Below are positions 1-64,000 of a DNA stretch of 64,000 nucleotides, piece by piece. The DNA comes from Heterorhizobium halophytocola (GTDB lineage: Bacteria; Pseudomonadota; Alphaproteobacteria; Rhizobiales; Rhizobiaceae). The position numbers were made by a program, and so were the translations under genes. How positions within the stretch are numbered: position 1 is the first letter of the stretch; each line of letters opens with the position of its first letter. The notes beneath the pieces were generated by a model. It saw nothing but the letters and a program-made list of their open reading frames with translations, did no database searches and was not told the origin of the DNA. The stretch covers positions 248,001-312,000 of the forward strand of contig NZ_JAGGJU010000001.1 in assembly GCF_017873095.1 (NCBI RefSeq). Reading direction: 5' to 3'.

Positions 1-1
1 C

Positions 2-382
2 ACCGAGGGCATGCCGCATCTGACCCGGCTGTTCTGGCTGCAGACCCTGATCGATGGCGCCATGCAGCGCGAGCGGATCGTGGCGATGGGCCGCAAATCG
101 GCGAAAAGCCATCTGGCGCATCTGTTCTGCGAATTGTTCATGCGGCTGAAGGTGGTCAATCTCACCGAAGGCTACTCCTTCAGCCTGCCGCTGACCCAGC
201 AGGAACTTTCCGACGTTCTCGGCCTGTCCATCGTCCACCTGAACAAGACGCTGCAGACCCTGCGCCGCGACGGCGTGCTCGCCTTCGAGAGCGAACGGGT
301 GACCATTCTGGAATGGGACCGCTTGTCGGAAATCGCCGAATTCGACCCGACCTATCTCAGCCTGCAGGTGGAACCGCGATAG
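2..382 (+). CDS. Crp/Fnr-family transcriptional regulator, 3' part only
   Basis: The gene is open at the left window edge, so its start and most of the N-terminal cyclic-nucleotide-binding-like domain are outside the window; the frame reads in from position 2. The visible 126 residues contain the long dimerisation helix (near RERIVAMGRKSAKSHLAHLF) and a Crp-type winged helix-turn-helix, with LTQQELSDVLGLS as the first helix and VHLNKTLQTLRRDGVL as the recognition helix and wing. This layout is typical of the many Crp/Fnr-type regulators of rhizobia that bind DNA in response to oxygen, redox or metabolite signals. Target genes and effector cannot be inferred because the sensing part is missing. 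It faces the following gene tail to tail. Confidence 0.85.
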   Translation, partial: TEGMPHLTRLFWLQTLIDGAMQRERIVAMGRKSAKSHLAHLFCELFMRLKVVNLTEGYSFSLPLTQQELSDVLGLSIVHLNKTLQTLRRDGVLAFESERVTILEWDRLSEIAEFDPTYLSLQVEPR

Positions 383-395
383 GCATGCTGCAGGC

Positions 396-415
396 GACCG
401 GGCGCGATCCCGGTC
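396..415. terminator. Intergenic hairpin between convergent genes
   Basis: GACCGGG at 396-402 pairs with CCCGGTC at 409-415 around a 6-nt loop. It lies between the converging Crp/Fnr and SdiA-regulated-type genes and overlaps the stop of the latter. There is no clear T run, so termination strength is uncertain. Confidence 0.35.
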
Positions 416-1367
416 ACGTCCGCGGCGGCGGCCTGAACCGGTAAAAGAGATTGGGCTCGGAGACGATGAAGATCGTGCCGTCCGGTGCGACGGCCACGCC
501 CTCGGCCTGCGGCACCGTGTGCGTGAGCCCGCTCATCCCTGCCTGCAACGCCATCATGCCGATGGCCTCGCCGTCGGGCGCATATTCGACCAGCATCGCC
601 GACATCTGGCTGAGCAGCAGCAGATTACCGGTCGGCTGGTGCAGGCTGACGGCCGAAAGATCCTGGGTGAAGAAGCTGGAGAACTCGTCCGACTTCCATT
701 GCTGCACGTCGAGGTCGAGCGTGTTCAAAGCCATCGACTGCTCGAGCCCGTCGATTGTCAGTACCCGCAACGGCAGCATTTCCTGGACGACGAACAGCCG
801 CTCGTTCTTCGCATCCCAGGAGACGCCCTCGAAGCCGAAATTGTCGAAGGCGCCGTAATTGAGCCGCAGCCGCGGGCCCATGCCGAGCGCGATCGTTTCC
901 GTATCCGGGCCAATGCGCACCCAGTGCAGGCTCTGGTCGCCCTCCTCAACGATGATGAACTGGTTTCCTGCGACATGGGTGATGTCTTCCGGATCGTTGC
1001 CGCCGTCGATCGGGATGCGTCGCAGGAGCTTGCCGTCGAGCGACAGCTCGGCCACTTCGGGACGGCGGTTGATCACCGCAAACAGGGTGCCGGTCTCCGG
1101 CGAATAGGCCACGCCCGAGACATTGTCCTTCAGACCGGCGATCGGCCTGTGCTGGATGTCGGCGACATAGCCTGGCAAGTCGAGGCTCGGCCGGTTGGCA
1201 TCTCCGGCCTCGGGGCGGGTCAGCAGCCAGTAATAGGCCACACTCGGCAGCGCCGACTGCCACAGCCAGCCGAGCGACAGCACCGCAAGCGTGACGACAG
1301 TCATGACAGTCAGACGCGGGGATGGAAAACGTACAAGGCGAACTGTCTGGGAACTCAAGCGGAACAT
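414..1367 (-). CDS. SdiA-regulated domain (YjiK-like) beta-propeller protein, membrane anchored
   Basis: The 317-residue protein begins with a basic stretch and one hydrophobic segment (about residues 19-48), predicting an inner-membrane anchor or uncleaved signal with the rest in the periplasm. The body has propeller-like repeats typical of the SdiA-regulated family (YjiK): NVSGVAYSPETGTLFAV, GNDPEDITHVAGNQFI, NFGFEGVSWDAKNERLFVV, AEGVAVAPDGTIFIVSEPN. Family members bind a ligand or metal in a six-bladed propeller; no enzymatic role is established and I do not assign one. It is a single gene, not in an obvious operon. Family assignment is good, function unknown. Confidence 0.75.
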   Translation of the reverse strand: MFRLSSQTVRLVRFPSPRLTVMTVVTLAVLSLGWLWQSALPSVAYYWLLTRPEAGDANRPSLDLPGYVADIQHRPIAGLKDNVSGVAYSPETGTLFAVINRRPEVAELSLDGKLLRRIPIDGGNDPEDITHVAGNQFIIVEEGDQSLHWVRIGPDTETIALGMGPRLRLNYGAFDNFGFEGVSWDAKNERLFVVQEMLPLRVLTIDGLEQSMALNTLDLDVQQWKSDEFSSFFTQDLSAVSLHQPTGNLLLLSQMSAMLVEYAPDGEAIGMMALQAGMSGLTHTVPQAEGVAVAPDGTIFIVSEPNLFYRFRPPPRT

Positions 1368-1482
1368 GAAGCCTGCCGGATCGAGGAGAGGACCCGGCGG
1401 CTGTAGCGACGAAATCGTACTATTTTAGGAAGCTCCCGCATGCGGCGGCCAAAGCCCGGCCGCCTTGGCAATGGACAGCCGG

Positions 1483-1516
1483 AAAAGGCGCCCTCCCCGC
1501 CTGGAGGGAAGGCGCC
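1483..1516 (-). terminator. Rho-independent terminator of the hydantoinase/oxoprolinase gene
   Basis: Read on the minus strand, GGCGCC followed by CCCTCC pairs with GGAGG and GGCGCC (plus-strand arms 1487-1496 and 1503-1516), ending in a run of four T (1483-1486). It starts only 8 bases after the stop codon of the upstream minus-strand gene. Confidence 0.75.
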
Positions 1517-1523
1517 CGCGCCG

Positions 1524-4500
1524 TCACGCCCGGCCGTAGCCGCCACCCGTCGGGGTGATGATGGTAATCGCTTCGCCGGCGGCAAGCTCGGTATGGGCGC
1601 AGCCGGCCAGGCTCTCGACCGAACCGTCCATGCGCCGCACCAGATTGCGCCCGCACTGGCCGGGCTCGCCGCCCTTGATGCCGAAGGGGGCAACCTTGCG
1701 ATGCCCCGAAAGCACGGAGCAGTCCATCGTCTCGCGAAAGCGGATGGTGCGACTGGTGCCATTGCCGGCATGCCACTTGCCCCGGCCGCCCGAATCCGGC
1801 CGGATGTGGAAGTCTTCGAGCACCACCGGGTAGCGCAGCTCGAGGATCTCCGGGTCGGTCAGCCGCGAATTGGTCATGTGGGTGTGGACGGCATCGGCAC
1901 CGTTGAAGCCGGGTCCGGCCGGCGCGCCCGAGCAGATCGTCTCGTAATACTGGTAGACGTCATTGCCGAAGGTCAGGTTGTTCATCGTGCCCTGGGCCGA
2001 GGACAGCGCCTCGAGCGCGCCGAACAGGCAGTTGGTAACAGCCTGGCTGACCTCGACATTGCCGGCGACGACGGCGGCCGGATAGGCCGGCGACAGCATG
2101 CTCTGTTCCGGCACGACGATCTCGATCGGACGCAGGCAACCGGCATTCATCGGGATCTTGCCGTCGACGATCATGCGGAACACGTAGAGCACCGCGGCCC
2201 TTGTGACCGGCTCCGGCGCATTGAAGTTGTCGTCGCGCTGACCCGACGTGCCGGTGAAATCCACCTTGGCCGACCGGGTCTTGCGATCAACGGTGATCTT
2301 CACCCTGATCTCGCAGCCCTGGTCCATCGGATAGGAGAATTCGCAGTCCTCCAAGGTCTCGATGGCACGGCGCACGCTCTCCTCGGCATTGTCCTGGACA
2401 TGGCCCATATAGGCCTGCACGACATCGAGGCCGAAATCGCCGATCGCCTTTTGCATTTCCGACACGCCGCGATTGTTGGCGGCGATCTGCGCCTTCAGGT
2501 CGGCAACGTTCTGGATCACGTTGCGAACGGGATAGCGGGCGCCGAGCAGCAATTCCCGGAGCTCCTTTTCCCGGAACCGGCCGCGATCGACGAGCTTGAA
2601 ATTGTCGATATAGACGCCCTCTTCCTCGATCGTGCGGGCATCCGGTGACATGGAGCCCGGCGCGATGCCGCCGACATCGGCGTGGTGGCCGCGCGAGGCG
2701 ATCCAGAACAGCACCGATGCGCCCGCGTCGTCGAAGACCGGCGTGCAGACCGTGATATCAGGCAGATGGGTGCCGCCGTTATAGGGGGCATTGATGGCAA
2801 AGACGTCACCCGGATGGAACGTGTCGTTGTTGCGGATGATCGACTGCACCGAACGGTCCATCGACCCCAGATGCACCGGCATGTGCGGCGCATTGGCCAC
2901 CAGCGTGCCGTCGGCATCGAAGACCGCGCAGGAAAAGTCGAGCCGTTCCTTGATATTGACCGAATAGGCGGTGTTCTGCAGCGTCAGGCCCATCTGCTCG
3001 GCAATCGACATGAAGAGATTGTTGAAGATCTCCAGCATGACGGGATCGGCGGTCGTGCCGGCGGCCTTGCGATCCGGCAGCGCGACGACGCGCTCGAGCA
3101 CGATATCGTCCCTTGCCGTCAGCTTCGCCTGCCAGCCGGGCTCGATGATCAGCGTCTGGTTCGGTTCGATCAGCAGGGCCGGACCGTCGATCACCCCGCC
3201 GGCCGCGATGTCCTCGCGTCGGTAGATCGCCGCATCCTGCCACTTGCCCTCGGAGAAGAACCGCGTTTGGCCACTCGACACGGCCTTGCCTTCCGCTTCC
3301 CCGGACGTCTCGATGGCATCCGGTGCGGTCGCACCACCGACGGCTTCCACCGAGACGGCCTCGACGACCAGATCCTTGCTGTCGTCGATGAAGCCGAAGC
3401 GCGCCTTGTGGGCGGCCTCGAAGGCCGTCTTCATCGGTGCCGGGTCCGCCCCGGCGATCAACGCCTTGTAGTCGTCCCCGGCCGAAAGCGTTGCGACCGG
3501 CACTTCCAGCGTGGTGTCGGTCCCGGCATAGCGCACGAGCGCGGCAAGCTTGATCTCGATCTGGCGGCCGGCAATCCCTTGCGTCTTCAATTCGTCGACG
3601 GCCTCGACGCAGAGCGGCTGGGAGATCGAGGCGATGGCGTCGATGGCATCGCCGAGCGAAATCTCGACCGCGCCCTGGCGCAGCGCCCGCACATCCGCAA
3701 GCCCCATGCCATAGGCCGACAGCAGACCGGAGAACGGATGGACGAGAACCTTCTTCATGCCGAGCGCGTCGGCCACCAGGCAGGCATGCTGGCCCGAGGC
3801 GCCGCCGAAGGCGTTGAGCGCATAGCGGGTCACGTCATAGCCGCGGGCAACGGAGATCTTCTTCACCGCCTCGGCCATATTGGCAACGGCGATCGTCAGG
3901 AAGCCCTCGGCCACCGCTTCGGGCGTGCGGCCGTCGCCGATCATGTCCGCCATGTCGGCAAAGCCCGCGCGAACCGCCTCCAGATCGAGCGGCTGGTCCT
4001 GGCTGGGTCCGAAGATCGCCGGAAACAGGTCCGGGTTCAGCTTGCCGGTCATCACGTTGGCGTCGGTGACGGTCAGCGGGCCGCCGCGGCGATAGCATTT
4101 CGGACCGGGATTGGCGCCGGCCGAATCGGGGCCGACGGTGAAGCGCGAACCGTCGAAATGCAGGATCGAGCCGCCGCCGGCAGCCACCGTATGGATCTGC
4201 ATCATCGGCGCGCGGATGCGCACGCCCGCCACCTCGGTCTCGAAGGCGCGCTCGTATTCGCCGGCGAAATGCGCAACGTCCGTGGAGGTACCGCCCATGT
4301 CGAAGCCGATCACATCGGGAAAACCGGCCGCAAGGCCGGTCTGAGCCAGCGCTACGACGCCGCCGGCCGGGCCGGAGAGAATCGCGTCCTTGCCCTGGAA
4401 CAGGTTCGCCGAGGTCAGGCCGCCGGATGACATCATGAACAGCAGGCGCGTGCCGGTGCGCTCCAGATCGAGTTCGTCGGCCACCTGCGCCACATAGCGG

Positions 4501-5159
4501 CGCAGCACCGGCGACAGATAGGCATCGACGACCGTGGTATCCCCGCGCCCGACGAACTTGATCAGCGGCGAGATCTCGTGGCTGACGGAAACCTGGTCGA
4601 AGCCGAGTTCGCGGGCGATCGCCGCGACCGCCTGCTCATGCTCGGGATAGCGGTAGGCGTGCATGAAGACGATCGACAGGGCTTCATAGCCCTCGTCCTT
4701 CAGCGCGGTGAGTGCCGCACGGACGGCTTTTGCGTCGGGCTTGATCTCGACGGTGCCGTCGGCCAGCACCCGCTCCTCGATCTCTTCGACCCGGTCGTAG
4801 AGCAGTTCGGGCTTCTCGATATTGCGGGCGAAGATGTCGGCGCGGCCCTGATAGCCGATCGCCAGGCCATCGCGGAACCCCTTCGTCGTGACCAGCGCCA
4901 CCTTGACGCCCTTGCGCTCCAGCAGCGCATTGGTCGCGACCGTGGTGCCCATGCGCACCTCGCCGACGAGGCCGGCGGGGATCGCATCTGCGTTCTTCAG
5001 CCCGAGCAGTGCGCGAATGCCCGCAACGGCGGCGTCGCGATAGGCTTCAGGGTTTTCCGAAAGCATCTTGCGGGCATGCAAGGTCCCGTCGGGGGCGCGG
5101 CCGATGACATCGGTAAATGTGCCGCCACGGTCGATCCAGAAATCCCACTGCATGTCCAT
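1524..5159 (-). CDS. Fused HyuA-HyuB protein: 5-oxoprolinase / hydantoinase family
   Basis: A protein of about 1211 residues, the usual length of single-chain ATP-dependent 5-oxoprolinases, which cleave 5-oxo-L-proline to glutamate; related enzymes act on hydantoins. The N-terminal half is hydantoinase A-type: the start [14 protein letters not shown], then [16 protein letters not shown], an actin-fold ATP-site motif. The C-terminal half, from about [12 protein letters not shown] onward, is hydantoinase B-type and ends in the family's glycine-rich tail PTGGGYGRA. The ATG at 5159 is preferred because it lies just before the conserved N-terminus; ATG 5153 is possible, and upstream in-frame codons add a non-conserved tail. 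It is divergent from a TRAP transporter operon, suggesting uptake and cleavage of one cyclic amide. The exact substrate is unknown. Confidence 0.9.
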
Positions 5160-5228
5160 TTTCACGTCCCCGTTTTCTGCCCACCAAACGGGCAAGATAA
5201 ATAATTGAGCTCCTTCATCGATAATTTA

Positions 5229-5246
5229 TTGACAATTTGTCGTCAA
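5229..5246. promoter_or_regulatory. Palindromic operator candidate between hydantoinase and TRAP genes
   Basis: The AT-rich divergent region contains GACAA-T-TTGTC (5231-5241), nested with TTGAC (5229-5233) and GTCAA (5242-5246) in inverted orientation. TTGACA at 5229-5234 could also be a -35 element reading toward the TRAP genes. The MarR-like regulator encoded at the end of the TRAP operon is the natural candidate to bind here. This is inference. Confidence 0.45.
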
Positions 5247-5299
5247 GCCGTGATCAATAGATTGCAGCAGACAAAGACTGCCAACACAGGGGAACCAAG

Positions 5300-6265
5300 A
5301 TGAAGACCATTATGACGGCTGCCTTTGCAGCGACGATGACCTTTGCCTCCACCGCTTTCGCCGAAAGCTGGGACATGCCGACGCCCTATCCGGACGGCAA
5401 TTTCCACACCCAGAACGTCCGCAAGTTCGTCGAGGAGGTGAAGACCGCCACCAAGGGCGCGATCGACATCAACGTCCATTCCAACGGCGCCCTGATGAAG
5501 GCGACCGAAATCAAGCGCGGCGTCCAGACCGGCCAGGTGCAGATGGGCGAAGTGCTGATCTCGTCGCTCGGCAACGAAGATCCGATCTTCGCCTTCGACA
5601 GCGTTCCGGGCCTTGCCAGCAATTACGAGGCCGCCGCCAAGCTCTGGCATGCCGCCGAAGACACGGTGAAGAAGCATCTGGAAGACCAAGGGCTCGTTCT
5701 GCTCTATTCCGTGCCGTGGCCGCCCCAGGGCCTCTATGCGAAAAAGCCGTTCACGGCGCTATCCGACCTGAAGGGCCTGAAATTCCGCAGCTACAACCCC
5801 GCCACCGCCCGCTTTGCCGAGCTGACGGGCGCAAGCCCTGTTACGGTTCAGGCAGCAGAAGTGCCGCAGGCTTTCAAGACCGGCGTGGTCGATGCGATGA
5901 TCACCTCGGGCGCCACCGGCGTCGACAGCCAGGCCTGGGATTATCTCTCCTACTACTACGACCTGCAGGCCTTCCTGCCGCAGAACATGGTGTTCATCTC
6001 CAAGGACGTGTTCGACGGCCTGAGTGAAGAGAACAGGGCGGCTCTCACCAAGGCTGCCGCGGACGCCGAAGAGCGCGGCTGGAAGCAGTCCGCCGACCTC
6101 AACGAGGGCTACAAGAAAACCATGGCCGAGCACGGCATCCATGTCGAGCAGCCGACCGACAAGATGACGTCGGAACTCGGCGACATCGGCAAGACCATGG
6201 CCGACGAATGGGTCAAGAAGGCCGGGCCCGATGGCCAGGCGATCATCGACGCCTATCGCAAGTAA
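5300..6265 (+). CDS. TRAP transporter solute-binding protein, DctP family
   Basis: A 321-residue periplasmic binding protein with a clear signal peptide (MKTIMTAAFAATMTFASTAFA, cleavage before ESW). The mature part has the DctP-type organisation, including the segment LKGLKFRSYNPATARFAELTGA followed by EVPQAFKTGVVDAMIT, where the conserved arginine normally binds a substrate carboxylate. It captures the ligand and delivers it to the two permease subunits encoded just downstream. The start follows AGGGGAACCAAG. The linked 5-oxoprolinase/hydantoinase suggests a cyclic amide or amino-acid-derived ligand, but this is inference. A strong hairpin separates it from the permease genes. Confidence 0.93.
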   Translation: MKTIMTAAFAATMTFASTAFAESWDMPTPYPDGNFHTQNVRKFVEEVKTATKGAIDINVHSNGALMKATEIKRGVQTGQVQMGEVLISSLGNEDPIFAFDSVPGLASNYEAAAKLWHAAEDTVKKHLEDQGLVLLYSVPWPPQGLYAKKPFTALSDLKGLKFRSYNPATARFAELTGASPVTVQAAEVPQAFKTGVVDAMITSGATGVDSQAWDYLSYYYDLQAFLPQNMVFISKDVFDGLSEENRAALTKAAADAEERGWKQSADLNEGYKKTMAEHGIHVEQPTDKMTSELGDIGKTMADEWVKKAGPDGQAIIDAYRK

Positions 6266-6272
6266 CCCGCGG

Positions 6273-6307
6273 AAAGAGCCGGAATGCCCGTCATTCCGGC
6301 TCTTTTT
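6273..6307 (+). terminator. Intra-operon terminator/attenuator after the TRAP binding protein
   Basis: AAAGAGCCGGAATG (6273-6286) and its exact complement at 6292-6305 form a 14-bp stem with a 5-nt loop, and the 3' arm runs into five T (6303-6307). It would end or attenuate transcripts after the binding-protein gene, giving excess binding protein over permease. Confidence 0.85.
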
Positions 6308-6345
6308 CGTTCACCTCTTGGCGCCCTCCGTTCGGAGCAGCTCGC

Positions 6346-6897
6346 ATGACCTTGCCCCCCTCGCCGATCCAGTCCTCGCCCCTCACCCCGCTTTACCGGC
6401 TGGCCGAAGTGCTGGCGGGATTGTCGCTGATCCTGATATTCGTGCTTGTCGGCGGCGGCGTTCTGCTGCGCATGCTGGGCATGCAGCTTGCCGGCAGCGA
6501 CGACTTCGCCGCCTATGGCCTCGTGGCCGTGTTCTTTCTGGCCCTCGGCCCCACCTATCGTCGCAACGAGCACATCCGTGTCGGCCTGATCATCGAGCGG
6601 CTGGCACCCCGTGCCAAGGCGCCGCTCGAAATCGTGCTGACCGTGCTGGCCACCATCGCCACCGCCTGGGCCACGTGGTGGCTGGGACGCATGGTCTATG
6701 ACAGCCATCGCTTCCACGACGTGGCGCAGGGGCTGATCGCCATCCCGCTCTGGCTACCGCAGCTGACCATGGTGATCGGCACCGCCGTCCTGCTGGTTGC
6801 CCTTGTGGAAGATCTCGTCCGCTTCGCCCGGCGCCAGCCGGCAAGCTATATCGCCGCGGCGGATGCCGGCGGCGAAGACATTCATTTCGAGCGCTGA
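6346..6897 (+). CDS. TRAP transporter small permease subunit, DctQ family
   Basis: A 183-residue integral membrane protein with four hydrophobic segments, the standard DctQ topology. Motifs include FAAYGLVAVFFLALGPTYRRNEHIRV and the final transmembrane segment MVIGTAVLLVALVEDLVRF. The ATG at 6346 is chosen because GGAG at 6334-6337 precedes it and it begins the conserved N-terminal region; the frame stays open further upstream, into the terminator hairpin. The protein pairs with the large permease 12 bases downstream to form the Na+- or H+-driven import channel for the ligand of the upstream binding protein. Confidence 0.92.
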   Translation: MTLPPSPIQSSPLTPLYRLAEVLAGLSLILIFVLVGGGVLLRMLGMQLAGSDDFAAYGLVAVFFLALGPTYRRNEHIRVGLIIERLAPRAKAPLEIVLTVLATIATAWATWWLGRMVYDSHRFHDVAQGLIAIPLWLPQLTMVIGTAVLLVALVEDLVRFARRQPASYIAAADAGGEDIHFER

Positions 6898-6909
6898 GGA
6901 AGACCTGAC

Positions 6910-8220
6910 ATGGATCCGATGACCGCAGGTATCGTCATTACCGTCTTTCTCGTCGTCATTCTGGCCAGCGGGCTGTGGATCGGCATGGCGCTGGCCGCCG
7001 CCGGTTATGTCGCCATGGCCTTCTTCACCTCGCGCCCGCCCGGCCTGATCTTCGGCTCGACGCTCTGGGGATCGAACAATTCCTGGGCGCTGACGGCATT
7101 GCCGCTGTTCATCTGGATGGGCGAGATCCTGTTTCGCACCCGGCTCGCCGAGGACATGTTCCGGGGGCTCTCCCCCTGGGTCCAGCGCATCCCCGGCCGC
7201 CTGCTGCACACGAATGTCATCGGTTGCGCGATCTTCGCCGCGATCTCCGGCTCGTCGGCCGCCACTGCCGCGACGATCGGCAAGATGACGGTGCCGGAGC
7301 TGCGTTCGCGCGGCTATGGCGACTTCATGATCGTCGGCTCGCTGGCAGGTTCCGGCACGCTCGGCCTTCTGATCCCGCCCTCGATCATGATGATCGTCTA
7401 CGGCGTCGCAGCCCAGGTCTCGATCGGCCGCCTGTTCATCGCCGGCATTATTCCCGGCCTGCTGCTGATGCTGATCTTCTCGGCGATCGTCGCCGGCTAT
7501 GCCCTGATGAAGCCCGATCATATCCCGGCGCGCGAGCCGCGTCTCAGCCTGAAGGCGAAGCTCTGGGAATCGCGGCGTCTGATCCCGGTCAGCGTGCTGA
7601 TCATCCTCGTGCTCGGCTGCATCTATGGCGGCATCGCGACGCCGACGGAGGCGGCCTCCATCGGGGTTGCCGGCTCGCTGGCGCTGGCGCTGCTGAGCGG
7701 CGGGCTCGACCTTTCGACCTTCTGGGGCAGCGTCATGGCCGCCACCCGCACCAGCGCGATGATCGGCCTCATTCTGTCCGGCGCCGCCTTCCTGTCGACC
7801 GCCATGGGCTTTACCGGCCTGCCGGAGCAGTTCGCCACCTGGATCATCGCGATGAACCTGCCGCAGCCGGCGCTGCTGGCAGCCCTTGTCTGCATCTTCC
7901 TCGTCATGGGCTGCTTCATCGACGGCATCTCGATGATCGTGCTCACCACCTCGGTCCTGCTGCCGGCGGTGCAGTCGGCAGGCCTCGACCTCCTGTGGTT
8001 CGGCATCTTCGTCGTGCTGCTGGTGGAAATCGCCCAGATCACCCCGCCGGTCGGCTTCAATCTCTATGTCCTGCAATCCTTGGCAAATCGCAGCATCGGC
8101 TATATTGCGCTCGCAGCCCTGCCCTTCTTCCTCGGCCTGCTGGTCCTGATCGTGCTGATCACGCTCGCACCCGATGTGGTAATGTGGCTGCCGGCACAGA
8201 TGCTAGGACAGAGTGGATGA
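6910..8220 (+). CDS. TRAP transporter large permease subunit, DctM family
   Basis: A 436-residue polytopic membrane protein of normal DctM length with about 12 hydrophobic segments. Recognisable DctM signatures are FAAISGSSAATAATIGKMTVPELRSRGY, split here across a re-entrant loop, GSGTLGLLIPPSIMMIVYG, and the C-terminal ITPPVGFNLYVLQ. It forms the substrate translocation path with the DctQ subunit, using ion gradients rather than ATP. The stop codon overlaps the start of the downstream regulator gene (ATGA at 8217-8220), so the two are translationally coupled. Confidence 0.95.
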   Translation: MDPMTAGIVITVFLVVILASGLWIGMALAAAGYVAMAFFTSRPPGLIFGSTLWGSNNSWALTALPLFIWMGEILFRTRLAEDMFRGLSPWVQRIPGRLLHTNVIGCAIFAAISGSSAATAATIGKMTVPELRSRGYGDFMIVGSLAGSGTLGLLIPPSIMMIVYGVAAQVSIGRLFIAGIIPGLLLMLIFSAIVAGYALMKPDHIPAREPRLSLKAKLWESRRLIPVSVLIILVLGCIYGGIATPTEAASIGVAGSLALALLSGGLDLSTFWGSVMAATRTSAMIGLILSGAAFLSTAMGFTGLPEQFATWIIAMNLPQPALLAALVCIFLVMGCFIDGISMIVLTTSVLLPAVQSAGLDLLWFGIFVVLLVEIAQITPPVGFNLYVLQSLANRSIGYIALAALPFFLGLLVLIVLITLAPDVVMWLPAQMLGQSG

Positions 8221-8750
8221 GCAAAGACACGAAGGACGCCCTGAAACACATCGGCCCGATCGTCTCCTCGGGCCATCTGGCAAGCGGCGCCCTGCCGGCG
8301 CTGTCGGAAGTGGAATTCGGCATGATCATGCTGAGCCACGCCTTCAACCGCTGGATGGTGCGTTGCATGGCCGCCGCCGGCGTGCCGGACCTTTCGCCGC
8401 TCGACATCCTGGTGCTGCACAACATCAACCATCGCAACAAGCCGAAGACGCTCGCCGACATCTGCCTCGTGCTCAATATCGAGGATACCCATACGGTGTC
8501 CTACGCGCTGAAGAAGCTGGAGCGGGAAAAGCTGATCGAGAGCGGCCGGCGGGGCAAGGAAAAGCTGGTGCTGGTGACCGACAAGGGTCGCGAGATCTGC
8601 GCCAGCTATGCCGAGATCCGCGAAGAACTGCTGGTCCGTTCGGTGCTGTCGACCGAGGTCTCCGGCGATACGCTGTCACAGGTGGCAGCCCGTATCCGCG
8701 CGCTCTCGGGCCACTACGATCAGGCCTCGCGGGCCGCGGCGTCTCTCTGA
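8217..8750 (+). CDS. MarR-type winged-helix transcriptional regulator
   Basis: A 177-residue protein with a winged-helix domain in the middle: LSPLDILVLHNINHR, the helix-turn-helix TLADICLVLNIEDTHTVSYALKKLEREKLI and the wing SGRRGKEKLVLVTDKGREIC. This is the MarR layout. The ATG overlaps the DctM stop by four bases, so the regulator is made together with the transporter. Its likely job is to control the divergent hydantoinase and TRAP promoters in response to their substrate or product; the palindrome at 5229-5246 is a candidate site. Target and ligand are inference. Confidence 0.82.
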   Translation: MSKDTKDALKHIGPIVSSGHLASGALPALSEVEFGMIMLSHAFNRWMVRCMAAAGVPDLSPLDILVLHNINHRNKPKTLADICLVLNIEDTHTVSYALKKLEREKLIESGRRGKEKLVLVTDKGREICASYAEIREELLVRSVLSTEVSGDTLSQVAARIRALSGHYDQASRAAASL

Positions 8751-8806
8751 GAAACCCCGACAGATCAGGGCGCGGCAGGGGCAGCAATCCGGCAAAACCG
8801 TGACAT

Positions 8807-8829
8807 TAATGCCGCGCGCCGCGGCGTTA
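8807..8829. terminator. Inverted repeat downstream of the MarR gene
   Basis: TAATGCCGCG (8807-8816) and CGCGGCGTTA (8820-8829) form a 10-bp stem with one mismatch and a 3-nt loop. It follows the TRAP/MarR operon but lacks a T run, so it may be a weak or factor-assisted terminator. Confidence 0.35.
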
Positions 8830-8906
8830 TCCTTTGTTAACCAATCCTTCGAACCTTGCGTTAAATTTTAATCAATAGCCTCTCTTTGAACGATGAGGTT
8901 TTGTGC

Positions 8907-9485
8907 ATGCGTATTCTCCTGGCCATCGCCCTTATGCTGACTGTCGCAAGCTGCGCCACGCCGCCGAGCCAGACGCGTAATGCCTGCGCCATTTTCGAAC
9001 AGCGCGACGGGTTGTTCAACAACTGGCGCCGGGCGGCGGAGAAGACGTCGCGCGAATACGGCATTCCCGTCCCGATCCTGATGGCGACGATCTACACGGA
9101 ATCGAGCTTCCGCCACGATGCGCGTCCGCCGCGGGGCAAGCTGCTCGGCTTCATTCCCTGGAAACGCGCCTCGACCGCCTACGGCTATTCGCAGGCCCTT
9201 GACGGCACCTGGGGTTCCTATCAGCGCCAGACCGGCCGTTACGGCGCGCGCCGGACCAACTTCGCCGATGCGATCCAGTTCATCGGCTGGTACCACCAGC
9301 AGAGCCACATCAAGAACAATATCGACTACAACGATCCCTATAACCTGTATCTGGCCTATCATTCCGGCCAGATCGGCTATGCTCGCGGGGCCTATCGCAA
9401 CCGTCCGGAAGCGCTCCAGGGCGCCAAGCGGTTCACCGAGATCACCTATACCTATGCGCGCCAGCTGCAGAACTGCCCGAACTGA
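8907..9485 (+). CDS. Lytic transglycosylase-like lipoprotein (SLT domain)
   Basis: A 192-residue protein with a lipoprotein signal: a hydrophobic N-terminus and lipobox VASC, lipidated cysteine at residue 16. The catalytic region fits Slt-type lytic transglycosylases, with the glutamate in ATIYTESSF (E65) and the downstream AYGYSQALDGTW and YLAYHSGQIGYARG motifs. Such enzymes cleave the glycan strand of peptidoglycan, forming 1,6-anhydromuramic acid. ATG 8907 is chosen over the in-frame TTG at 8886 because GAGG at 8895-8898 is well placed and the signal peptide begins here. It is a single gene ending in a strong terminator. Confidence 0.88.
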   Translation: MRILLAIALMLTVASCATPPSQTRNACAIFEQRDGLFNNWRRAAEKTSREYGIPVPILMATIYTESSFRHDARPPRGKLLGFIPWKRASTAYGYSQALDGTWGSYQRQTGRYGARRTNFADAIQFIGWYHQQSHIKNNIDYNDPYNLYLAYHSGQIGYARGAYRNRPEALQGAKRFTEITYTYARQLQNCPN

Positions 9486-9522
9486 GGACAGGTCTCCAGC
9501 GACCACCAGACCAGGTAAAACG

Positions 9523-9558
9523 AAAGGCTCCAGCCGCGGCAGCGACTGGAGCCTTTTT
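9523..9558. terminator. Bidirectional terminator
   Basis: AAAGGCTCCAG (9523-9533) pairs with CTGGAGCCTTT (9546-9556), with a T run after it on the plus strand and TTTCGTTTT after it on the minus strand. It serves both the lytic transglycosylase gene and the converging Tim44-domain gene. Confidence 0.85.
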
Positions 9559-9608
9559 CTTCGTATCGCAGGCTCGGCTCCCGATCAGGGAGCCGAGCCG
9601 TGGATCTG

Positions 9609-10598
9609 TCAGGCGGCGGCCTGGATTGCCGAGATCTGCCACTCGGTGCCGGGCCGGCGCACGAAGGTCCAGACTTCGACCGATTCCCCGGCATGGTCCG
9701 GGTCACCGCTGACCACCCGGTGGGTGGACCGGTCGACCATGAAGTCGACGCTCTGGTAACGCATCGCCACGGTCGCGTAGTCCTGGCCGTTCTCGTTCCA
9801 GGATTCCGCCACGTCGCCCTGCAGCAGTTCGACATCCTTGACTTCGTTCTTCACGCCCTTGGTGGCGTTTTCGCCCAGTTCCTCGGCGAGATAGGACATT
9901 GCCTCCGGCGTGGTGATGCGGCGAAGCGCCGAATAGTCCTCGGTCGCATAGGCCGCCTGCATTTCCTTGAGCAAGCTCTCGAAACGTTCCAGATCGCCCT
10001 GCCCGATGCCGAGTTCGTCACCGCCGGCCTTGGCACCAGCCGCGCTGCCGAGCCCGCCGCCAAGCGCGCCCCCCAGACCGCCGCCGATGGACGGGATCTT
10101 GAAGCCCGGCTGACTGTTGCCGCCCTCATAGCTGTCGCGGCTCATCGAATTCGAGCCGGCATAACCGGCCTGACGATTGCCGAAGGCACGCATCGCCCAG
10201 CGGGCGACGAAGAAGAGGATACCGAACTGCAGCAGCATGCCGAGGAAGCCGAAGCCGCCGCCGAAGCCGGTGCCGAGCAGCGAGCCGAACAGGCCGCCGA
10301 GCAGAAGGCCGCCCATCAGGCCGCCGAACATGCCGCCGCCGAAGAAGCCGCGCGTGCGATTGACCGCGGCACTGGAAGCAGCACTCGTGCCGAATGTGCG
10401 CGGGCTCATCGAGCGCTCAATACCGGTGGCCGTGCCGGGGGCCGTCTTTGTGGTGGCGGGTGCGCTCCAGGTGCGCGTGCCGCGGCTGCCGAAGCTGGAA
10501 AAGCCTCCGGCCCGACGGGCGTCCGCTGTATCGACGATGCTGGCCGCGCCAATCAGGGCGATCATCGCAATCGACAGGTACTTACCGAGCAATTTCAT
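9609..10598 (-). CDS. Tim44-domain (TIM44-like) exported membrane protein
   Basis: A 329-residue protein. The N-terminus MKLLGKYLSIAMIALIGAAS followed by TADA looks like a signal peptide. A basic, Ser/Thr/Arg-rich linker follows, then Gly/Phe-rich hydrophobic segments (GGGMFGGLMGGLLLGGLFGS and LGMLLQFGILFFVARWAMRA). The C-terminal half, from about GDLERFESLLKEMQAAYATEDYSALRRITTPE, matches the Tim44-like fold, an NTF2-type alpha+beta domain. Bacterial members are common in alphaproteobacteria; their role is not firmly known. ATG 10598 is chosen because GGGAG lies shortly upstream and the signal peptide begins there. No operon partner is evident. Confidence 0.8.
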   Translation of the reverse strand: MKLLGKYLSIAMIALIGAASIVDTADARRAGGFSSFGSRGTRTWSAPATTKTAPGTATGIERSMSPRTFGTSAASSAAVNRTRGFFGGGMFGGLMGGLLLGGLFGSLLGTGFGGGFGFLGMLLQFGILFFVARWAMRAFGNRQAGYAGSNSMSRDSYEGGNSQPGFKIPSIGGGLGGALGGGLGSAAGAKAGGDELGIGQGDLERFESLLKEMQAAYATEDYSALRRITTPEAMSYLAEELGENATKGVKNEVKDVELLQGDVAESWNENGQDYATVAMRYQSVDFMVDRSTHRVVSGDPDHAGESVEVWTFVRRPGTEWQISAIQAAA

Positions 10599-10682
10599 AA
10601 TGTGTGTCACTCCCTTCGAGGCAATCTTGCCTGTGATGCCTCTCATATGGGCGTGACGTGCAACAAATTCAAAGGAAATCGG

Positions 10683-10826
10683 TCAGGCGCCGATCGCCAT
10701 TCTGATGGCGATGGCGACCGCGCCGACGGTCAGGACGCCGGCCGCCCACAGGCCGACGAACCAGAGCAAGCGCAGGCCCCAGTGGCGGGCCGGCGAGCGC
10801 TGCGGGCCGGACACCTCCCCTGCCAT
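10683..10826 (-). CDS. Small DUF2474-type subunit of the bd-type oxidase
   Basis: A 47-residue protein with one transmembrane segment (WGLRLLWFVGLWAAGVLTVGAVAIAIR). Its ATG overlaps the cydB stop (ATGA at 10823-10826 on the minus strand), so it is translationally coupled as the third gene of the cydAB operon. Short single-span proteins in this place are known accessory subunits of bd oxidases (CydX in E. coli; DUF2474 proteins with cyanide-insensitive-type oxidases). It probably stabilises the CydA-CydB complex. Position and topology give the assignment; the sequence is too short for more. Confidence 0.8.
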   Translation of the reverse strand: MAGEVSGPQRSPARHWGLRLLWFVGLWAAGVLTVGAVAIAIRMAIGA

Positions 10827-11830
10827 CAGTGATACCCCTCGCCTTCGCGGATCTTGCCGCGGAACACCCAATAGGCATAGGCGGTATAGGCAAGAATGAT
10901 CGGCACCAGGACCACCGCACCGGTCAGCAGAAAGGCGAGGCTCGAATCCGGCGCCGCCGCATCCCAGATCGTCACGGAATTCGGCACGATATAGGGGTAG
11001 AAGCTGATGCCGATGCCGGCATAGCCGAGGACGAAAAGGCCGAGCGCGGCAACGAAAGGCTGCCGGTCGTACCCATCGGCAAGTCCCTTCACCAGCAGGA
11101 TGACGCAGCCGATCACCAGCAGCGGCACGATGATCGAGAACAGGAAGGTCGGGGTGCCGAACCAGCGCTCCAGATATTGCGGCTTCAGCCAGGGCGTCCA
11201 GAGGCTGAAGATCACCATGGCGGCGACCGTCGCGAAGGTCAGCCGCTTGGCCAGCATCCGCGCGCGCACCGCCAGCCGCCCCTCCGTCTTCATCACCAGC
11301 CAGGTGGCGCCGAGCAGCGCATAGCCGACGACCAGCGCAATGCCGGTGGCGATGGAAAACGGTGTGAGCCAATCCCACCATCCCCCGGAATAGGCGCGAT
11401 CTTCCACCGGGATGCCCTGCACCAGGGCGCCGAGCGCAATGCCCTGGCTGAAGGCGGCGACGGTCGAGCCGCCGGCAAAGGCCCAGTTCCACAGGAATTC
11501 GCCGCGTTCCGTGCGCCAGCGATATTCGAAGGCGACGCCGCGGAAGATCAGGCCGAGCAGCATGGCGATCAACGGCATGTAGAGCGCCGGCAGGATGGTG
11601 GCATAGGCAAGCGGGAAGACCGCCATCAGGCCGCCGCCGCCGAGCACCAGCCAGGTCTCGTTGCCGTCCCAGACGGGGGCGACCGAGTTCATCATCTGGT
11701 CGCGTTCCGGCTTGTCGGGAAACAGCGGAAACAGGATGCCGACGCCGAGATCGAAACCGTCGAGAATCACATAGGCGATGACGGCAAAGGCGATGATCGC
11801 CGCCCAAATGAAAGGCAGGTCAATGGCCAT
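10826..11830 (-). CDS. cydB: Cytochrome bd-type ubiquinol oxidase subunit II
   Basis: A 334-residue, highly hydrophobic protein with the CydB architecture. The N-terminal region FIWAAIIAFAVIAYVILDGFDLGVGILFPL contains the signature DGFDLGVG, and PVWDGNETWLVLGGGGLMAVFPLAYA follows. It is the partner of CydA in the quinol oxidase that reduces oxygen to water without proton pumping. It overlaps cydA by 11 bases and the DUF2474 gene by one, forming a compact cydA-cydB-DUF2474 operon. Pairing with a short CydA and a DUF2474 protein points to the cyanide-insensitive (CIO) branch of the family. Confidence 0.95.
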   Translation of the reverse strand: MAIDLPFIWAAIIAFAVIAYVILDGFDLGVGILFPLFPDKPERDQMMNSVAPVWDGNETWLVLGGGGLMAVFPLAYATILPALYMPLIAMLLGLIFRGVAFEYRWRTERGEFLWNWAFAGGSTVAAFSQGIALGALVQGIPVEDRAYSGGWWDWLTPFSIATGIALVVGYALLGATWLVMKTEGRLAVRARMLAKRLTFATVAAMVIFSLWTPWLKPQYLERWFGTPTFLFSIIVPLLVIGCVILLVKGLADGYDRQPFVAALGLFVLGYAGIGISFYPYIVPNSVTIWDAAAPDSSLAFLLTGAVVLVPIILAYTAYAYWVFRGKIREGEGYH

Positions 11831-13232
11831 GGGATGCTCCCTGGGGTTTCTGTTGCGCTCCGGACATCACACCGGATGACCGCATCGGACCTTCCTTCAG
11901 TTCGAGATCGGAATCGCGCGGCAGGCGCGCCATCAGCCGCAGGATATAGAAGGTCCCGGCCCCGAACACGGCGAAATAGACGATGATGAAGGCGACCAGC
12001 GAGGTGGCGATCGCCGGTGTCGCGAGCGGCGACATGGAATCCGACGTCAAGAGCTCGCCATAGACGGTATAGGGCTGGCGTCCGACCTCGGTCGTCACCC
12101 AGCCTGCCAGCACGGCGACGAAACCGGCCGGCCCCATGGCGACCGCCACCCGGTGCAGCATGTCGTTGGTCGCCAGCGTGCCGCGCCAGCGGCTCCACAG
12201 GCTCCAGAGACCGACACCCAGCATCAGGAAGCCGAGGCCGACCATGATACGGAACGACCAGAAGACGATCGCCACCGGCGGTTGCTTGTCGCGCGGCACG
12301 ACATCAAGCCCCTTCAGCGGCCCGTTGAGATCGTGGGTGAGAATGAGCGAGGACAGTTTCGGTATCTCGATTGCATAATCGACGCGCTGTTCGTCCTGGT
12401 TCGGTATGCCGAACAGGATCAGCGGTGCGCCATTCGGATGGCTTTCGAAATGGCCCTCCATGGCGGAGATTTTCACCGGCTGGTGTTCCAGCGTGTTCAG
12501 TCCATGCTCGTCGCCGGCAAAGATCTGGATCGGCGTGACGATCGAGGCCATCCACATGGCCATCGAGAACATCGTCGCCGACCGGCGCGGCGCGGTGCCC
12601 CGCAATAGATGCCAGGCGCCGACCGCACCGACGACGAAGGCCGTGGTCAGATAGGCGGCAAGCACCATGTGCACGAGGCGATACGGAAAGGACGGGTTGA
12701 AGACGATCTTCCACCAGTCGACCGGCACGAACTGGCCGACATCGTTGATCGCGTAGCCGGCCGGCGTCTGCATCCAGGAATTCACCGCAAGGATCCAGGT
12801 CGCCGAAATCAGGGTGCCGAGCGCCACCATCGAGGTTGCAAGAAAATGCAGGCCCGGACCCACGCGTTCGCGGCCGAACAGCATGACACCGAGAAAGCCG
12901 GCCTCGAGGAAGAAGGCCGTCAGCACCTCATAGCCCATCATCGGGCCGATCACCGGACCGGCCTTGTCGGAGAAGACCGACCAGTTGGTGCCGAACTGGT
13001 AGGACATCACGATGCCCGAGACGACCCCCATGCCGAAGGCGACGGCAAAGATCGTCTTCCAGAAGTTGAAGAGCTCGAGATAGACCCGGTCCTTCTTCCA
13101 GAGATACAGGCCTTCGAGCACGAAGAGATAGCTGGCAAGGCCGATCGAGAATGCCGGAAAGATGATGTGAAACATCACCGTGAAAGCAAATTGTGCACGG
13201 GCCAGAAGTTCGGCTTCGTTGCCTGAGAACAT
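11820..13232 (-). CDS. cydA: Cytochrome bd-type ubiquinol oxidase subunit I (CIO type)
   Basis: A 470-residue multi-span protein that binds the haems and quinol. The axial haem histidine is visible in VMFHIIFP (H22), and the family motif GRQPYTVYG is near the C-terminus. The protein is about 50 residues shorter than E. coli CydA, which fits the short Q-loop of CIO-type oxidases. ATG 13232 is used because the upstream in-frame extension is not conserved-looking, while MFSGNEAELLARAQFAFT begins the typical CydA N-terminus. It supports respiration at low oxygen or with cyanide present. No cydDC genes are visible nearby. Confidence 0.95.
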   Translation of the reverse strand: MFSGNEAELLARAQFAFTVMFHIIFPAFSIGLASYLFVLEGLYLWKKDRVYLELFNFWKTIFAVAFGMGVVSGIVMSYQFGTNWSVFSDKAGPVIGPMMGYEVLTAFFLEAGFLGVMLFGRERVGPGLHFLATSMVALGTLISATWILAVNSWMQTPAGYAINDVGQFVPVDWWKIVFNPSFPYRLVHMVLAAYLTTAFVVGAVGAWHLLRGTAPRRSATMFSMAMWMASIVTPIQIFAGDEHGLNTLEHQPVKISAMEGHFESHPNGAPLILFGIPNQDEQRVDYAIEIPKLSSLILTHDLNGPLKGLDVVPRDKQPPVAIVFWSFRIMVGLGFLMLGVGLWSLWSRWRGTLATNDMLHRVAVAMGPAGFVAVLAGWVTTEVGRQPYTVYGELLTSDSMSPLATPAIATSLVAFIIVYFAVFGAGTFYILRLMARLPRDSDLELKEGPMRSSGVMSGAQQKPQGASHGH

Positions 13233-13580
13233 GATGTCCGATCCCTTTTCTGCCGACGACTGAGCGGATGGCCGGAACAATAGTCCCCAACCCGCATATC
13301 GCAATGCGACATCTCGCCATGCGACAGCTGTGCACACATCCTATCCTAATAGCGGATCGAATCCGACCTTAAGCAAGAAATCAATGATCGGTTGATTTAG
13401 CAAATAATTTTGCAATTCTCAGCCGCAGGGATTTCGCATTGGGAATGACGGATACGACTGGGAGGTCGCAACAGCAGTCCCTCAAGAAAAATAGTTGAGC
13501 GTGCACCCCCGCCTCGCTTCCATAGGTTCATTGCCTGCTGCGAACATCTCCGTAATCGAGAAGCGTGGAGTTCGTTGCCT
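13233..13580. other. Intergenic region between divergent cydA and XRE genes
   Basis: About 350 bases without a gene, holding both divergent promoters. Visible are a direct repeat ATGCGACA (13304-13311 and 13319-13326), an AT-rich patch at 13376-13420, and an inverted repeat ATCAA-N7-TTGAT (13380-13396). No open frame of convincing length or codon use was seen. Confidence 0.6.
13304..13326. promoter_or_regulatory. Direct repeat upstream of cydA, possible regulator site
   Basis: Two exact copies of ATGCGACA start 15 bases apart, about 72-94 bases upstream of the cydA start. The spacing, about one and a half helical turns, suits a response regulator. TGCGRC-like cores are reported for the RegA/ActR redox regulators that control terminal oxidases; applying that here is inference. 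Confidence 0.35.
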
Positions 13581-13952
13581 ATGATGGACCACTCCGGATC
13601 GGACCGTGCGGATCTGAGCAGGGGCAGCAGGCTGCGCAAAGCGATGAGCGAGAAAGGTTACGCCAAGCAGCACGCTTTCGCGGTGGCGCTCGATGTCAGC
13701 GAAAGCACCGTGACCCGGTGGCTTGCCAACGGCCCGATGTCGCTCGACAGCGCGGCCGATATTTGCCTGACCTTCAATATCTCGCTGGATTGGCTGGTCC
13801 TCGGACGCGGCGAAATGCGTCCTCTTCCCGAGGCCGCGAAGCGGGTCATCCCCGAAGCCCCCAGCATCGTTACCTTCGCCCGGCTCTACAAGGCGCTTCC
13901 GCCCAAATCACGCGAATTGCTGGATTCCTTCATGCAATCCTTAAGTGCATGA
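13581..13952 (+). CDS. XRE (Cro/CI-type) helix-turn-helix regulator
   Basis: A 123-residue protein. Residues about 17-62 are a Cro/CI-type HTH: RLRKAMSEKGYAKQHAFAVAL, the recognition segment VSESTVTRWLANG, then LDSAADICLTFNISLDWLVLGRGEM, a common phage-repressor-type ending. The remainder (LPPKSRELLDSFMQSL) is a short helical tail with no peptidase domain, so it does not look like a self-cleaving repressor. ATG 13581 is chosen because GGAG lies 10 bases upstream; ATG 13584 and TTG 13575 are alternatives. Two same-strand genes of unknown function follow after a structured leader, so it may control them. Confidence 0.8.
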   Translation: MMDHSGSDRADLSRGSRLRKAMSEKGYAKQHAFAVALDVSESTVTRWLANGPMSLDSAADICLTFNISLDWLVLGRGEMRPLPEAAKRVIPEAPSIVTFARLYKALPPKSRELLDSFMQSLSA

Positions 13953-14006
13953 TCGGTCTTTTCCTTTTCTCTGCGTGCAATGACCGATCGCCGAAATTGC
14001 ACGCAG
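13951..14006 (+). promoter_or_regulatory. Two interlocking inverted repeats: pseudoknot or operator candidate
   Basis: GATCGGTC (13951-13958) is complementary to GACCGATC (13982-13989), and CTGCGTGCAAT (13971-13981) is exactly complementary to ATTGCACGCAG (13996-14006). The arms interlock: arm 2a lies in the loop of stem 1, and arm 1b lies in the loop of stem 2. This is the order of an H-type pseudoknot, with a 12-nt pyrimidine-rich first loop, no junction and a 6-nt last loop. As DNA, the same repeats could be operators for the XRE protein. It overlaps the XRE stop codon and precedes the unknown gene at 14113. Confidence 0.55.
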
Positions 14007-14112
14007 GGGAATAGGCAAGACTCCTTCGCTTCTACCCAGAATAGTATCCTTCGAATGCTGAATGATGATCAGCAGTCAACAGGGGGCACCCCCCCTTACA
14101 GGGAGAAGCAGG

Positions 14113-14775
14113 ATGACGACCTATACGCTGAAAGTGCGCAACCTCTCCGAGTTTGCCAAGAGCTATGTCTGGTTCATGGAACCGCCCATCGTTACGTCGA
14201 AAGGCGGCTCGACGCCGGTGTTCACCAATGCCTGGGTCACCTTCAATGCCGTGACCAGCGGCAGCAACGACACGGTGATCTATACCGACGAGACCTTCGC
14301 CTACTGGTCGAAGACGCCGATCCAGGTTGCGCCGGGCACCACGATGGGCGAGGCCGGCGATGCCCCGGTCGACACTTCCCTGCAGGACACGTTGTCGTTC
14401 TTCGGCTCGGTGGCCACCGGCGGAGTGGGCTTCGGACCGGTCACCCATGGCGGCGCGTCCACCGGCTCCTACAGCATCATCACGACCTGTGATTTCAACC
14501 GCTCGAACGGTTATCTGTTCGGCCTTGCCCGCCCCGGCAGCATTCCGGGCATTCCCTCGCCCGTCGCAACCTTCGTCGCCCAGCCCAACGAAACCTACAA
14601 CGTCACACCCGTCATCAAGTTTTTCGTCTCGGACGGGCTCTTCGTGCCGGGTGCCATCATCGACTACGGGCAGGTGTCGACGAAGGCGCAGGTGGTCGAT
14701 TTCACCGGCAGGTCCCAGACCTCGGTGGTCGTAACCCATGGTGAAAACGGCGATTTCTCGGCCGAATACTACTGA
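14113..14775 (+). CDS. Protein of unknown function, first of a pair
   Basis: A 220-residue protein that I cannot place in a named family. It has no signal peptide, membrane segment or enzymatic motif. It is rich in Thr, Ser, Gly, Val and aromatic residues with short alternating patterns (TNAWVTFNAVTSG, DTVIYTDETFAYWS), which suggests a beta-sandwich fold. It contains one cysteine. The start has a strong GGGAG site at 14100-14104. It lies 161 bases after the XRE gene and 82 bases before a second unknown gene on the same strand, and the three look like one cassette. A role in binding or secretion is possible but unsupported. Confidence 0.6.
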   Translation: MTTYTLKVRNLSEFAKSYVWFMEPPIVTSKGGSTPVFTNAWVTFNAVTSGSNDTVIYTDETFAYWSKTPIQVAPGTTMGEAGDAPVDTSLQDTLSFFGSVATGGVGFGPVTHGGASTGSYSIITTCDFNRSNGYLFGLARPGSIPGIPSPVATFVAQPNETYNVTPVIKFFVSDGLFVPGAIIDYGQVSTKAQVVDFTGRSQTSVVVTHGENGDFSAEYY

Positions 14776-14857
14776 ACACGAGCGTCAGAGCAGCGGCGCG
14801 GCCGCCCGTGGACGCGCCGCATCCGTCTTCAAAGCACCTCATCGAAAGGACAGGATC

Positions 14858-15700
14858 ATGGTAGGCTATAGCAGCTTCGTCACACCGCAGGGCAATGTCG
14901 TTCCGGTAATCAACGGCGGCCGGTATTTCGGCGACTTCATCAACACGGCCACATTCACCCCGAAATGCGCCGAGGGCGAATACCGCCAATTCGTCAAGGG
15001 CGAGTTCGTGGCGAACGGCTCGGTGGTGTCGCACAGGCTTTGCGGAAATTTCTACCTCCAGAAGGGCAGCTATCAGGAAGATGGCTGCCCGCCCGGGAAT
15101 GCACCCGGCGTCAGGGCCTACGGCTATCGCAGCCGCCTTGGCGACGGCTATGATCGTTACGCGCCGTCCCAGTCGGACGGCTGCACCTATGCCATGTTCG
15201 ACGCCCCCGGTTTCAACCATCTCAAGAAGGATATAACCTACAAGATCGACCTGACTTTCAAGGCCGACCTGATCGACACGTCGAAGAAGGCAGTTCTCGT
15301 CAGCAAGGAATGGACCGTGTCCGGCCAGACGGTCGCGCATAGCTCGGAGAAGGAAACCATGGCGGACAATGGCCTGTCGCCTCTGCCTCTGGGCGAAGAC
15401 GACTATGTGCTGCGGACCTACCAGACCATCAATCTGGAAACCAAGGAGCCGGAGGTTCATATCGTCGTGGGCCGCAAGGTCGGCCTGGCCCCGCTCGACC
15501 CGGCCTCACTGCACATCGAGGTGACCGACGGCGAGGACCATCCGGTGGCCGCCGGCAAGCCGGTCATCTACGAGGTCGGCGATCTTCGCTCGGCAACGGC
15601 AACGATCGTCGTTCCGCTGACGCACAAATGCGAAGGCGCGGCCAAGGTGCGCCTGTCCAGCAAGGCCAATGCCGTACTGCTCACCATTCACCCCAGCTGA
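14858..15700 (+). CDS. Protein of unknown function, second of a pair
   Basis: A 280-residue protein without a recognised family, signal peptide or membrane segment. The first half has six cysteines in spaced motifs: CAEGEYRQF, LCGN, DGCPPG, DGCTYAMFDAPGF. The segment EYRQFVKGEFVANG looks like a conserved core. The second half is Lys/Asp/Val-rich with beta-like alternation (TYKIDLTFKADLIDT, VHIVVGRKVG, SATATIVVPLTHKC). The start follows GAAAGGACAGG. It ends close to a hairpin shared with serA. The pairing with the gene at 14113 suggests that the two products act together. Function is unknown. Confidence 0.6.
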   Translation: MVGYSSFVTPQGNVVPVINGGRYFGDFINTATFTPKCAEGEYRQFVKGEFVANGSVVSHRLCGNFYLQKGSYQEDGCPPGNAPGVRAYGYRSRLGDGYDRYAPSQSDGCTYAMFDAPGFNHLKKDITYKIDLTFKADLIDTSKKAVLVSKEWTVSGQTVAHSSEKETMADNGLSPLPLGEDDYVLRTYQTINLETKEPEVHIVVGRKVGLAPLDPASLHIEVTDGEDHPVAAGKPVIYEVGDLRSATATIVVPLTHKCEGAAKVRLSSKANAVLLTIHPS

Positions 15701-15772
15701 GCGGTCGGTGCGTCGACGGCCTGCACCAGCAAGCAGCCCCACGCGGCTGCGGGAGACAGGCCACGACGGAAA

Positions 15773-15805
15773 CGCCCGCCGGGCAGATTGCACGGCGGGC
15801 GCTTT
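15773..15805. terminator. Bidirectional hairpin between the unknown gene and serA
   Basis: CGCCCGCCG (15773-15781) pairs with CGGCGGGCG (15793-15801). A short CTTT follows on the plus strand and TTT on the minus strand. It probably ends both converging transcripts. Confidence 0.6.
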
Positions 15806-15825
15806 CATGCCGGGGATCTGGCCGA

Positions 15826-17421
15826 TCAGTCGACGTTGAACACCAGCGTCTTGGCCTGGCGGATCGCCTCGTTGGCGGTCAACTTGTCGAGCACGTCCTG
15901 CTGCAGCGGTTCGTCGACATAGAGCAGCGCAATGGCGTCGCCCCCGTTCTTGTCGCGGCCGAGCTGGAAATTGGCGATGTTGACGCCGGCCGCACCGAGC
16001 GTCGTGCCCATGAAGCCGATCATGCCGGGCACGTCGGTATTGGCGATATAGACCATGTTGGTCCCGACATCGGCATCCATGTTGATACCCTTGATCTGGA
16101 TGAAGCGCGGCTTGCCGTCGGAAAAGACGGTGCCGGCAACCGAGCGGGTCTGCTTGTCGGTGGTGATCGTCAGCTTGATGTAGCCGTCATAGACACCGGT
16201 CTTGTCGCGCTTGACCTCGGAGAGCACGATGCCCTTTTCCTTCACCATGATCGGCGCCGACACCATGTTGACGTCGGCCACCTGGTTGCGGATCAGGCCC
16301 GCCAGCAGCGCCGAGGTCAGTGCCCGGGTGTTCATCCCGGCCGTCGAGCCGTCATAGAGGATCTCGATTTCCTTGATCGGGCTTTCCGTGACCTGGCCGG
16401 CAAACGAACCAAGTACGTCGGCAAGCCGGATGAAGGGTTTCAGGATCGGCGCTTCCTCGGCGGTGATCGAGGGCATGTTGATCGCGTTCGAGACGGCGCC
16501 CTTGACCAGATAGTCCGACATCTGCTCGGCCACCTGCAGGGCGACGTTTTCCTGGGCTTCCGTGGTCGAGGCACCGAGATGCGGCGTGCAGACGACATTT
16601 TCCAGGCCGAAGAGGGGGCTCTCGGTCGCGGGCTCGACCTCGAACACGTCGAAGCCGGCGCCGGCGACATGGCCCGACTTGATCGCTTCGGCAAGTGCTG
16701 CCTCGTCGACCAGGCCACCGCGGGCGCAGTTGATGATGCGCACGCCCTTCTTCGTCTTGGCCAGCGCCTCCTTGTTGAGGATGCCGCGGGTCTTGTCCGT
16801 CATCGGCACATGCAGGGTGATGAAGTCGGCCTGGGCCAGAAGCTCGTCGAGTTCGACCTTGGTCACGCCCATTTCCTCGGCCCGTTCCTTCGACAGGAAG
16901 GGGTCGTAGGCGACGACGCGCATGCGAAGGCCGATGGCGCGCGAGCAGACGATCGAGCCGATATTGCCGGCACCGATGACGCCGAGCGTCTTGCCGGTGA
17001 TCTCGACGCCCATGAACTTGGACTTTTCCCACTTGCCGGCCTGGGTCGAGGCGTCGGCGGCGGGAAGCTGGCGGGCGACGGCAAACATCAGCGCAATGGC
17101 GTGCTCGGCGGTGGTGATCGAGTTGCCGAACGGCGTGTTCATCACGATGATGCCGCGCTTGGAAGCGGCGGGTATATCGACATTGTCGACGCCGATGCCG
17201 GCGCGGCCGATAACCTTGAGGTTGGTTGCCGCCGCGATCAGCTTCTCGGTCGCCTTGGTGGCCGAGCGGATCGCGAGACCATCATAATTGCCGATGATCT
17301 CGGCGAGCTTTTCCTTGTCCTTGCCGAGCTTCGGCTGGAAATCGACTTCGACGCCGCGATCGCGAAAGATCTGGACGGCGGTTTCCGACAGGGCGTCGGA
17401 TACGAGAACGCGAGGTGCCAT
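15826..17421 (-). CDS. serA: D-3-phosphoglycerate dehydrogenase
   Basis: A 531-residue enzyme for the first step of serine synthesis, oxidising 3-phosphoglycerate to 3-phosphohydroxypyruvate with NAD+. It has the long-form order: substrate domain start (VLVSDALSETAVQIFRDRG), NAD-binding domain with LGVIGAGNIGS, catalytic region INCARGGLVDEAAL and CTPHLGASTTEA, then the intervening domain and a C-terminal ACT domain (VPGMIGFMGTTLGAAGVNIANF) for serine feedback. A clear AGGAGG site precedes the ATG. It is followed on the same strand-wise locus by alaE and serC upstream, so the region makes serine. The length is as expected. Confidence 0.97.
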   Translation of the reverse strand: MAPRVLVSDALSETAVQIFRDRGVEVDFQPKLGKDKEKLAEIIGNYDGLAIRSATKATEKLIAAATNLKVIGRAGIGVDNVDIPAASKRGIIVMNTPFGNSITTAEHAIALMFAVARQLPAADASTQAGKWEKSKFMGVEITGKTLGVIGAGNIGSIVCSRAIGLRMRVVAYDPFLSKERAEEMGVTKVELDELLAQADFITLHVPMTDKTRGILNKEALAKTKKGVRIINCARGGLVDEAALAEAIKSGHVAGAGFDVFEVEPATESPLFGLENVVCTPHLGASTTEAQENVALQVAEQMSDYLVKGAVSNAINMPSITAEEAPILKPFIRLADVLGSFAGQVTESPIKEIEILYDGSTAGMNTRALTSALLAGLIRNQVADVNMVSAPIMVKEKGIVLSEVKRDKTGVYDGYIKLTITTDKQTRSVAGTVFSDGKPRFIQIKGINMDADVGTNMVYIANTDVPGMIGFMGTTLGAAGVNIANFQLGRDKNGGDAIALLYVDEPLQQDVLDKLTANEAIRQAKTLVFNVD

Positions 17422-17523
17422 GACGTGGCCTCCTGAGGTTGGTCGCCGGGCGCGTGCCGGGCTGAATGAGATATCGGATCGTTAAACCCGGGCCGCGCAC
17501 GCCCCGGTATCGTGTGTCTATAT

Positions 17524-17976
17524 TCAGCCGCCGAGCGACATCGGTTTCTGGCCGGAGCCGGTCAGACCGAATTGCCGCCGGACGAAATCGAGAAACATCC
17601 CGTAGGGCCGCCCGACCACCAGCATGAGAACGGCAAAGCCGAGTGCCCCCTTGGCGATGGCCAGTCCCTCCGCCCCGCCCATCGCCAGGATGGCGACATA
17701 GATCGGAACCTGAAAGGACAGCAGTGCGGCGCAATCGGTCAGCAGTTCCGGCGCGCGGCCCCTTGGCGTCAGCCTGGCGAAAACCCAGTCACGCCAGAGC
17801 CCGTAAGGCCGGGCCGTCAACACCATCAGCACGGCACCGATGGAGCGCGACACCAGAACCTCGCTCCAGGCCATGCCCGCAACGAACCGCTCGTTGAGAC
17901 CGCTGACGATGGTGAAGAAGATCACCAGCGCCAGCGTGTCGGCGATGAAATTGAGCAGTCGCGTGGAAAGTGCCAT
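17524..17976 (-). CDS. alaE: L-alanine exporter, AlaE family
   Basis: A 150-residue membrane protein with about four transmembrane segments and the AlaE features STRLLNFIADTLALVIFFTIVSGLNE, LVSRSIGAVLMVLTARPYGLWRDW and VGRPYGMFLDFVRRQF, including the duplicated RPYG motif. E. coli AlaE exports L-alanine by proton antiport to prevent toxic accumulation. It sits between serC and serA on the same strand, 48 bases after serC and about 100 before serA, and may be co-transcribed with them. Family assignment is good; the physiological substrate here is inferred. Confidence 0.88.
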   Translation of the reverse strand: MALSTRLLNFIADTLALVIFFTIVSGLNERFVAGMAWSEVLVSRSIGAVLMVLTARPYGLWRDWVFARLTPRGRAPELLTDCAALLSFQVPIYVAILAMGGAEGLAIAKGALGFAVLMLVVGRPYGMFLDFVRRQFGLTGSGQKPMSLGG

Positions 17977-18024
17977 GACAGGAATGCTCCGCCCGAAGGA
18001 CCGCCCTTGCGGGCAACGGATCGA

Positions 18025-19203
18025 TCAGGCCGCAGCCTTGGCCAAGCTCGCCTTCTGCGTGGCGAATGCCCAGTCGAGCCACGGCATCAGCGCTTCCATG
18101 TCGGCCGTCTCGATGGTGGCACCGGCCCAGATGCGAAAGCCGGACGGCGCATCGCGATAGGCACCGATGTCATAGGCCACACCTTCCTTGTCGAGCAGGG
18201 TGACCATGCCCTTGGCGAAGGCCGCCTGGGCATCCGCGTCGAGTGCCGCGACATCCTTGTCGGTGATCGTCAGGCAGACGGAAGTGTTGGAGCGGGTCTC
18301 CGGCACCTTGGCGAGATTGCCGATCCAGTCGGTCTTCTCGACGAAATCGAAGATCACCTTGGCATTGGCATCCGCCCGCGCCTTCAGCGCATCCAGGCCA
18401 CCGAGCGACTTGGCCCAGTTCAGCGCATCAAGATAGTCCTCGACGCAGAGCATCGACGGCGTATTGATCGTCTCGCCCTTGAAGATGCCCTCGATCAGTT
18501 TGCCGCCCTTGGTCATGCGGAAGATCTTCGGCAGCGGCCAGGCCGGTGCGTAGTTTTCCAGCCGTTCCACGGCGCGGGGGCTGAGGATCAGGATGCCGTG
18601 ACCGCCCTCGCCGCCCAGAACCTTCTGCCAGGAGAAGGTGACGACGTCGAGCTTGGCGAAATCGAGATCCTGGGCAAACGCCGCGGACGTTGCGTCGCAG
18701 ATCGTCAGGCCCTTGCGGTCGGCCGGGATGAAGTCGGCATTGGGAACGCGCACACCCGAGGTCGTGCCGTTCCAGGTGAAGACCACGTCGCGGTCGAAAT
18801 CGACGGCGGAAAGATCGGGCAGTTCGCCATAGGGCGCTTCGAACTTGCGGGCGTCGGCCAGCTTCAGCTGCTTGACGACATCGGTGACCCAGCCCGAACC
18901 GAAGCTTTCCCAGGCAACCATGTCGACGCCGCGTTCGCCCAGCAGCGACCAGAGCGCCATTTCGACGGCGCCGGTGTCGGACGCCGGCACGATGCCGATG
19001 CGGTAATCGGCCGGCACGTTCAGGATTTCACGGGTAAGGTCGATGGCGTCGGCCAGCTTGGTCTTGCCGATCTTCGCACGGTGCGAACGGCCAAGAGCCG
19101 CATCGGAAAGCGCTTCGAGCGACCAACCGGGACGCTTCGAGCAAGGGCCAGAAGAAAAATGAGTGTTGCCCGGACGCAATGCGGGCTTGGCGCGGTCAGT
19201 CAT
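18025..19203 (-). CDS. serC: Phosphoserine aminotransferase
   Basis: A 392-residue PLP-dependent aminotransferase converting 3-phosphohydroxypyruvate and glutamate to O-phosphoserine and 2-oxoglutarate. The N-terminus [22 protein letters not shown] is typical of the alphaproteobacterial SerC branch. The PLP lysine lies in [18 protein letters not shown]. It supplies the second serine step and pairs with serA about 600 bases downstream on the same strand. The 5' leader carries two hairpins matching the serC RNA motif; the ribosome-binding site is inside the second hairpin, pointing to translational control. Confidence 0.96.
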
Positions 19204-19262
19204 GATCTATCCTTCCAGATAGTTAGCCTCTCGTTGGGGAGAGGTGTCCCGCCGTCGCTGAT
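19204..19262 (-). promoter_or_regulatory. serC RNA motif-like leader
   Basis: On the minus strand the leader has hairpin 1, CCTCTC-CCCAAC-GAGAGG (plus coordinates 19227-19244), and hairpin 2, CTATC-TGGAAG-GATAG (19207-19222). Hairpin 2 holds the GGAAGG ribosome-binding site just before the serC ATG at 19203. Tandem hairpins directly upstream of serC are described as the serC motif of alphaproteobacteria. The match is by layout and memory, not by covariance search. Confidence 0.65.
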
Positions 19263-19353
19263 ACGCTTCTGCTGATTTACCGTCAAGACGGCTTGCGTCG
19301 CATAGAGCAAATATTTTGGCGCGGTCGGATCAGAACACTGACGTCGCGCAACG

Positions 19354-19380
19354 AAAAAGGCGGCCCCGGGGGACCGCCTT
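19354..19380 (-). terminator. Terminator after the outer-membrane protein gene
   Basis: Read on the minus strand, AAGGCGG and CCGCCTT (plus 19374-19380 and 19357-19363) form a stem followed by five T (19354-19358). It separates the outer-membrane protein gene from serC. Confidence 0.8.
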
Positions 19381-19406
19381 GATGGCTGCAGGTGGCGCAG
19401 TGCCGC

Positions 19407-20252
19407 TTACTTGTAGACCAGCGGCTCGGCCGGCGGCTCGTAGGTAACGGGCTGGGTGCAGCCGCCGAAGGTATAGCGGGCGCCGGCGCGGATTTCGTGG
19501 CTGTCGAAGCCCTTGTCGTAGCCCGGGCCGCCGCCTTCGGCAAAGCCGAACATGTCGCCGCCGGAGATATGGCGGTAGCGATAGCCGACATCGGCCTTGA
19601 CGTTGCAAGAGACATCGACCGCGACGCCGGCCATCAGCTGGTATGCGAAGCGCCAGCTTCCCTTGCCGCGGTGGCGATAGGTATCATCGCAACCGCTGCC
19701 GTCGTCGGCGCAGCTGGTGTTCTTCAGGTCGTCCCACTTGACGTAAGCGCCACCGATACCGCCGCCGACATAGGGCGTGACGATGCCGTAGGTGCCGAGG
19801 TCGACATAGGTATTGGCCATCAGCGCATAGGCATGCATGCTGGAAATATCGGTCGAGGTACAGGCGCCCACACAGGCGCCCGCGCCGGCGCCGCCGGCGG
19901 ACGACGTGCTGCCCTTGAAGTCGGCATCGGTCATGTAGTCGAAGGTCAGATCGCCACGCAGATAGCGGTTCATCTGATAACCGACGCCGACGCCGACATT
20001 GAAGCTGTCGTCAAGCTTGGTGGAATCGAAATCGGCCTGCGTGTCGTTGCTGCCCTGGAAGAACTTCGCGCCACGCATGTGGTTGAAGTCGTAGCCAAGA
20101 TCACCGCGCAGGTACCAGCCCGAGGCCTCAGCCACCTGAACCTCCGGCGCCGCGGCGAGCGGAGGCAAGGGTTCCGGCTGATAAAGATCTGCCGCATGTA
20201 CGGCGGTGCCGACGAGCAAGGCCGCCGCGACACCCAGAAGGTGCATTTTCAT
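19407..20252 (-). CDS. Outer-membrane beta-barrel protein, Omp25/RopB-like
   Basis: A 281-residue protein with a signal peptide (MKMHLLGVAAALLVGTAVHA, cleaved before ADLY) and a barrel made of alternating strands: GWYLRGDLGYDFNH, GVGVGYQMNRYLRGDLTFDYMT, GIVTPYVGGGIGGAYV, VKADVGYRYRHI, SHEIRAGARYTFGG. This matches the small surface-antigen porin-like proteins abundant in rhizobia and Brucella. Four-cysteine-type pairs (ACVGAC, SCADDGSGC) lie in predicted extracellular loops and could form disulfides. ATG 20246 is an alternative start. A perfect CtrA box sits about 80 bases upstream, suggesting cell-cycle control. Confidence 0.85.
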   Translation of the reverse strand: MKMHLLGVAAALLVGTAVHAADLYQPEPLPPLAAAPEVQVAEASGWYLRGDLGYDFNHMRGAKFFQGSNDTQADFDSTKLDDSFNVGVGVGYQMNRYLRGDLTFDYMTDADFKGSTSSAGGAGAGACVGACTSTDISSMHAYALMANTYVDLGTYGIVTPYVGGGIGGAYVKWDDLKNTSCADDGSGCDDTYRHRGKGSWRFAYQLMAGVAVDVSCNVKADVGYRYRHISGGDMFGFAEGGGPGYDKGFDSHEIRAGARYTFGGCTQPVTYEPPAEPLVYK

Positions 20253-20563
20253 CTCTAGAACTCCATTGTCCCGCTTTTCAGCCCACCCCGGGCCGCTCCG
20301 TGCAATTCATTAGGGATAATGGAGATGAAAGGTTAAGTTAGAATTAACCACGCTTGTTTACATAGAATAATACAATCAGAGCGTGAAAATACTTGGCGTT
20401 AAAGCATACCGACAAGCCTCATCGGACCGCCGCGAATAACGCGCAGCATGCTCGTCGATGCGTCAGAACAAAGCCATTTCAAAGCCTTGAAAAAGGGCCC
20501 ACCGATTACCGGCAGGCCTTATCGTCCTCTAACGGAGACAAACGGGGATCCACCGCGTCGCCT
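20253..20563. other. Intergenic region upstream of the outer-membrane protein gene
   Basis: About 310 bases without a gene. It contains the outer-membrane gene's promoter side with the CtrA box at 20331-20349 and an AT-rich block to about 20385. The rest, up to the stop of the LLM oxidoreductase gene, holds no frame or hairpin that I can support. Confidence 0.55.
20331..20349. promoter_or_regulatory. CtrA-binding box
   Basis: The sequence GGTTAA-GTTAGAA-TTAACC contains TTAA-N7-TTAAC, the full consensus of the alphaproteobacterial cell-cycle regulator CtrA, and it is symmetric, so it reads as a box on both strands. It lies about 80 bases before the outer-membrane protein start, in a normal promoter position. 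Confidence 0.7.
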
Positions 20564-21565
20564 TCACGCCACGCGCTGCATCGCATCGAGCCCGGCGAAC
20601 AGTTCGACCGAATGCAGCCGGGCCTCGACGTCGTGGATCGGCATCGAGATGATCAGCTCGTCGGCCTTGGTGTCCTCGAGAAAGCGATCGAGCTTGGGGG
20701 CTGCCGTCTCGGGCGACCCGACCACGGCATAGCGCAGCGTATGCTCGACGGTCATCTTTTCCATGTCGTGCCAGAAGCCTTCCATGCTGTCGACCGGCCT
20801 GGGAAAAGCCTGGCGGACATTGCGCCGCAGATTGACGAATTGCTGCTGGGCCGATGTGAACAGACGCTGCGCCGCGCGATCCTCGTCGGCAAGCGCGCCC
20901 ATCACGCCGACAATGGCATAGGGCTTGTCGAGCTGCGCCGACGGCTGAAAACGCTCGCGGTAGATATGCAGCGCCTCGAACAGGGCGTCGGGCGCGAAAT
21001 GCGAGGCAAAGGCATAGGGCAGACCGAGGGCTGCCGCCAGATGGGCGCTGTAAAGGCTGGACCCGAGCAGCCAGAGCGGCACATGGCTGCCGGTGCCGGG
21101 ATAAGCGAGGATCGCCCTCTCGTCCTCGTCCGCCTCGCCGAGCAGTCGCTGCAATTCGAGAATGTCGTGCGGAAAGCTTTCCGCCCCGGCCTCGAGATTG
21201 CGGCGCAGCGCCCGCGCCGTCTTCATGTCGGTGCCGGGCGCCCGGCCGAGGCCGAGATCGACGCGGCCCGGGAACAGGGCTGCCAGCGTGCCGAACTGCT
21301 CGGCGATGACAAGCGGCGAATGATTGGGCAACATGACGCCACCGGAGCCGATGCGGATCCTGCTCGTCGCCGCGCCGACATGGCCGATCACCACCGAAGT
21401 CGCGGCACTGGCAATGCCCGGCATGCCGTGATGCTCGGCAAGCCAGAAGCGCGTATAGCCCAGGCGCTCGGCCTGCTGTGCCATCCGGCGGGATGCTTCA
21501 AGGGCCTGGGAGGGGGTTTCCCCCTCGCAGATCGGCGACAGATCGAGAATGGAAAAGGGTATCAT
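20564..21565 (-). CDS. LLM-class flavin-dependent oxidoreductase
   Basis: A 333-residue luciferase-like monooxygenase fold protein. Visible are the N-terminus [33 protein letters not shown] with the conserved [45 protein letters not shown], and the tail [17 protein letters not shown]. These match the MsnO8-type subgroup annotated widely in bacteria, which uses FMN; substrates are unknown. ATG 21565 is chosen because GGAG lies just upstream and the conserved N-terminus starts there. It is divergent from ruvC with about 180 bases between. Confidence 0.9.
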
Positions 21566-21742
21566 CGTGACTCCGCGGGCAACATGGACTTGCCTCCCGG
21601 GCTCTATATAGGAACGGATTTTCGCGACGCCATGCTTCCGCCCGAAAGTCGATTGCGGGCAATCTGTTTTTGTTTTGTTCACATTCCGCTGGCAGTTTGC
21701 CACCCGATACCGTTAGGATCGGCGAAACTTCTGGGAACTGAC

Positions 21743-22255
21743 ATGCAAGACACGATTCGCATCATCGGCATCGATCCGGGCCTGCGCCGCTGCGGCTGGG
21801 GCGTGATCGAGACGCTCGGCAATTCGCTGCGCTTCATCGCCTCCGGCACCGTCACCTCGGACGGCGACATGGACCTTGCATCGCGCCTTTGCCAACTGCA
21901 TGACGGCCTGGCCGAAGTCGTCCACTCCTACCAGCCGCAGGAGGCGGCAGTCGAGCAGACCTTCGTCAACAAGGACGCGGTGGCGACCCTGAAGCTCGGC
22001 CAGGCCCGCGGCATTGCCATGCTGGTGCCCGCGCGCGCCGGCCTGGCCGTCGCCGAATATGCCCCGAACGCGGTGAAGAAAGCCGTCATCGGCGTCGGCC
22101 ACGGCGACAAGAAGCAGATCCACATGATGCTGAAGATCCTGATGCCTAAGGCCGAATTCAAGGGCAACGACGCCGCCGATGCCCTGGCGATCGCCATCTG
22201 CCACGCCCACAATCGCGGCGGCAACCGCATGCGGCAGATCATGGCAAGCGCCTGA
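21743..22255 (+). CDS. ruvC: Crossover junction endodeoxyribonuclease RuvC
   Basis: A 170-residue Holliday junction resolvase of normal length. Catalytic acidic residues are visible in [15 protein letters not shown] (D11), the [13 protein letters not shown] segment and the C-terminal [15 protein letters not shown]. It nicks the junction symmetrically during recombinational repair, working with RuvAB. In most relatives ruvA follows closely; here a toxin-antitoxin pair fills the 735 bases between ruvC and ruvA. The start codon follows GGGAACTGAC; the preceding in-frame extension is not conserved. Confidence 0.97.
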
Positions 22256-22262
22256 TTTGTTC

Positions 22263-22291
22263 TTGACTTGTTCTCTTGGTAAGAATATTTC
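22263..22291 (+). promoter_or_regulatory. Promoter of the toxin-antitoxin module
   Basis: TTGACT (22263-22268) and TATTTC (22286-22291) are spaced by 17 bases directly after the ruvC stop. The -10 region lies within the palindrome at 22279-22295, so a bound repressor would block the promoter. Confidence 0.55.
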
Positions 22292-22295
22292 TTAC
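22279..22295. promoter_or_regulatory. Palindromic operator of the toxin-antitoxin module
   Basis: GTAAGAA-TAT-TTCTTAC is a perfect 7-bp inverted repeat with a 3-base centre. It lies 16 bases upstream of the antitoxin start, just before the AAGGAGG ribosome-binding site (22300-22306). AbrB-type antitoxins normally repress their own operons through such sites. Confidence 0.65.
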
Positions 22296-22311
22296 TTTAA
22301 AGGAGGCCGTC

Positions 22312-22563
22312 ATGCGCGTTACATCGAAGGGCCAGGTGACCATACCGCGGGATTTTCGCGAGCTCGTCGGCATCGAACCCAACAGCGAAGTCATTTTTGC
22401 CATCGAGAACGGCAAGCTGACCCTCAGCCCGAAATCCGCTGCAGCGGCATCTGAAGATCGTCACCGGCTCGATGCCTTTCTGCAGACGCTCGATGCGCTG
22501 GAGGGGTCCGGGGACCAGTCTGTCGACGCCGAAGCCCTGATGGGCATGACGCGGGACCGCTGA
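22312..22563 (+). CDS. AbrB/MazE-type antitoxin
   Basis: An 83-residue protein whose first half is a swapped-hairpin AbrB DNA-binding domain: RVTSKGQVTIPRDFRELVGIEPNSEVIFAIENGKLTL. The second half is acidic and helical (RHRLDAFLQTLDALEG), as expected for the toxin-binding tail. It should bind and neutralise the PIN toxin encoded 3 bases downstream and repress the operon at the palindrome 22279-22295. The ribosome-binding site AAGGAGG is near ideal, consistent with high antitoxin synthesis. Family assignment is strong; the partner is inferred from adjacency. Confidence 0.9.
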   Translation: MRVTSKGQVTIPRDFRELVGIEPNSEVIFAIENGKLTLSPKSAAAASEDRHRLDAFLQTLDALEGSGDQSVDAEALMGMTRDR

Positions 22564-22566
22564 GCG

Positions 22567-22980
22567 ATGTCCACGCTTGTCGACACCGACGTTCTGGTGG
22601 ATGTGGCTGTGCGCGATCCGGTCTGGATGCAATGGTCGCGCAAGGCCCTTATCCGGCGCGCTGCAGCCGAGCCGCTGGTTATCAATCCGGTGATCTACGC
22701 CGAATTTTCGGTGCGATACGACGACATCGACCTGGTCGACACCCTGCTGCCGCAAGACGCGTTTCTTCGCGAAGGACTTCCATGGGCGGCAGCCTTTGCG
22801 GCCGGCGTCGCGTTTCGGCGCTACCGCCAGAATGGCGGTAGCCGGGAGCGCGTATTGCCCGATTTCCTGATTGGTGCCCATGCAGCCATTCGGGGATACT
22901 CAATCCTGACCCGCGATCCGAAAGGCTATCGCGCCTATTTCCCGACGGTTCCCCTCGTCTCCCCCGAAACCCATCCCTGA
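22567..22980 (+). CDS. PIN-domain ribonuclease toxin, VapC-like
   Basis: A 137-residue PIN-domain protein, the usual VapC size. Acidic residues expected at the Mg2+ site are present: D6 (LVDTDVL), E46 (VIYAEFS), D99 (LPDFLIGAH) and D117 (LTRDPKGY), so the toxin looks intact. VapC toxins cleave structured RNAs such as initiator tRNA or rRNA; the target here cannot be read from sequence. It starts 3 bases after the antitoxin stop and ends 10 bases before ruvA, so toxin and ruvA may share transcripts. Confidence 0.9.
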
Positions 22981-22990
22981 CGGACATCCC

Positions 22991-23608
22991 ATGATCGGCA
23001 AGCTCAAAGGCACCATCGAAGAAATCGGCGAAGACCATGTGCTGGTCGACGTGCACGGCGTTTGTTATGTCGCCTTCTGCTCGGCCCGCACCCTGTCGCG
23101 GATCGGTTCTGCCGGCGAGGCCATCGTGCTGTTCATCGAGACCTATGTGCGTGAGGACCAGCTGAAGCTGTTCGGCTTCATGACGGCGCTGGAGCGGGAA
23201 TGGTTCATCATCCTGCAGGGCGTGCAGGGTGTGGGTGCCCGCGTGGCGCTGGCGGTCCTCTCGACGCTGACGCCATCGGAACTCGCCAATGCGATTGCGC
23301 TGCAGGACAAGACGGCGGTGTCGCGTGCACCGGGCGTCGGACCCAAGGTTGCCGTCAGAATCGTCACCGAGCTGAAGAACAAGGCGCCCGCGTTTGCCGG
23401 CGAGGCTTCAGGCTCGATCGGCCTGAAGCAGGAACTCGGCGAGGGCGTCGCCTCCTCGGCCGTCACCGACGCGGTCTCGGCGCTGTCCAATCTCGGTTAT
23501 TCGCGCGACCAGGCGGCGAACGCGGTGGCAGCCGCCCTGCGCAGCGCCGGCGAAGAGGCCGACAGTGCGCAGCTGATCCGGCTCGGTCTCAAGGAATTGG
23601 CCCGCTAG
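22991..23608 (+). CDS. ruvA: Holliday junction DNA helicase subunit RuvA
   Basis: A 205-residue protein that tetramerises around the four-way junction and loads RuvB. The N-terminal OB domain ([26 protein letters not shown]), the two helix-hairpin-helix motifs ([19 protein letters not shown] and [21 protein letters not shown]) and the C-terminal domain III ([20 protein letters not shown]) are all present. It is separated from ruvC by a toxin-antitoxin module and from ruvB by about 150 bases. Confidence 0.97.
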
Positions 23609-23759
23609 GGCGCCTGCGGTTTTGTATCCGGGACGAGTTTCGACTATCGTCCGGTCAAAATGAGGATCTGATGCGCCGCCGATTGCAGCATGACTGCCAC
23701 TCGGTCAAAACCATTGACACATAAGCCGCGGCACGGGTTCCCGGCATGGAATTGCTCGC

Positions 23760-24800
23760 ATGAACACACCCAATCCCATCCTGTCGCCGGAAAAGAAGGG
23801 CGAGGACCTTGATGCGGCGCTGCGCCCGCAGACCCTCGACGACTTCACCGGACAGGCCGAGGCGCGCGCCAATCTGAAGGTCTTCATCGAGGCGGCGAAA
23901 AACCGCGGCGAAGCGCTCGACCACGTGATCTTCGTCGGTCCGCCCGGCCTCGGCAAGACCACGCTGGCGCAGATCATGGCCAAGGAACTCGGCGTCAATT
24001 TCCGCTCGACCTCCGGCCCGGTGATCGCCAAGGCGGGCGACCTTGCCGCACTTCTCACCAATCTCGAAGAGCGCGACGTGCTGTTCATCGACGAGATCCA
24101 CCGCCTGAACCCCGCCGTCGAGGAAATCCTCTATCCGGCCATGGAGGACTTCCAGCTCGACCTGATCATCGGCGAAGGCCCGGCCGCACGATCGGTCAAG
24201 ATCGACCTGTCGAAATTCACGCTGGTCGCGGCCACCACCCGTATCGGGCTTTTGACGACGCCGCTGCGCGATCGCTTCGGCATTCCGGTGCGGTTGAACT
24301 TCTACACGGTGGAGGAACTGGAGAGCATCGTGCGGCGCGGCGCCAGGCTGATGGGGCTGCCGATGACCGATGACGGCGCACGCGAAGTGGCCCGTCGCGC
24401 CCGCGGCACACCCCGCATCGCCGGTCGCCTGCTGCGCCGCGTGCGCGATTTCGCCGAGGTGGCCCGCGCCGAATCGGTGACGAAAGAGATCGCCGACCAG
24501 GCGCTCAATCGGCTGAACGTCGACAATATGGGCCTGGACCAGCTCGACAAACGCTATCTGCAGATGATCGCGGTGAACTTCGCCGGCGGCCCCGTCGGTA
24601 TCGAGACGATCGCGGCGGGCCTGTCGGAACCGCGCGACGCGATCGAGGACATCATCGAGCCCTACATGATCCAGCAGGGCTTCATTCAGCGCACCCCGCG
24701 CGGCCGCGTGCTGACGGCCACCGCCTGGAAGCATCTGGGGCTGACGCCGCCGAAGGACCTGGAGGCCGCGCAGTTTCGGCTGACCCTCGAGGATGAGTGA
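23760..24800 (+). CDS. ruvB: Holliday junction ATP-dependent DNA helicase RuvB
   Basis: A 346-residue AAA+ branch-migration motor. Visible are the Walker [10 protein letters not shown] (about residues 60-68), Walker [10 protein letters not shown], sensor 1 VAATTRIG, the sensor 2 arginine in [12 protein letters not shown], and the C-terminal winged helix ending in [18 protein letters not shown]. Hexameric RuvB pumps DNA through RuvA-bound junctions. Its stop is immediately followed by the GTG start of the metallophosphoesterase gene, so the two are probably co-transcribed. Confidence 0.97.
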
Positions 24801-25703
24801 GTGCTGAGCCGCAGGCGCTTCCTGAAACTGCTGCCGGCCGGTCTCGTCGCTTTAGTTGCAGCCGCCACCGCACCGCTGGTGCAGGTCATGGCAAGGCCTC
24901 GCGTGTCGCGCTATGCGCTCAAGCCTGCAGGCTGGCCCGACGACTTTAGGCTGAAGATCTGCATGTTGTCCGACATCCACAGCTGCGATCCCTTCATGTC
25001 GATCGCGCGGATCAGGACGATCTGCGACCAGGTCAATGCGCAGTCCGCGGACATCATTCTGCTGCTGGGCGACTATGTGACGGGCATGCCGGAGGTGAGC
25101 GGCCACGTGCCGTCCAGGGACTGGGCGGCGGAACTTGGCAGACTTCGCGCACCGCTCGGTCTGCACGCCGTGCTCGGCAACCACGACTACTGGCAGGACG
25201 CGGCGTTCCAGGCAGACCCGACGATCGGCACGTGCCGGGCGCAGCAGGCCCTGGAGGCCGTTGGCATTCCCGTCTATGTCAACCGGTCCGTCCGGCTGGT
25301 GAAGGACGGACGGCCGTTCTGGCTGGCCGGTCTCGCCGATCAGGCCGCGATCCGCGCCGATCGGTCGATCCGCCGCTGGGACAATATCGGCATCGACGAT
25401 CTCGACGCCACGCTGTCGCAGGTCGACGACGACGCGCCGGTGATCCTGATGGCGCACGAACCGGACATCTTTCAGAGGGTCGGCCGGCATATCGCCGTCA
25501 CGCTGAGCGGCCATACGCATGGCGGACAGGTCAACCTTTTCGGCTGGCGACCGCGTGCGGCATCGCGCGGATCCAGGCGCTATCCGGTCGGCCATTTCCA
25601 CGAAGATGGCCGCGACCTGATCGTCTCCCAGGGACTCGGTTGTTCCGAGGTACCGATCCGCATAGGATGCCGTCCTGAAATCCTCGTGATCGAACTGGGC
25701 TGA
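24801..25703 (+). CDS. Metallophosphoesterase, Tat-exported or membrane anchored
   Basis: A 300-residue calcineurin-like phosphoesterase. The N-terminus SRRRFLKLLPAG plus a hydrophobic stretch looks like a twin-arginine signal, so it probably acts in the periplasm or at the membrane. All five metal-site motifs are seen: LSDIHS (D58, H60), GDYV (D91), GNHD (N127-D129), MAHEP and SGHTHGG. The set resembles the YkuE/YaeI group, some members of which act on lipid-linked phosphates such as UDP-diacylglucosamine. The GTG start directly abuts the ruvB stop. Substrate unknown. Confidence 0.85.
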   Translation: MLSRRRFLKLLPAGLVALVAAATAPLVQVMARPRVSRYALKPAGWPDDFRLKICMLSDIHSCDPFMSIARIRTICDQVNAQSADIILLLGDYVTGMPEVSGHVPSRDWAAELGRLRAPLGLHAVLGNHDYWQDAAFQADPTIGTCRAQQALEAVGIPVYVNRSVRLVKDGRPFWLAGLADQAAIRADRSIRRWDNIGIDDLDATLSQVDDDAPVILMAHEPDIFQRVGRHIAVTLSGHTHGGQVNLFGWRPRAASRGSRRYPVGHFHEDGRDLIVSQGLGCSEVPIRIGCRPEILVIELG

Positions 25704-25706
25704 CCC

Positions 25707-26219
25707 ATGACCAAGCGCACCCGTATCCGCATCAAGGAAAAGCCGCGCAAGGTGTTCCAGATGCGGGTCGCCGGCCTCGCCTTCCTGAATGACCATGTCC
25801 TCGTGCATCGCGCCACCCATGAAAAGTTCTGGAGCTTCCCCGGCGGGCGGGCGGAAATCGGCGAGACATCGGTCGAAACGCTGAAGCGGGAAATGGTGGA
25901 GGAACTCGGCGTCGAGGTCAGCGTCGGACCGCTGCTCTGGGTCGTTGAAAATTTCTACGAATACGAGAAGAAGAAGCTGCAGGAGCTTGGCTTCTATTAC
26001 CGGATGGAGGTGCCGGAGCGCTTCCCCTTCCACCCGAGCGACATCATCCACCGCAATCGTGACGGCAAGAACGATCTCGAATTCCGATGGGTCGAGGCGA
26101 CGACGGATGCGCTGGTGGCGCTCGACATCCCGCCCTATTTCATCGCAGCCGAAATCGAGCATCTGCCGGAAACGCCGCGCCATCTCGTCTGGCATGACGG
26201 CGACCTGGACGACAAATAA
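25707..26219 (+). CDS. Nudix hydrolase
   Basis: A 170-residue protein with a perfect Nudix box: G47, x5, E53, x7, R61-E62-M-V-E65-E66-L-G68-V69. Nudix enzymes hydrolyse a nucleoside diphosphate linked to another group; the flanking sequence (FHPSDIIHRNRDGKNDLEF) does not reveal the substrate. It starts 3 bases after the metallophosphoesterase stop, so the two phosphate-ester hydrolases belong to one transcript with ruvB. Confidence 0.92.
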   Translation: MTKRTRIRIKEKPRKVFQMRVAGLAFLNDHVLVHRATHEKFWSFPGGRAEIGETSVETLKREMVEELGVEVSVGPLLWVVENFYEYEKKKLQELGFYYRMEVPERFPFHPSDIIHRNRDGKNDLEFRWVEATTDALVALDIPPYFIAAEIEHLPETPRHLVWHDGDLDDK

Positions 26220-26283
26220 CCGGATTTTGCCCGGAACCATCCGCGCCCGATTGCGTCTTTTTCGAAAGACCAGGGAGGCACGC

Positions 26284-26508
26284 ATGCAACGCATCAGGAA
26301 GGGCAGCAAGGTCGAATGGACCTGGGGTTCCCACACCGCCAGCGGCAAGGTCGCCGAGCGTTTCACCGATGACGTGACGCGCACGATCAAGGGCACCGAT
26401 GTGACGCGCCACGCGACGAGCAGCAATCCGGCCTATCTGATCGTGCAGGACGATGGCGACCGGGTGCTGAAAAGCCGGTCGGAGGTGACGAAAGCGGGGT
26501 CCCGGTAG
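26284..26508 (+). CDS. DUF2945 small protein (Hva1/Tudor-like)
   Basis: A 74-residue basic protein with the DUF2945 pattern: GSKVEWTWGSHTASGKVAERFTDDV, then TIKGTDVTRHATSSNPAYLI and the tail VLKSRSEV. The start has a strong GGGAGG site. The family is widespread in bacteria and fungi (hypervirulence-associated, Tudor-like fold) with no settled function. It follows the Nudix gene by about 65 bases on the same strand. Confidence 0.85.
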   Translation: MQRIRKGSKVEWTWGSHTASGKVAERFTDDVTRTIKGTDVTRHATSSNPAYLIVQDDGDRVLKSRSEVTKAGSR

Positions 26509-26530
26509 CCCCGGAGAACCGTGCCGCCGT

Positions 26531-27421
26531 TCAGCCGATCCAGCATGGCACCAGTTGCGCCAGCGTCTCGGTCAGACGATCCCGTCCGCCCGGCCGCCAG
26601 CCAAGTGCCCGTATCGCTGCGGTGTCCATCACCGCGAGCCTGGATGTATCCGCCCGTTGCGGCAGCGGATGTGTGCAGCCTGCTGCAATTTTCAGTGGCT
26701 CCAGAATGTCGCGGCGGTCCACCACGATGTCGGAGAGATTGAAGCGCCTCCCGGCAACCGCACCCGGATCACAGGCCAGCAGCAGCAGGACAGCCTGCAG
26801 GATATCGGCGGCATGCACTTCCGTGCCCGCCCGCGTCGCAACCGGCTGGCCGGCCAGGTAGTCGGCGGCAAGCACGTCCCATTTGTTGGGTTGCAGCGGA
26901 CCGTAAATGCCGGTGGCGCGCAGGCTGATGCCGCCAAAGGTTGGACCGCTCATGCGTCTAAGCGCCTGCTCGGCCCCCAGCTTGACCTTGCCGTAGAGGC
27001 TGGTGGGCGCAAGACCGCAATTCTCATCCGACACGCTCCCGACCGGCAGGCCGTCATAAACGGCCCGGCTGGACAGAAAGATGCAGTGGCGCACCCCCGC
27101 CCGCTTGGCATCGTCGAAAAGCCTGACGCTGCCGTCGAGATTGCGTCGGCTGAAGCCATCCGCGTCATCACCTTCGCCGCCCCTGTAGCGGCCGGGCTGG
27201 TGATCGAAGGCCAGATGCACGAAGGCCTCCATGCCCTCGAAACTTATCGACTGGTCGCGATCGGCGTCGAGCAAAAGCGGCACGACGTCCACCTTGCTGT
27301 CGAACAGGCCTGTCGCCGGCGGCCGACGTCCGCCAACGGTCACGGCATGGCCGGCATCCTGCAGGCCCGGGACGAGATGGCGCCCGACAAGGCCGGTGCC
27401 GCCGGAGACCAGGATCTTCAC
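26531..27421 (-). CDS. sqdC: SqdC-like NAD-dependent epimerase/dehydratase of sulfolipid synthesis
   Basis: A 296-residue extended short-chain dehydrogenase fold. The NAD site ILVSGGTGLVGRHLV is at the N-terminus, and the catalytic tyrosine-lysine pair lies in TSLYGKVKLGAEQ. It is the third gene of a three-gene run in the order sqdB-sqdD-sqdC, the arrangement known from S. meliloti. SqdC is needed for full sulfoquinovosyl diacylglycerol formation, though its exact reaction is unsettled. It overlaps the sqdD-like gene by four bases. The symbol rests on operon position plus family. Confidence 0.8.
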   Translation of the reverse strand: MKILVSGGTGLVGRHLVPGLQDAGHAVTVGGRRPPATGLFDSKVDVVPLLLDADRDQSISFEGMEAFVHLAFDHQPGRYRGGEGDDADGFSRRNLDGSVRLFDDAKRAGVRHCIFLSSRAVYDGLPVGSVSDENCGLAPTSLYGKVKLGAEQALRRMSGPTFGGISLRATGIYGPLQPNKWDVLAADYLAGQPVATRAGTEVHAADILQAVLLLLACDPGAVAGRRFNLSDIVVDRRDILEPLKIAAGCTHPLPQRADTSRLAVMDTAAIRALGWRPGGRDRLTETLAQLVPCWIG

Positions 27422-28290
27422 GGCGCATCGCCTTTCCGCGGGTTCGCCAGACCGTCGATGTCGGGGATCCCGGAATCCTTGTAGTAAGCCTGCCAGAGAT
27501 CGATCAGAGGCCGCAATTTCCGGGCCTTCGGATGATCCCTCTCCCAGGGTTTCTCATACTGGTAGTGCAGCACGCCGATACTTCTCCAGTCCCAGAGTTC
27601 CGGCAGGTTGAACCAGACATATTGCAACATGTTCATCGTCACCGGCAGGCCGTGCCAGTCGGGAAAGAAGGTTTGCAGAAACGTCTGGTCGGTGCGCCGC
27701 CAGAAGGCGTCCGGCTGGTCGAGCCGACCGAGCATCTTGTCGAAGGTGTCCATCGAGGGCCGGGCGACGAAGACGCCGGAATTCATCCGGTGAAAATCGG
27801 CAAGGCTCTCATAGACATTCGGCGCTGCGGAAAATTCGGGATAGTCAAAGAGCCTGTCGATGTTGCGCAGGACGATTGCATCGGCATCGATGAAGACGCA
27901 TGCGCTGTACTCGACCAATTGCCAGAGCCGGAGCTTGCAAAAATTGTCTAGCGGCGAATGAAACTGCGGCTTGCGGCCCTTGGTAAAGGGTGCGTCCGCA
28001 TGCAGCCGGCCGCGGGCGTGCCGCTCCCGAAACGCATCCGACAGCGGCAGCAGGTCTACAGCCACGAGGCGACAGCCCGCTGCCGAAAGGGGCAATAGTG
28101 CTTCCGCCTCCACCCCGCCGGTGTGCAGGACGACGATGTCGGCATCAGTCCCCGTCCGCCGCAGCGAATGGACAAGCGCCGTTGCCCCCATGGCATAGTC
28201 AGCATTGGTGACCAGCGTCACGAAGGCATGCCCTGCCCCCGCCGGACGGTCGGCGACAAGGCCGCTCCCCTTGCCCGCTGCCATGCTCAT
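27418..28290 (-). CDS. sqdD: SqdD-like glycogenin-type glycosyltransferase
   Basis: A 290-residue family 8-type (glycogenin-like) glycosyltransferase. The N-terminus has FVTLVTNADYAMGATALVHSLRRTGTDADIVVL and the metal-binding DxD motif is in VFIDADAIVLRNIDRLF. In bacterial sulfolipid operons SqdD is the proposed sulfoquinovosyltransferase that adds sulfoquinovose from its UDP form to diacylglycerol. It overlaps sqdB and sqdC by four bases each, so the three products are made together. Assignment is from fold plus operon. Confidence 0.85.
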   Translation of the reverse strand: MSMAAGKGSGLVADRPAGAGHAFVTLVTNADYAMGATALVHSLRRTGTDADIVVLHTGGVEAEALLPLSAAGCRLVAVDLLPLSDAFRERHARGRLHADAPFTKGRKPQFHSPLDNFCKLRLWQLVEYSACVFIDADAIVLRNIDRLFDYPEFSAAPNVYESLADFHRMNSGVFVARPSMDTFDKMLGRLDQPDAFWRRTDQTFLQTFFPDWHGLPVTMNMLQYVWFNLPELWDWRSIGVLHYQYEKPWERDHPKARKLRPLIDLWQAYYKDSGIPDIDGLANPRKGDAP

Positions 28291-29507
28291 GACACCGATT
28301 TCAGCTGCTTGCCTTCCGGATCACGGTTGATCGTCCGCCCGATATCTTTCGTCCAGGCCGAGACGGCCGGCACCCGCGATCGATCGACGCGATAGGCGAA
28401 TTTCTTTGCGACATCGACGATTTCCTCCAGCAGTCCCTCGCCGAGCGTCGTCGGTTCCAGACCGAGCGACAGGAACTTGTCGTTCCTGACCACCAGATCG
28501 TTTTCCGGCGCCTCCTTGCGCGGATTGGGAAGCCAGGCGATCTCGGCGCCCGTCAGCTTCGACACCAGCGCCGCCAGATCCCGCACCCGATGGGTTTCGG
28601 TCATCTGGTTGAAGATCTCCACCCGGCTGCCGCGCTCGGGCGGATTGCCAAGCGCGATCTCGATGCAGCGAACCGAATCCTGGATATGGATGAAGGCCCG
28701 CGTCTGGCCGCCGGTGCCGTGCACGGTCAGCGGATAGCCGATCGCCGCCTGAATCAGGAAGCGGTTCAGCACCGTGCCGTAGTCGCCGTCATAATCGAAG
28801 CGGTTGACCAGTTGCGGATGCAGCCGCGTCTGATCGGTATGGGTGCCCCAGACGATGCCCTGATGCAGATCGGTAATCCGCACGCCGTCATTCCGGGCGT
28901 AGAACTGGAACAGCAGCTGATCGAGGCACTTCGTCATATGGTAGATCGAGCCGGGATTGGCCGGATAGAGGATCTCCTGGCGGGCCGTCTCGCCGTCCAT
29001 CGTCTCGATGCCGACCGGCAGGTAGCCCTCGGGGATCGCGGCCCCCACAGTCGAGTAGCCATAGACTCCCATGGTGCCGAGATGCACGACATGCGCGTCA
29101 AGGCCGATCTCCACCAGCGCGTTCAGCAGATTGTGGCTGGCATTGACGTTGTTGTTGACGGTGTAGTTCTTGTGCCGGTCGCTTTTCATCGAATAGGGCG
29201 CGGCGCGCTGCTCGGCGAAATGCACGACCGCGTCGGGGCGACTTTCCGCAAGCCATCCCTTCAGCAGTTCGTAGTCCCTGGCCAGATCGATCAGGTGAAA
29301 ATGGATGCGCCGGCCGGTCTGCGCATGCCAGATGCGGGTGCGCTCCTGGATCGAATCCATCGGCGTCAGCGACTGCACCCCGAGTTCGGTGTCGATCCAG
29401 CGCCGGGAGAGATTGTCGAGGATATGGACCTCGTGGCCCTTTGACGACAAATGCAGCGCGGTCGGCCAGCCGACGAAACCGTCACCACCCATCACGGCAA
29501 TCTTCAT
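28287..29507 (-). CDS. sqdB: UDP-sulfoquinovose synthase
   Basis: A 406-residue SQD1/SqdB-type enzyme that joins sulfite to UDP-glucose to make UDP-sulfoquinovose using bound NAD. The N-terminal dinucleotide site is MGGDGFVGWPTALHLSSKGHEV; VVHFAEQRAAPYSM and LGTMGVYGYSTVGAAIPEG are characteristic of this subfamily, as is ILYPANPGSIYHMTKCLDQ with the catalytic Tyr-x3-Lys. ATG 29507 is preferred because AAAGGAG precedes it. It leads the sqdBDC operon. Sulfolipid replaces phospholipid during phosphate limitation in some bacteria; the regulation here is not visible. Confidence 0.93.
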   Translation of the reverse strand: MKIAVMGGDGFVGWPTALHLSSKGHEVHILDNLSRRWIDTELGVQSLTPMDSIQERTRIWHAQTGRRIHFHLIDLARDYELLKGWLAESRPDAVVHFAEQRAAPYSMKSDRHKNYTVNNNVNASHNLLNALVEIGLDAHVVHLGTMGVYGYSTVGAAIPEGYLPVGIETMDGETARQEILYPANPGSIYHMTKCLDQLLFQFYARNDGVRITDLHQGIVWGTHTDQTRLHPQLVNRFDYDGDYGTVLNRFLIQAAIGYPLTVHGTGGQTRAFIHIQDSVRCIEIALGNPPERGSRVEIFNQMTETHRVRDLAALVSKLTGAEIAWLPNPRKEAPENDLVVRNDKFLSLGLEPTTLGEGLLEEIVDVAKKFAYRVDRSRVPAVSAWTKDIGRTINRDPEGKQLKSVS

Positions 29508-29629
29508 GAAGCTCTCCTTTGCCTTGGAATGTCGAAATCTGGTACTGCCCGCAGATGACAGACGGATCACACCGGCCGCCTGATTGATCAGATGCAATCT
29601 CGACGTTCAATTTCAATAAGGGCAAGCAT

Positions 29630-30070
29630 ATGACGCACCAGAACATTTCGCTTACAGGCGCGCTTGCGGCGGATGGCCACAGGCTCGTCCAGCGGGTCTA
29701 TTATGAAGATACCGATTTCTCCGGTGCGGTTTATCATGCCCGGTATCTTCACTTCATGGAGCGCGCCCGCACGGATTATCTGCGCTGTCTCGGCGTCGAG
29801 CAGGCGAAGCTCTTCAACCTGGATCAACAGGGGCTGGCCTTCGTCGTCCACCGCATGGAAATCGACTTCAAGGCCTCGGCCCGAATGGATGATATCCTGA
29901 CAATTCATACTGTTACGGAAAAGGCCAGCGGGGCGAAGATTGTCTATACGCAGATAGTGTCCCGTGACGACACAACTCTAATACAAGCCAAAGTCGTTAT
30001 TGCCGCCGTCAATCGTGCCGGCCGCGCCCGGCGCCTGCCCGAAGGTCTTGCCGCCGCGTTTTTGGCCTGA
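29630..30070 (+). CDS. ybgC: Tol-Pal-associated acyl-CoA thioesterase YbgC
   Basis: A 146-residue hot-dog-fold thioesterase. The family signature VYYEDTDFSGAVYHARYLHFMERAR contains the catalytic aspartate and histidine; VHRMEIDFKASARMDD follows. YbgC hydrolyses short acyl-CoA or acyl-ACP esters and is encoded at the head of tol-pal clusters across proteobacteria, linking lipid metabolism to envelope constriction. It is followed on the same strand by tolQ after about 230 bases that hold a separate leader and hairpin. Confidence 0.93.
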   Translation: MTHQNISLTGALAADGHRLVQRVYYEDTDFSGAVYHARYLHFMERARTDYLRCLGVEQAKLFNLDQQGLAFVVHRMEIDFKASARMDDILTIHTVTEKASGAKIVYTQIVSRDDTTLIQAKVVIAAVNRAGRARRLPEGLAAAFLA

Positions 30071-30258
30071 AAACTGCCCAAAACGGCCTTGATTGAATAA
30101 CGAATCCTTAACCATAATAGGGTCCTACTGAAAGCCACTGGTTTTGTGCAGTAAACGCCTTCGTTTGACCAAAATTGAAGGCAAGAAGGCACAGGACTAG
30201 AAAAGCGGAATAACAGGCCGAACTCACAACACGAGCCTTACGCCGCACAGCCGTGAAC

Positions 30259-30282
30259 CGCCCGGTCCTGTGCCGGGCGTTT
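30259..30282 (+). promoter_or_regulatory. Hairpin in the tolQ leader
   Basis: CGCCCGG (30259-30265) and CCGGGCG (30273-30279) form a 7-bp stem with a 7-nt loop and TTT after it, 23 bases before the tolQ ATG. It could be a weak attenuator or an mRNA-stabilising hairpin. A TTAACC half-site lies further upstream near 30108. Confidence 0.4.
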
Positions 30283-30304
30283 GGATTTCGGGGGCAAAGA
30301 ACCG

Positions 30305-31024
30305 ATGGAAACAGCAGGATTGGCAGCAGCAACGCAGGACGTGACCCTGTGGGCCCTCTTCATGGAAGCGGGCTGGGTGGTCAAACTCGTCATGCTGGGC
30401 CTTTTGGCCGCCTCGATATGGACTTGGGCGATCGTGATCGACAAGGCCGTCAACTACGGCAAGGCCCGGCGCCAGTTCGACCAGTTCGAGCAGGTTTTCT
30501 GGTCTGGCCAGTCGCTGGAAGAGCTTTATCGCACCCTCGCCGAGCGCAACAATACCGGCCTTGCCGCGATGTTCGTCGCCGCCATGCGCGAATGGAAAAA
30601 GAGCTTCGAGCGCGGCGCCCGTTCGCCGATCGGTCTGCAGATGCGTATCGACCGCGCCATGGACGTGACGCTTGCACGCGAGGCCGAAAGCCTCGAGGCC
30701 AGGCTCGGTTCGTTGGCGACGATCGGCTCGTCCGCACCGTTCATCGGCCTGTTCGGCACCGTGGTCGGCATCATGACCTCGTTCCAGGCGATCGCCGGAT
30801 CGAAGTCGACCAATCTTGCCGTCGTTGCTCCGGGTATCGCCGAGGCGCTTCTGGCGACGGCCATCGGCCTGGTGGCTGCTATCCCGGCGGTCATCGCCTA
30901 TAACCGGTTTACCGGCGAATCCGGCAAGCTGACGTCACGCATGGAAGGCTTTGCCGACGAATTCTCGGCCATTCTCTCGCGTCAGATCGATGAGAAGCTG
31001 CAGCCGCGCCAGGCGGCACAATAA
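30305..31024 (+). CDS. tolQ: Tol-Pal system proton channel subunit TolQ
   Basis: A 239-residue inner-membrane protein of the ExbB/TolQ/MotA family with three transmembrane segments: the first near LFMEAGWVVKLVMLGLLAASIWTWAIVI, then LATIGSSAPFIGLFGTVVGIM and the segment ending VAPGIAEALLATAIGLVAAIPAVIAYN, which carries the family motif. With TolR it uses the proton gradient to energise TolA. ATG 30305 is preferred; an in-frame TTG at 30281 lies within the leader hairpin. It starts the tolQRAB set. Confidence 0.96.
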   Translation: METAGLAAATQDVTLWALFMEAGWVVKLVMLGLLAASIWTWAIVIDKAVNYGKARRQFDQFEQVFWSGQSLEELYRTLAERNNTGLAAMFVAAMREWKKSFERGARSPIGLQMRIDRAMDVTLAREAESLEARLGSLATIGSSAPFIGLFGTVVGIMTSFQAIAGSKSTNLAVVAPGIAEALLATAIGLVAAIPAVIAYNRFTGESGKLTSRMEGFADEFSAILSRQIDEKLQPRQAAQ

Positions 31025-31048
31025 CGAGCCCCCGAAGGGAGCACGCAC

Positions 31049-31504
31049 ATGGCAATGTCCGTAGGTGGAAATGGCGGCAGAGGCGGAAGACGCGGACGCC
31101 GCCGCGGTGGCAGGCGCGCGCCTGTCAGCGAAATCAACGTCACACCGCTGGTCGACGTGATGCTGGTGCTGCTGATCATCTTCATGGTCGCAGCCCCGAT
31201 GCTGACCGTCGGCGTGCCGATCGACCTGCCGCAGACCCAGGCCAAGGCGATGAACAGCGATACGCAGCCGATCACGATCTCGGTCAATCCCGACGGCGAG
31301 GTCTATCTGCAGGAAACCAAGATCGCGCTGGAAGACGTCGTGCCGAAGCTCGAGGCGATCGCCACCACCGGGTACAATGAACGTATCTATGTGCGCGGTG
31401 ACACGGCTGCCGCCTACGGCACCGTGATGCAGGTCATGGCGCGGATTTCCGCCGCCGGCTTCAAGAATATCGGTCTCGTCACCCAGCAAGAACAGGACAA
31501 GTGA
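31049..31504 (+). CDS. tolR: Tol-Pal system protein TolR
   Basis: A 151-residue ExbD/TolR protein. A very basic glycine/arginine-rich N-terminal tail precedes the single transmembrane helix PLVDVMLVLLIIFMVAAPML, which holds the conserved proton-carrying aspartate (PLVDVML). The periplasmic domain follows. It works with TolQ as the proton channel. GGGAG precedes the start, and tolA begins 9 bases after the stop. Confidence 0.95.
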   Translation: MAMSVGGNGGRGGRRGRRRGGRRAPVSEINVTPLVDVMLVLLIIFMVAAPMLTVGVPIDLPQTQAKAMNSDTQPITISVNPDGEVYLQETKIALEDVVPKLEAIATTGYNERIYVRGDTAAAYGTVMQVMARISAAGFKNIGLVTQQEQDK

Positions 31505-31513
31505 TCCGCTCAC

Positions 31514-32641
31514 ATGAAGGTCAGCCTCGTCACATCGGCGGTATTGCACGGCGCAGCGCTGGCCTGGGCGTTGCTGACGCTTGGCGCGCCTGCGTCCTTC
31601 GACGTCGCCGATGTCGAGGCCCTGCCTGTCGATCTGGTCCCGATTTCCGAATTGACCCAGATTCAGCAGGGCGACAAGAAGGCGCCGAAGGCCGAGACCT
31701 CCGCTCCGGTTCCCACCAAGCGTCCGAACGACGTACCCGACGCTGAAAACGTCGGCGAGAACAAGATCGACATGAAGTCGGTGCCGACGCCGGATGCCAA
31801 GCCGTCGAACACCGAATCGGCCAAGGCGCCCGAAGCCGCCGAAAAGGTCCAGCCGAACAAGGACCAGGAAACCAACGACATCAAGGATATCATCAAGGAA
31901 GATACGGTCGCCGAGCCGGAAAAGGAGATCGCCAAGCTCGAAGAACCCAAGCCCGAGGTGAAACCGGAACCGATCCCGGAAAAGCCGGCCGAGCCGACGC
32001 CGGAACCCGAGGCCGAGGCAAAGCCCGAAGAGAGCCCCCTGCCCGACAGCGTGCCCGTGCCGGCACAGCGTCCGACGCCGCCTGAAACACCGAAACCGGT
32101 GGAGAAGACGGCCGAAGAGAAGAAGCCTACGCCGCCCGAGCCGCCGAAGGCGCCGGACCGGAAGAAGGATGTGAAGACGCAGGAGACCGCCAAGTCGAAG
32201 TCGAGCAAGGAAAGCAAGTCGCTCGACGACGAGGTCGCCGCCTTGCTCAACAACACCGATCCGACCGCCGGCGGCGCCAAGTCGAGCAAGGACAAGGCAG
32301 CCCTCGGCGGCAAGAAGACGACGGGCGGATCGACGCTGAGCCAGACCGAGATGGACGCGCTGCGCGGCCAGATCGCGCAGAACTGGTCGATCATCCCGGG
32401 CCTGGCGGACGCCGCAGATGTGCGGATCCGCGTCCAGTTCCAGCTCGACGAATCGGGCAATGTCATCGGCAGTCCGCAGGTGAGCGCCACCGGTGGCTCC
32501 TCCCAGACCCAGCAGGTGCTGATGGGCGGCGCAAGGCGCGCCATCCTGAAGGCGCAGCCGTTCAAGAACCTTCCTCGCGACAAGTACGACGCATGGTCGG
32601 AAGTTGTCGTCAATTTCGATCCCAGCGATCTAGCACTTTAA
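31514..32641 (+). CDS. tolA: Tol-Pal system protein TolA
   Basis: A 375-residue protein with one N-terminal transmembrane anchor (about residues 3-28), a long central region rich in Lys, Glu, Pro and Ala (about 50-245) that spans the periplasm, and a C-terminal globular domain (LSQTEMDALRGQIAQNWSIIPG, VRIRVQFQLDESGNVIGSPQV). It transmits force from TolQR to TolB-Pal at the outer membrane. The central region is PE/PK-rich rather than a long alanine helix, as is common in rhizobia. Position between tolR and tolB confirms the call. Confidence 0.93.
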   Translation: MKVSLVTSAVLHGAALAWALLTLGAPASFDVADVEALPVDLVPISELTQIQQGDKKAPKAETSAPVPTKRPNDVPDAENVGENKIDMKSVPTPDAKPSNTESAKAPEAAEKVQPNKDQETNDIKDIIKEDTVAEPEKEIAKLEEPKPEVKPEPIPEKPAEPTPEPEAEAKPEESPLPDSVPVPAQRPTPPETPKPVEKTAEEKKPTPPEPPKAPDRKKDVKTQETAKSKSSKESKSLDDEVAALLNNTDPTAGGAKSSKDKAALGGKKTTGGSTLSQTEMDALRGQIAQNWSIIPGLADAADVRIRVQFQLDESGNVIGSPQVSATGGSSQTQQVLMGGARRAILKAQPFKNLPRDKYDAWSEVVVNFDPSDLAL

Positions 32642-32662
32642 TATGCTGAAAGGCTTGGCAAC

Positions 32663-33970
32663 ATGATGAAATTTACCCTCGTCCGGGCGTTGGCGCTCGC
32701 AGTGGGCCTGGCAGGCATCTTCGTCCAGCCGGCATTCGCACTTGTCGAGATCAACATCAACAAGGGCAATGTCGAACCTCTGCCGATCGCGGTCACCGAT
32801 TTCAGCTCAACCGACGGCATCGGCGCGAAAATCTCCCAGGTGGTCGAGGCCGACCTGAAGCGGTCGGGCCTCTTCGCCCCCGTCGCGCACAACGCCTTCA
32901 TCGAGCAGATTTCCAATCCCGACCAGAAGCCGCGGCTTGAAGACTGGAAGGTGATCAACGCCCAGGCGCTGGTCGTCGGCCGTGTGAGCAAGGAAGGCGA
33001 CGGTCGCCTGCGCGCCGAGTTCCGCCTGTGGGACACCTATGCCGGCCAGCAGATGACCGGCCAGCAGTTCTTCACCCAGCCGGAAAACTGGCGCCGCGTC
33101 GCCCATATCATCGCCGATGCGATCTATGAGCGCGTCACCGGCGAAAAGGGCTATTTCGACACCCGCATCGTCTTCGTCTCGGAAACCGGACCGAAGACCG
33201 CACGCCAGCGCCAGCTCGCCATCATGGACCAGGACGGCGCCAATGTACGCATGCTGACCGACGCCAAGAACCTGGTGCTGACACCGCGCTTCTCGCCCAA
33301 CCGGCAGGAAGTCACCTATATGTCGTTCGAAAACGACCAGCCGCGCGTCTACCTGCTGCAGCTGGAAACCGGACAGCGCGAGGTGGTCGGCAACTTCCCC
33401 GGCATGACCTTTGCGCCGCGCTTCTCGCCGGATGGCCAGCGGGTGATCATGAGCCTTCAGCAGGAAGGCAATGCCAACATCTACACGATGGACCTGCGCT
33501 CGCGCACGACGACCCGCCTGACCTCGACGGCGGCGATCGATACATCGCCCTCCTATTCGCCCGACAACAACTCGATCGTGTTCGAGAGCGACCGCGGCGG
33601 GCGCCAGCAGCTCTATGTGATGAATGCCGACGGCTCCGGCCAGAAGCGCATCTCGTTCGGCGACGGCTCCTATTCGACCCCGGTCTGGTCGCCGCGCGGT
33701 GATCTGATTGCCTTTACCAAGCAGTCGGGCGGCAAGTTCTCGATCGGCGTGATGAAGCCGGACGGCTCGGGCGAACGCATCCTGACCACCGGCTTCCACA
33801 ACGAGGGGCCGACCTGGGCACCGAATGGCCGCGTGATCATGTTCTTCCGCGAAGCTGCCGGTGCGGCAGGGCCGCAGCTGTTCTCCATCGACCTGACCGG
33901 CTATAACGAGCAGAAGATCCCCACACCGTCCTTCGGCTCCGACCCGGCTTGGTCGCCGCTCCTCGAATAG
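32663..33970 (+). CDS. tolB: Tol-Pal system periplasmic protein TolB
   Basis: A 435-residue periplasmic protein with a signal peptide ([20 protein letters not shown]). The N-terminal domain ([30 protein letters not shown]) is followed by a six-bladed beta-propeller with WD40-like TolB repeats such as [20 protein letters not shown] and [17 protein letters not shown]. It binds Pal and TolA in turn. Length and blade number are normal. Just downstream are about 160 non-coding bases before pal. Confidence 0.96.
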
Positions 33971-34133
33971 CCGCAACTTGGCCGCTTTTTCGCCGCAAAA
34001 CCCTTTGTATTGCGTGGTTTTCGGCGGAAGTTAGTGGCTTGTTAACCATGTTCCTTCGGCCGCGGTTAACCGAGTGCGGTTACCCTCCGGAAACCCTAAT
34101 TTCGAAACTCGAACTGATGCAAGGAGACCGGCG

Positions 34134-34667
34134 ATGAGCCGCATCAATACCCCGGCAAAGAGCCGCATGCAGCAACTTGCGAGCAACCCCGCCATCGTCG
34201 CACTGGCCCTGACCCTGGCACTGGCGGGCTGCGCCTCGAAGAAGAACCTGCCCAACAATGCGGGCGAACTCGGCCTCGGCAGCGGCGCAGGTGCGGCAAC
34301 GCCCGGCTCCACGCAGGACTTCACCGTCAATGTCGGCGACCGCATCTTCTTCGACACCGACTCCTCGTCGGTTCGCGCCGATGCCCAGCAGACGCTCGAC
34401 CGCCAGGCCCAGTGGCTGATGCGCTACCCGCAGTATCCGATCACGGTCGAAGGCCATGCCGACGAACGCGGCACCCGCGAATACAACCTGGCACTCGGCG
34501 CCCGCCGTGCCGCCGCCACCAAGGCCTATCTCGCCTCGCGCGGCGTTCCGGCCAACCGGATGAAGACGATCTCCTACGGCAAGGAACGTCCGGTCGCGGT
34601 CTGCGACGACATTTCCTGCTGGTCGCAGAACCGACGCGCCGTCACCGTCCTGGGCGGTGGCCAGTAA
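34134..34667 (+). CDS. pal: Peptidoglycan-associated lipoprotein Pal
   Basis: A 177-residue outer-membrane lipoprotein. The lipobox LALAGC puts the lipidated cysteine at residue 33. The C-terminal OmpA-type peptidoglycan-binding domain is intact: IFFDTDSSSVRADAQQTLDRQAQWL, VEGHADERGTREYNLALGARRA and RMKTISYGKERPV. It anchors the outer membrane to the cell wall during division. ATG 34134 follows AAGGAG; the upstream in-frame stretch is untypical. A paired half-site repeat (GTTAACC and GGTTAAC near 34040-34080) lies upstream. Confidence 0.96.
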   Translation: MSRINTPAKSRMQQLASNPAIVALALTLALAGCASKKNLPNNAGELGLGSGAGAATPGSTQDFTVNVGDRIFFDTDSSSVRADAQQTLDRQAQWLMRYPQYPITVEGHADERGTREYNLALGARRAAATKAYLASRGVPANRMKTISYGKERPVAVCDDISCWSQNRRAVTVLGGGQ

Positions 34668-34696
34668 GCCGGACCTTCAAGGTCCAGCAGCACTCC

Positions 34697-34724
34697 GGGC
34701 GGCCTTTTTTGGGCCGCCCTTTTT
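34697..34724 (+). terminator. Terminator between pal and cpoB
   Basis: GGGCGGCC (34697-34704) pairs with GGCCGCCC (34712-34719) around a T-rich loop and is followed by five T. Transcription from tolQ should mostly stop here, so the next gene probably needs its own promoter. Confidence 0.85.
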
Positions 34725-34832
34725 GTTTTCTCCACACTTTGGCCGAACTCAGGTTGCTTTTTACGCGCGATTGGAAAAACACTCCTGTGCGCGCGTTTGC
34801 GTGCGTTCGCCGACCAACAGGATACTAGCAAC

Positions 34833-35870
34833 ATGAAACGATTTGTCGTCGCCGCACTCCTGGCGACTGCTGCCCTTGTCAGCCAGGCTGAGACGGCGCA
34901 GTCCATGCGACTGTTTCCGCCGAACTGGCTGACCGGCAGCCATAGTGCACAGGGTGCTCCTGCGCCGCAGCAGGCGCCGCAGGCAACCGTCCAGCTGGCC
35001 CAGCAAAGCTCCGAGGCCGCCAAGGTGATGGATCTCGAGCAGGAGATTCGCGATCTCAACGGCCGCATCGAGGAGATGAGCTATCAGCTTCTGCAGATGC
35101 AGGAGCAGATCCGCAAATACCAGGAAGACAACGAATTCCGCTTCCAGGACCTGGAAAAGGGTGCAGGCGGCGGAACCAAGAAGAGCGAGGCTGCGCCTGT
35201 CGACAAGACCGAGCAGGAAAGCAAATCCATCGCCCGCATTTTCACCGATCCGCCGGCTGACGCCGGCGGCTCGTCGTCCGGCCCGTCCACCCCGCAGGAC
35301 ACGGCATCTGCCAATCAGACGGGCGCTCCGGAGCGCACGCTCGGAACCATCGAGCTCGACGCCAATGGCATGCCCGTCGGCACCAGCCAGAACACGTCCT
35401 CGGTCGAGGAGAGTGCCCTGCCCGGCGTAGACGGCGGCCAGGCACCGGTGAAGAAGCAGGACGACAGCCAGCAGACCGCGGCGCTCAGCAACGAGAACGA
35501 TGTCTACCAGGCAGCCTATGGCCATGTTCTGTCAGGCGACTACGGCGTGGCGAAGACGGAATTCCAGGATTTCATCGAGCGCTTCCCCGACAGCAAGCGC
35601 GCGGCCGACGCCAATTTCTGGCTCGGCGAAGCCCTTTATTCGCAGGGCGATTACAACGAGGCGGCCAAGACCTTCCTCAACGCCCACCAGAATTACGGCT
35701 CGTCGCCCAAGGCGCCGGAAATGCTGCTGAAGCTCGGCATGTCCATGGCCAAGCTCGACAATCAGGATACGGCATGCGCGATCTATCGCGAGGTCGGAAA
35801 ACGCTATCCGAGCGCATCGCGCGCCGTCCTGCAGAAGGCGACCTCGGAGCTGAAGCAGCAGCATTGCTGA
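34833..35870 (+). CDS. cpoB: Cell division coordinator CpoB (YbgF)
   Basis: A 345-residue periplasmic protein with a signal peptide (VVAALLATAALVSQAETAQS). An N-terminal trimerising coiled coil (VMDLEQEIRDLNGRIEEMSY and following) is linked by a Gly/Ser/Pro/Asp-rich spacer to a C-terminal TPR domain (NDVYQAAYGHVLSGDYGVAKTEF, FWLGEALYSQGDYNEAAKTF). CpoB coordinates peptidoglycan synthesis with Tol-driven constriction. The spacer is longer than in E. coli. ATG 34833 begins the signal peptide. It is separated from pal by a terminator. Confidence 0.92.
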   Translation: MKRFVVAALLATAALVSQAETAQSMRLFPPNWLTGSHSAQGAPAPQQAPQATVQLAQQSSEAAKVMDLEQEIRDLNGRIEEMSYQLLQMQEQIRKYQEDNEFRFQDLEKGAGGGTKKSEAAPVDKTEQESKSIARIFTDPPADAGGSSSGPSTPQDTASANQTGAPERTLGTIELDANGMPVGTSQNTSSVEESALPGVDGGQAPVKKQDDSQQTAALSNENDVYQAAYGHVLSGDYGVAKTEFQDFIERFPDSKRAADANFWLGEALYSQGDYNEAAKTFLNAHQNYGSSPKAPEMLLKLGMSMAKLDNQDTACAIYREVGKRYPSASRAVLQKATSELKQQHC

Positions 35871-35887
35871 CACGGGGCGCGCAAGCC

Positions 35888-37246
35888 GTGTGCCCGATCG
35901 AAGATCCCCGATCTGCCATCGATACCTTTCTGAACCGCCTCTCACCCGGTCGGCTGCTGGTCGCCGTCTCCGGCGGCAGTGATTCGCTCGGCCTGCTGAC
36001 GCTCCTGCACGAGGCCTTGGCCGCAGCCCCCCGCCCCGGCGTGACGCTTTGCGCCGCCACCATCGACCACGGTCTTCGCGCAGGCGCTGCCGAAGAGGCG
36101 GAACAGGTGGGGAGCTTCTGCCGGCAACGCGACATTCCCCACCGGATCGCCCGCTGGCAGGGCGAGAAGCCGACAACCGGTCTCGCCGCAAGCGCCCGCG
36201 AGGCCCGTTACCGACTGCTGGCCGACCTTGCCGAGGATTTCGGCACCCGACGGATTGTCACCGCCCACACGCTCGACGACCAGCGCGAGACGATTGCCAT
36301 GCGCGCCAGCCGCACCGAGACCGGCGACCAGGCGCCGGGTCTTTCCGGCATGGCGGCCCTCACCCTCTATGACTGCCGCATTTTCATCCTGCGGCCGTGG
36401 CTTGCCTGCCGCCGACAGGACATCCGCGACGAATTGACCCGGCGCGATATCCCCTGGGTCGACGATCCGAGCAATCAGGATCTGCGGTCGGAACGCGTGC
36501 GCACGCGCCGCACTCTCGGCGTCGATCACGGCTATGAGGCCGCGTTGAAGACGATCAAGGCCGCGGCAGAAGGTCGACGACAGCTGTCCGACGCGGCGGC
36601 AGCATTACTGGACAGCCGCGCGCGCATGATCGACCGGACGGTCGCGGTCCTTGCGCCGGATATCGCCGATGCGGCGCCAGCCCCGCTCGCCCATGCCATC
36701 TCGGCCCTGATCATGGTGCTCGGCGGACGACGGCATCTCCCCGGCCGGGAGCAGATGGACAAGGTGATGGCCCTCGTTACCGGTCCCTACAAGGATCGCC
36801 ATCCCGACCGCACGACCGCCGGCCGCTGCCTGATCGTGCGCAGCGCCGGTGGCCTGTTTATCGCCCGCGAGTGCCGCGGCCTACCCAGCCTGCGCCTTGA
36901 ACCGGGCGACACGGCCATCTGGGACGGGCGGTTTCGAATCACCAGCCATTCAGATGAACCCGTGCTGGTGCATGCCGGCAGGAATGCCGATGACGCGGCG
37001 GAATACCGCAAGGCCGAGACGGAGGACCTCCTGCCGCCCTTCATGCGCCGCCATGCCGACGCCGTCGCCCCGCGATTCAGCCTTCTTGCGCAACCGCAAG
37101 CATCGCGCCAGCCAGACCTGCTATCCCTGGCATGTAAACCGGAACTGGGCGGTTACGATCGCTTCCTGTCGGGCTTCGATCTGGAACTTGCCAACGCCCT
37201 TGCCGCACTTTTCGGCCGCGACGGCTTTTCAAGGCCGCCCGTTTAG
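35888..37246 (+). CDS. tilS: tRNA(Ile)-lysidine synthase
   Basis: A protein of about 452 residues with the PP-loop ATP-pyrophosphatase motif SGGSDS (residues 28-33) and a following long N-terminal core (AATIDHGLRAGAAEEAE, GTRRIVTAHTLDDQRETIAMR). It modifies the wobble cytidine of AUA-reading tRNA-Ile to lysidine, which is essential for decoding. GTG 35888 is my best start because it follows the cpoB stop closely and begins near the conserved region; an upstream TTG is possible. It is linked with ftsH, as in many alphaproteobacteria. Confidence 0.9.
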   Translation: MCPIEDPRSAIDTFLNRLSPGRLLVAVSGGSDSLGLLTLLHEALAAAPRPGVTLCAATIDHGLRAGAAEEAEQVGSFCRQRDIPHRIARWQGEKPTTGLAASAREARYRLLADLAEDFGTRRIVTAHTLDDQRETIAMRASRTETGDQAPGLSGMAALTLYDCRIFILRPWLACRRQDIRDELTRRDIPWVDDPSNQDLRSERVRTRRTLGVDHGYEAALKTIKAAAEGRRQLSDAAAALLDSRARMIDRTVAVLAPDIADAAPAPLAHAISALIMVLGGRRHLPGREQMDKVMALVTGPYKDRHPDRTTAGRCLIVRSAGGLFIARECRGLPSLRLEPGDTAIWDGRFRITSHSDEPVLVHAGRNADDAAEYRKAETEDLLPPFMRRHADAVAPRFSLLAQPQASRQPDLLSLACKPELGGYDRFLSGFDLELANALAALFGRDGFSRPPV

Positions 37247-37366
37247 GTCCTGTTGACGGAAAACACATCGTATCACTGCGTTTGCCTTGGCAATGCCGTC
37301 AAGCGCTCCTATGTTACGAGCTAACTAAGCAGTCGATAGCGGCTGACGGATTCTCCGGGGAGTTCC

Positions 37367-39298
37367 ATGAACCCAAATTTTAGAAACTTCGCGCTGTGGG
37401 CGATCATCGCACTTTTGCTGATTGCCCTGTTCAGCATGTTCCAGACGTCACCGTCGTCGACAAGCTCGCGCGAGATTCCCTATTCGCAGTTCCTCAAGGA
37501 AGTGGATAGCGGTCGCGTGCGTGACGTCACCATCGTCGGAAACCGCGTGCTCGGCACCTATTCCGAGAACGGGACCTCGTTCCAGACCTACTCGCCGGTC
37601 ATCGACGACACCCTGGTGGACAAGCTCCAGCAGAAGAACGTGATGATCGTCGCCCGGCCGGAAACCGACGGCTCCTCCGGCTTCCTCAGCTATCTCGGCA
37701 CCCTGTTGCCGATGCTGCTGATCCTTGGTGTCTGGCTGTTCTTCATGCGCCAGATGCAGGGGGGCTCACGCGGCGCCATGGGCTTCGGCAAGTCGAAGGC
37801 CAAGCTTCTGACCGAAGCGCATGGCCGCGTCACCTTCGAGGATGTCGCCGGCGTCGACGAAGCCAAGCAGGATCTGGAGGAAATCGTCGAGTTCCTGCGG
37901 GATCCGCAGAAGTTCCAGCGCCTGGGCGGCCGCATCCCGCGCGGCGTGTTGCTGGTCGGCCCTCCGGGCACCGGCAAGACGCTTCTCGCCCGCTCCGTTG
38001 CCGGCGAAGCCAATGTGCCGTTCTTCACGATCTCGGGTTCGGACTTCGTCGAAATGTTCGTCGGCGTCGGTGCGAGCCGTGTGCGCGACATGTTCGAACA
38101 GGCCAAGAAGAACAGCCCATGCATCATCTTCATCGACGAAATCGATGCGGTCGGTCGTCACCGCGGCGCCGGTCTCGGCGGCGGCAATGACGAACGCGAG
38201 CAGACGCTGAACCAGCTGCTGGTCGAAATGGACGGCTTCGAGGCCAATGAGGGCGTGATCCTGATCGCCGCCACCAACCGTCCCGACGTTCTCGACCCTG
38301 CCCTGCTGCGTCCCGGCCGTTTCGACCGCCAGGTCGTCGTGCCCAACCCGGATATCATCGGCCGCGAGCGGATCCTCAAGGTTCACGCCCGCAACGTGCC
38401 GCTGGCACCGAATGTCGATCTGAAGGTGCTGGCCCGCGGTACCCCCGGTTTCTCCGGTGCCGACCTGATGAACCTCGTCAACGAAGCCGCCCTGATGGCA
38501 GCGCGCCGCAACAAGCGCATCGTCACCATGGCCGAGTTCGAGGACGCCAAGGACAAGATCATGATGGGCGCCGAACGTCGTTCGTCCGCCATGACCGAAG
38601 CCGAAAAGAAGCTGACCGCCTATCACGAGGCCGGCCACGCGATCACGGCACTGCATGTGCCGGTCGCCGACCCGCTGCACAAGGCCACCATCATTCCGCG
38701 TGGCCGTGCACTCGGCATGGTCATGCAGCTTCCCGAGGGCGACCGCTATTCGATGAGCTACAAGTGGATGGTCTCGCGGCTTGTCATCATGATGGGCGGC
38801 CGCGTTGCCGAGGAACTGACCTTCGGCAAGGAAAACATCACCTCCGGTGCATCCTCCGATATCGAGCAGGCCACCAAGCTTGCCCGCGCCATGGTCACCC
38901 AGTGGGGCTTTTCCGACGAACTCGGCCAGGTCGCCTATGGCGAGAACCAGCAGGAAGTCTTCCTCGGACATTCCGTGTCGCAGTCGAAGAACATCTCCGA
39001 ATCGACCGCGCAGAAGATCGACAACGAAGTGCGCCGCCTGATCGACGAGGCCTACAAGGAAGCCCACCGCATCATCAGCGAGAAGAACGACGAGTTCGTC
39101 GCCATCGCCGAGGGTCTTTTGGAATACGAAACGCTGTCGGGCGAAGAGATCAAGGCCCTGATCAAGGGCCAGCGTCCGACCCGCGACACCGACGACACGC
39201 CGACCGGCCGCAGCTCTGCTGTCCCCTCGGCCGGCGCCAAGAAAGAGACACCGAAGGGTGGCGAGGCCGAAGGCGGCCTGGAACCGCAGCCTCACTGA
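37367..39298 (+). CDS. ftsH: ATP-dependent zinc metalloprotease FtsH
   Basis: A 643-residue membrane protease. Two N-terminal transmembrane segments ([19 protein letters not shown] and [18 protein letters not shown]) flank a small periplasmic domain. The AAA+ part shows Walker A GPPGTGKT (about residues 198-205), Walker [11 protein letters not shown] and the second region of homology [11 protein letters not shown]. The protease zinc motif is HEAGH (420-424). It degrades misfolded membrane proteins and regulators such as LpxC in some bacteria. Its own promoter should lie in the 120 bases upstream. Confidence 0.98.
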
Positions 39299-39318
39299 TC
39301 GAGGGTGTCTGAACGATC

Positions 39319-39351
39319 AAGGCCGTCCGGAACGTTCCGGACGGCCTTTTT
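39319..39351 (+). terminator. Terminator after ftsH
   Basis: AAGGCCGTCCGGAAC (39319-39333) is directly followed by its exact complement (39334-39348) and a T run, giving a near-perfect 30-base palindrome. It ends the ftsH transcript before glmM. Confidence 0.9.
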
Positions 39352-39507
39352 CATTGGTAACGCTATGTAAGGGCTCTTTGCCTTAATTTACGTGATGTAC
39401 CGCGCATTATGTGGCATGAGCGAGCCTGATTACGCGTCCGCCCACTCGCCCTTTGGAGGAAGTGGAGCGACCAGCATCTGCAGGCGCAAGATATTGCGGG
39501 AGAATTT

Positions 39508-40863
<1,356 letters not shown>

Positions 40864-40869
40864 GCCCCT

Positions 40870-41979
40870 GTGGGCGGCGACGCGCCGAAACAAGACCCGG
40901 TCCCGCCGGACGGCGGCCGGATGCAGGCCGTGGTCACCACCGGCACCGGCGGCTACGACAAGCTCGTCTACAAGACCGTTGCGATCCCGCGGCCGTCGCG
41001 CGGCGAGGTGTTGCTGCGGGTTCTCGCCGCCGGCGTCAACAATACCGAGCTCAACACGCGCCTCGGCTGGTATTCCGCATCGGTGAAGACCGGTACGGAT
41101 GCCGCCGCGGACCCTACATCGACCGCACCGGAAAACGGCGGCTGGAATGCCGCTACCCCCTTCCCGCTGATCCAGGGCACCGACTGCTGCGGCGAAGTGG
41201 TTGAGGTCGGCGAGGGTGCGGACCCGACCCTGATCGGTCGGCGTGTCCTGGTTCGCGCCTGCATGCGCCCCAACGGGTTCGGCTCGATGGACAATGTCTG
41301 GATGGGATCGGACTTCGACGGCGCCTTCGCCCAGTTCGTCAAGGTGCCCGCGGGCGAGGTGTTTCCGGTCGATTGCGGCTGGAGCGATGCCGAACTCGCA
41401 ACCATCCCCTGCGCCTATGGCACCGCGGAAAACATGGTGCATCGCGCCGGCATCGCTGAGGGCATGCGGGTTCTGGTGCCGGGCGCCTCCGGCGGCGTCG
41501 GCTCGGCCACCGTGCAACTGGCCAGGCGCCGGGGCGCGGAGGTGATCGGCATATCCGGCACGGCCAAGCATGACCTTGTCCGCACGATCGGCGCCGACCG
41601 GATGCTCGACCGGGGCGATGACCTGCTCCAGCAACTGGGCGCGGAAAGCATCGATGTCGTCATCGACAATGTCGCCGGCCCGGGCTTTGCCACCATGCTA
41701 AAACTGTTAAAGCGCGGCGGCATCTATGTCTCGTCCGGGGCGATTGCCGGGCCGCTGGTCGAACTCGACATGCGCGTCTTCTACCTCAAGAACCTGACAC
41801 TGCTCGGCTGCACCGCCTGGGACGAGCCGGTCTTCCCGAACCTGGTCTCCTATATCGAGCGCGGTGAAATCCGCCCGCTGCTGGACCGGACCTATCCGCT
41901 CGACCGGATCGCCGAGGCCCAGCAGGCCTTTCTCGAAAAGCGCCATACCGGCAAGATCGTCCTGATCCCAGCACGGTGA
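40870..41979 (+). CDS. Zinc-independent alcohol dehydrogenase / quinone oxidoreductase-type protein
   Basis: A medium-chain dehydrogenase of up to 369 residues. After MQAVVTTGTGGYDKLVYKTV it shows VLLRVLAAGVNNTELNTR, GTDCCGEVVEVGEG and the NAD(P) site VLVPGASGGVGSATVQLARRRGAEV. The structural-zinc cysteine cluster of true alcohol dehydrogenases is not seen, fitting the quinone-reductase-like branch. The GTG at 40870 opens the frame 6 bases after glmM, but ATG 40921 directly before the conserved N-terminus is also plausible. Substrate unknown. Confidence 0.82.
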   Translation: MGGDAPKQDPVPPDGGRMQAVVTTGTGGYDKLVYKTVAIPRPSRGEVLLRVLAAGVNNTELNTRLGWYSASVKTGTDAAADPTSTAPENGGWNAATPFPLIQGTDCCGEVVEVGEGADPTLIGRRVLVRACMRPNGFGSMDNVWMGSDFDGAFAQFVKVPAGEVFPVDCGWSDAELATIPCAYGTAENMVHRAGIAEGMRVLVPGASGGVGSATVQLARRRGAEVIGISGTAKHDLVRTIGADRMLDRGDDLLQQLGAESIDVVIDNVAGPGFATMLKLLKRGGIYVSSGAIAGPLVELDMRVFYLKNLTLLGCTAWDEPVFPNLVSYIERGEIRPLLDRTYPLDRIAEAQQAFLEKRHTGKIVLIPAR

Positions 41980-42091
41980 CGCCGCGCCGTCATTCACCGT
42001 CGAGCGGTGTCTGTGTGGTCAACACTGGCCTCGCGGTCCCTTTCGGCCATCCCCGTCCCCGACACAGCCAAACCGAAGGGGATCCAGGCAT

Positions 42092-42685
42092 TCAGGCCGG
42101 CAGCTCGGCGGCCAGGCTTCGGCCGGCCAGGCGTGCGGTGGCGAGAAGCCGGTCTAGGCCGAGCCCGTCGCGGGCGCGGGCCGAGAGCCCGGCCATGGTC
42201 GCACAGACGAAATCGGCAACATTGTCCGCCACCTCTGGATGACGCTCGGCGATATAGCCGCGGATCATCTCCTGCGCCGCCGTATGAAAGACGCAAGCCG
42301 CCGCACGCGCCGCCGCATCGTCGCAGCGCACATTCTCGAGCACCAGACAGCCGGTGGCATCGGTATCCGCGGCATATCGCCGGGCCGCCTCTTCCAGGAC
42401 CGCCGCGAGACATTCCGCAACCGGACGGTCAGGCCGCAGAATTTTGCGGAGGGGTATTGCCCTGGTATCCGCATAACGCTCGAGAACCTTGGCATAGAGA
42501 CCGGCCTTGCTGCCGAAGGCGGCGTAAAAGCTGGGCGGATTTATCCCGAGTGCCGCCGTGATCTCCGCCACGCCCAGGGCATCATAGCCGCGCGCATGAA
42601 ACAATTGCTGTGCCGCGGCCACCGCCTGGTCCGGGTCGAACCGGCGCGGACGACCGCGGGGACGTGACTTTTCTGTAGCGCTCAT
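42092..42685 (-). CDS. bdcR: TetR-type repressor BdcR
   Basis: A 197-residue TetR/AcrR regulator. The N-terminal HTH (RGRPRRFDPDQAVAAAQQLFHARGYDALGVAEITAALGI, split by the usual turn, then NPPSFYAAFGSKAGLYAKVL) closely resembles E. coli BdcR as I remember it. It is divergent from the bdcA-like gene, the same arrangement as bdcR-bdcA in E. coli. It should repress bdcA and itself; the 72-base gap contains two near-copies of TGTAGC-N3-CATTAC, one covering its own start codon. The C-terminal ligand domain gives no effector clue. Confidence 0.85.
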   Translation of the reverse strand: MSATEKSRPRGRPRRFDPDQAVAAAQQLFHARGYDALGVAEITAALGINPPSFYAAFGSKAGLYAKVLERYADTRAIPLRKILRPDRPVAECLAAVLEEAARRYAADTDATGCLVLENVRCDDAAARAAACVFHTAAQEMIRGYIAERHPEVADNVADFVCATMAGLSARARDGLGLDRLLATARLAGRSLAAELPA

Positions 42686-42735
42686 TACAAAATGCCTTGA
42701 CGATTTCCGGCGAGTATTTATGTAGCATCCATTAC
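42674..42735. promoter_or_regulatory. Two repeated operator candidates in the bdcR-bdcA gap
   Basis: TGTAGC-GCT-CATTAC (42674-42688) and TGTAGC-ATC-CATTAC (42721-42735) match at 12 of 15 positions. The first forms TGTA-N8-TACA (42674-42689) and overlaps the bdcR start. The second lies 23 bases before bdcA. Such a pair would let one repressor control both divergent genes. Confidence 0.55.
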
Positions 42736-42757
42736 GTAAATTCTCAAGGATCACAAG

Positions 42758-43471
42758 ATGACAGACTTTCATGGCAAGACGGCTCTGGTCCTCGGCGGCA
42801 GCCGGGGGATCGGCGCATCGATCGTGCGGCGCCTCGCAGCCGATGGCGCCAAGGTTACCTTCACCTATGCCGGGTCCAGGGAGGCGGCAGAACAGGTGGC
42901 GGCCGAAACGGGCAGCACGGCCGTGCGCACGGATAGCGCCGACCGCGACGCGGTGATCGCCCGGGTGCGCGACAGCGGCCCCTTGGACATTCTGGTGATC
43001 AATTCGGGGATCGCCATTTTCGGGGATGCCCTTGAACAGGATGCCGATGCGATCGATCGACTGTTCCAGATCAATGTCCAGACACCCTACCACGCCGCGG
43101 TTGAAGCAGCACGGCAGATGCCGGACGGTGGTCGGATCATCGTCATCGGTTCGGTCAATGGCGACCGGATGCCCATTCCCGGCATGGCCTCCTATGCGGT
43201 GAGCAAATCCGCGCTGCAGGGACTGGCCCGTGGATTGGCGCGCGACTTCGGGCCTCGCGGGATCACCATCAATGTCGTCCAGCCTGGCCCCATCGATACC
43301 GACGCGAACCCTCAAGACGGACCGATGAAGGACCTGATGCACAGTTTCATGGCCATCAAGCGTCACGGACGTCCGGAAGAAGTTGCGGGAATGGTGGCAT
43401 GGCTCGCAGGCCCGGAAGCCGGCTTCGTCACCGGAGCCATGCATACCATCGATGGGGCGTTCGGCGCCTGA
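42758..43471 (+). CDS. bdcA: Short-chain dehydrogenase-like BdcA
   Basis: A 237-residue SDR protein that looks very close to E. coli BdcA along its whole length by memory comparison, including the C-terminus GSVNGDRMPIPGMASYAVSK, VQPGPIDTDANPQDGPM and VTGAMHTIDGAFGA. The NAD(P) motif GGSRGIG (13-19) and catalytic S132, Y146 and K150 are intact. E. coli BdcA is reported to bind cyclic di-GMP and promote biofilm dispersal; whether it is also an oxidoreductase is open. Divergent pairing with a TetR gene supports the identity. Confidence 0.88.
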   Translation: MTDFHGKTALVLGGSRGIGASIVRRLAADGAKVTFTYAGSREAAEQVAAETGSTAVRTDSADRDAVIARVRDSGPLDILVINSGIAIFGDALEQDADAIDRLFQINVQTPYHAAVEAARQMPDGGRIIVIGSVNGDRMPIPGMASYAVSKSALQGLARGLARDFGPRGITINVVQPGPIDTDANPQDGPMKDLMHSFMAIKRHGRPEEVAGMVAWLAGPEAGFVTGAMHTIDGAFGA

Positions 43472-43536
43472 TCTTGGCACACAAGAGCTGGCATGGCCGC
43501 ATCGATCTTGAACGGCCGCCACGCCACGCAAGCAAA

Positions 43537-43564
43537 AAGCCCGGCGACCCATGACACCGGGCTT
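43537..43564 (-). terminator. Terminator after yebC
   Basis: Read on the minus strand, AAGCCCGG pairs with CCGGGCTT (plus arms 43537-43544 and 43557-43564) and runs into TTTTT. It lies about 25 bases beyond the yebC stop. Confidence 0.8.
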
Positions 43565-43590
43565 CTCTATTGGAGGCTTTTGCCAGAAGA

Positions 43591-44337
43591 TCAGGCCGAC
43601 AGCTTGGCCATCACTTCATCGTCGACCTCGAAATTCGAATAGACGTTCTGCACGTCGTCGTCGTCCTCCAGCGTGTCGATCAGCTTCATCAGCGAGACAG
43701 CCTTTTCCTCGTCGACCGGAATGGTGTTCTGCGGACGCCAGATGGCCTTGACGGTATCGGCTTCGCCTAGCGCCTCTTCGAGCGCCTTGGATACCTCGTT
43801 GATATCCTCGAAGCCGCAATAGATGCTGTGGCCGTTCTCGTCGGTCGTCACGTCCTCGGCACCGGCCATGATCGCCGCTTCCATCACGGCGTCTGCGTCT
43901 CCCACCTCGAGCTTGTAGGTGATTTCGCCGACGTGGTCGAAGGAGAAGGAGACCGACCCGGTTTCGCCCAAGGCGCCGCCGGCCTTGGAAAAGGTCGAGC
44001 GCACGCTGGAGGCGGTACGGTTGCGATTGTCGGTCAGCGCCTCGACGATAACGGCAACGCCGCCCGGCCCATAGCCTTCGTAGCGGATCGCGTCATAGGT
44101 CTCGGCGTCGGCGCCAGACGCCTTCTTGATCGCCCGGTCGATATTGTCCTTGGGCATCGACTGCGCCTTGGCATTCTGCACGGCCAGGCGCAGAGCGGCG
44201 TTCATCGACGGGTCCGGCAGGCCGGTCTTGGCAGCTACGGTGATTTCGCGCGCAAGCTTGGAGAACATCTTCGAGCGAATGCCGTCCTGCTTGCCCTTGC
44301 GGTGCATGATGTTTTTGAACTGTGAATGGCCAGCCAT
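43591..44337 (-). CDS. yebC: YebC/PmpR-family regulatory protein
   Basis: A 248-residue protein with the full family signature: [51 protein letters not shown] and [15 protein letters not shown]. It has the usual three-domain length. Recent work on YebC-type proteins supports roles in relieving ribosome stalling at difficult sequences, while older work reports transcriptional regulation. ATG 44337 is the conserved start; upstream in-frame codons are not family-like. It stands alone on the minus strand with its own terminator. Confidence 0.95.
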
Positions 44338-44531
44338 GGCACCCCTGATCAGGTCTGATTTTTGAGATGGGCGCCTTATAAGCGCCAAAGCCGCGCCGTT
44401 CAAGGGCAAGTGGCATCAGCAGGCCGATTGGCCTGCCTCGCCGATTGTGGGCATCGCTCGTTTTCCAGCGGAACCGCGACACTCCTCCGCTCGTTGATGC
44501 TGGCAAATACAACCGCCAAGGAGATCAAGCG

Positions 44532-45035
44532 ATGGTTAGCTTCAGTGAAGCCCGCGACACACCGGTAAAGCAGCTCTGGGAAGAAATCGGCGACATCCAT
44601 GCCGGCATGCTGGGCCTGGAAGGCTCCACCACGCATATGCAGCCGATGGCCCCGTTTGTCGACGCCAAGACCAACACGATCTGGTTCTACACCAAGACGG
44701 ATTCCGATCTGGTCAAGCATATCCGTCCCGGCCAGCGCGCCCAGTTCTGTGTGATCGGCAAGGATCACGACTACCATGCGAGCCTCAGCGGGGTGATCTC
44801 GGTTCGCAAGGAACCGGCCAAGATCGAGGAATACTGGAATTCGGTGGTGGAAGCCTGGTACGAGGGCGGCAAGTCCGACCCGACGCTCACCATGCTCGCC
44901 CTGCATCTGGACGACGGCGAGATCTGGGCCTCGACCAGCAACCCGATCAAGTTTGGCTGGGAAATCGCCAAGGCCAACATGAACGACAACGAGACGCCCG
45001 ATGTCGGCGTGCATCGTCACCTCAACTTCGCCTGA
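44532..45035 (+). CDS. Pyridoxamine 5'-phosphate oxidase-fold general stress protein
   Basis: A 167-residue split-barrel flavin-binding-type protein. Features are FSEARDTPVKQLWEEIGDIHAGMLG, MQPMAPFVDAKTNTIWFYTKTDSDLVKHI and YHASLSGVISVRKEPAKIEEYWN, typical of the general stress protein 26 group of the PNPOx superfamily, which binds FMN or FAD. No reaction is established. The start follows GGAG; upstream in-frame codons are unlike the family. The gene ends near a strong terminator shared with the next, converging gene. Confidence 0.85.
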   Translation: MVSFSEARDTPVKQLWEEIGDIHAGMLGLEGSTTHMQPMAPFVDAKTNTIWFYTKTDSDLVKHIRPGQRAQFCVIGKDHDYHASLSGVISVRKEPAKIEEYWNSVVEAWYEGGKSDPTLTMLALHLDDGEIWASTSNPIKFGWEIAKANMNDNETPDVGVHRHLNFA

Positions 45036-45071
45036 GCCACACGCCGGCGGCCGTCCGTCCGCCGAGCCCGA

Positions 45072-45902
45072 TCAAAAGCCCCTGAGCACCAGTATCAGGG
45101 GCTTTTTTGGCAGATGGCGCATCGACACGGCAACGCTGTCGGTATCGGATACCGAGACGTCAAAACGCGCATCGAACATGGCGAGAAATCCGTCCAGCGG
45201 CGGTCCGCGGCGATGCATCGGCAGGATCAGCGCCGAGCGCAGTCGGTCGATGACTTTGCTCATGCTGATCGCGCCCATGGTCAGGCCCCCGTCGACGGGC
45301 ACCATCACCACGTCCAGCCGACCGATCTCCGCGTAATGCGTCTCCGTCAGTTCGTAATGCAGGTGACCGAGATGGCCGATACAAAGCCCCGCGACTTCGA
45401 AGATGAAGATCGAGTTGGCGTCGGTCTCGACCCCGCCGAACGAGCGGATATCGGTGGTGACGTTGCGGATATAGGCGTCGGCGACGACCTCATGCCAGTC
45501 CGCCTTCTCGCCCGGCACGTCGCTCCAGCCATGCAGCACATGGGTGATGGCCGGATCCGGATAGAGCGTGTAGTGGCTGGAATGCGCCTTGTTCATCGTC
45601 ACCACGTCGGGCACGTCGGCAGACCGCAACGAGCCGCTATAGTCGGTCTCGATGGTCAGCCCCTGCGGTGTGACGATGCGGAACGTCGAATGGCCGACAA
45701 AGGTGATGACCACCTCGTCGCGCATCCCGGCTAGCTGGATCGGCAGAGAATTGTCGTCGAAACGGGCAAATTGCGCGTGGGGCAGTCCCTCGGCGACCAA
45801 CTGGCACTGGCTGGCCGGTGGACGATCATTGGCAGCGAGGGCCTTGCCCGACAAAGACAGCCCCGCCATTACCGCGATCATCGCAAGCCGAAGGCGCTTC
45901 AT
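45072..45902 (-). CDS. Exported metallo-beta-lactamase-fold hydrolase, atypical motif
   Basis: A 276-residue protein with a signal peptide (LRLAMIAVMAGLSLSGKALA). The fold start VVITFVGHSTFRIVTPQGLTIETDYSG is typical of the MBL-fold UlaG-like group, as are IFEVAGLCIGHLGHLHYELT and LDVVMVPVDGG. The canonical HxHxDH metal motif is not present; at its place stands MNKAHSSHYT, so catalysis may differ or be lost. Export is unusual for UlaG-like enzymes. The last codons overlap a terminator. No operon partner is close; ymdB follows upstream after about 160 bases. Confidence 0.75.
   Translation of the reverse strand: MKRLRLAMIAVMAGLSLSGKALAANDRPPASQCQLVAEGLPHAQFARFDDNSLPIQLAGMRDEVVITFVGHSTFRIVTPQGLTIETDYSGSLRSADVPDVVTMNKAHSSHYTLYPDPAITHVLHGWSDVPGEKADWHEVVADAYIRNVTTDIRSFGGVETDANSIFIFEVAGLCIGHLGHLHYELTETHYAEIGRLDVVMVPVDGGLTMGAISMSKVIDRLRSALILPMHRRGPPLDGFLAMFDARFDVSVSDTDSVAVSMRHLPKKPLILVLRGF
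45074..45108. terminator. Terminator that overlaps a coding end
   Basis: AAAAGCCCCTGA (45074-45085) pairs exactly with TCAGGGGCTTTT (45095-45106), followed by further T. It terminates the PNPOx-type gene, and at the same time encodes the last nine codons and part of the stop of the converging metallo-hydrolase gene. It can act on both strands. Confidence 0.88.
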
Positions 45903-46062
45903 GCCGCTCTCCGTGTCAACCGTCTGACGTGTCAAGAACGGCAGGATGCGACACGATCAGCCGAAGGTAAAGTCCGCGGCGTGGGCGGGCAGCGTCACTT
46001 TCGCGTGACGCCGACAAGCGGCGGCCGGAGAGCCGGACCTATCGCCGGCACCCGGTCAGGAC

Positions 46063-46887
46063 TTACGTCCAGAATTCGGGGATCGTCTCGGCAAGCCGGG
46101 CCCCGAGCCGCAAAGGCGCGATCTTTTCCGCCAGGCCGGTTCTGTCGGAGATCTCGACGCCCAGGCCGCAGATCGTCGGCGGCCCGGAAGCCGCCTCGAA
46201 ACGGCCTTTCGGCATTTTCGAGATGAAGCGGTTCAGAGGCTCTTCCTTGTCCATGCCAAGCGAGGAGTCGTAGTCGCCGCACATGCCGGCATCCGACATA
46301 TAGGCCGTGCCGCCATTGAGGATCTGGTGGTCGGCGGTCGGCACATGCGTATGCGTCCCGACGACGAGGCTTGCGCGACCATCGACGAAATGGCCGAAGC
46401 ACTGCTTTTCGCTGGTGGCCTCCGCATGGAAGTCGAACACGACCGCATCGGCGTTTTCGCCGAGCGGACAGGCAGCCAGGATCGCTTCTGCCGACTTGAA
46501 GGGATCGTCGAGTTCCGGATGCATGAACACCCGACCCATGATGTTGGCGACGAGGACGCGTGCGCCGTTGCGGGCATAATAGACGCCCGATCCGCGACCC
46601 GGCGTGCCGGGCGGGTAATTGGCCGGCCGCAGGAACTGATCGTGGCGCTCGCAAAAGCCGACCGCTTCCTTCTGGTCCCAGACGTGATTGCCGGTGGTCA
46701 CCACATCGGCCCCGGCATTGATCGTTTCGAGATAGATGTCCTCGGTGATGCCGAAGCCGCCCGCGGCGTTCTCGCCATTGACGATGACGAAATCCAGCTT
46801 GAGGTCGGAGATCAGGCCCGGCAGACGCTCCCACACGGCTGTGCGTCCCGTCTTGCCGACCATATCTCCCAGAAACAACAATCGCAT
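46063..46887 (-). CDS. YmdB-family metallophosphoesterase
   Basis: A 274-residue TIGR00282-type phosphoesterase. Metal-site motifs are LGDMVGKTG (D8), VNGENAAGGFGI, TTGNHVWD, VFDFHAEATSEK and GTHTHVPTAD. B. subtilis YmdB has 2',3'-cyclic phosphodiesterase activity on cAMP-type nucleotides and affects biofilm and sporulation choices. It sits 7 bases after the 5-formyl-THF cyclo-ligase gene on the same strand, as a likely two-gene operon. Substrate in this organism is unknown. Confidence 0.9.
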   Translation of the reverse strand: MRLLFLGDMVGKTGRTAVWERLPGLISDLKLDFVIVNGENAAGGFGITEDIYLETINAGADVVTTGNHVWDQKEAVGFCERHDQFLRPANYPPGTPGRGSGVYYARNGARVLVANIMGRVFMHPELDDPFKSAEAILAACPLGENADAVVFDFHAEATSEKQCFGHFVDGRASLVVGTHTHVPTADHQILNGGTAYMSDAGMCGDYDSSLGMDKEEPLNRFISKMPKGRFEAASGPPTICGLGVEISDRTGLAEKIAPLRLGARLAETIPEFWT

Positions 46888-46894
46888 TCTTACT

Positions 46895-47482
46895 CTATTC
46901 CTGCCCGGCAGCGATGGTGCGCATGCCGCTTTCGGTCACGATGGCATGCAGTCCGACATCGTGCGGTTCGAAGGGTACTTCTGGCACTTCCTGACAATCG
47001 AAGGCAATGCCGATCAGCCGCGGCGCACTGTCTTTTTCGATCAGCCTGGCGATCGCGCGATCGTAGTGGCCGGCACCGTAGCCGATACGGTGACCCCGGT
47101 GGTCGAAGGCAGACAGCGGCACCAGCATGGTATCGGGATCGACCACGGGCGCCTCCGGTCCCGGGCCGCGGGTGCCGAAGCCGGTGTCGGTCAGCTCGGC
47201 TCCGGGCAGCAATTCGCGAAAGACGATCGTCTGGCGATCGAGCACCACCGGCAACGCGAGCCTCGCCCCCTTGTCCTTCAACAGCGCCATCAGCGGCCGG
47301 ACATCGACCTCCGACCCCAGGGGATAGAATCCCGAGACGATTTCGCCGGGCAGGACTTCGATGCCCGCAGCGGCATGATCAGCGATATGTAAAGAGGCCT
47401 CTATACGCCTATCGATTGCAAGGGAATCCCGCAGGCCAAGTCTATCGCGGCGCAGATGCGCCTTTAACTCTCTGTTACTCAT
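46895..47482 (-). CDS. 5-formyltetrahydrofolate cyclo-ligase
   Basis: A 195-residue enzyme that converts 5-formyl-THF and ATP to 5,10-methenyl-THF, returning stored folate to one-carbon metabolism. The N-terminal KAHLRRDRLGLRDSL, the segment IVSGFYPLGSEVDVRPLM and the ATP-site motif VPLSAFDHRGHRIGYGAGHYDRAI are characteristic. ATG 47482 is preferred over an upstream start, as the extra residues are not family-like. In many proteobacteria this gene lies beside zapA and 6S RNA; here those are about 8 kb away. Confidence 0.92.
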   Translation of the reverse strand: MSNRELKAHLRRDRLGLRDSLAIDRRIEASLHIADHAAAGIEVLPGEIVSGFYPLGSEVDVRPLMALLKDKGARLALPVVLDRQTIVFRELLPGAELTDTGFGTRGPGPEAPVVDPDTMLVPLSAFDHRGHRIGYGAGHYDRAIARLIEKDSAPRLIGIAFDCQEVPEVPFEPHDVGLHAIVTESGMRTIAAGQE

Positions 47483-47631
47483 ACCGCATCCCGGCGCGTT
47501 TCTCGGTCCCGCGCATGTCTTCAAGATCCACCGCTGCCGGTATTCCCCGCCCGCGGAAACCTTGGAGAAGAAATATTTAATATATCCGTATTAGTCCTTT
47601 GAGAGAACATTTCAATCGATGGGATCTCTAG

Positions 47632-49701
47632 ATGCGCTTTTTGTCTCGCTTTGGCTTGGTCGGAACGGTGACCGTTTCCACCATCGTGATCATGATCGCG
47701 GCCCTGGCCGCGGTTGCCGTGTCCATGTCCGGTACCATTTCCACCCGTATCGCCCAGCAGGCGATCGATGGCCAGAACACCAGCCTCAGAACGGCTGCCA
47801 CGATCGCCGAACGCGATCTGCCCGGCGTTCAGGTCACCTGGGCAAATGACGGCAATGTCGAGCGCATCGTTGCACCGGAGATCCCGGAAAGCTTCGAAAA
47901 CCACAATATGATCGACACCGTCGGCCGCATGACCGGCCAGACGGCAACGATCTTCGGCTGGGATGACAAGACCCAGGACTTCTGGCGCCGCACCACCAAC
48001 ATCGTCAAGCCCGACGGCAAGCGCGCCGTCGGCACCGCGCTCGGCCAGACCGGCGCCGTCTATCCCGTCGTCACCAAGGGCGAAACCTTCCGCGGCCAGG
48101 CCGTGATCCTCGGCACGCCCTACTACACCGTCTACCAGCCGATCTTCTCGCCGGCCGGCAAGGTCATCGGCATTCTCTATGCCGGCGTCCGCTCTGCCGA
48201 AATCGACAGCGTCGCCTCGCAGATGACCTGGACCGTCGGCATTGCCTCGCTGGTCACGCTGGTCATCGCAGCGCTCATCATGATGTTCATCGCCCGCAAG
48301 ATCATGGGTCCGATCCCGCAGCTGACGGCCGTTGCCAGCCGTCTCGCAGACGGTGATCTCGACGCCGAGGTTCCCTACCAGTCGCTGAAGAACGAAATCG
48401 GTGCGCTGGCCCGCAATCTGGACGTCTTCCGCGAAAATGCCCGCCGCAACCGCGACCTGGAAGACCAGGCCAAGGCCAACCGGACGGCTACCGAGCAGGA
48501 ACGCGCCGCCAACGAGGCTGCCCGCGCCGAGGAAGCCCGCCGCGTCCAGCACGCCGTCGACCTGCTTGCCGATGGCCTGCAGAAGCTGCGCGACGGCGAC
48601 CTCACGGTCCGTCTGGAACAGCCCTTCCACGGCGATCTGGACCGCCTGCGTTCCGACTTCAACAGCTCGGTCGCCAAGCTCAACACCACGCTCGGCGAAC
48701 TGACCCGCGAAACCCACGGCATCCAGGCCAGCGCCAACGAAATGCGCTCGGCCGGCGACGACCTGTCCAAGCGTACCGAACAGCAGGCCGCCTCGCTGGA
48801 GGAGACCTCCGCTGCGCTGGAGCAGATCACCTCGACCGTCAAGTCCGCCTCGACACGCGCCGACGAAGCCTCCACCATGGCGCAGGATGCGACCGAAAGC
48901 ACCGGCAATTCCTCCAAGGTCGTCGCCGACGCCGTCGATGCCATGGGCCGGATCGAAAACGCTTCCAGCGAAATCTCCAAGATCATCAACGTGATCGACG
49001 AAATCGCCTTCCAGACCAACCTGCTGGCGCTGAATGCCGGCGTCGAGGCCGCCCGCGCCGGTGAAGCCGGCAAGGGTTTCGCCGTCGTCGCCCAGGAAGT
49101 CCGCGAGCTTGCCCAGCGTTCGGCAAATGCTGCCAAGGACATCAAATCGCTGATCACCAAGTCCAGCGGTGAAGTCTCCAACGGCGTCAGCCTGGTGCGC
49201 GCCACCGGTGATGCGCTGACGAAGATTTCCGATCAGGTTGCCAAGATCAACGGCCATATCGGCTCGATTGCAACCGCGGCCCGCGAACAGGCCACCGGCC
49301 TGCAGGAAATCAACACATCCGTCGGCCAGATGGATCAGTTCACCCAGAAGAACGCCGCCATGGTCGAAGAAACCACGGCCGTGACGCACCGCCTGGCCGA
49401 AAGCGCCTCGACGCTGGCAGAACTGGTCGGCCAGTTCAAGACGAGCGCTGCCGCCGACGGTTATGCCGCCGCACCCCGCCGCACCACGGCGTCTGCGGCC
49501 CCTGCCGGCCAGGCCCATGCCCAGGCCCATGCCAGCCCGGCCCGTGCGTCCATGCCGGCCCGCGGCCCGAAAGCTGCCGAGCAGGCAAGCCGTCCGGCGC
49601 CCTCGCCGGCCCGCCGCCTGATGGGCAATCTCGCCAAGGCCCTCACCCCGGGCGCCGCCGCGCCTGCCGCCAACCGCGATGCGGACTGGGAAGAGTTTTG
49701 A
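47632..49701 (+). CDS. Methyl-accepting chemotaxis protein with C-terminal tether peptide
   Basis: A 689-residue chemoreceptor. Two transmembrane segments (about 8-34 and 203-225) enclose a periplasmic sensor resembling single Cache domains (VYPVVTKGETFRGQAVILGTPYYTVYQPIF, split by the usual loop). A HAMP domain and a second HAMP-like region follow, then the signalling hairpin IDEIAFQTNLLALNAGVEAAR and the methylation helices. The tail is Ala/Pro/His-rich and ends in DWEEF, similar to the pentapeptide that tethers CheR and CheB. No che genes are nearby, so it is an orphan receptor. Ligand unknown. Confidence 0.95.
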   Translation: MRFLSRFGLVGTVTVSTIVIMIAALAAVAVSMSGTISTRIAQQAIDGQNTSLRTAATIAERDLPGVQVTWANDGNVERIVAPEIPESFENHNMIDTVGRMTGQTATIFGWDDKTQDFWRRTTNIVKPDGKRAVGTALGQTGAVYPVVTKGETFRGQAVILGTPYYTVYQPIFSPAGKVIGILYAGVRSAEIDSVASQMTWTVGIASLVTLVIAALIMMFIARKIMGPIPQLTAVASRLADGDLDAEVPYQSLKNEIGALARNLDVFRENARRNRDLEDQAKANRTATEQERAANEAARAEEARRVQHAVDLLADGLQKLRDGDLTVRLEQPFHGDLDRLRSDFNSSVAKLNTTLGELTRETHGIQASANEMRSAGDDLSKRTEQQAASLEETSAALEQITSTVKSASTRADEASTMAQDATESTGNSSKVVADAVDAMGRIENASSEISKIINVIDEIAFQTNLLALNAGVEAARAGEAGKGFAVVAQEVRELAQRSANAAKDIKSLITKSSGEVSNGVSLVRATGDALTKISDQVAKINGHIGSIATAAREQATGLQEINTSVGQMDQFTQKNAAMVEETTAVTHRLAESASTLAELVGQFKTSAAADGYAAAPRRTTASAAPAGQAHAQAHASPARASMPARGPKAAEQASRPAPSPARRLMGNLAKALTPGAAAPAANRDADWEEF

Positions 49702-49759
49702 GCCAGACATCTTGCCCGCCTCTGGCACCCGGCAGGATTGGATTTGAACCATAGACACG

Positions 49760-49786
49760 AAAAAGGCGGCTCCGGCCGCCTTTTTT
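49760..49786. terminator. Bidirectional terminator between MCP and glf
   Basis: AAAAAGGCGGC (49760-49770) pairs with GCCGCCTTTTT (49775-49785) around a 4-nt loop, with T runs on both sides. It serves the converging chemoreceptor and glf genes. Confidence 0.88.
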
Positions 49787-49809
49787 GTGCGCGAGCCGTT
49801 GTCGAAGCG

Positions 49810-50922
<1,113 letters not shown>

Positions 50923-51100
50923 CTAATATTCCTTCAACGGAAAACAGATGTTTGCGTAACAAATCAGACCGAAGGCAGCAATCTGCGGCAACGGATATCC
51001 AACACTACAGTCTGGAACGGGGCGCGAGGGCCAATTCGCGTTGCCATGACTTTGGCCGCGGGCTAGAAAAGACCTCGGACATCAATGATCCGGAAGACAT

Positions 51101-52000
51101 ATGCCCCTCACCCATCTTCAACGCCTTGAGGCGGAAGCGATCCATATCTTTCGCGAGGTGGCAGCAACCTTCACCAAGCCCGTGATGCTCTATTCGGTCG
51201 GCAAGGATTCGTCCGTGATGCTGCATCTGGCGATGAAGGCGTTTTATCCGGCAAAGCCGCCCTTCCCCTTCCTGCATGTCGACACCACCTGGAAATTCAA
51301 GGAGATGATCGCCTTTCGCGACCGGATGGCGGCCGAACTCGGCTTTGATCTGCTGGTGCATATCAATCCGGAAGGCGTGGAAGGCAATATCAATCCCTTC
51401 GACCATGGCTCCTCGACCCATACCCATATCTGGAAGACGGTCGGACTGCGCCAGGCGCTGGATACATACGGCTTCGACGCGGCCTTCGGGGGTGCCCGGC
51501 GCGACGAGGAGAAGAGCCGCGCCAAGGAACGCATCTTCTCCTTCCGCAATTCTGCCCATGCCTGGGATCCGAAGGACCAGCGCCCGGAGATGTGGAAGAC
51601 CTACAATACCCGTGTCAATCCGGGCGAATCGATCCGCGTCTTTCCGCTGTCGAACTGGACCGAACTCGATATCTGGCAATACATCCTGAAGGAAGAGATC
51701 CCGATCGTGCCGCTCTATTTTGCCGCCAGGCGGCCGGTGGTCGAGCGCGACGGCATGCTTGTGATGGTCGATGACCAACGCATGCCGCTGACCGAGGCCG
51801 ACAGTGTCGAGGACCGCATGGTGCGCTTTCGCACGCTCGGCTGCTATCCGCTGACCGGCGCCATCGATTCGGATGCGGCAAGCCTGGAAGACATCGTCCG
51901 GGAGATGCTGACCGCCCGCACCTCGGAGCGCCAGGGCCGGATGATCGACCGGGACGAGGCCGGCTCGATGGAGAAGAAGAAGCGCGAGGGGTATTTCTGA
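51101..52000 (+). CDS. cysD: Sulfate adenylyltransferase subunit 2
   Basis: A 299-residue subunit that adenylates sulfate to APS with CysN. The PP-loop [21 protein letters not shown] contains the SxGKDS motif; [37 protein letters not shown] and [18 protein letters not shown] are typical. It is one base from the fused cysNC gene, and this is the first gene of the cysD-cysNC-cysQ operon. The 180-base divergent region to glf holds the promoter; I see no certain operator. Confidence 0.97.
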
Positions 52001-52001
52001 G

Positions 52002-53924
52002 ATGACCGATACCCCTGCAATCGATCTCTCGCCTGACCTGTCCAAGGGCGTTGCCGCCTATCTGCGCGAACAGGAAAACAAGTCGCTGCTGCGCTTCCTG
52101 ACCTGCGGTTCCGTCGATGACGGCAAGTCGACGCTGATCGGCCGCCTGCTCTACGACACCAAGCTGATCTTCGAGGACCAGCTGGCCACGTTGGAAAGCG
52201 ACAGCGCCAAACACGGCACCGCCGGCGAGGACATCGACTTCGCGCTTCTGGTCGACGGGCTGGAGGCCGAGCGCGAACAGGGCATCACCATCGATGTTGC
52301 CTATCGCTTCTTCGCCACGAACAAACGCAAGTTCATCGTCGCCGACACGCCCGGCCATGAGGAATATACCCGCAACATGGCAACCGGCGCCTCGACCGCC
52401 GATCTCGCCATCGTGCTGGTCGACAGCCGTCAGGGCATCCTGCGCCAGACCCGGCGCCATTCCTACATCGCTTCGCTGCTCGGCATCCGCCACATCGTGC
52501 TCGCGGTCAACAAGATCGATCTCGTCGGCTATGACAAGGCGGTCTTCGACGAACATGTCGAGGCCTACATGGCATTTGCCGCGGATCTCGGCTTCGCCTC
52601 GGTGCAGGCGATCCCCCTCTCTGCCCGCTTCGGCGACAATGTCACGCAGCGCTCCGACAGGACGGACTGGTATGACGGCCCGAGCCTGCTCGAACATCTG
52701 GAAACGGTGCCGGTCGAGAACCTTTATCTCGACAAGCCTCTGCGGTTTCCGGTGCAGTACGTCGTCAGGCCTAACCTCGACTTTCGCGGCTTTGCCGGGC
52801 AGATCGCCTCGGGCGCCATCTCGGTCGGCGACAAGGTCACGGTGGCCAAGTCCGGCCAGGCCTCGACGGTCAAGCAGATCGTTACCCGGGACGGCGCGCT
52901 CGACACCGCCGTCGAGGGCCAGGCCGTCACCATCGTGCTCGAGGATCAGCTCGAGGTCTCGCGCGGCAACATGCTGGTGGCACCCGATGCCCGGCCGCAT
53001 GTCGCCGACCAGTTCCAGGCGCATGTGATCTGGTTCGACGCCGAGCCGATGATCCCCGGTCGCCGCTATATCCTGCGCACCGAGACCGACAGCGTCAGCG
53101 CGACCGTGACGACGCTCAAGCACAGCGTCGACGTCAACAGCTTCGCCCGTATCGCCGCCAAGGCGCTGCAGATGAACGAGGTCGGCGTCTGCAACCTCTC
53201 GACCCAGCAGCCGATTGCCTTCGATGCCTATCGGGACAATCGCATCACCGGCAATTTCGTGCTGATCGACCGGTTGACAAATCGCACCGTCGGCGCCGGC
53301 ATGATAGACCATCCGCTGCGTCGGGCCGAAAACGTCCACTGGCAGGCGCTGGAGATCAACCGCGATGCGCGTGCCGCCCTGATGGGCCAGCGGCCGGCCG
53401 TCGTCTGGTTTACCGGTCTATCAGGCTCCGGCAAGTCGACGGTCGCCAACAATCTGGAAAAGCTGCTGCATGCCAAGGGCCGGCATACCTACATGCTCGA
53501 CGGCGACAATGTCCGCCACGGCCTCAACCGGGATCTCGGCTTTACCGACGAGGACCGGGTGGAAAACATCCGCCGTGTCGCCGAAGTCGCAAGGCTGATG
53601 GCCGATGCCGGCCTGATCGTGCTGGTCTCCTTCATCTCCCCCTTCCGCGCCGAGCGAAGGCTTGCCCGCGACATGATGGTCGAGGGCGAATTCCTCGAGG
53701 TCTTCATCGACACGCCGATCGAGGAATGCGCAAGGCGCGACCCGAAAGGTCTTTACAAGCGGGCGAAGACCGGCGAGATCAAGAACTTCACCGGGATCTC
53801 CTCGCCCTACGAGGCGCCGGAGGAGCCCGAGCTCCATCTGCTAACGGTCGGCACCGATCCGGTCGAGCTCGCCCTGCGCATCGAGGACATGCTCGCCGCG
53901 CGCGCCAACCCGAAAGACCCCTGA
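52002..53924 (+). CDS. cysNC: Bifunctional sulfate adenylyltransferase subunit 1 / APS kinase
   Basis: A 640-residue fusion. The N-terminal CysN GTPase has the P-loop [41 protein letters not shown] and the guanine motif NKID, followed by EF-Tu-like barrels. The C-terminal CysC part, from about residue 465, has the P-loop [34 protein letters not shown] and the segment [25 protein letters not shown]. Together with CysD it makes APS and then PAPS. In rhizobia such fusions (NodQ-type) also serve sulfation. It overlaps cysQ by one base. Confidence 0.97.
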
Positions 53925-54697
53925 TGATCCATATCTTCGAAAAGGCAGCACTCGAGGCCGGTCGCGCGATCCTCGAGGTCTACGAGGCCGGGCCGAATGT
54001 CACCATCAAGGCCGACTCCTCTCCGGTCACCGAAGCCGACGAACGGGCCGAGGCCATCATCCTCGGCATTCTGAAGCGTGCCTTCCCGGGCATTCCCGTG
54101 GTGGCCGAAGAAGCGGTTGCCGCCGGTCATATCCCGCAGACCGAAGGGCAGCGCTTCATACTGGTCGATCCGCTCGACGGGACGAAGGAATTCATCAACC
54201 GACGGCCGGATTTCACGGTCAACATTGCCCTGATCGAGGATGATGTGCCGGTCACCGGCATTGTCTATGCCCCGGCCAAGGGTGTCGCCTATGTCGGCAC
54301 CGAGGACGGTGCGCAGAAACTCGCCGTCTCCGCCGATTTTACCGTCACCGGCCGCAGCGAGATCAGCGCCCGCAAGCGCGCCCAGCCGCCGGTCGCCGTC
54401 GCCAGCCGGTCCCACAACAATGCCGAGACCGAAGCCTTCCTGAAGGATAACGCCGTCACCGACACCCGCTCGGTCGGCTCATCGCTGAAATTCTGCCTGA
54501 TCGCCGAGGGCGAGGCCGATGTCTATCCGCGCTATGGCCGGACCATGGAGTGGGATACGGCCGCCGGCGACGCCGTGCTGCGGGCAGCCGGTGGTACAAC
54601 CGTCGGTCTCGACGGCAAGCCCCTGCCCTACGGCAAGCGCAACCAGAAAGACGACAGCGATTTCGCCAATCCGTTCTTTATCGCCTGGGGGAAGTGA
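53924..54697 (+). CDS. cysQ: 3'(2'),5'-bisphosphate nucleotidase CysQ
   Basis: A 257-residue inositol-monophosphatase-fold enzyme that hydrolyses PAP (3'-phosphoadenosine 5'-phosphate), the by-product of PAPS use, and may tune PAPS levels. Metal-site motifs are SSPVTEADERAEAII, VVAEEAVAAG, LVDPLDGTKEFINRR and the C-terminal RTMEWDTAAGDAVLRAAGG. Its ATG overlaps the cysNC stop (TGATG), indicating translational coupling. It closes the sulfate activation operon and converges on the 6S RNA. Confidence 0.95.
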   Translation: MIHIFEKAALEAGRAILEVYEAGPNVTIKADSSPVTEADERAEAIILGILKRAFPGIPVVAEEAVAAGHIPQTEGQRFILVDPLDGTKEFINRRPDFTVNIALIEDDVPVTGIVYAPAKGVAYVGTEDGAQKLAVSADFTVTGRSEISARKRAQPPVAVASRSHNNAETEAFLKDNAVTDTRSVGSSLKFCLIAEGEADVYPRYGRTMEWDTAAGDAVLRAAGGTTVGLDGKPLPYGKRNQKDDSDFANPFFIAWGK

Positions 54698-55048
54698 GTG
54701 TCCAGCCAAGGCGAGGAACACGCTGCGCAATGTCTCCGGCCGGACGATATCGTCGGCGCTGACGCCGGAACCGTGAGAATGGGGAAAAGATACGATCCAC
54801 GCCTCCGATGGAAGTATGAACGATCCTGGGAGCCTACAAAGTAGGTGGGCGCCGTGTAACCAAGCCCACGGGCCTGATCAGGGACAGCTCCCTCAAGATC
54901 GGGTATGGCCCCAGGGATTGTGATTTCCTGTCAAAAGGCGCAGACCGCAACTCAGATATAGGCCTGATTTGGCTCTGCTGAAAGAGGGTACGGCACCCGC
55001 CGCGATAATAATTATCCGGCTGCCGTAGCCGCACCCAAATGTCAGCGC
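54698..55048. other. Intergenic region between cysQ and zapA
   Basis: About 350 bases without a coding gene. The middle part, about 54828-54970, is the 6S RNA candidate on the minus strand. The remaining 130 bases after cysQ and the 80 bases next to zapA hold nothing else that I can support. Confidence 0.6.
54828..54970 (-). ncRNA. ssrS: 6S RNA candidate, ends approximate
   Basis: Downstream of zapA on the same strand is a highly structured stretch. The 5' part has GGCCTA pairing with TAGGCT near the 3' end. The interior holds nested stems: CCCTGGGGCC with GGCCCGTGGG, and GAGGGA with TCCCT flanked by GATC arms. A terminal CCTAC-TTT-GTAGG hairpin lies at 54833-54845. TATATC at 54955-54960 could be a -10 element or part of the RNA. 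Location beside zapA and the size fit alphaproteobacterial 6S RNA, which binds RNA polymerase holoenzyme. Ends were not mapped; a covariance search would settle identity. Confidence 0.65.
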
Positions 55049-55417
55049 TCAGCCGCCTGCCGGCACCGTGAGTTTGCGGGTCATGCCCGTCAGTCGCTCG
55101 GTCAGTTCGGTGACCGCGGCGGTCAGCATCGCCTCGCGCTTTTCTGCCGAGGCGAGGGCATCGTCCTGGCCGGATCTGAGCGAAGCGATCTCCTGCTCCA
55201 TCACCTTCAGCCGCCGGTTTGTCTCCGACAGCTCGTCCATCACCATGATGCCGGCCATGACGGTGATCCTGAGATCGCCGATCTCGCCGAACTGGCTTTT
55301 CAGATGTCCGACATAGCGATCGAACTGGCCGGAGAGTTCGCTCAGGTGCTCTTCCTGCCCCTCCTCGCAGGCCATGCGGTAGGCCTTGCCGTCGATCATC
55401 ACCGTTACTTGCGCCAT
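55049..55417 (-). CDS. zapA: Cell division protein ZapA
   Basis: A 122-residue protein with the ZapA fold: VTVMIDGKAYRMACEEGQEEHLSELSGQFDRYV at the N-terminus and a long C-terminal coiled coil (MDELSETNRRLKVMEQEIASLRSG and following). ZapA crosslinks FtsZ filaments. ATG 55417 begins the conserved region. It is 36 bases downstream of the DUF4164 coiled-coil gene and directly upstream of the 6S RNA, the usual zapA-6S arrangement. Confidence 0.92.
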   Translation of the reverse strand: MAQVTVMIDGKAYRMACEEGQEEHLSELSGQFDRYVGHLKSQFGEIGDLRITVMAGIMVMDELSETNRRLKVMEQEIASLRSGQDDALASAEKREAMLTAAVTELTERLTGMTRKLTVPAGG

Positions 55418-55453
55418 CACGTCACCGTTTTCAGTTCGCACGCGCCGACGAGA

Positions 55454-55726
55454 TCATCGATCCAGAACCGCGCGAATGGTTTCCATCGCCGTCACCAGAC
55501 GACGGGAAACCTCCCGGTTGACCTCCTCCAGACGATTGGCGCGAAATTGTGACTGGTCCAGTTCCTGTGCCAGCCGCGCGCGGTCGGCATGGACCCGCTT
55601 GACCTCGTCTTCGACGTCGCTGTTCTCGCGTTGAATCTCGATCCGGCTGTCGACGGCGTTTTCAAGGCCGGACATCGCCCGCCGCAGCGCGTCAATCGTC
55701 GCCTCTACCTTGCTATCCGTCGACAT
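55454..55726 (-). CDS. DUF4164-type small coiled-coil protein
   Basis: A 90-residue, almost wholly helical protein (ALRRAMSGLENAVDSRIEIQ, VHADRARLAQELDQSQFRANRLEEVNREVSRRL in heptads). The DUF4164 family of alphaproteobacteria sits directly upstream of zapA, and the protein may act with ZapA at the division site, though no function is established. ATG 55726 is chosen because the frame further upstream is not family-like. It is divergent from tkt. Confidence 0.8.
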   Translation of the reverse strand: MSTDSKVEATIDALRRAMSGLENAVDSRIEIQRENSDVEDEVKRVHADRARLAQELDQSQFRANRLEEVNREVSRRLVTAMETIRAVLDR

Positions 55727-56058
55727 TGGTAATCCCGGGCATCCTTCAAGAAATTCCGAATCGGCCAAATTGGTATTTGGATCTTTCGCTAGGCACAGTA
55801 TCCATGGGCCATCATGTCCGTCAATGAATCCGGGCCTTCTGCCCACGGCTTGTTGTGGACGAAAGGCGTCCCGCCCGGCCATGCCTGTCCCCCTGTCCCT
55901 GCTGCTAATTTCGGCAGATTGTTCGATTCTTGCCACGGAGAAGTCACACGAAGGGTGGATTTATTGACTTGCGTGACCCACCTGCTATTCATCACCCCGC
56001 CCTGTTCAAACCTAAGGCGCGGGGCCCATTCACACCCCGGAAATTATACGGAACAGCC
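55727..56058. other. Divergent promoter region between the zapA operon and tkt
   Basis: About 330 bases without a convincing gene. The right part holds the tkt promoter candidate (55964-55991) and a GC-rich leader; the left part carries the promoter for DUF4164-zapA, which I cannot pinpoint. No strong hairpin was seen. Confidence 0.5.
55964..55991 (+). promoter_or_regulatory. Candidate tkt promoter
   Basis: TTGACT (55964-55969) and TATTCA (55986-55991) are spaced by 16 bases, about 70 bases upstream of the tkt start. Both hexamers are near the sigma-70 consensus. Not tested. Confidence 0.5.
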
Positions 56059-58044
56059 ATGACTTCTCCTGAAAAGCACAACCGGATGGCGAATGCGATC
56101 CGTTTCCTCGCCATGGATGCCGTGGAAAAGGCCAATTCGGGCCACCCAGGCATGCCGATGGGCTGCGCCGACATCGCGACCGTCCTTTTCACGCGTTACC
56201 TGACCTTTGATCCGAAGGCGCCGCTGTGGCCCGACCGCGACCGTTTCGTCCTGTCGGCCGGCCATGGCTCGATGCTGCTCTATTCGCTGCTTTATCTCAC
56301 CGGTTATGAAGACATGACCATCGAGGACATCAAGCAGTTCCGCCAGATGGGCTCGAAGACCGCCGGCCACCCGGAATATGGTCATGCCTCGGGCATCGAG
56401 ACCACCACCGGCCCGCTCGGCCAGGGCGTTGCCAATGCCGTCGGCATGGCGATTGCCGAAAAGAAGCTCTCAGACGAATTCGGCTCCGACCTGATGAGCC
56501 ACCATACCTATGCGCTGGTCGGCGACGGCTGCCTGATGGAAGGCATCAGCCAGGAAGCGATCACGCTTGCCGGCCACCTGAAGCTCAACAAGCTGATCGT
56601 CATCTGGGACGACAACGGCATCTCGATCGACGGCAAGGTGTCGCTCGCAGACAGCACCGACCAGCAGGCCCGCTTCCGCGCCGCCAACTGGAACACGGTC
56701 GCCATCGACGGCCATGACCAGGATGCGATCGCCGCGGCCCTCGAGGCGGCCCAGACATCCGACAAGCCGACCCTGATCGCCGCCAAGACCGTGATCGGCT
56801 TCGGCTCGCCCAACAAGGCCGGCACCCACAAGGTCCACGGCTCTGCGCTCGGCGCCGAAGAAATCGCCGCCACCCGCAAGGCGTTGAACTGGGAAGAGGA
56901 AGCGTTCGTCGTGCCCGGCGACGTGCTCGACGCCTGGCGTCTGGCCGGCCTGCGTTCGACCAAGACCCACAAGGAATGGGAAGAGCGTCTGGCAAATGCC
57001 GACGCGGAAAAGCGCGCCGAGTTCACCCGCCGCTTTGCCGGCGATCTGCCGGCGACCTTGGCCCCGGCCATCGACGACTACAAGAAGAAGCTGGCCGAGG
57101 AAAAGCCGACGCTTGCCACCCGCAAGTCCTCGGAAAATGCGCTGGAAGTGATCAATGGCGTCGTGCCCGAGACCATTGGCGGCTCGGCCGACCTGACCGG
57201 CTCGAACAACACCAAGACCAGCCAGACCGCGTCCATCACGCCGGACGATTTCTCCGGTCGTTACCTCCATTACGGTATCCGCGAACACGGCATGGCTGCC
57301 GCGATGAACGGCATTGCCCTGCATGGCGGCCTGATCCCCTATTCCGGCGGCTTCCTGATCTTCTCGGACTATTGCCGTCCGCCGATCCGGCTTGCCTCGC
57401 TGATGGGGATCCGCGTCATCCACGTCCTCACCCATGACAGTATCGGTCTGGGCGAAGACGGCCCGACCCACCAGCCGGTCGAGCAACTCGCGGCCCTGCG
57501 CGCCATTCCGAACCTGCGCGTCTACCGCCCGGCCGACGCCATGGAAACGGCCGAGTGCTGGCAGCTGGCGCTCGAGGACCAGCACAACCCCTCGGCACTG
57601 GCGCTGACCCGCCAGAACCTTGTGGCAGCGCGAACCGAATACGAGGAAAAGAACCTCTGCTCCTACGGCGCCTACGAGATCGCCTCGGCCGCCGATGCCC
57701 AGGTGACGATCTTCGCGACCGGCTCGGAAGTCGAGCTCGCCATGACGGCGCGCCGCAGCCTGACCGAAAAGGGCATCGCCACCCGCGTCGTCTCGGTCCC
57801 CTGCTTCGAGCTGTTCTTCGAGCAGACGGAAGCCTATCGCAGCGCGATCATCGGCAATTCGCCGGTCAAGATCGGCGTCGAGGCGGCCATCCGCCAGGGC
57901 TGGGATGCGATCATCGGCTCCGACGGCCTGTTCGTCGGCATGTCCAGCTTCGGCGCGTCCGGTCCCTACAAGGAACTCTACGCGCATTTCGGCATCACGC
58001 CGGAACACGTCGTCTCCGCTGCCGAAAAGGCGCTGGCCAAGTAA
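56059..58044 (+). CDS. tkt: Transketolase
   Basis: A 661-residue TPP enzyme moving two-carbon units between sugars of the pentose phosphate and Calvin-type pathways. Visible are the N-terminal [23 protein letters not shown], the TPP-binding [13 protein letters not shown] with the downstream DDNGISIDG, and the pyrimidine-domain [21 protein letters not shown] and [19 protein letters not shown]. The ATG at 56059 fits the family start. It heads the tkt-gap-pgk-fba run; a hairpin (58054-58082) lies between it and gap. Confidence 0.97.
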
Positions 58045-58053
58045 TCAACGACC

Positions 58054-58084
58054 GCCGCTGGGACCATTCGCGTCCCTGCGGCTT
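58054..58084 (+). promoter_or_regulatory. Hairpin between tkt and gap
   Basis: GCCGC-T-GGGAC (58054-58064) pairs with GTCCC-T-GCGGC (58072-58082), with one T-T mismatch. Only two T follow, so it is more likely an mRNA-stabilising or attenuating hairpin than a full terminator. Confidence 0.45.
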
Positions 58085-58128
58085 CACCATCAATATTCTC
58101 AAACCGTCAATTTGCGGGAGTGATCGTA

Positions 58129-59133
58129 ATGACTGTAAAGGTTGCCATCAACGGCTTCGGCCGCATCGGCCGCAATGTGCTTCGCGGCATCATCGAATCG
58201 GGCCGCACCGATATCGAGGTCGTGGCCATCAACGACCTGGGCCCGGTCGAGACCAATGCCCATCTGCTGCGTCATGACAGCGTCCACGGCAAGTTCCCGG
58301 CAACCGTCACGGTCGAGGGCGACACCATCGTCATCGACGGCGGCAAGCCGATCAAGGTGACCGCCGTGCGCGACCCGAAGGACCTGCCCTGGGCCGACGT
58401 CGATATCGCCCTGGAATGCACCGGCATCTTCACCTCGAAGGAAAAGGCCTCGCTGCACCTGCAGAACGGCTCCAAGCGCGTCCTCGTCTCGGCTCCGTCA
58501 GACGGCGCCGACAAGACGATCGTCTACGGCGTCAACCACGATGCCCTGACCAAGGACGACCTGGTCGTCTCCAACGCGTCCTGCACGACCAACTGCCTGG
58601 CTCCGGTCGCCTACGTCCTGCACAAGGCCTTCGGCATCGAAAAGGGCTACATGACGACCATTCACTCCTACACGGGTGACCAGCCGACGCTCGACACGAT
58701 GCACAAGGATCTCTACCGCGCCCGCGCGGCAGCGCTCTCGATGATCCCGACCTCGACCGGTGCGGCCAAGGCCGTCGGCCTCGTGCTGCCGGAACTCAAG
58801 GGCAAGCTCGACGGCTCGTCGATCCGCGTGCCGACCCCGAATGTTTCGGTCGTCGACCTGAAATTCGTCCCCTCGCGCAATGTCACGGCGGAAGAAATCA
58901 ACGCTGCGATCAAGTCGGCTGCCGAAGGCGAGCTGAAGGGCATCCTGGCCTATACGGAAGAGCCGCTGGTTTCCGTCGACTTCAACCACGACTCGCATTC
59001 GTCGAGCTTCGCGGCAGCCCAGACCAAGGTGCTCGACGGCAATTTCGTCCGCATCCTGTCCTGGTACGACAATGAATGGGGCTTCTCCAACCGCATGGCC
59101 GACACGGCCGTCGCAATGGCGAAGCTCATCTGA
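58129..59133 (+). CDS. gap: Glyceraldehyde-3-phosphate dehydrogenase
   Basis: A 334-residue type I NAD-dependent enzyme for the glyceraldehyde-3-phosphate step of glycolysis and gluconeogenesis. The NAD motif [15 protein letters not shown] is at the N-terminus and the catalytic cysteine is C152 in [12 protein letters not shown]. The C-terminal [13 protein letters not shown] is typical. ATG 58129 is chosen because GCGGGAG precedes it; an in-frame GTG at 58120 is possible. A terminator follows, so pgk has a separate transcript. Confidence 0.98.
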
Positions 59134-59182
59134 TTTCGGCGACCGGCCGCCCCGCGGCCGGTCCACAGCCGAAGCAAAAAGG

Positions 59183-59212
59183 AAGCGGGTCCCCGGGGGC
59201 CCGCTTTATTTG
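59183..59212 (+). terminator. Terminator after gap
   Basis: AAGCGGG (59183-59189) pairs with CCCGCTT (59200-59206) with GC-rich inner pairing, followed by TTATTTG. It ends gap before the antiporter gene. Confidence 0.75.
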
Positions 59213-59325
59213 TTTCAACAGTGCCTTGAGCCGATCATCTTTAACGGCCACAATTCGAATGGCGGATGATTTGCGGTCATCAAGGGTCATAGAAAACACA
59301 ACACAAGACATGAGGGCGGCCAGCG

Positions 59326-61179
59326 TTGGAAACCTTTTACATCGTCACGCTGATATTGACGGCGTTGATCCTGTTAGCGGCATTTTCCAGCCTTATCGCC
59401 TTTCGTTTCGGCGCCCCCCTCCTCCTGCTGTTCCTGATCATCGGCCTGGTGGCCGGCGTCGACGGCTTCGGGATCGAATTCTCGAGCAATACCGCGGCTT
59501 ACGCGATCGGCTCGATCGCGCTGTCGATCATCCTATTTGACTCCGGCTATCGCACCTCGCCCCATTCCTTTAAGGTGGCCGCGGTGCCGGCGCTGACACT
59601 CTCCACCGTCGGCGTGCTGGTCACGGCCGGACTGTTCGGCCTGCTGGCCACCCTGCTCTTCGACTTCAGCTATCTTCAGGGCCTGTTGCTCGGCTCGATC
59701 GTCGCCTCGACGGATGCGGCGGCCGTCTTCTTCCTGCTACGCATCGGCGGCATCAACATCCGCGACAAGGTGCGCTCGACCCTCGAGGTCGAATCGGGCA
59801 CCAACGATCCCATGGCGATCTTCCTGACGATGGCGCTGGTCGGCCTGGTCGCCAGCGACGAGAAGGCGGTCGGCCTCGAGATCATCTGGCTGTTCATCAC
59901 CCAGATGGGTCTTGGTGTCCTGCTCGGCTTCGGCGGCGGCTATGTCATCACCTTCATCGCCAGGCACCTGACTATCGACCGCGGCCTGTTGCCGATCGTT
60001 GTGCTGGCCCTGTCTCTGGTAGTGTTTGCCTTCACCGGTGCCGTCGGTGGCAGCGGTTTCCTCGCCGTCTATGTCGCCGGCATCGTCGCGGGTAATCGCA
60101 AGCTGCCGGCCACCGCCAGCATATCGCGCTTCCAGGACGGCATGACCTGGCTTGCCCAGATCATCATGTTCCTGGTGCTCGGACTGCTGGCGACGCCGTC
60201 GGACTTCCTCGTCATCCTGATACCCTCCGTCGTGCTGGCGCTGTTCCTCGTCTTCATCGCCAGACCGATCGCCGTCTGGCTCTGCCTGCTGCCACTCGAC
60301 TTCACCCAGCGCGAGACGACCTTCGTCGCCTGGGTCGGCCTGCGCGGCGCGGTCTCGATCCTGCTCGCCATCCTGCCGGTGATGGGCGGACTGGAGAACG
60401 GTCATATCTATTTCAACGCCACCTTCATTGTCGTCATGCTGTCGCTCGCCATCCAGGGCTGGACCATCAAGCCGCTGGCAAAGGCGCTCGGGCTGATCGT
60501 GCCGCCGCGCATGGGCGCCATCGAGAAGTTCGAGCTCGACCTGCCGGGCACGGCCAATCACGAGCTTCTGTCCTACCGCGTGGTGGCCGGAAGCCCTGTG
60601 GTCAACGGCGAGCGCGTACCGCGCTGGGCCATGCCCTCGCTTGTCATTCGCGACGGCAAGTCCATGCGCTACCAGTATGCCGGACGTCTGCGCGAAGGCG
60701 ACCATGTCTATCTGTTCATCGCGCCCGGCTATTCGCGCCTGCTCGACCGGCTGTTTGCCGAGCGCACGACGCTGGCCGAGGACGATAGCGAATTCTTCGG
60801 CATGTTCACCATTTCGCCGGCCCGCCCGGCCGAGGAACTGGATGCCGCCTATGGCCCGCACCTGATTGCCGAGAGCGACAAGGGCAAGACGATTGCCGAG
60901 GTGATCGAGGCACGTATCGGCAGCAAGCCGGAATATGGCGACCGCGTACGGATCGGCAATGTGATCCTGATCGTCCGCGACACCGACGACAACGAGCGCA
61001 TTTCGGCCGTCGGCATTTCGCTGGAGGCCGTGGCACCGGCAACGCGCCTGCCGATCTTCCTCAATTTGCGCGAACTCTCGCCCGCCTTCCGCGAAATCAT
61101 GCTGCGCGTGCGCGCCAAGCGCCGCGCGGTCAGGGCCAAGGTAAAGGAAGCAGAGGCGGCAAAGGAAAATGCCGGCTGA
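59326..61179 (+). CDS. CPA1-type cation/proton antiporter with C-terminal regulatory domain
   Basis: A 617-residue antiporter. About twelve transmembrane segments carry the CPA1/NhaP2-like core: SIIASTDAAAVFFLLR-like segment (seen as VASTDAAAVFFLL), ESGTNDPMAIFLTM and WVGLRGAVSILLAILP. The soluble C-terminus has a TrkA_C-like region (GSPVVNGERVPRWAMPSLVIRDGKSM and following). E. coli NhaP2 exports potassium. A TTG start at 59326 is used because it is the first in-frame start of family-like sequence. It is inserted between gap and pgk. Ion specificity is not readable from sequence. Confidence 0.88.
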   Translation: METFYIVTLILTALILLAAFSSLIAFRFGAPLLLLFLIIGLVAGVDGFGIEFSSNTAAYAIGSIALSIILFDSGYRTSPHSFKVAAVPALTLSTVGVLVTAGLFGLLATLLFDFSYLQGLLLGSIVASTDAAAVFFLLRIGGINIRDKVRSTLEVESGTNDPMAIFLTMALVGLVASDEKAVGLEIIWLFITQMGLGVLLGFGGGYVITFIARHLTIDRGLLPIVVLALSLVVFAFTGAVGGSGFLAVYVAGIVAGNRKLPATASISRFQDGMTWLAQIIMFLVLGLLATPSDFLVILIPSVVLALFLVFIARPIAVWLCLLPLDFTQRETTFVAWVGLRGAVSILLAILPVMGGLENGHIYFNATFIVVMLSLAIQGWTIKPLAKALGLIVPPRMGAIEKFELDLPGTANHELLSYRVVAGSPVVNGERVPRWAMPSLVIRDGKSMRYQYAGRLREGDHVYLFIAPGYSRLLDRLFAERTTLAEDDSEFFGMFTISPARPAEELDAAYGPHLIAESDKGKTIAEVIEARIGSKPEYGDRVRIGNVILIVRDTDDNERISAVGISLEAVAPATRLPIFLNLRELSPAFREIMLRVRAKRRAVRAKVKEAEAAKENAG

Positions 61180-61257
61180 TCGCCTTTGCATCGACGGGCG
61201 GGCGGAGTAAAGTCCAGACAGACCCTCAATTTCACTGATATAACAACAGGAAGTCTC

Positions 61258-62457
61258 ATGCCTGCCTTCAAGACAATCGATGACCTTGGCGATGCAAGCG
61301 GCAAACGCGCCCTGGTGCGCGTCGACCTCAACGTGCCCGTTTCCGACGGCAAGGTGAGCGACGCGACCCGTATCGAGCGCGTAGCCCCGACGATCCGGGA
61401 ACTGTCGCAGAAGGGCGCCAAGGTCATCCTGCTCGCCCATTTCGGCCGGCCGAAAGGCGAGGCCGTCGCCGACATGTCGCTGAAGCCGATCGCCATCGCT
61501 GTCGAGGAAGTGCTCGACCAGCACGTCGCCTTTGCCGGCGACTGCATCGGCACGGCGGCCGAGGACGCGATCGCCGCGATGAACAACGGCGACATCCTGC
61601 TTCTGGAAAACACCCGCTTCCACAAGGGCGAGGAAAAGAACACGCCGGAATTTGCAGCCGCGCTGGCAAAGCTCGGCGACATCTATGTCAATGACGCGTT
61701 TTCCGCAGCCCACCGCGCCCATGCCTCGACGGAGGGCCTGGCCCACTATCTGCCGGCCTATGCCGGCCGCACCATGCAGGCTGAACTCGAAGCGCTGGAA
61801 AAGGGCCTCGGCGCGCCGAAGCGGCCTGTCGTCGCCATTGTTGGCGGCGCCAAGGTGTCGACCAAGATCGACCTGCTCAGCAATCTGGTCACCAGGGTCG
61901 ACGCGCTGGTGATCGGTGGCGGCATGGCCAATACCTTCCTGGCCGCCCAGGGCATCGATGTCGGCAAGTCGCTCTGCGAGCATGACCTCGCCGACACCGC
62001 CCGGCAGATCCTGAAGGACGCCGAAGCCGCCGGCTGCGCCATCGTTCTGCCGGTCGACGGCGTGGTCGCCCGCGAATTCAAGGCCAATGCCGACAACGAG
62101 ACGGTGGACGTTAACGCCATCCCGGCAGACGCCATGATGCTCGACGTCGGACCGAAATCGGTCGAAAAGGTCAATGAGTGGATTTCCAAGGGCGCGACGC
62201 TCGTCTGGAACGGCCCGCTCGGTGCCTTCGAGATCCCGCCCTTCGATACCGCGACGGTGTCTGCGGCCAGACATGCCGCCGAATGCACCAAGGCCGGCAC
62301 GCTGACCTCGGTTGCCGGCGGCGGCGACACGGTGGCGGCCCTCAACCATGCCGGTGTCGCCGACGACTTCACCTATGTCTCGACGGCCGGCGGTGCTTTC
62401 CTCGAATGGATGGAAGGCAAGGAACTGCCGGGCGTCGCGGTTCTGACTGCCGCCTGA
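61258..62457 (+). CDS. pgk: Phosphoglycerate kinase
   Basis: A 399-residue kinase transferring phosphate from 1,3-bisphosphoglycerate to ADP. Motifs are [63 protein letters not shown] and [17 protein letters not shown] 61258 is the conserved start; upstream in-frame codons are not family-like. It ends in a strong terminator before fba. Its place after the antiporter and before fba matches the S. meliloti tkt-gap-pgk-fba order. Confidence 0.98.
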
Positions 62458-62491
62458 CGCCTCCCGCAACCCGCTATCGGCCTCATGCAAG

Positions 62492-62519
62492 GCGGCGCCC
62501 GAAACGGCGCCGCTTTTTT
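62492..62519 (+). terminator. Terminator after pgk
   Basis: GCGGCGCC (62492-62499) pairs with GGCGCCGC (62506-62513) and is followed by six T. Confidence 0.88.
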
Positions 62520-62558
62520 CATGACCGAAGTCGATCCGATTTTTTCTCCGGAACATTC

Positions 62559-62586
62559 AAACGATTGAATTCATTTTCAATCGTTT
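62559..62586. promoter_or_regulatory. Perfect 11-bp inverted repeat upstream of fba, operator candidate
   Basis: AAACGATTGAA (62559-62569) and TTCAATCGTTT (62576-62586) are exact inverted copies with a 6-base centre. It lies 77-104 bases upstream of the fba start, in promoter position, and has no T run, so an operator is more likely than a terminator. LacI-type regulators such as PckR control gluconeogenic genes including fba in S. meliloti; whether this matches their site is not checked. Confidence 0.55.
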
Positions 62587-62662
62587 CAACAACTTAGCCC
62601 ATATTTTCCTGCCTCGAAACATCTGCTAACGCAGATTCAGGATGAACCCGGAGAAAGATCCC

Positions 62663-63688
62663 ATGAGTGAACGTCTGGAAGAAATTGCCGTCAAAATGGT
62701 CGCCGATGGCAAGGGCTTGCTGGCTGCCGACGAATCGACGAGCACCATCAAGAAACGCTTCGACAGCATTGGACTGGAATCGACAGAGACAAGCCGGCGT
62801 GATTATCGCGAAATGCTGTTCCGCTCGGATGAGGCGATGACGAAGCACATTTCCGGCGTCATCCTGTTCGAGGAAACGCTCTACCAGAAGGCCGCAGATG
62901 GCACCTCCTTTGTCGATCTGATCAAGAAGGCCGGCGCCATTCCCGGCATCAAGGTCGACACCGGCGCCAAGCCGATGGCCGCCTTCCCGGGCGAGACCGT
63001 GACCGAGGGTCTCGACGGGCTGCGCGAACGACTGGCCGCCTACCACAGGGCCGGCGCCCGCTTCGCCAAGTGGCGTGGCGTGATCGCCATCGGCGAGAAC
63101 CGCCCGACCTGGGGCAGCATCAAGGCCAATTCGCAGGCGCTCGCCCGCTATGCCGCACTCTGCCAGGAAGCCGGCATCGTGCCGATCGTCGAACCGGAAG
63201 TGCTGATGGATGGCGATCCGGGCAACCATTCGATCGACACCTGCGCCGAGGTGACCGAGAAGGTGCTGAATACCGTCTTTGCCGATCTCTATGACGCCCG
63301 CGTCAATCTGGAAGGCATGATCCTGAAGCCCAACATGGTCATCGACGGCAAGAAGCTGCGCCAGGCCTCGGCCGCCGAAGTGGCCGAAAAGACGGTGAAG
63401 GTGCTGAAGGCAACCGTGCCCTCCGCCGTTCCCGGCATCGCCTTCCTCTCGGGCGGCCAGACCTCGGAAGAAGCGACAGCCCATCTGTCGGCGATGATCG
63501 CCAACTACGACCTCCCCTGGAAGCTCACCTTCTCCTATGGCCGCGCGCTGCAGGAAGATGCGCTGAACGCATGGGGTGGCAAGTCGGAAAACGTGGCGGC
63601 AGGCCAGCGCGCCTTTACCCACCGGGCCCGGATGAACGGCCTGGCGGCACTCGGCAACTGGAAGAAGGAACTGGAGCGCGCGGCCTGA
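62663..63688 (+). CDS. fbaB: Class I fructose-bisphosphate aldolase
   Basis: A 341-residue Schiff-base aldolase splitting fructose-1,6-bisphosphate. Typical class I segments are LLAADESTSTIKKRFDSIGLESTE, HISGVILFEETLYQKAADG, AKWRGVIAIGENRPTWGSIKANSQALARYA, VPIVEPEVLMDGDPGNHSIDTC and GMILKPNMVIDGKKL, with the active lysine in the last. Class I enzymes need no metal, unlike class II fba. ATG 62663 is chosen over 62642 because GGAG lies directly before it. A terminator follows. Confidence 0.95.
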   Translation: MSERLEEIAVKMVADGKGLLAADESTSTIKKRFDSIGLESTETSRRDYREMLFRSDEAMTKHISGVILFEETLYQKAADGTSFVDLIKKAGAIPGIKVDTGAKPMAAFPGETVTEGLDGLRERLAAYHRAGARFAKWRGVIAIGENRPTWGSIKANSQALARYAALCQEAGIVPIVEPEVLMDGDPGNHSIDTCAEVTEKVLNTVFADLYDARVNLEGMILKPNMVIDGKKLRQASAAEVAEKTVKVLKATVPSAVPGIAFLSGGQTSEEATAHLSAMIANYDLPWKLTFSYGRALQEDALNAWGGKSENVAAGQRAFTHRARMNGLAALGNWKKELERAA

Positions 63689-63731
63689 GGGCCCAGCCAG
63701 GCGCACCCTTCTCTATTGTCATCGTGACAGG

Positions 63732-63758
63732 AAAGGCACTCCCCGCGAGTGCCTTTTT
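63732..63758 (+). terminator. Terminator after fba
   Basis: AAAGGCACTC (63732-63741) pairs exactly with GAGTGCCTTT (63747-63756), followed by further T. Confidence 0.88.
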
Positions 63759-63795
63759 CTTTAGGTTTGCACCCCGCACACCTTAAGGAGATCCC

Positions 63796-64000
63796 ATGCC
63801 TGAATGCCGCTTCGTCACCGTCGATGTCTTCACCGCAGAGCGGTTCAGCGGCAATCCCCTTGCCGTGGTCTTCAACGCCGAGGACCTGAGCGATCTGCAG
63901 ATGCAGGCGGTCGCCGCCGAGTTCGGCTATTCCGAGACAACCTTCGTCCTGCCACCGCAGGACACTGCCAATACCGCGCAGGTGAGGATTTTCACGCCGG
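63796..64000 (+). CDS. PhzF-family isomerase, 5' part only
   Basis: The first 68 residues are in the window; the gene runs off the right edge. The start follows AAGGAG. The N-terminus ECRFVTVDVFTAERFSGNPLAVVFNA and the following GYSETTFVLPP are the PhzF signature, with the glutamate of SETTF as the predicted catalytic residue. PhzF enzymes isomerise dihydrohydroxyanthranilate in phenazine makers, but most homologues have unknown substrates. No phenazine genes are visible. Confidence 0.9.
   Translation, partial: MPECRFVTVDVFTAERFSGNPLAVVFNAEDLSDLQMQAVAAEFGYSETTFVLPPQDTANTAQVRIFTP

Follow-up and report, generated by a model that had tools for sequence, protein, structure and literature searches.

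Tandem operators are a known arrangement among CI-type regulators. Phage CI-type repressors are small XRE/CI-type helix-turn-helix (HTH) regulators; next to their own genes they have dyads in pairs, an integral number of helical turns apart. The locus described here, in a window of 64 kb (the whole stretch of DNA analysed), resembles them in these respects, whereas its operator sequence and target genes differ. A second described group is the PraR/CdxA-type of Alphaproteobacteria (PMC4149787, PMC5527310, PMC10688885). These sources describe XRE proteins that use short palindromes in promoters, as is proposed for the window, but that are widely conserved and serve several promoters, whereas the window regulator is local and lies beside its probable target. 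PraR of Azorhizobium and R. leguminosarum has the SELEX consensus CAAC-N5-GTTG (PMC5527310), a site that the window leader lacks; R. leguminosarum PraR targets are reported to carry a TTGCAA motif (PMC4149787) and Caulobacter XRE proteins use one strong and one weak half-site (PMC10688885). A literature search returned no paper whose title concerns this TTGC/GCAA site, a thin result that is no proof of novelty.

Our analysis suggests that two 15-bp dyad operators, acting as DNA and bound by dimers of the neighbouring XRE/CI-type protein, probably control the gene pair at 14113–15700.

Interlocked repeats and paired dyads behind the regulator gene

The XRE/CI-type regulator gene (13575..13952, + strand) is an open reading frame of 125 aa from a TTG at 13575, with an ATG at 13581 as alternative start. 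Its product matches Phage_CI_repr (PF07022) at a Pfam E of 2.8e-9, above the gathering score, and reads SESTVTRW in the recognition-helix region. The nearest solved relative by sequence is the repressor protein CI, 2fjr, a weak match (E 0.034). The protein had no match in phage records, and DNA 13575–14112 had none in plasmids.

Two exact inverted repeats follow. The arms of stem 1 (8 bp) are GATCGGTC at 13951–13958, starting within the stop codon of the XRE gene, and GACCGATC at 13982–13989; those of stem 2 (11 bp) are CTGCGTGCAAT at 13971–13981 and ATTGCACGCAG at 13996–14006. The sequence check confirmed the interlocked order 1a-2a-1b-2b with spacers of 12, 0 and 6 nt, as the initial annotation had described it. 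Perfect repeats of at least 11 bp with loops of up to 40 are enriched, with 10 in the 64-kb window where 60 shuffled ones averaged 1.08. The interlocked pair of 11 and 8 bp is the sole one in the window, and one of the 60 shuffled windows also had one; interlocked 8 × 8 pairs as a class were not above chance (1, shuffle mean 0.42). When the 11-bp repeat was held fixed and its surroundings were shuffled, an interlocking 8-bp repeat arose in 21 of 4000 trials, and with ten 11-bp repeats in the window, rough arithmetic makes such interlocking an approximately 5% event per window. The 8-bp repeat that gives the pseudoknot look is thus evidence of modest weight.

Two further features had been missed. 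A longer imperfect repeat (13956–13981 and 13996–14021, 77% complementary) encloses the 11-bp repeat, and two 15-bp near-copies in opposite orientation, 13/15 identical, lie at 13966–13980 and 13997–14011. The composite scan predicts these near-copies as operators, each with 7/8 letters of TTGC-N7-GCAA: the left one (13966..13980, + strand) reads TTTC-N7-GCAA, and the right one (13997..14011, − strand), an inverted near-copy of the left, reads TTGC-N7-GGAA. Their centres are 31 bp apart. Together they form a composite at 13966–14011, TTTC-N7-GCAA-N16-TTGC-N7-GGAA, which scores 14/16 and is the only match of at least 14 in 64 kb for N7 dyads with N16 or N17, where 60 shuffled windows gave a mean of 0.017. 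Leader shuffles reached 14/16 in 1 of 5000. The composite model was drawn up with the window's GCAA-N16-TTGC core (the inner half-sites) already in view; only the outer half-sites, with 6/8 letters, therefore count as an independent match (about 0.4% by chance, by arithmetic). The stretch 13340–13574 held no composite of at least 12.

Judged from the letters, stem 2 (13971..14006) would be the inner half-sites of two mutually inverted operator copies together with flanks. The inner parts would form a perfect 11-bp repeat because the 15-bp operators are 13/15 identical when one is inverted, and this perfect repeat would be conspicuous because both operators have diverged in their outer halves. 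The 8-bp repeat of stem 1 is not conserved and is probably incidental. The initial proposal of overlapping DNA operators for the XRE protein is supported solely at the 11-bp repeat, which makes up the inner parts of two separate dyads.

Recurrence of the composite site with the recognition helix

At E 0.001, relatives of the XRE protein were found in 13/63 genus genomes and 35/394 family genomes, and at E 1e-8 in 10/397 order genomes and 2/385 class genomes, own genome counted in each case. One is present in a same-genus genome and one on an Agrobacterium vitis plasmid; altogether 99 plasmid records contain relatives, and six of these were examined. Among loci with a gene table, hypothetical genes come after the XRE gene in L032, L034 and L083. 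Further along in L034 is a gene annotated rhiC; rhi genes are described in PMC13133039. In L032, from a Sinorhizobium plasmid, the XRE relative is followed by an Evf-family gene (3041–3898; PF18270, E 1.3e-40). On Rhizobium plasmids (L035, L036) the XRE relative stands beside luxI/luxR-type genes and is followed by a glucoamylase-type and a GMC-type gene.

We analysed 38 XRE rows, leaving out L017–L020 and the weaker family matches L049–L064, and dropping L034, which is the same place as L011. Recognition helices were grouped by eye. The ES type comprises the window, L032, L045, L048, L065, L069, L070, L071 and L085–L088, with L045 (SPSTVTRW) counted as ES despite its differing letters; the B/C type comprises AAVSRW, AAITKW and similar helices, and the remaining loci were classed as others. 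In the tree, the 22 B/C rows group together with good support (96/96). The window protein and ten ES rows lie in a branch of 13 with weak support (62/81), which includes L016, L038 and L067, and L045 and L071 fall outside it. The ES label is not one clade, but it is clustered on the tree, requiring 5 changes where shuffled labels required a mean of 10.6 (0/500).

Among relatives of the regulator whose recognition helix resembles that of the window protein, the composite site recurs in the matching position. Its form, TTGC-N7-GCAA-N16/17-TTGC-N7-GCAA past the stop codon of the XRE gene, with two dyads about three helical turns apart, was read from L085–L088, all four of which score 16/16. L045 scores 16/16 with N6 dyads, L069 and its near copy L070 score 14/16, and L032 and L048 score 13/16. 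The site is missing past the stop in L065 (11/16) and L071 (9/16), so that 8/10 ES relatives reach at least 13/16. Of the 15 B/C loci, two (L008 and L033) reach a score of 13 and the remaining 13 stay at or below 11; none of four loci with other helix types reached 13. As background, a wider spacing set gave 12 matches of at least 14 in 214,560 bases, L045 not included; five of these are the operator places of L069 and L085–L088, and seven lie elsewhere.

Composites were also seen before or near the start of XRE genes. In L071 a 15/16 composite precedes the open frame of the XRE gene by about 100 nt, so that it lies upstream instead of downstream, which perhaps reflects autoregulation. L085 and L086 have weaker composites (13) near the start of the XRE gene.

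The half-site TTGC[AG]C, counted in either orientation within 110 nt past the stop, occurred 9 times in eight ES-type loci (shuffle mean 1.82, 0/1000 shuffles). Two loci of this set, L037 and L067, are ES only in a loose sense, and the motif had been picked after viewing the set. L037, L067 and L071 had no copy in this interval. In 14 B/C loci, 5 copies were found against 2.68 expected from shuffles (120/1000). Because the motif had been chosen after looking, the test was fixed beforehand and then applied to four new loci, L085–L088, where 11 copies were counted (shuffle mean 1.74, 0/2000 shuffles); these loci are mutually related, belonging to one family with three from one genus. In addition, the 9-mer TTGCACGCA of the window occurs at a similar place in the L048 leader and is absent in 67/71 loci, three of the four carriers being the window itself.

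RNA folding, PraR-type regulators and other explanations

The interlocked repeats had been offered as a pseudoknot leader or as mutually exclusive hairpins, which on a read-through transcript spanning the XRE gene and gene 1 would act as a leader switch. The exact arms and the 21/4000 chance of interlocking around the 11-bp repeat speak for such a switch, as does the strong fold of the + strand (−34.4 kcal/mol, z −4.61; − strand weaker, z −3.68), but the strand folds best as a plain extended hairpin and the energy figures refer to that structure, not to a pseudoknot. Both stems were compared in relatives, where their loss had been named as the refuting outcome. In six rows that share the operator geometry, including two near copies, stem 1 retains 2–4 of 8 pairs and stem 2 retains 6–7 of 11, G-U pairs counted, and many of the pairs in stem 2 come from the common GCAA/TTGC letters. 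Neither stem gives any sign of pairing constraint in these rows. Moreover, none of 36 other leaders folds as strongly as the window (lowest z −3.16 in L013, then −2.37 and −2.18), and Rfam gave no family at gathering score, its two matches being microRNA models far below it. We consider either form of RNA switch very unlikely. A use on two levels, in which the operator pair works as DNA and a very stable read-through RNA hairpin additionally attenuates or protects the gene 1 message, seems improbable; here the inverted operators would fold as an RNA hairpin, with the coding strand favoured by G-U pairs, in this lineage alone.

If the site is DNA, it might serve a regulator other than the neighbour, for example a PraR-type global XRE protein. 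The TTGCAA motif (PMC4149787) is near to the half-site seen here, but the SELEX consensus (PMC5527310) has no match of at least 6/8 letters in 13900–14115, and the composite tracks which type of helix the local XRE gene encodes. We therefore regard a foreign regulator as unlikely. That the hairpin starts at the XRE stop codon would suit a transcription terminator of this gene, or membership in a dispersed family of palindromic repeats; however, a search of 13300–14300 for terminator-like sites (a G+C-rich hairpin followed by a T run) found 0, and the own genome contains no second copy, the matches besides the element and its own reverse complement being 14–24 nt long at E 0.2 or worse. Both candidates were rejected, and we give them hardly any credence. 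Two operators of the neighbouring XRE protein remain our preferred explanation.

A 19-bp palindrome, AAACAACTTaAAGTTGTTT, emerged from a fit to 16 other leaders with a score of 88.0; none of 12 shuffled sets scored above 37.8. It recurs 21–87 nt past the XRE stop in 14 of the 16 fitted leaders, L008 and L033 being without it; the loci listed for it are L009–L013, L032, L035, L039, L041, L043, L046, L047, L066, L068 and L083. Since its core equals CAAC-N5-GTTG, the PraR consensus (PMC5527310), the palindrome was dropped as proof of XRE operators past the stop and is not used as evidence; either the global regulator or the local XRE protein may use it. An earlier model of the window site as this 19-bp dyad plus one helical turn was likewise abandoned for the composite model. 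CAAC-N5-GTTG also occurs between composite and gene 1, twice each in L085 and L086 and once in L087, with CAAT-N5-GTTG in L088. Their positions, 53–67 and 98–136 nt past the XRE stop, would suit a promoter used jointly by the local XRE protein and a repressor of the PraR type at these four loci.

The gene pair and a model of its control

Two genes follow the site on the + strand: gene 1 (14113..14775, 220 aa) and gene 2 (14858..15700, 280 aa), the latter probably in the same operon. Neither has a known family, as no Pfam or NCBIfam match was obtained at E 1. The gene 1 relatives of L003, L004, L005, L021 and L024 had no Pfam family at E 0.5, and gene 1 had no solved relative at E 10. Its structure model has a mean pLDDT of 56 and found no match at E 0.001 in a fold search, so we claim no fold for it. 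Searches of plasmids with genes 1 and 2 found none. At E 0.001, own genome counted, gene 1 matched in 4/60 relatives and 7/394 family genomes, the others being 25–31% identical. Closer copies occur in L021–L023 (Tardiphaga/Bradyrhizobium; 62–63%) and in L024 (Caulobacter; 47%), and gene 2 is also found in L021 (42%).

At L021 the leader comes after a different regulator gene, a LuxR-type HTH (GerE, E 8.1e-13), and L022 and L023 read alike. These loci thus have the same target pair as the window and a different regulator. At the very end of their LuxR-type HTH gene (4868–4880) is a perfect CAAC-N5-GTTG.

The composite ends 101 bases before the gene 1 ATG in the window, and the corresponding distances are 106 in L085 and L086 and 103 in L087 and L088; the 11-bp repeat of the window ends 106 bases before this ATG. 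No promoter was recognised in the leader. Two further symmetries of the window leader were noted. A dyad TGCTGA-N7-TCAGCA at 14056–14074, between operators and gene 1, has the same N7 spacing and could be chance, and a hairpin AGGGGG-CACC-CCCCCT at 14081–14096 immediately precedes the probable ribosome-binding site of gene 1.

According to our model, the dyads TTGC-N7-GCAA, with centres 31 bp or three helical turns apart and so on one helix face, would be occupied by two dimers of the XRE/CI-type protein, one per dyad. We infer that this protein binds the composite. The two dimers would presumably cooperate on their common face, and genes 1 and 2 would be the target, so that the bound dimers would control the pair at 14113–15700. 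The 101 bases between the right operator and the gene 1 ATG place the site probably upstream of the promoter, and activation is for this reason slightly favoured over repression.

Inverted operator copies with worn outer halves can mimic an interlocked pseudoknot. In place of an RNA puzzle, this reading would give a concrete operator consensus, TTGC-N7-GCAA paired at 30–32 bp, for one group of XRE proteins in this bacterial order, and it would offer a handle on when the gene pair 14113–15700 switches on.
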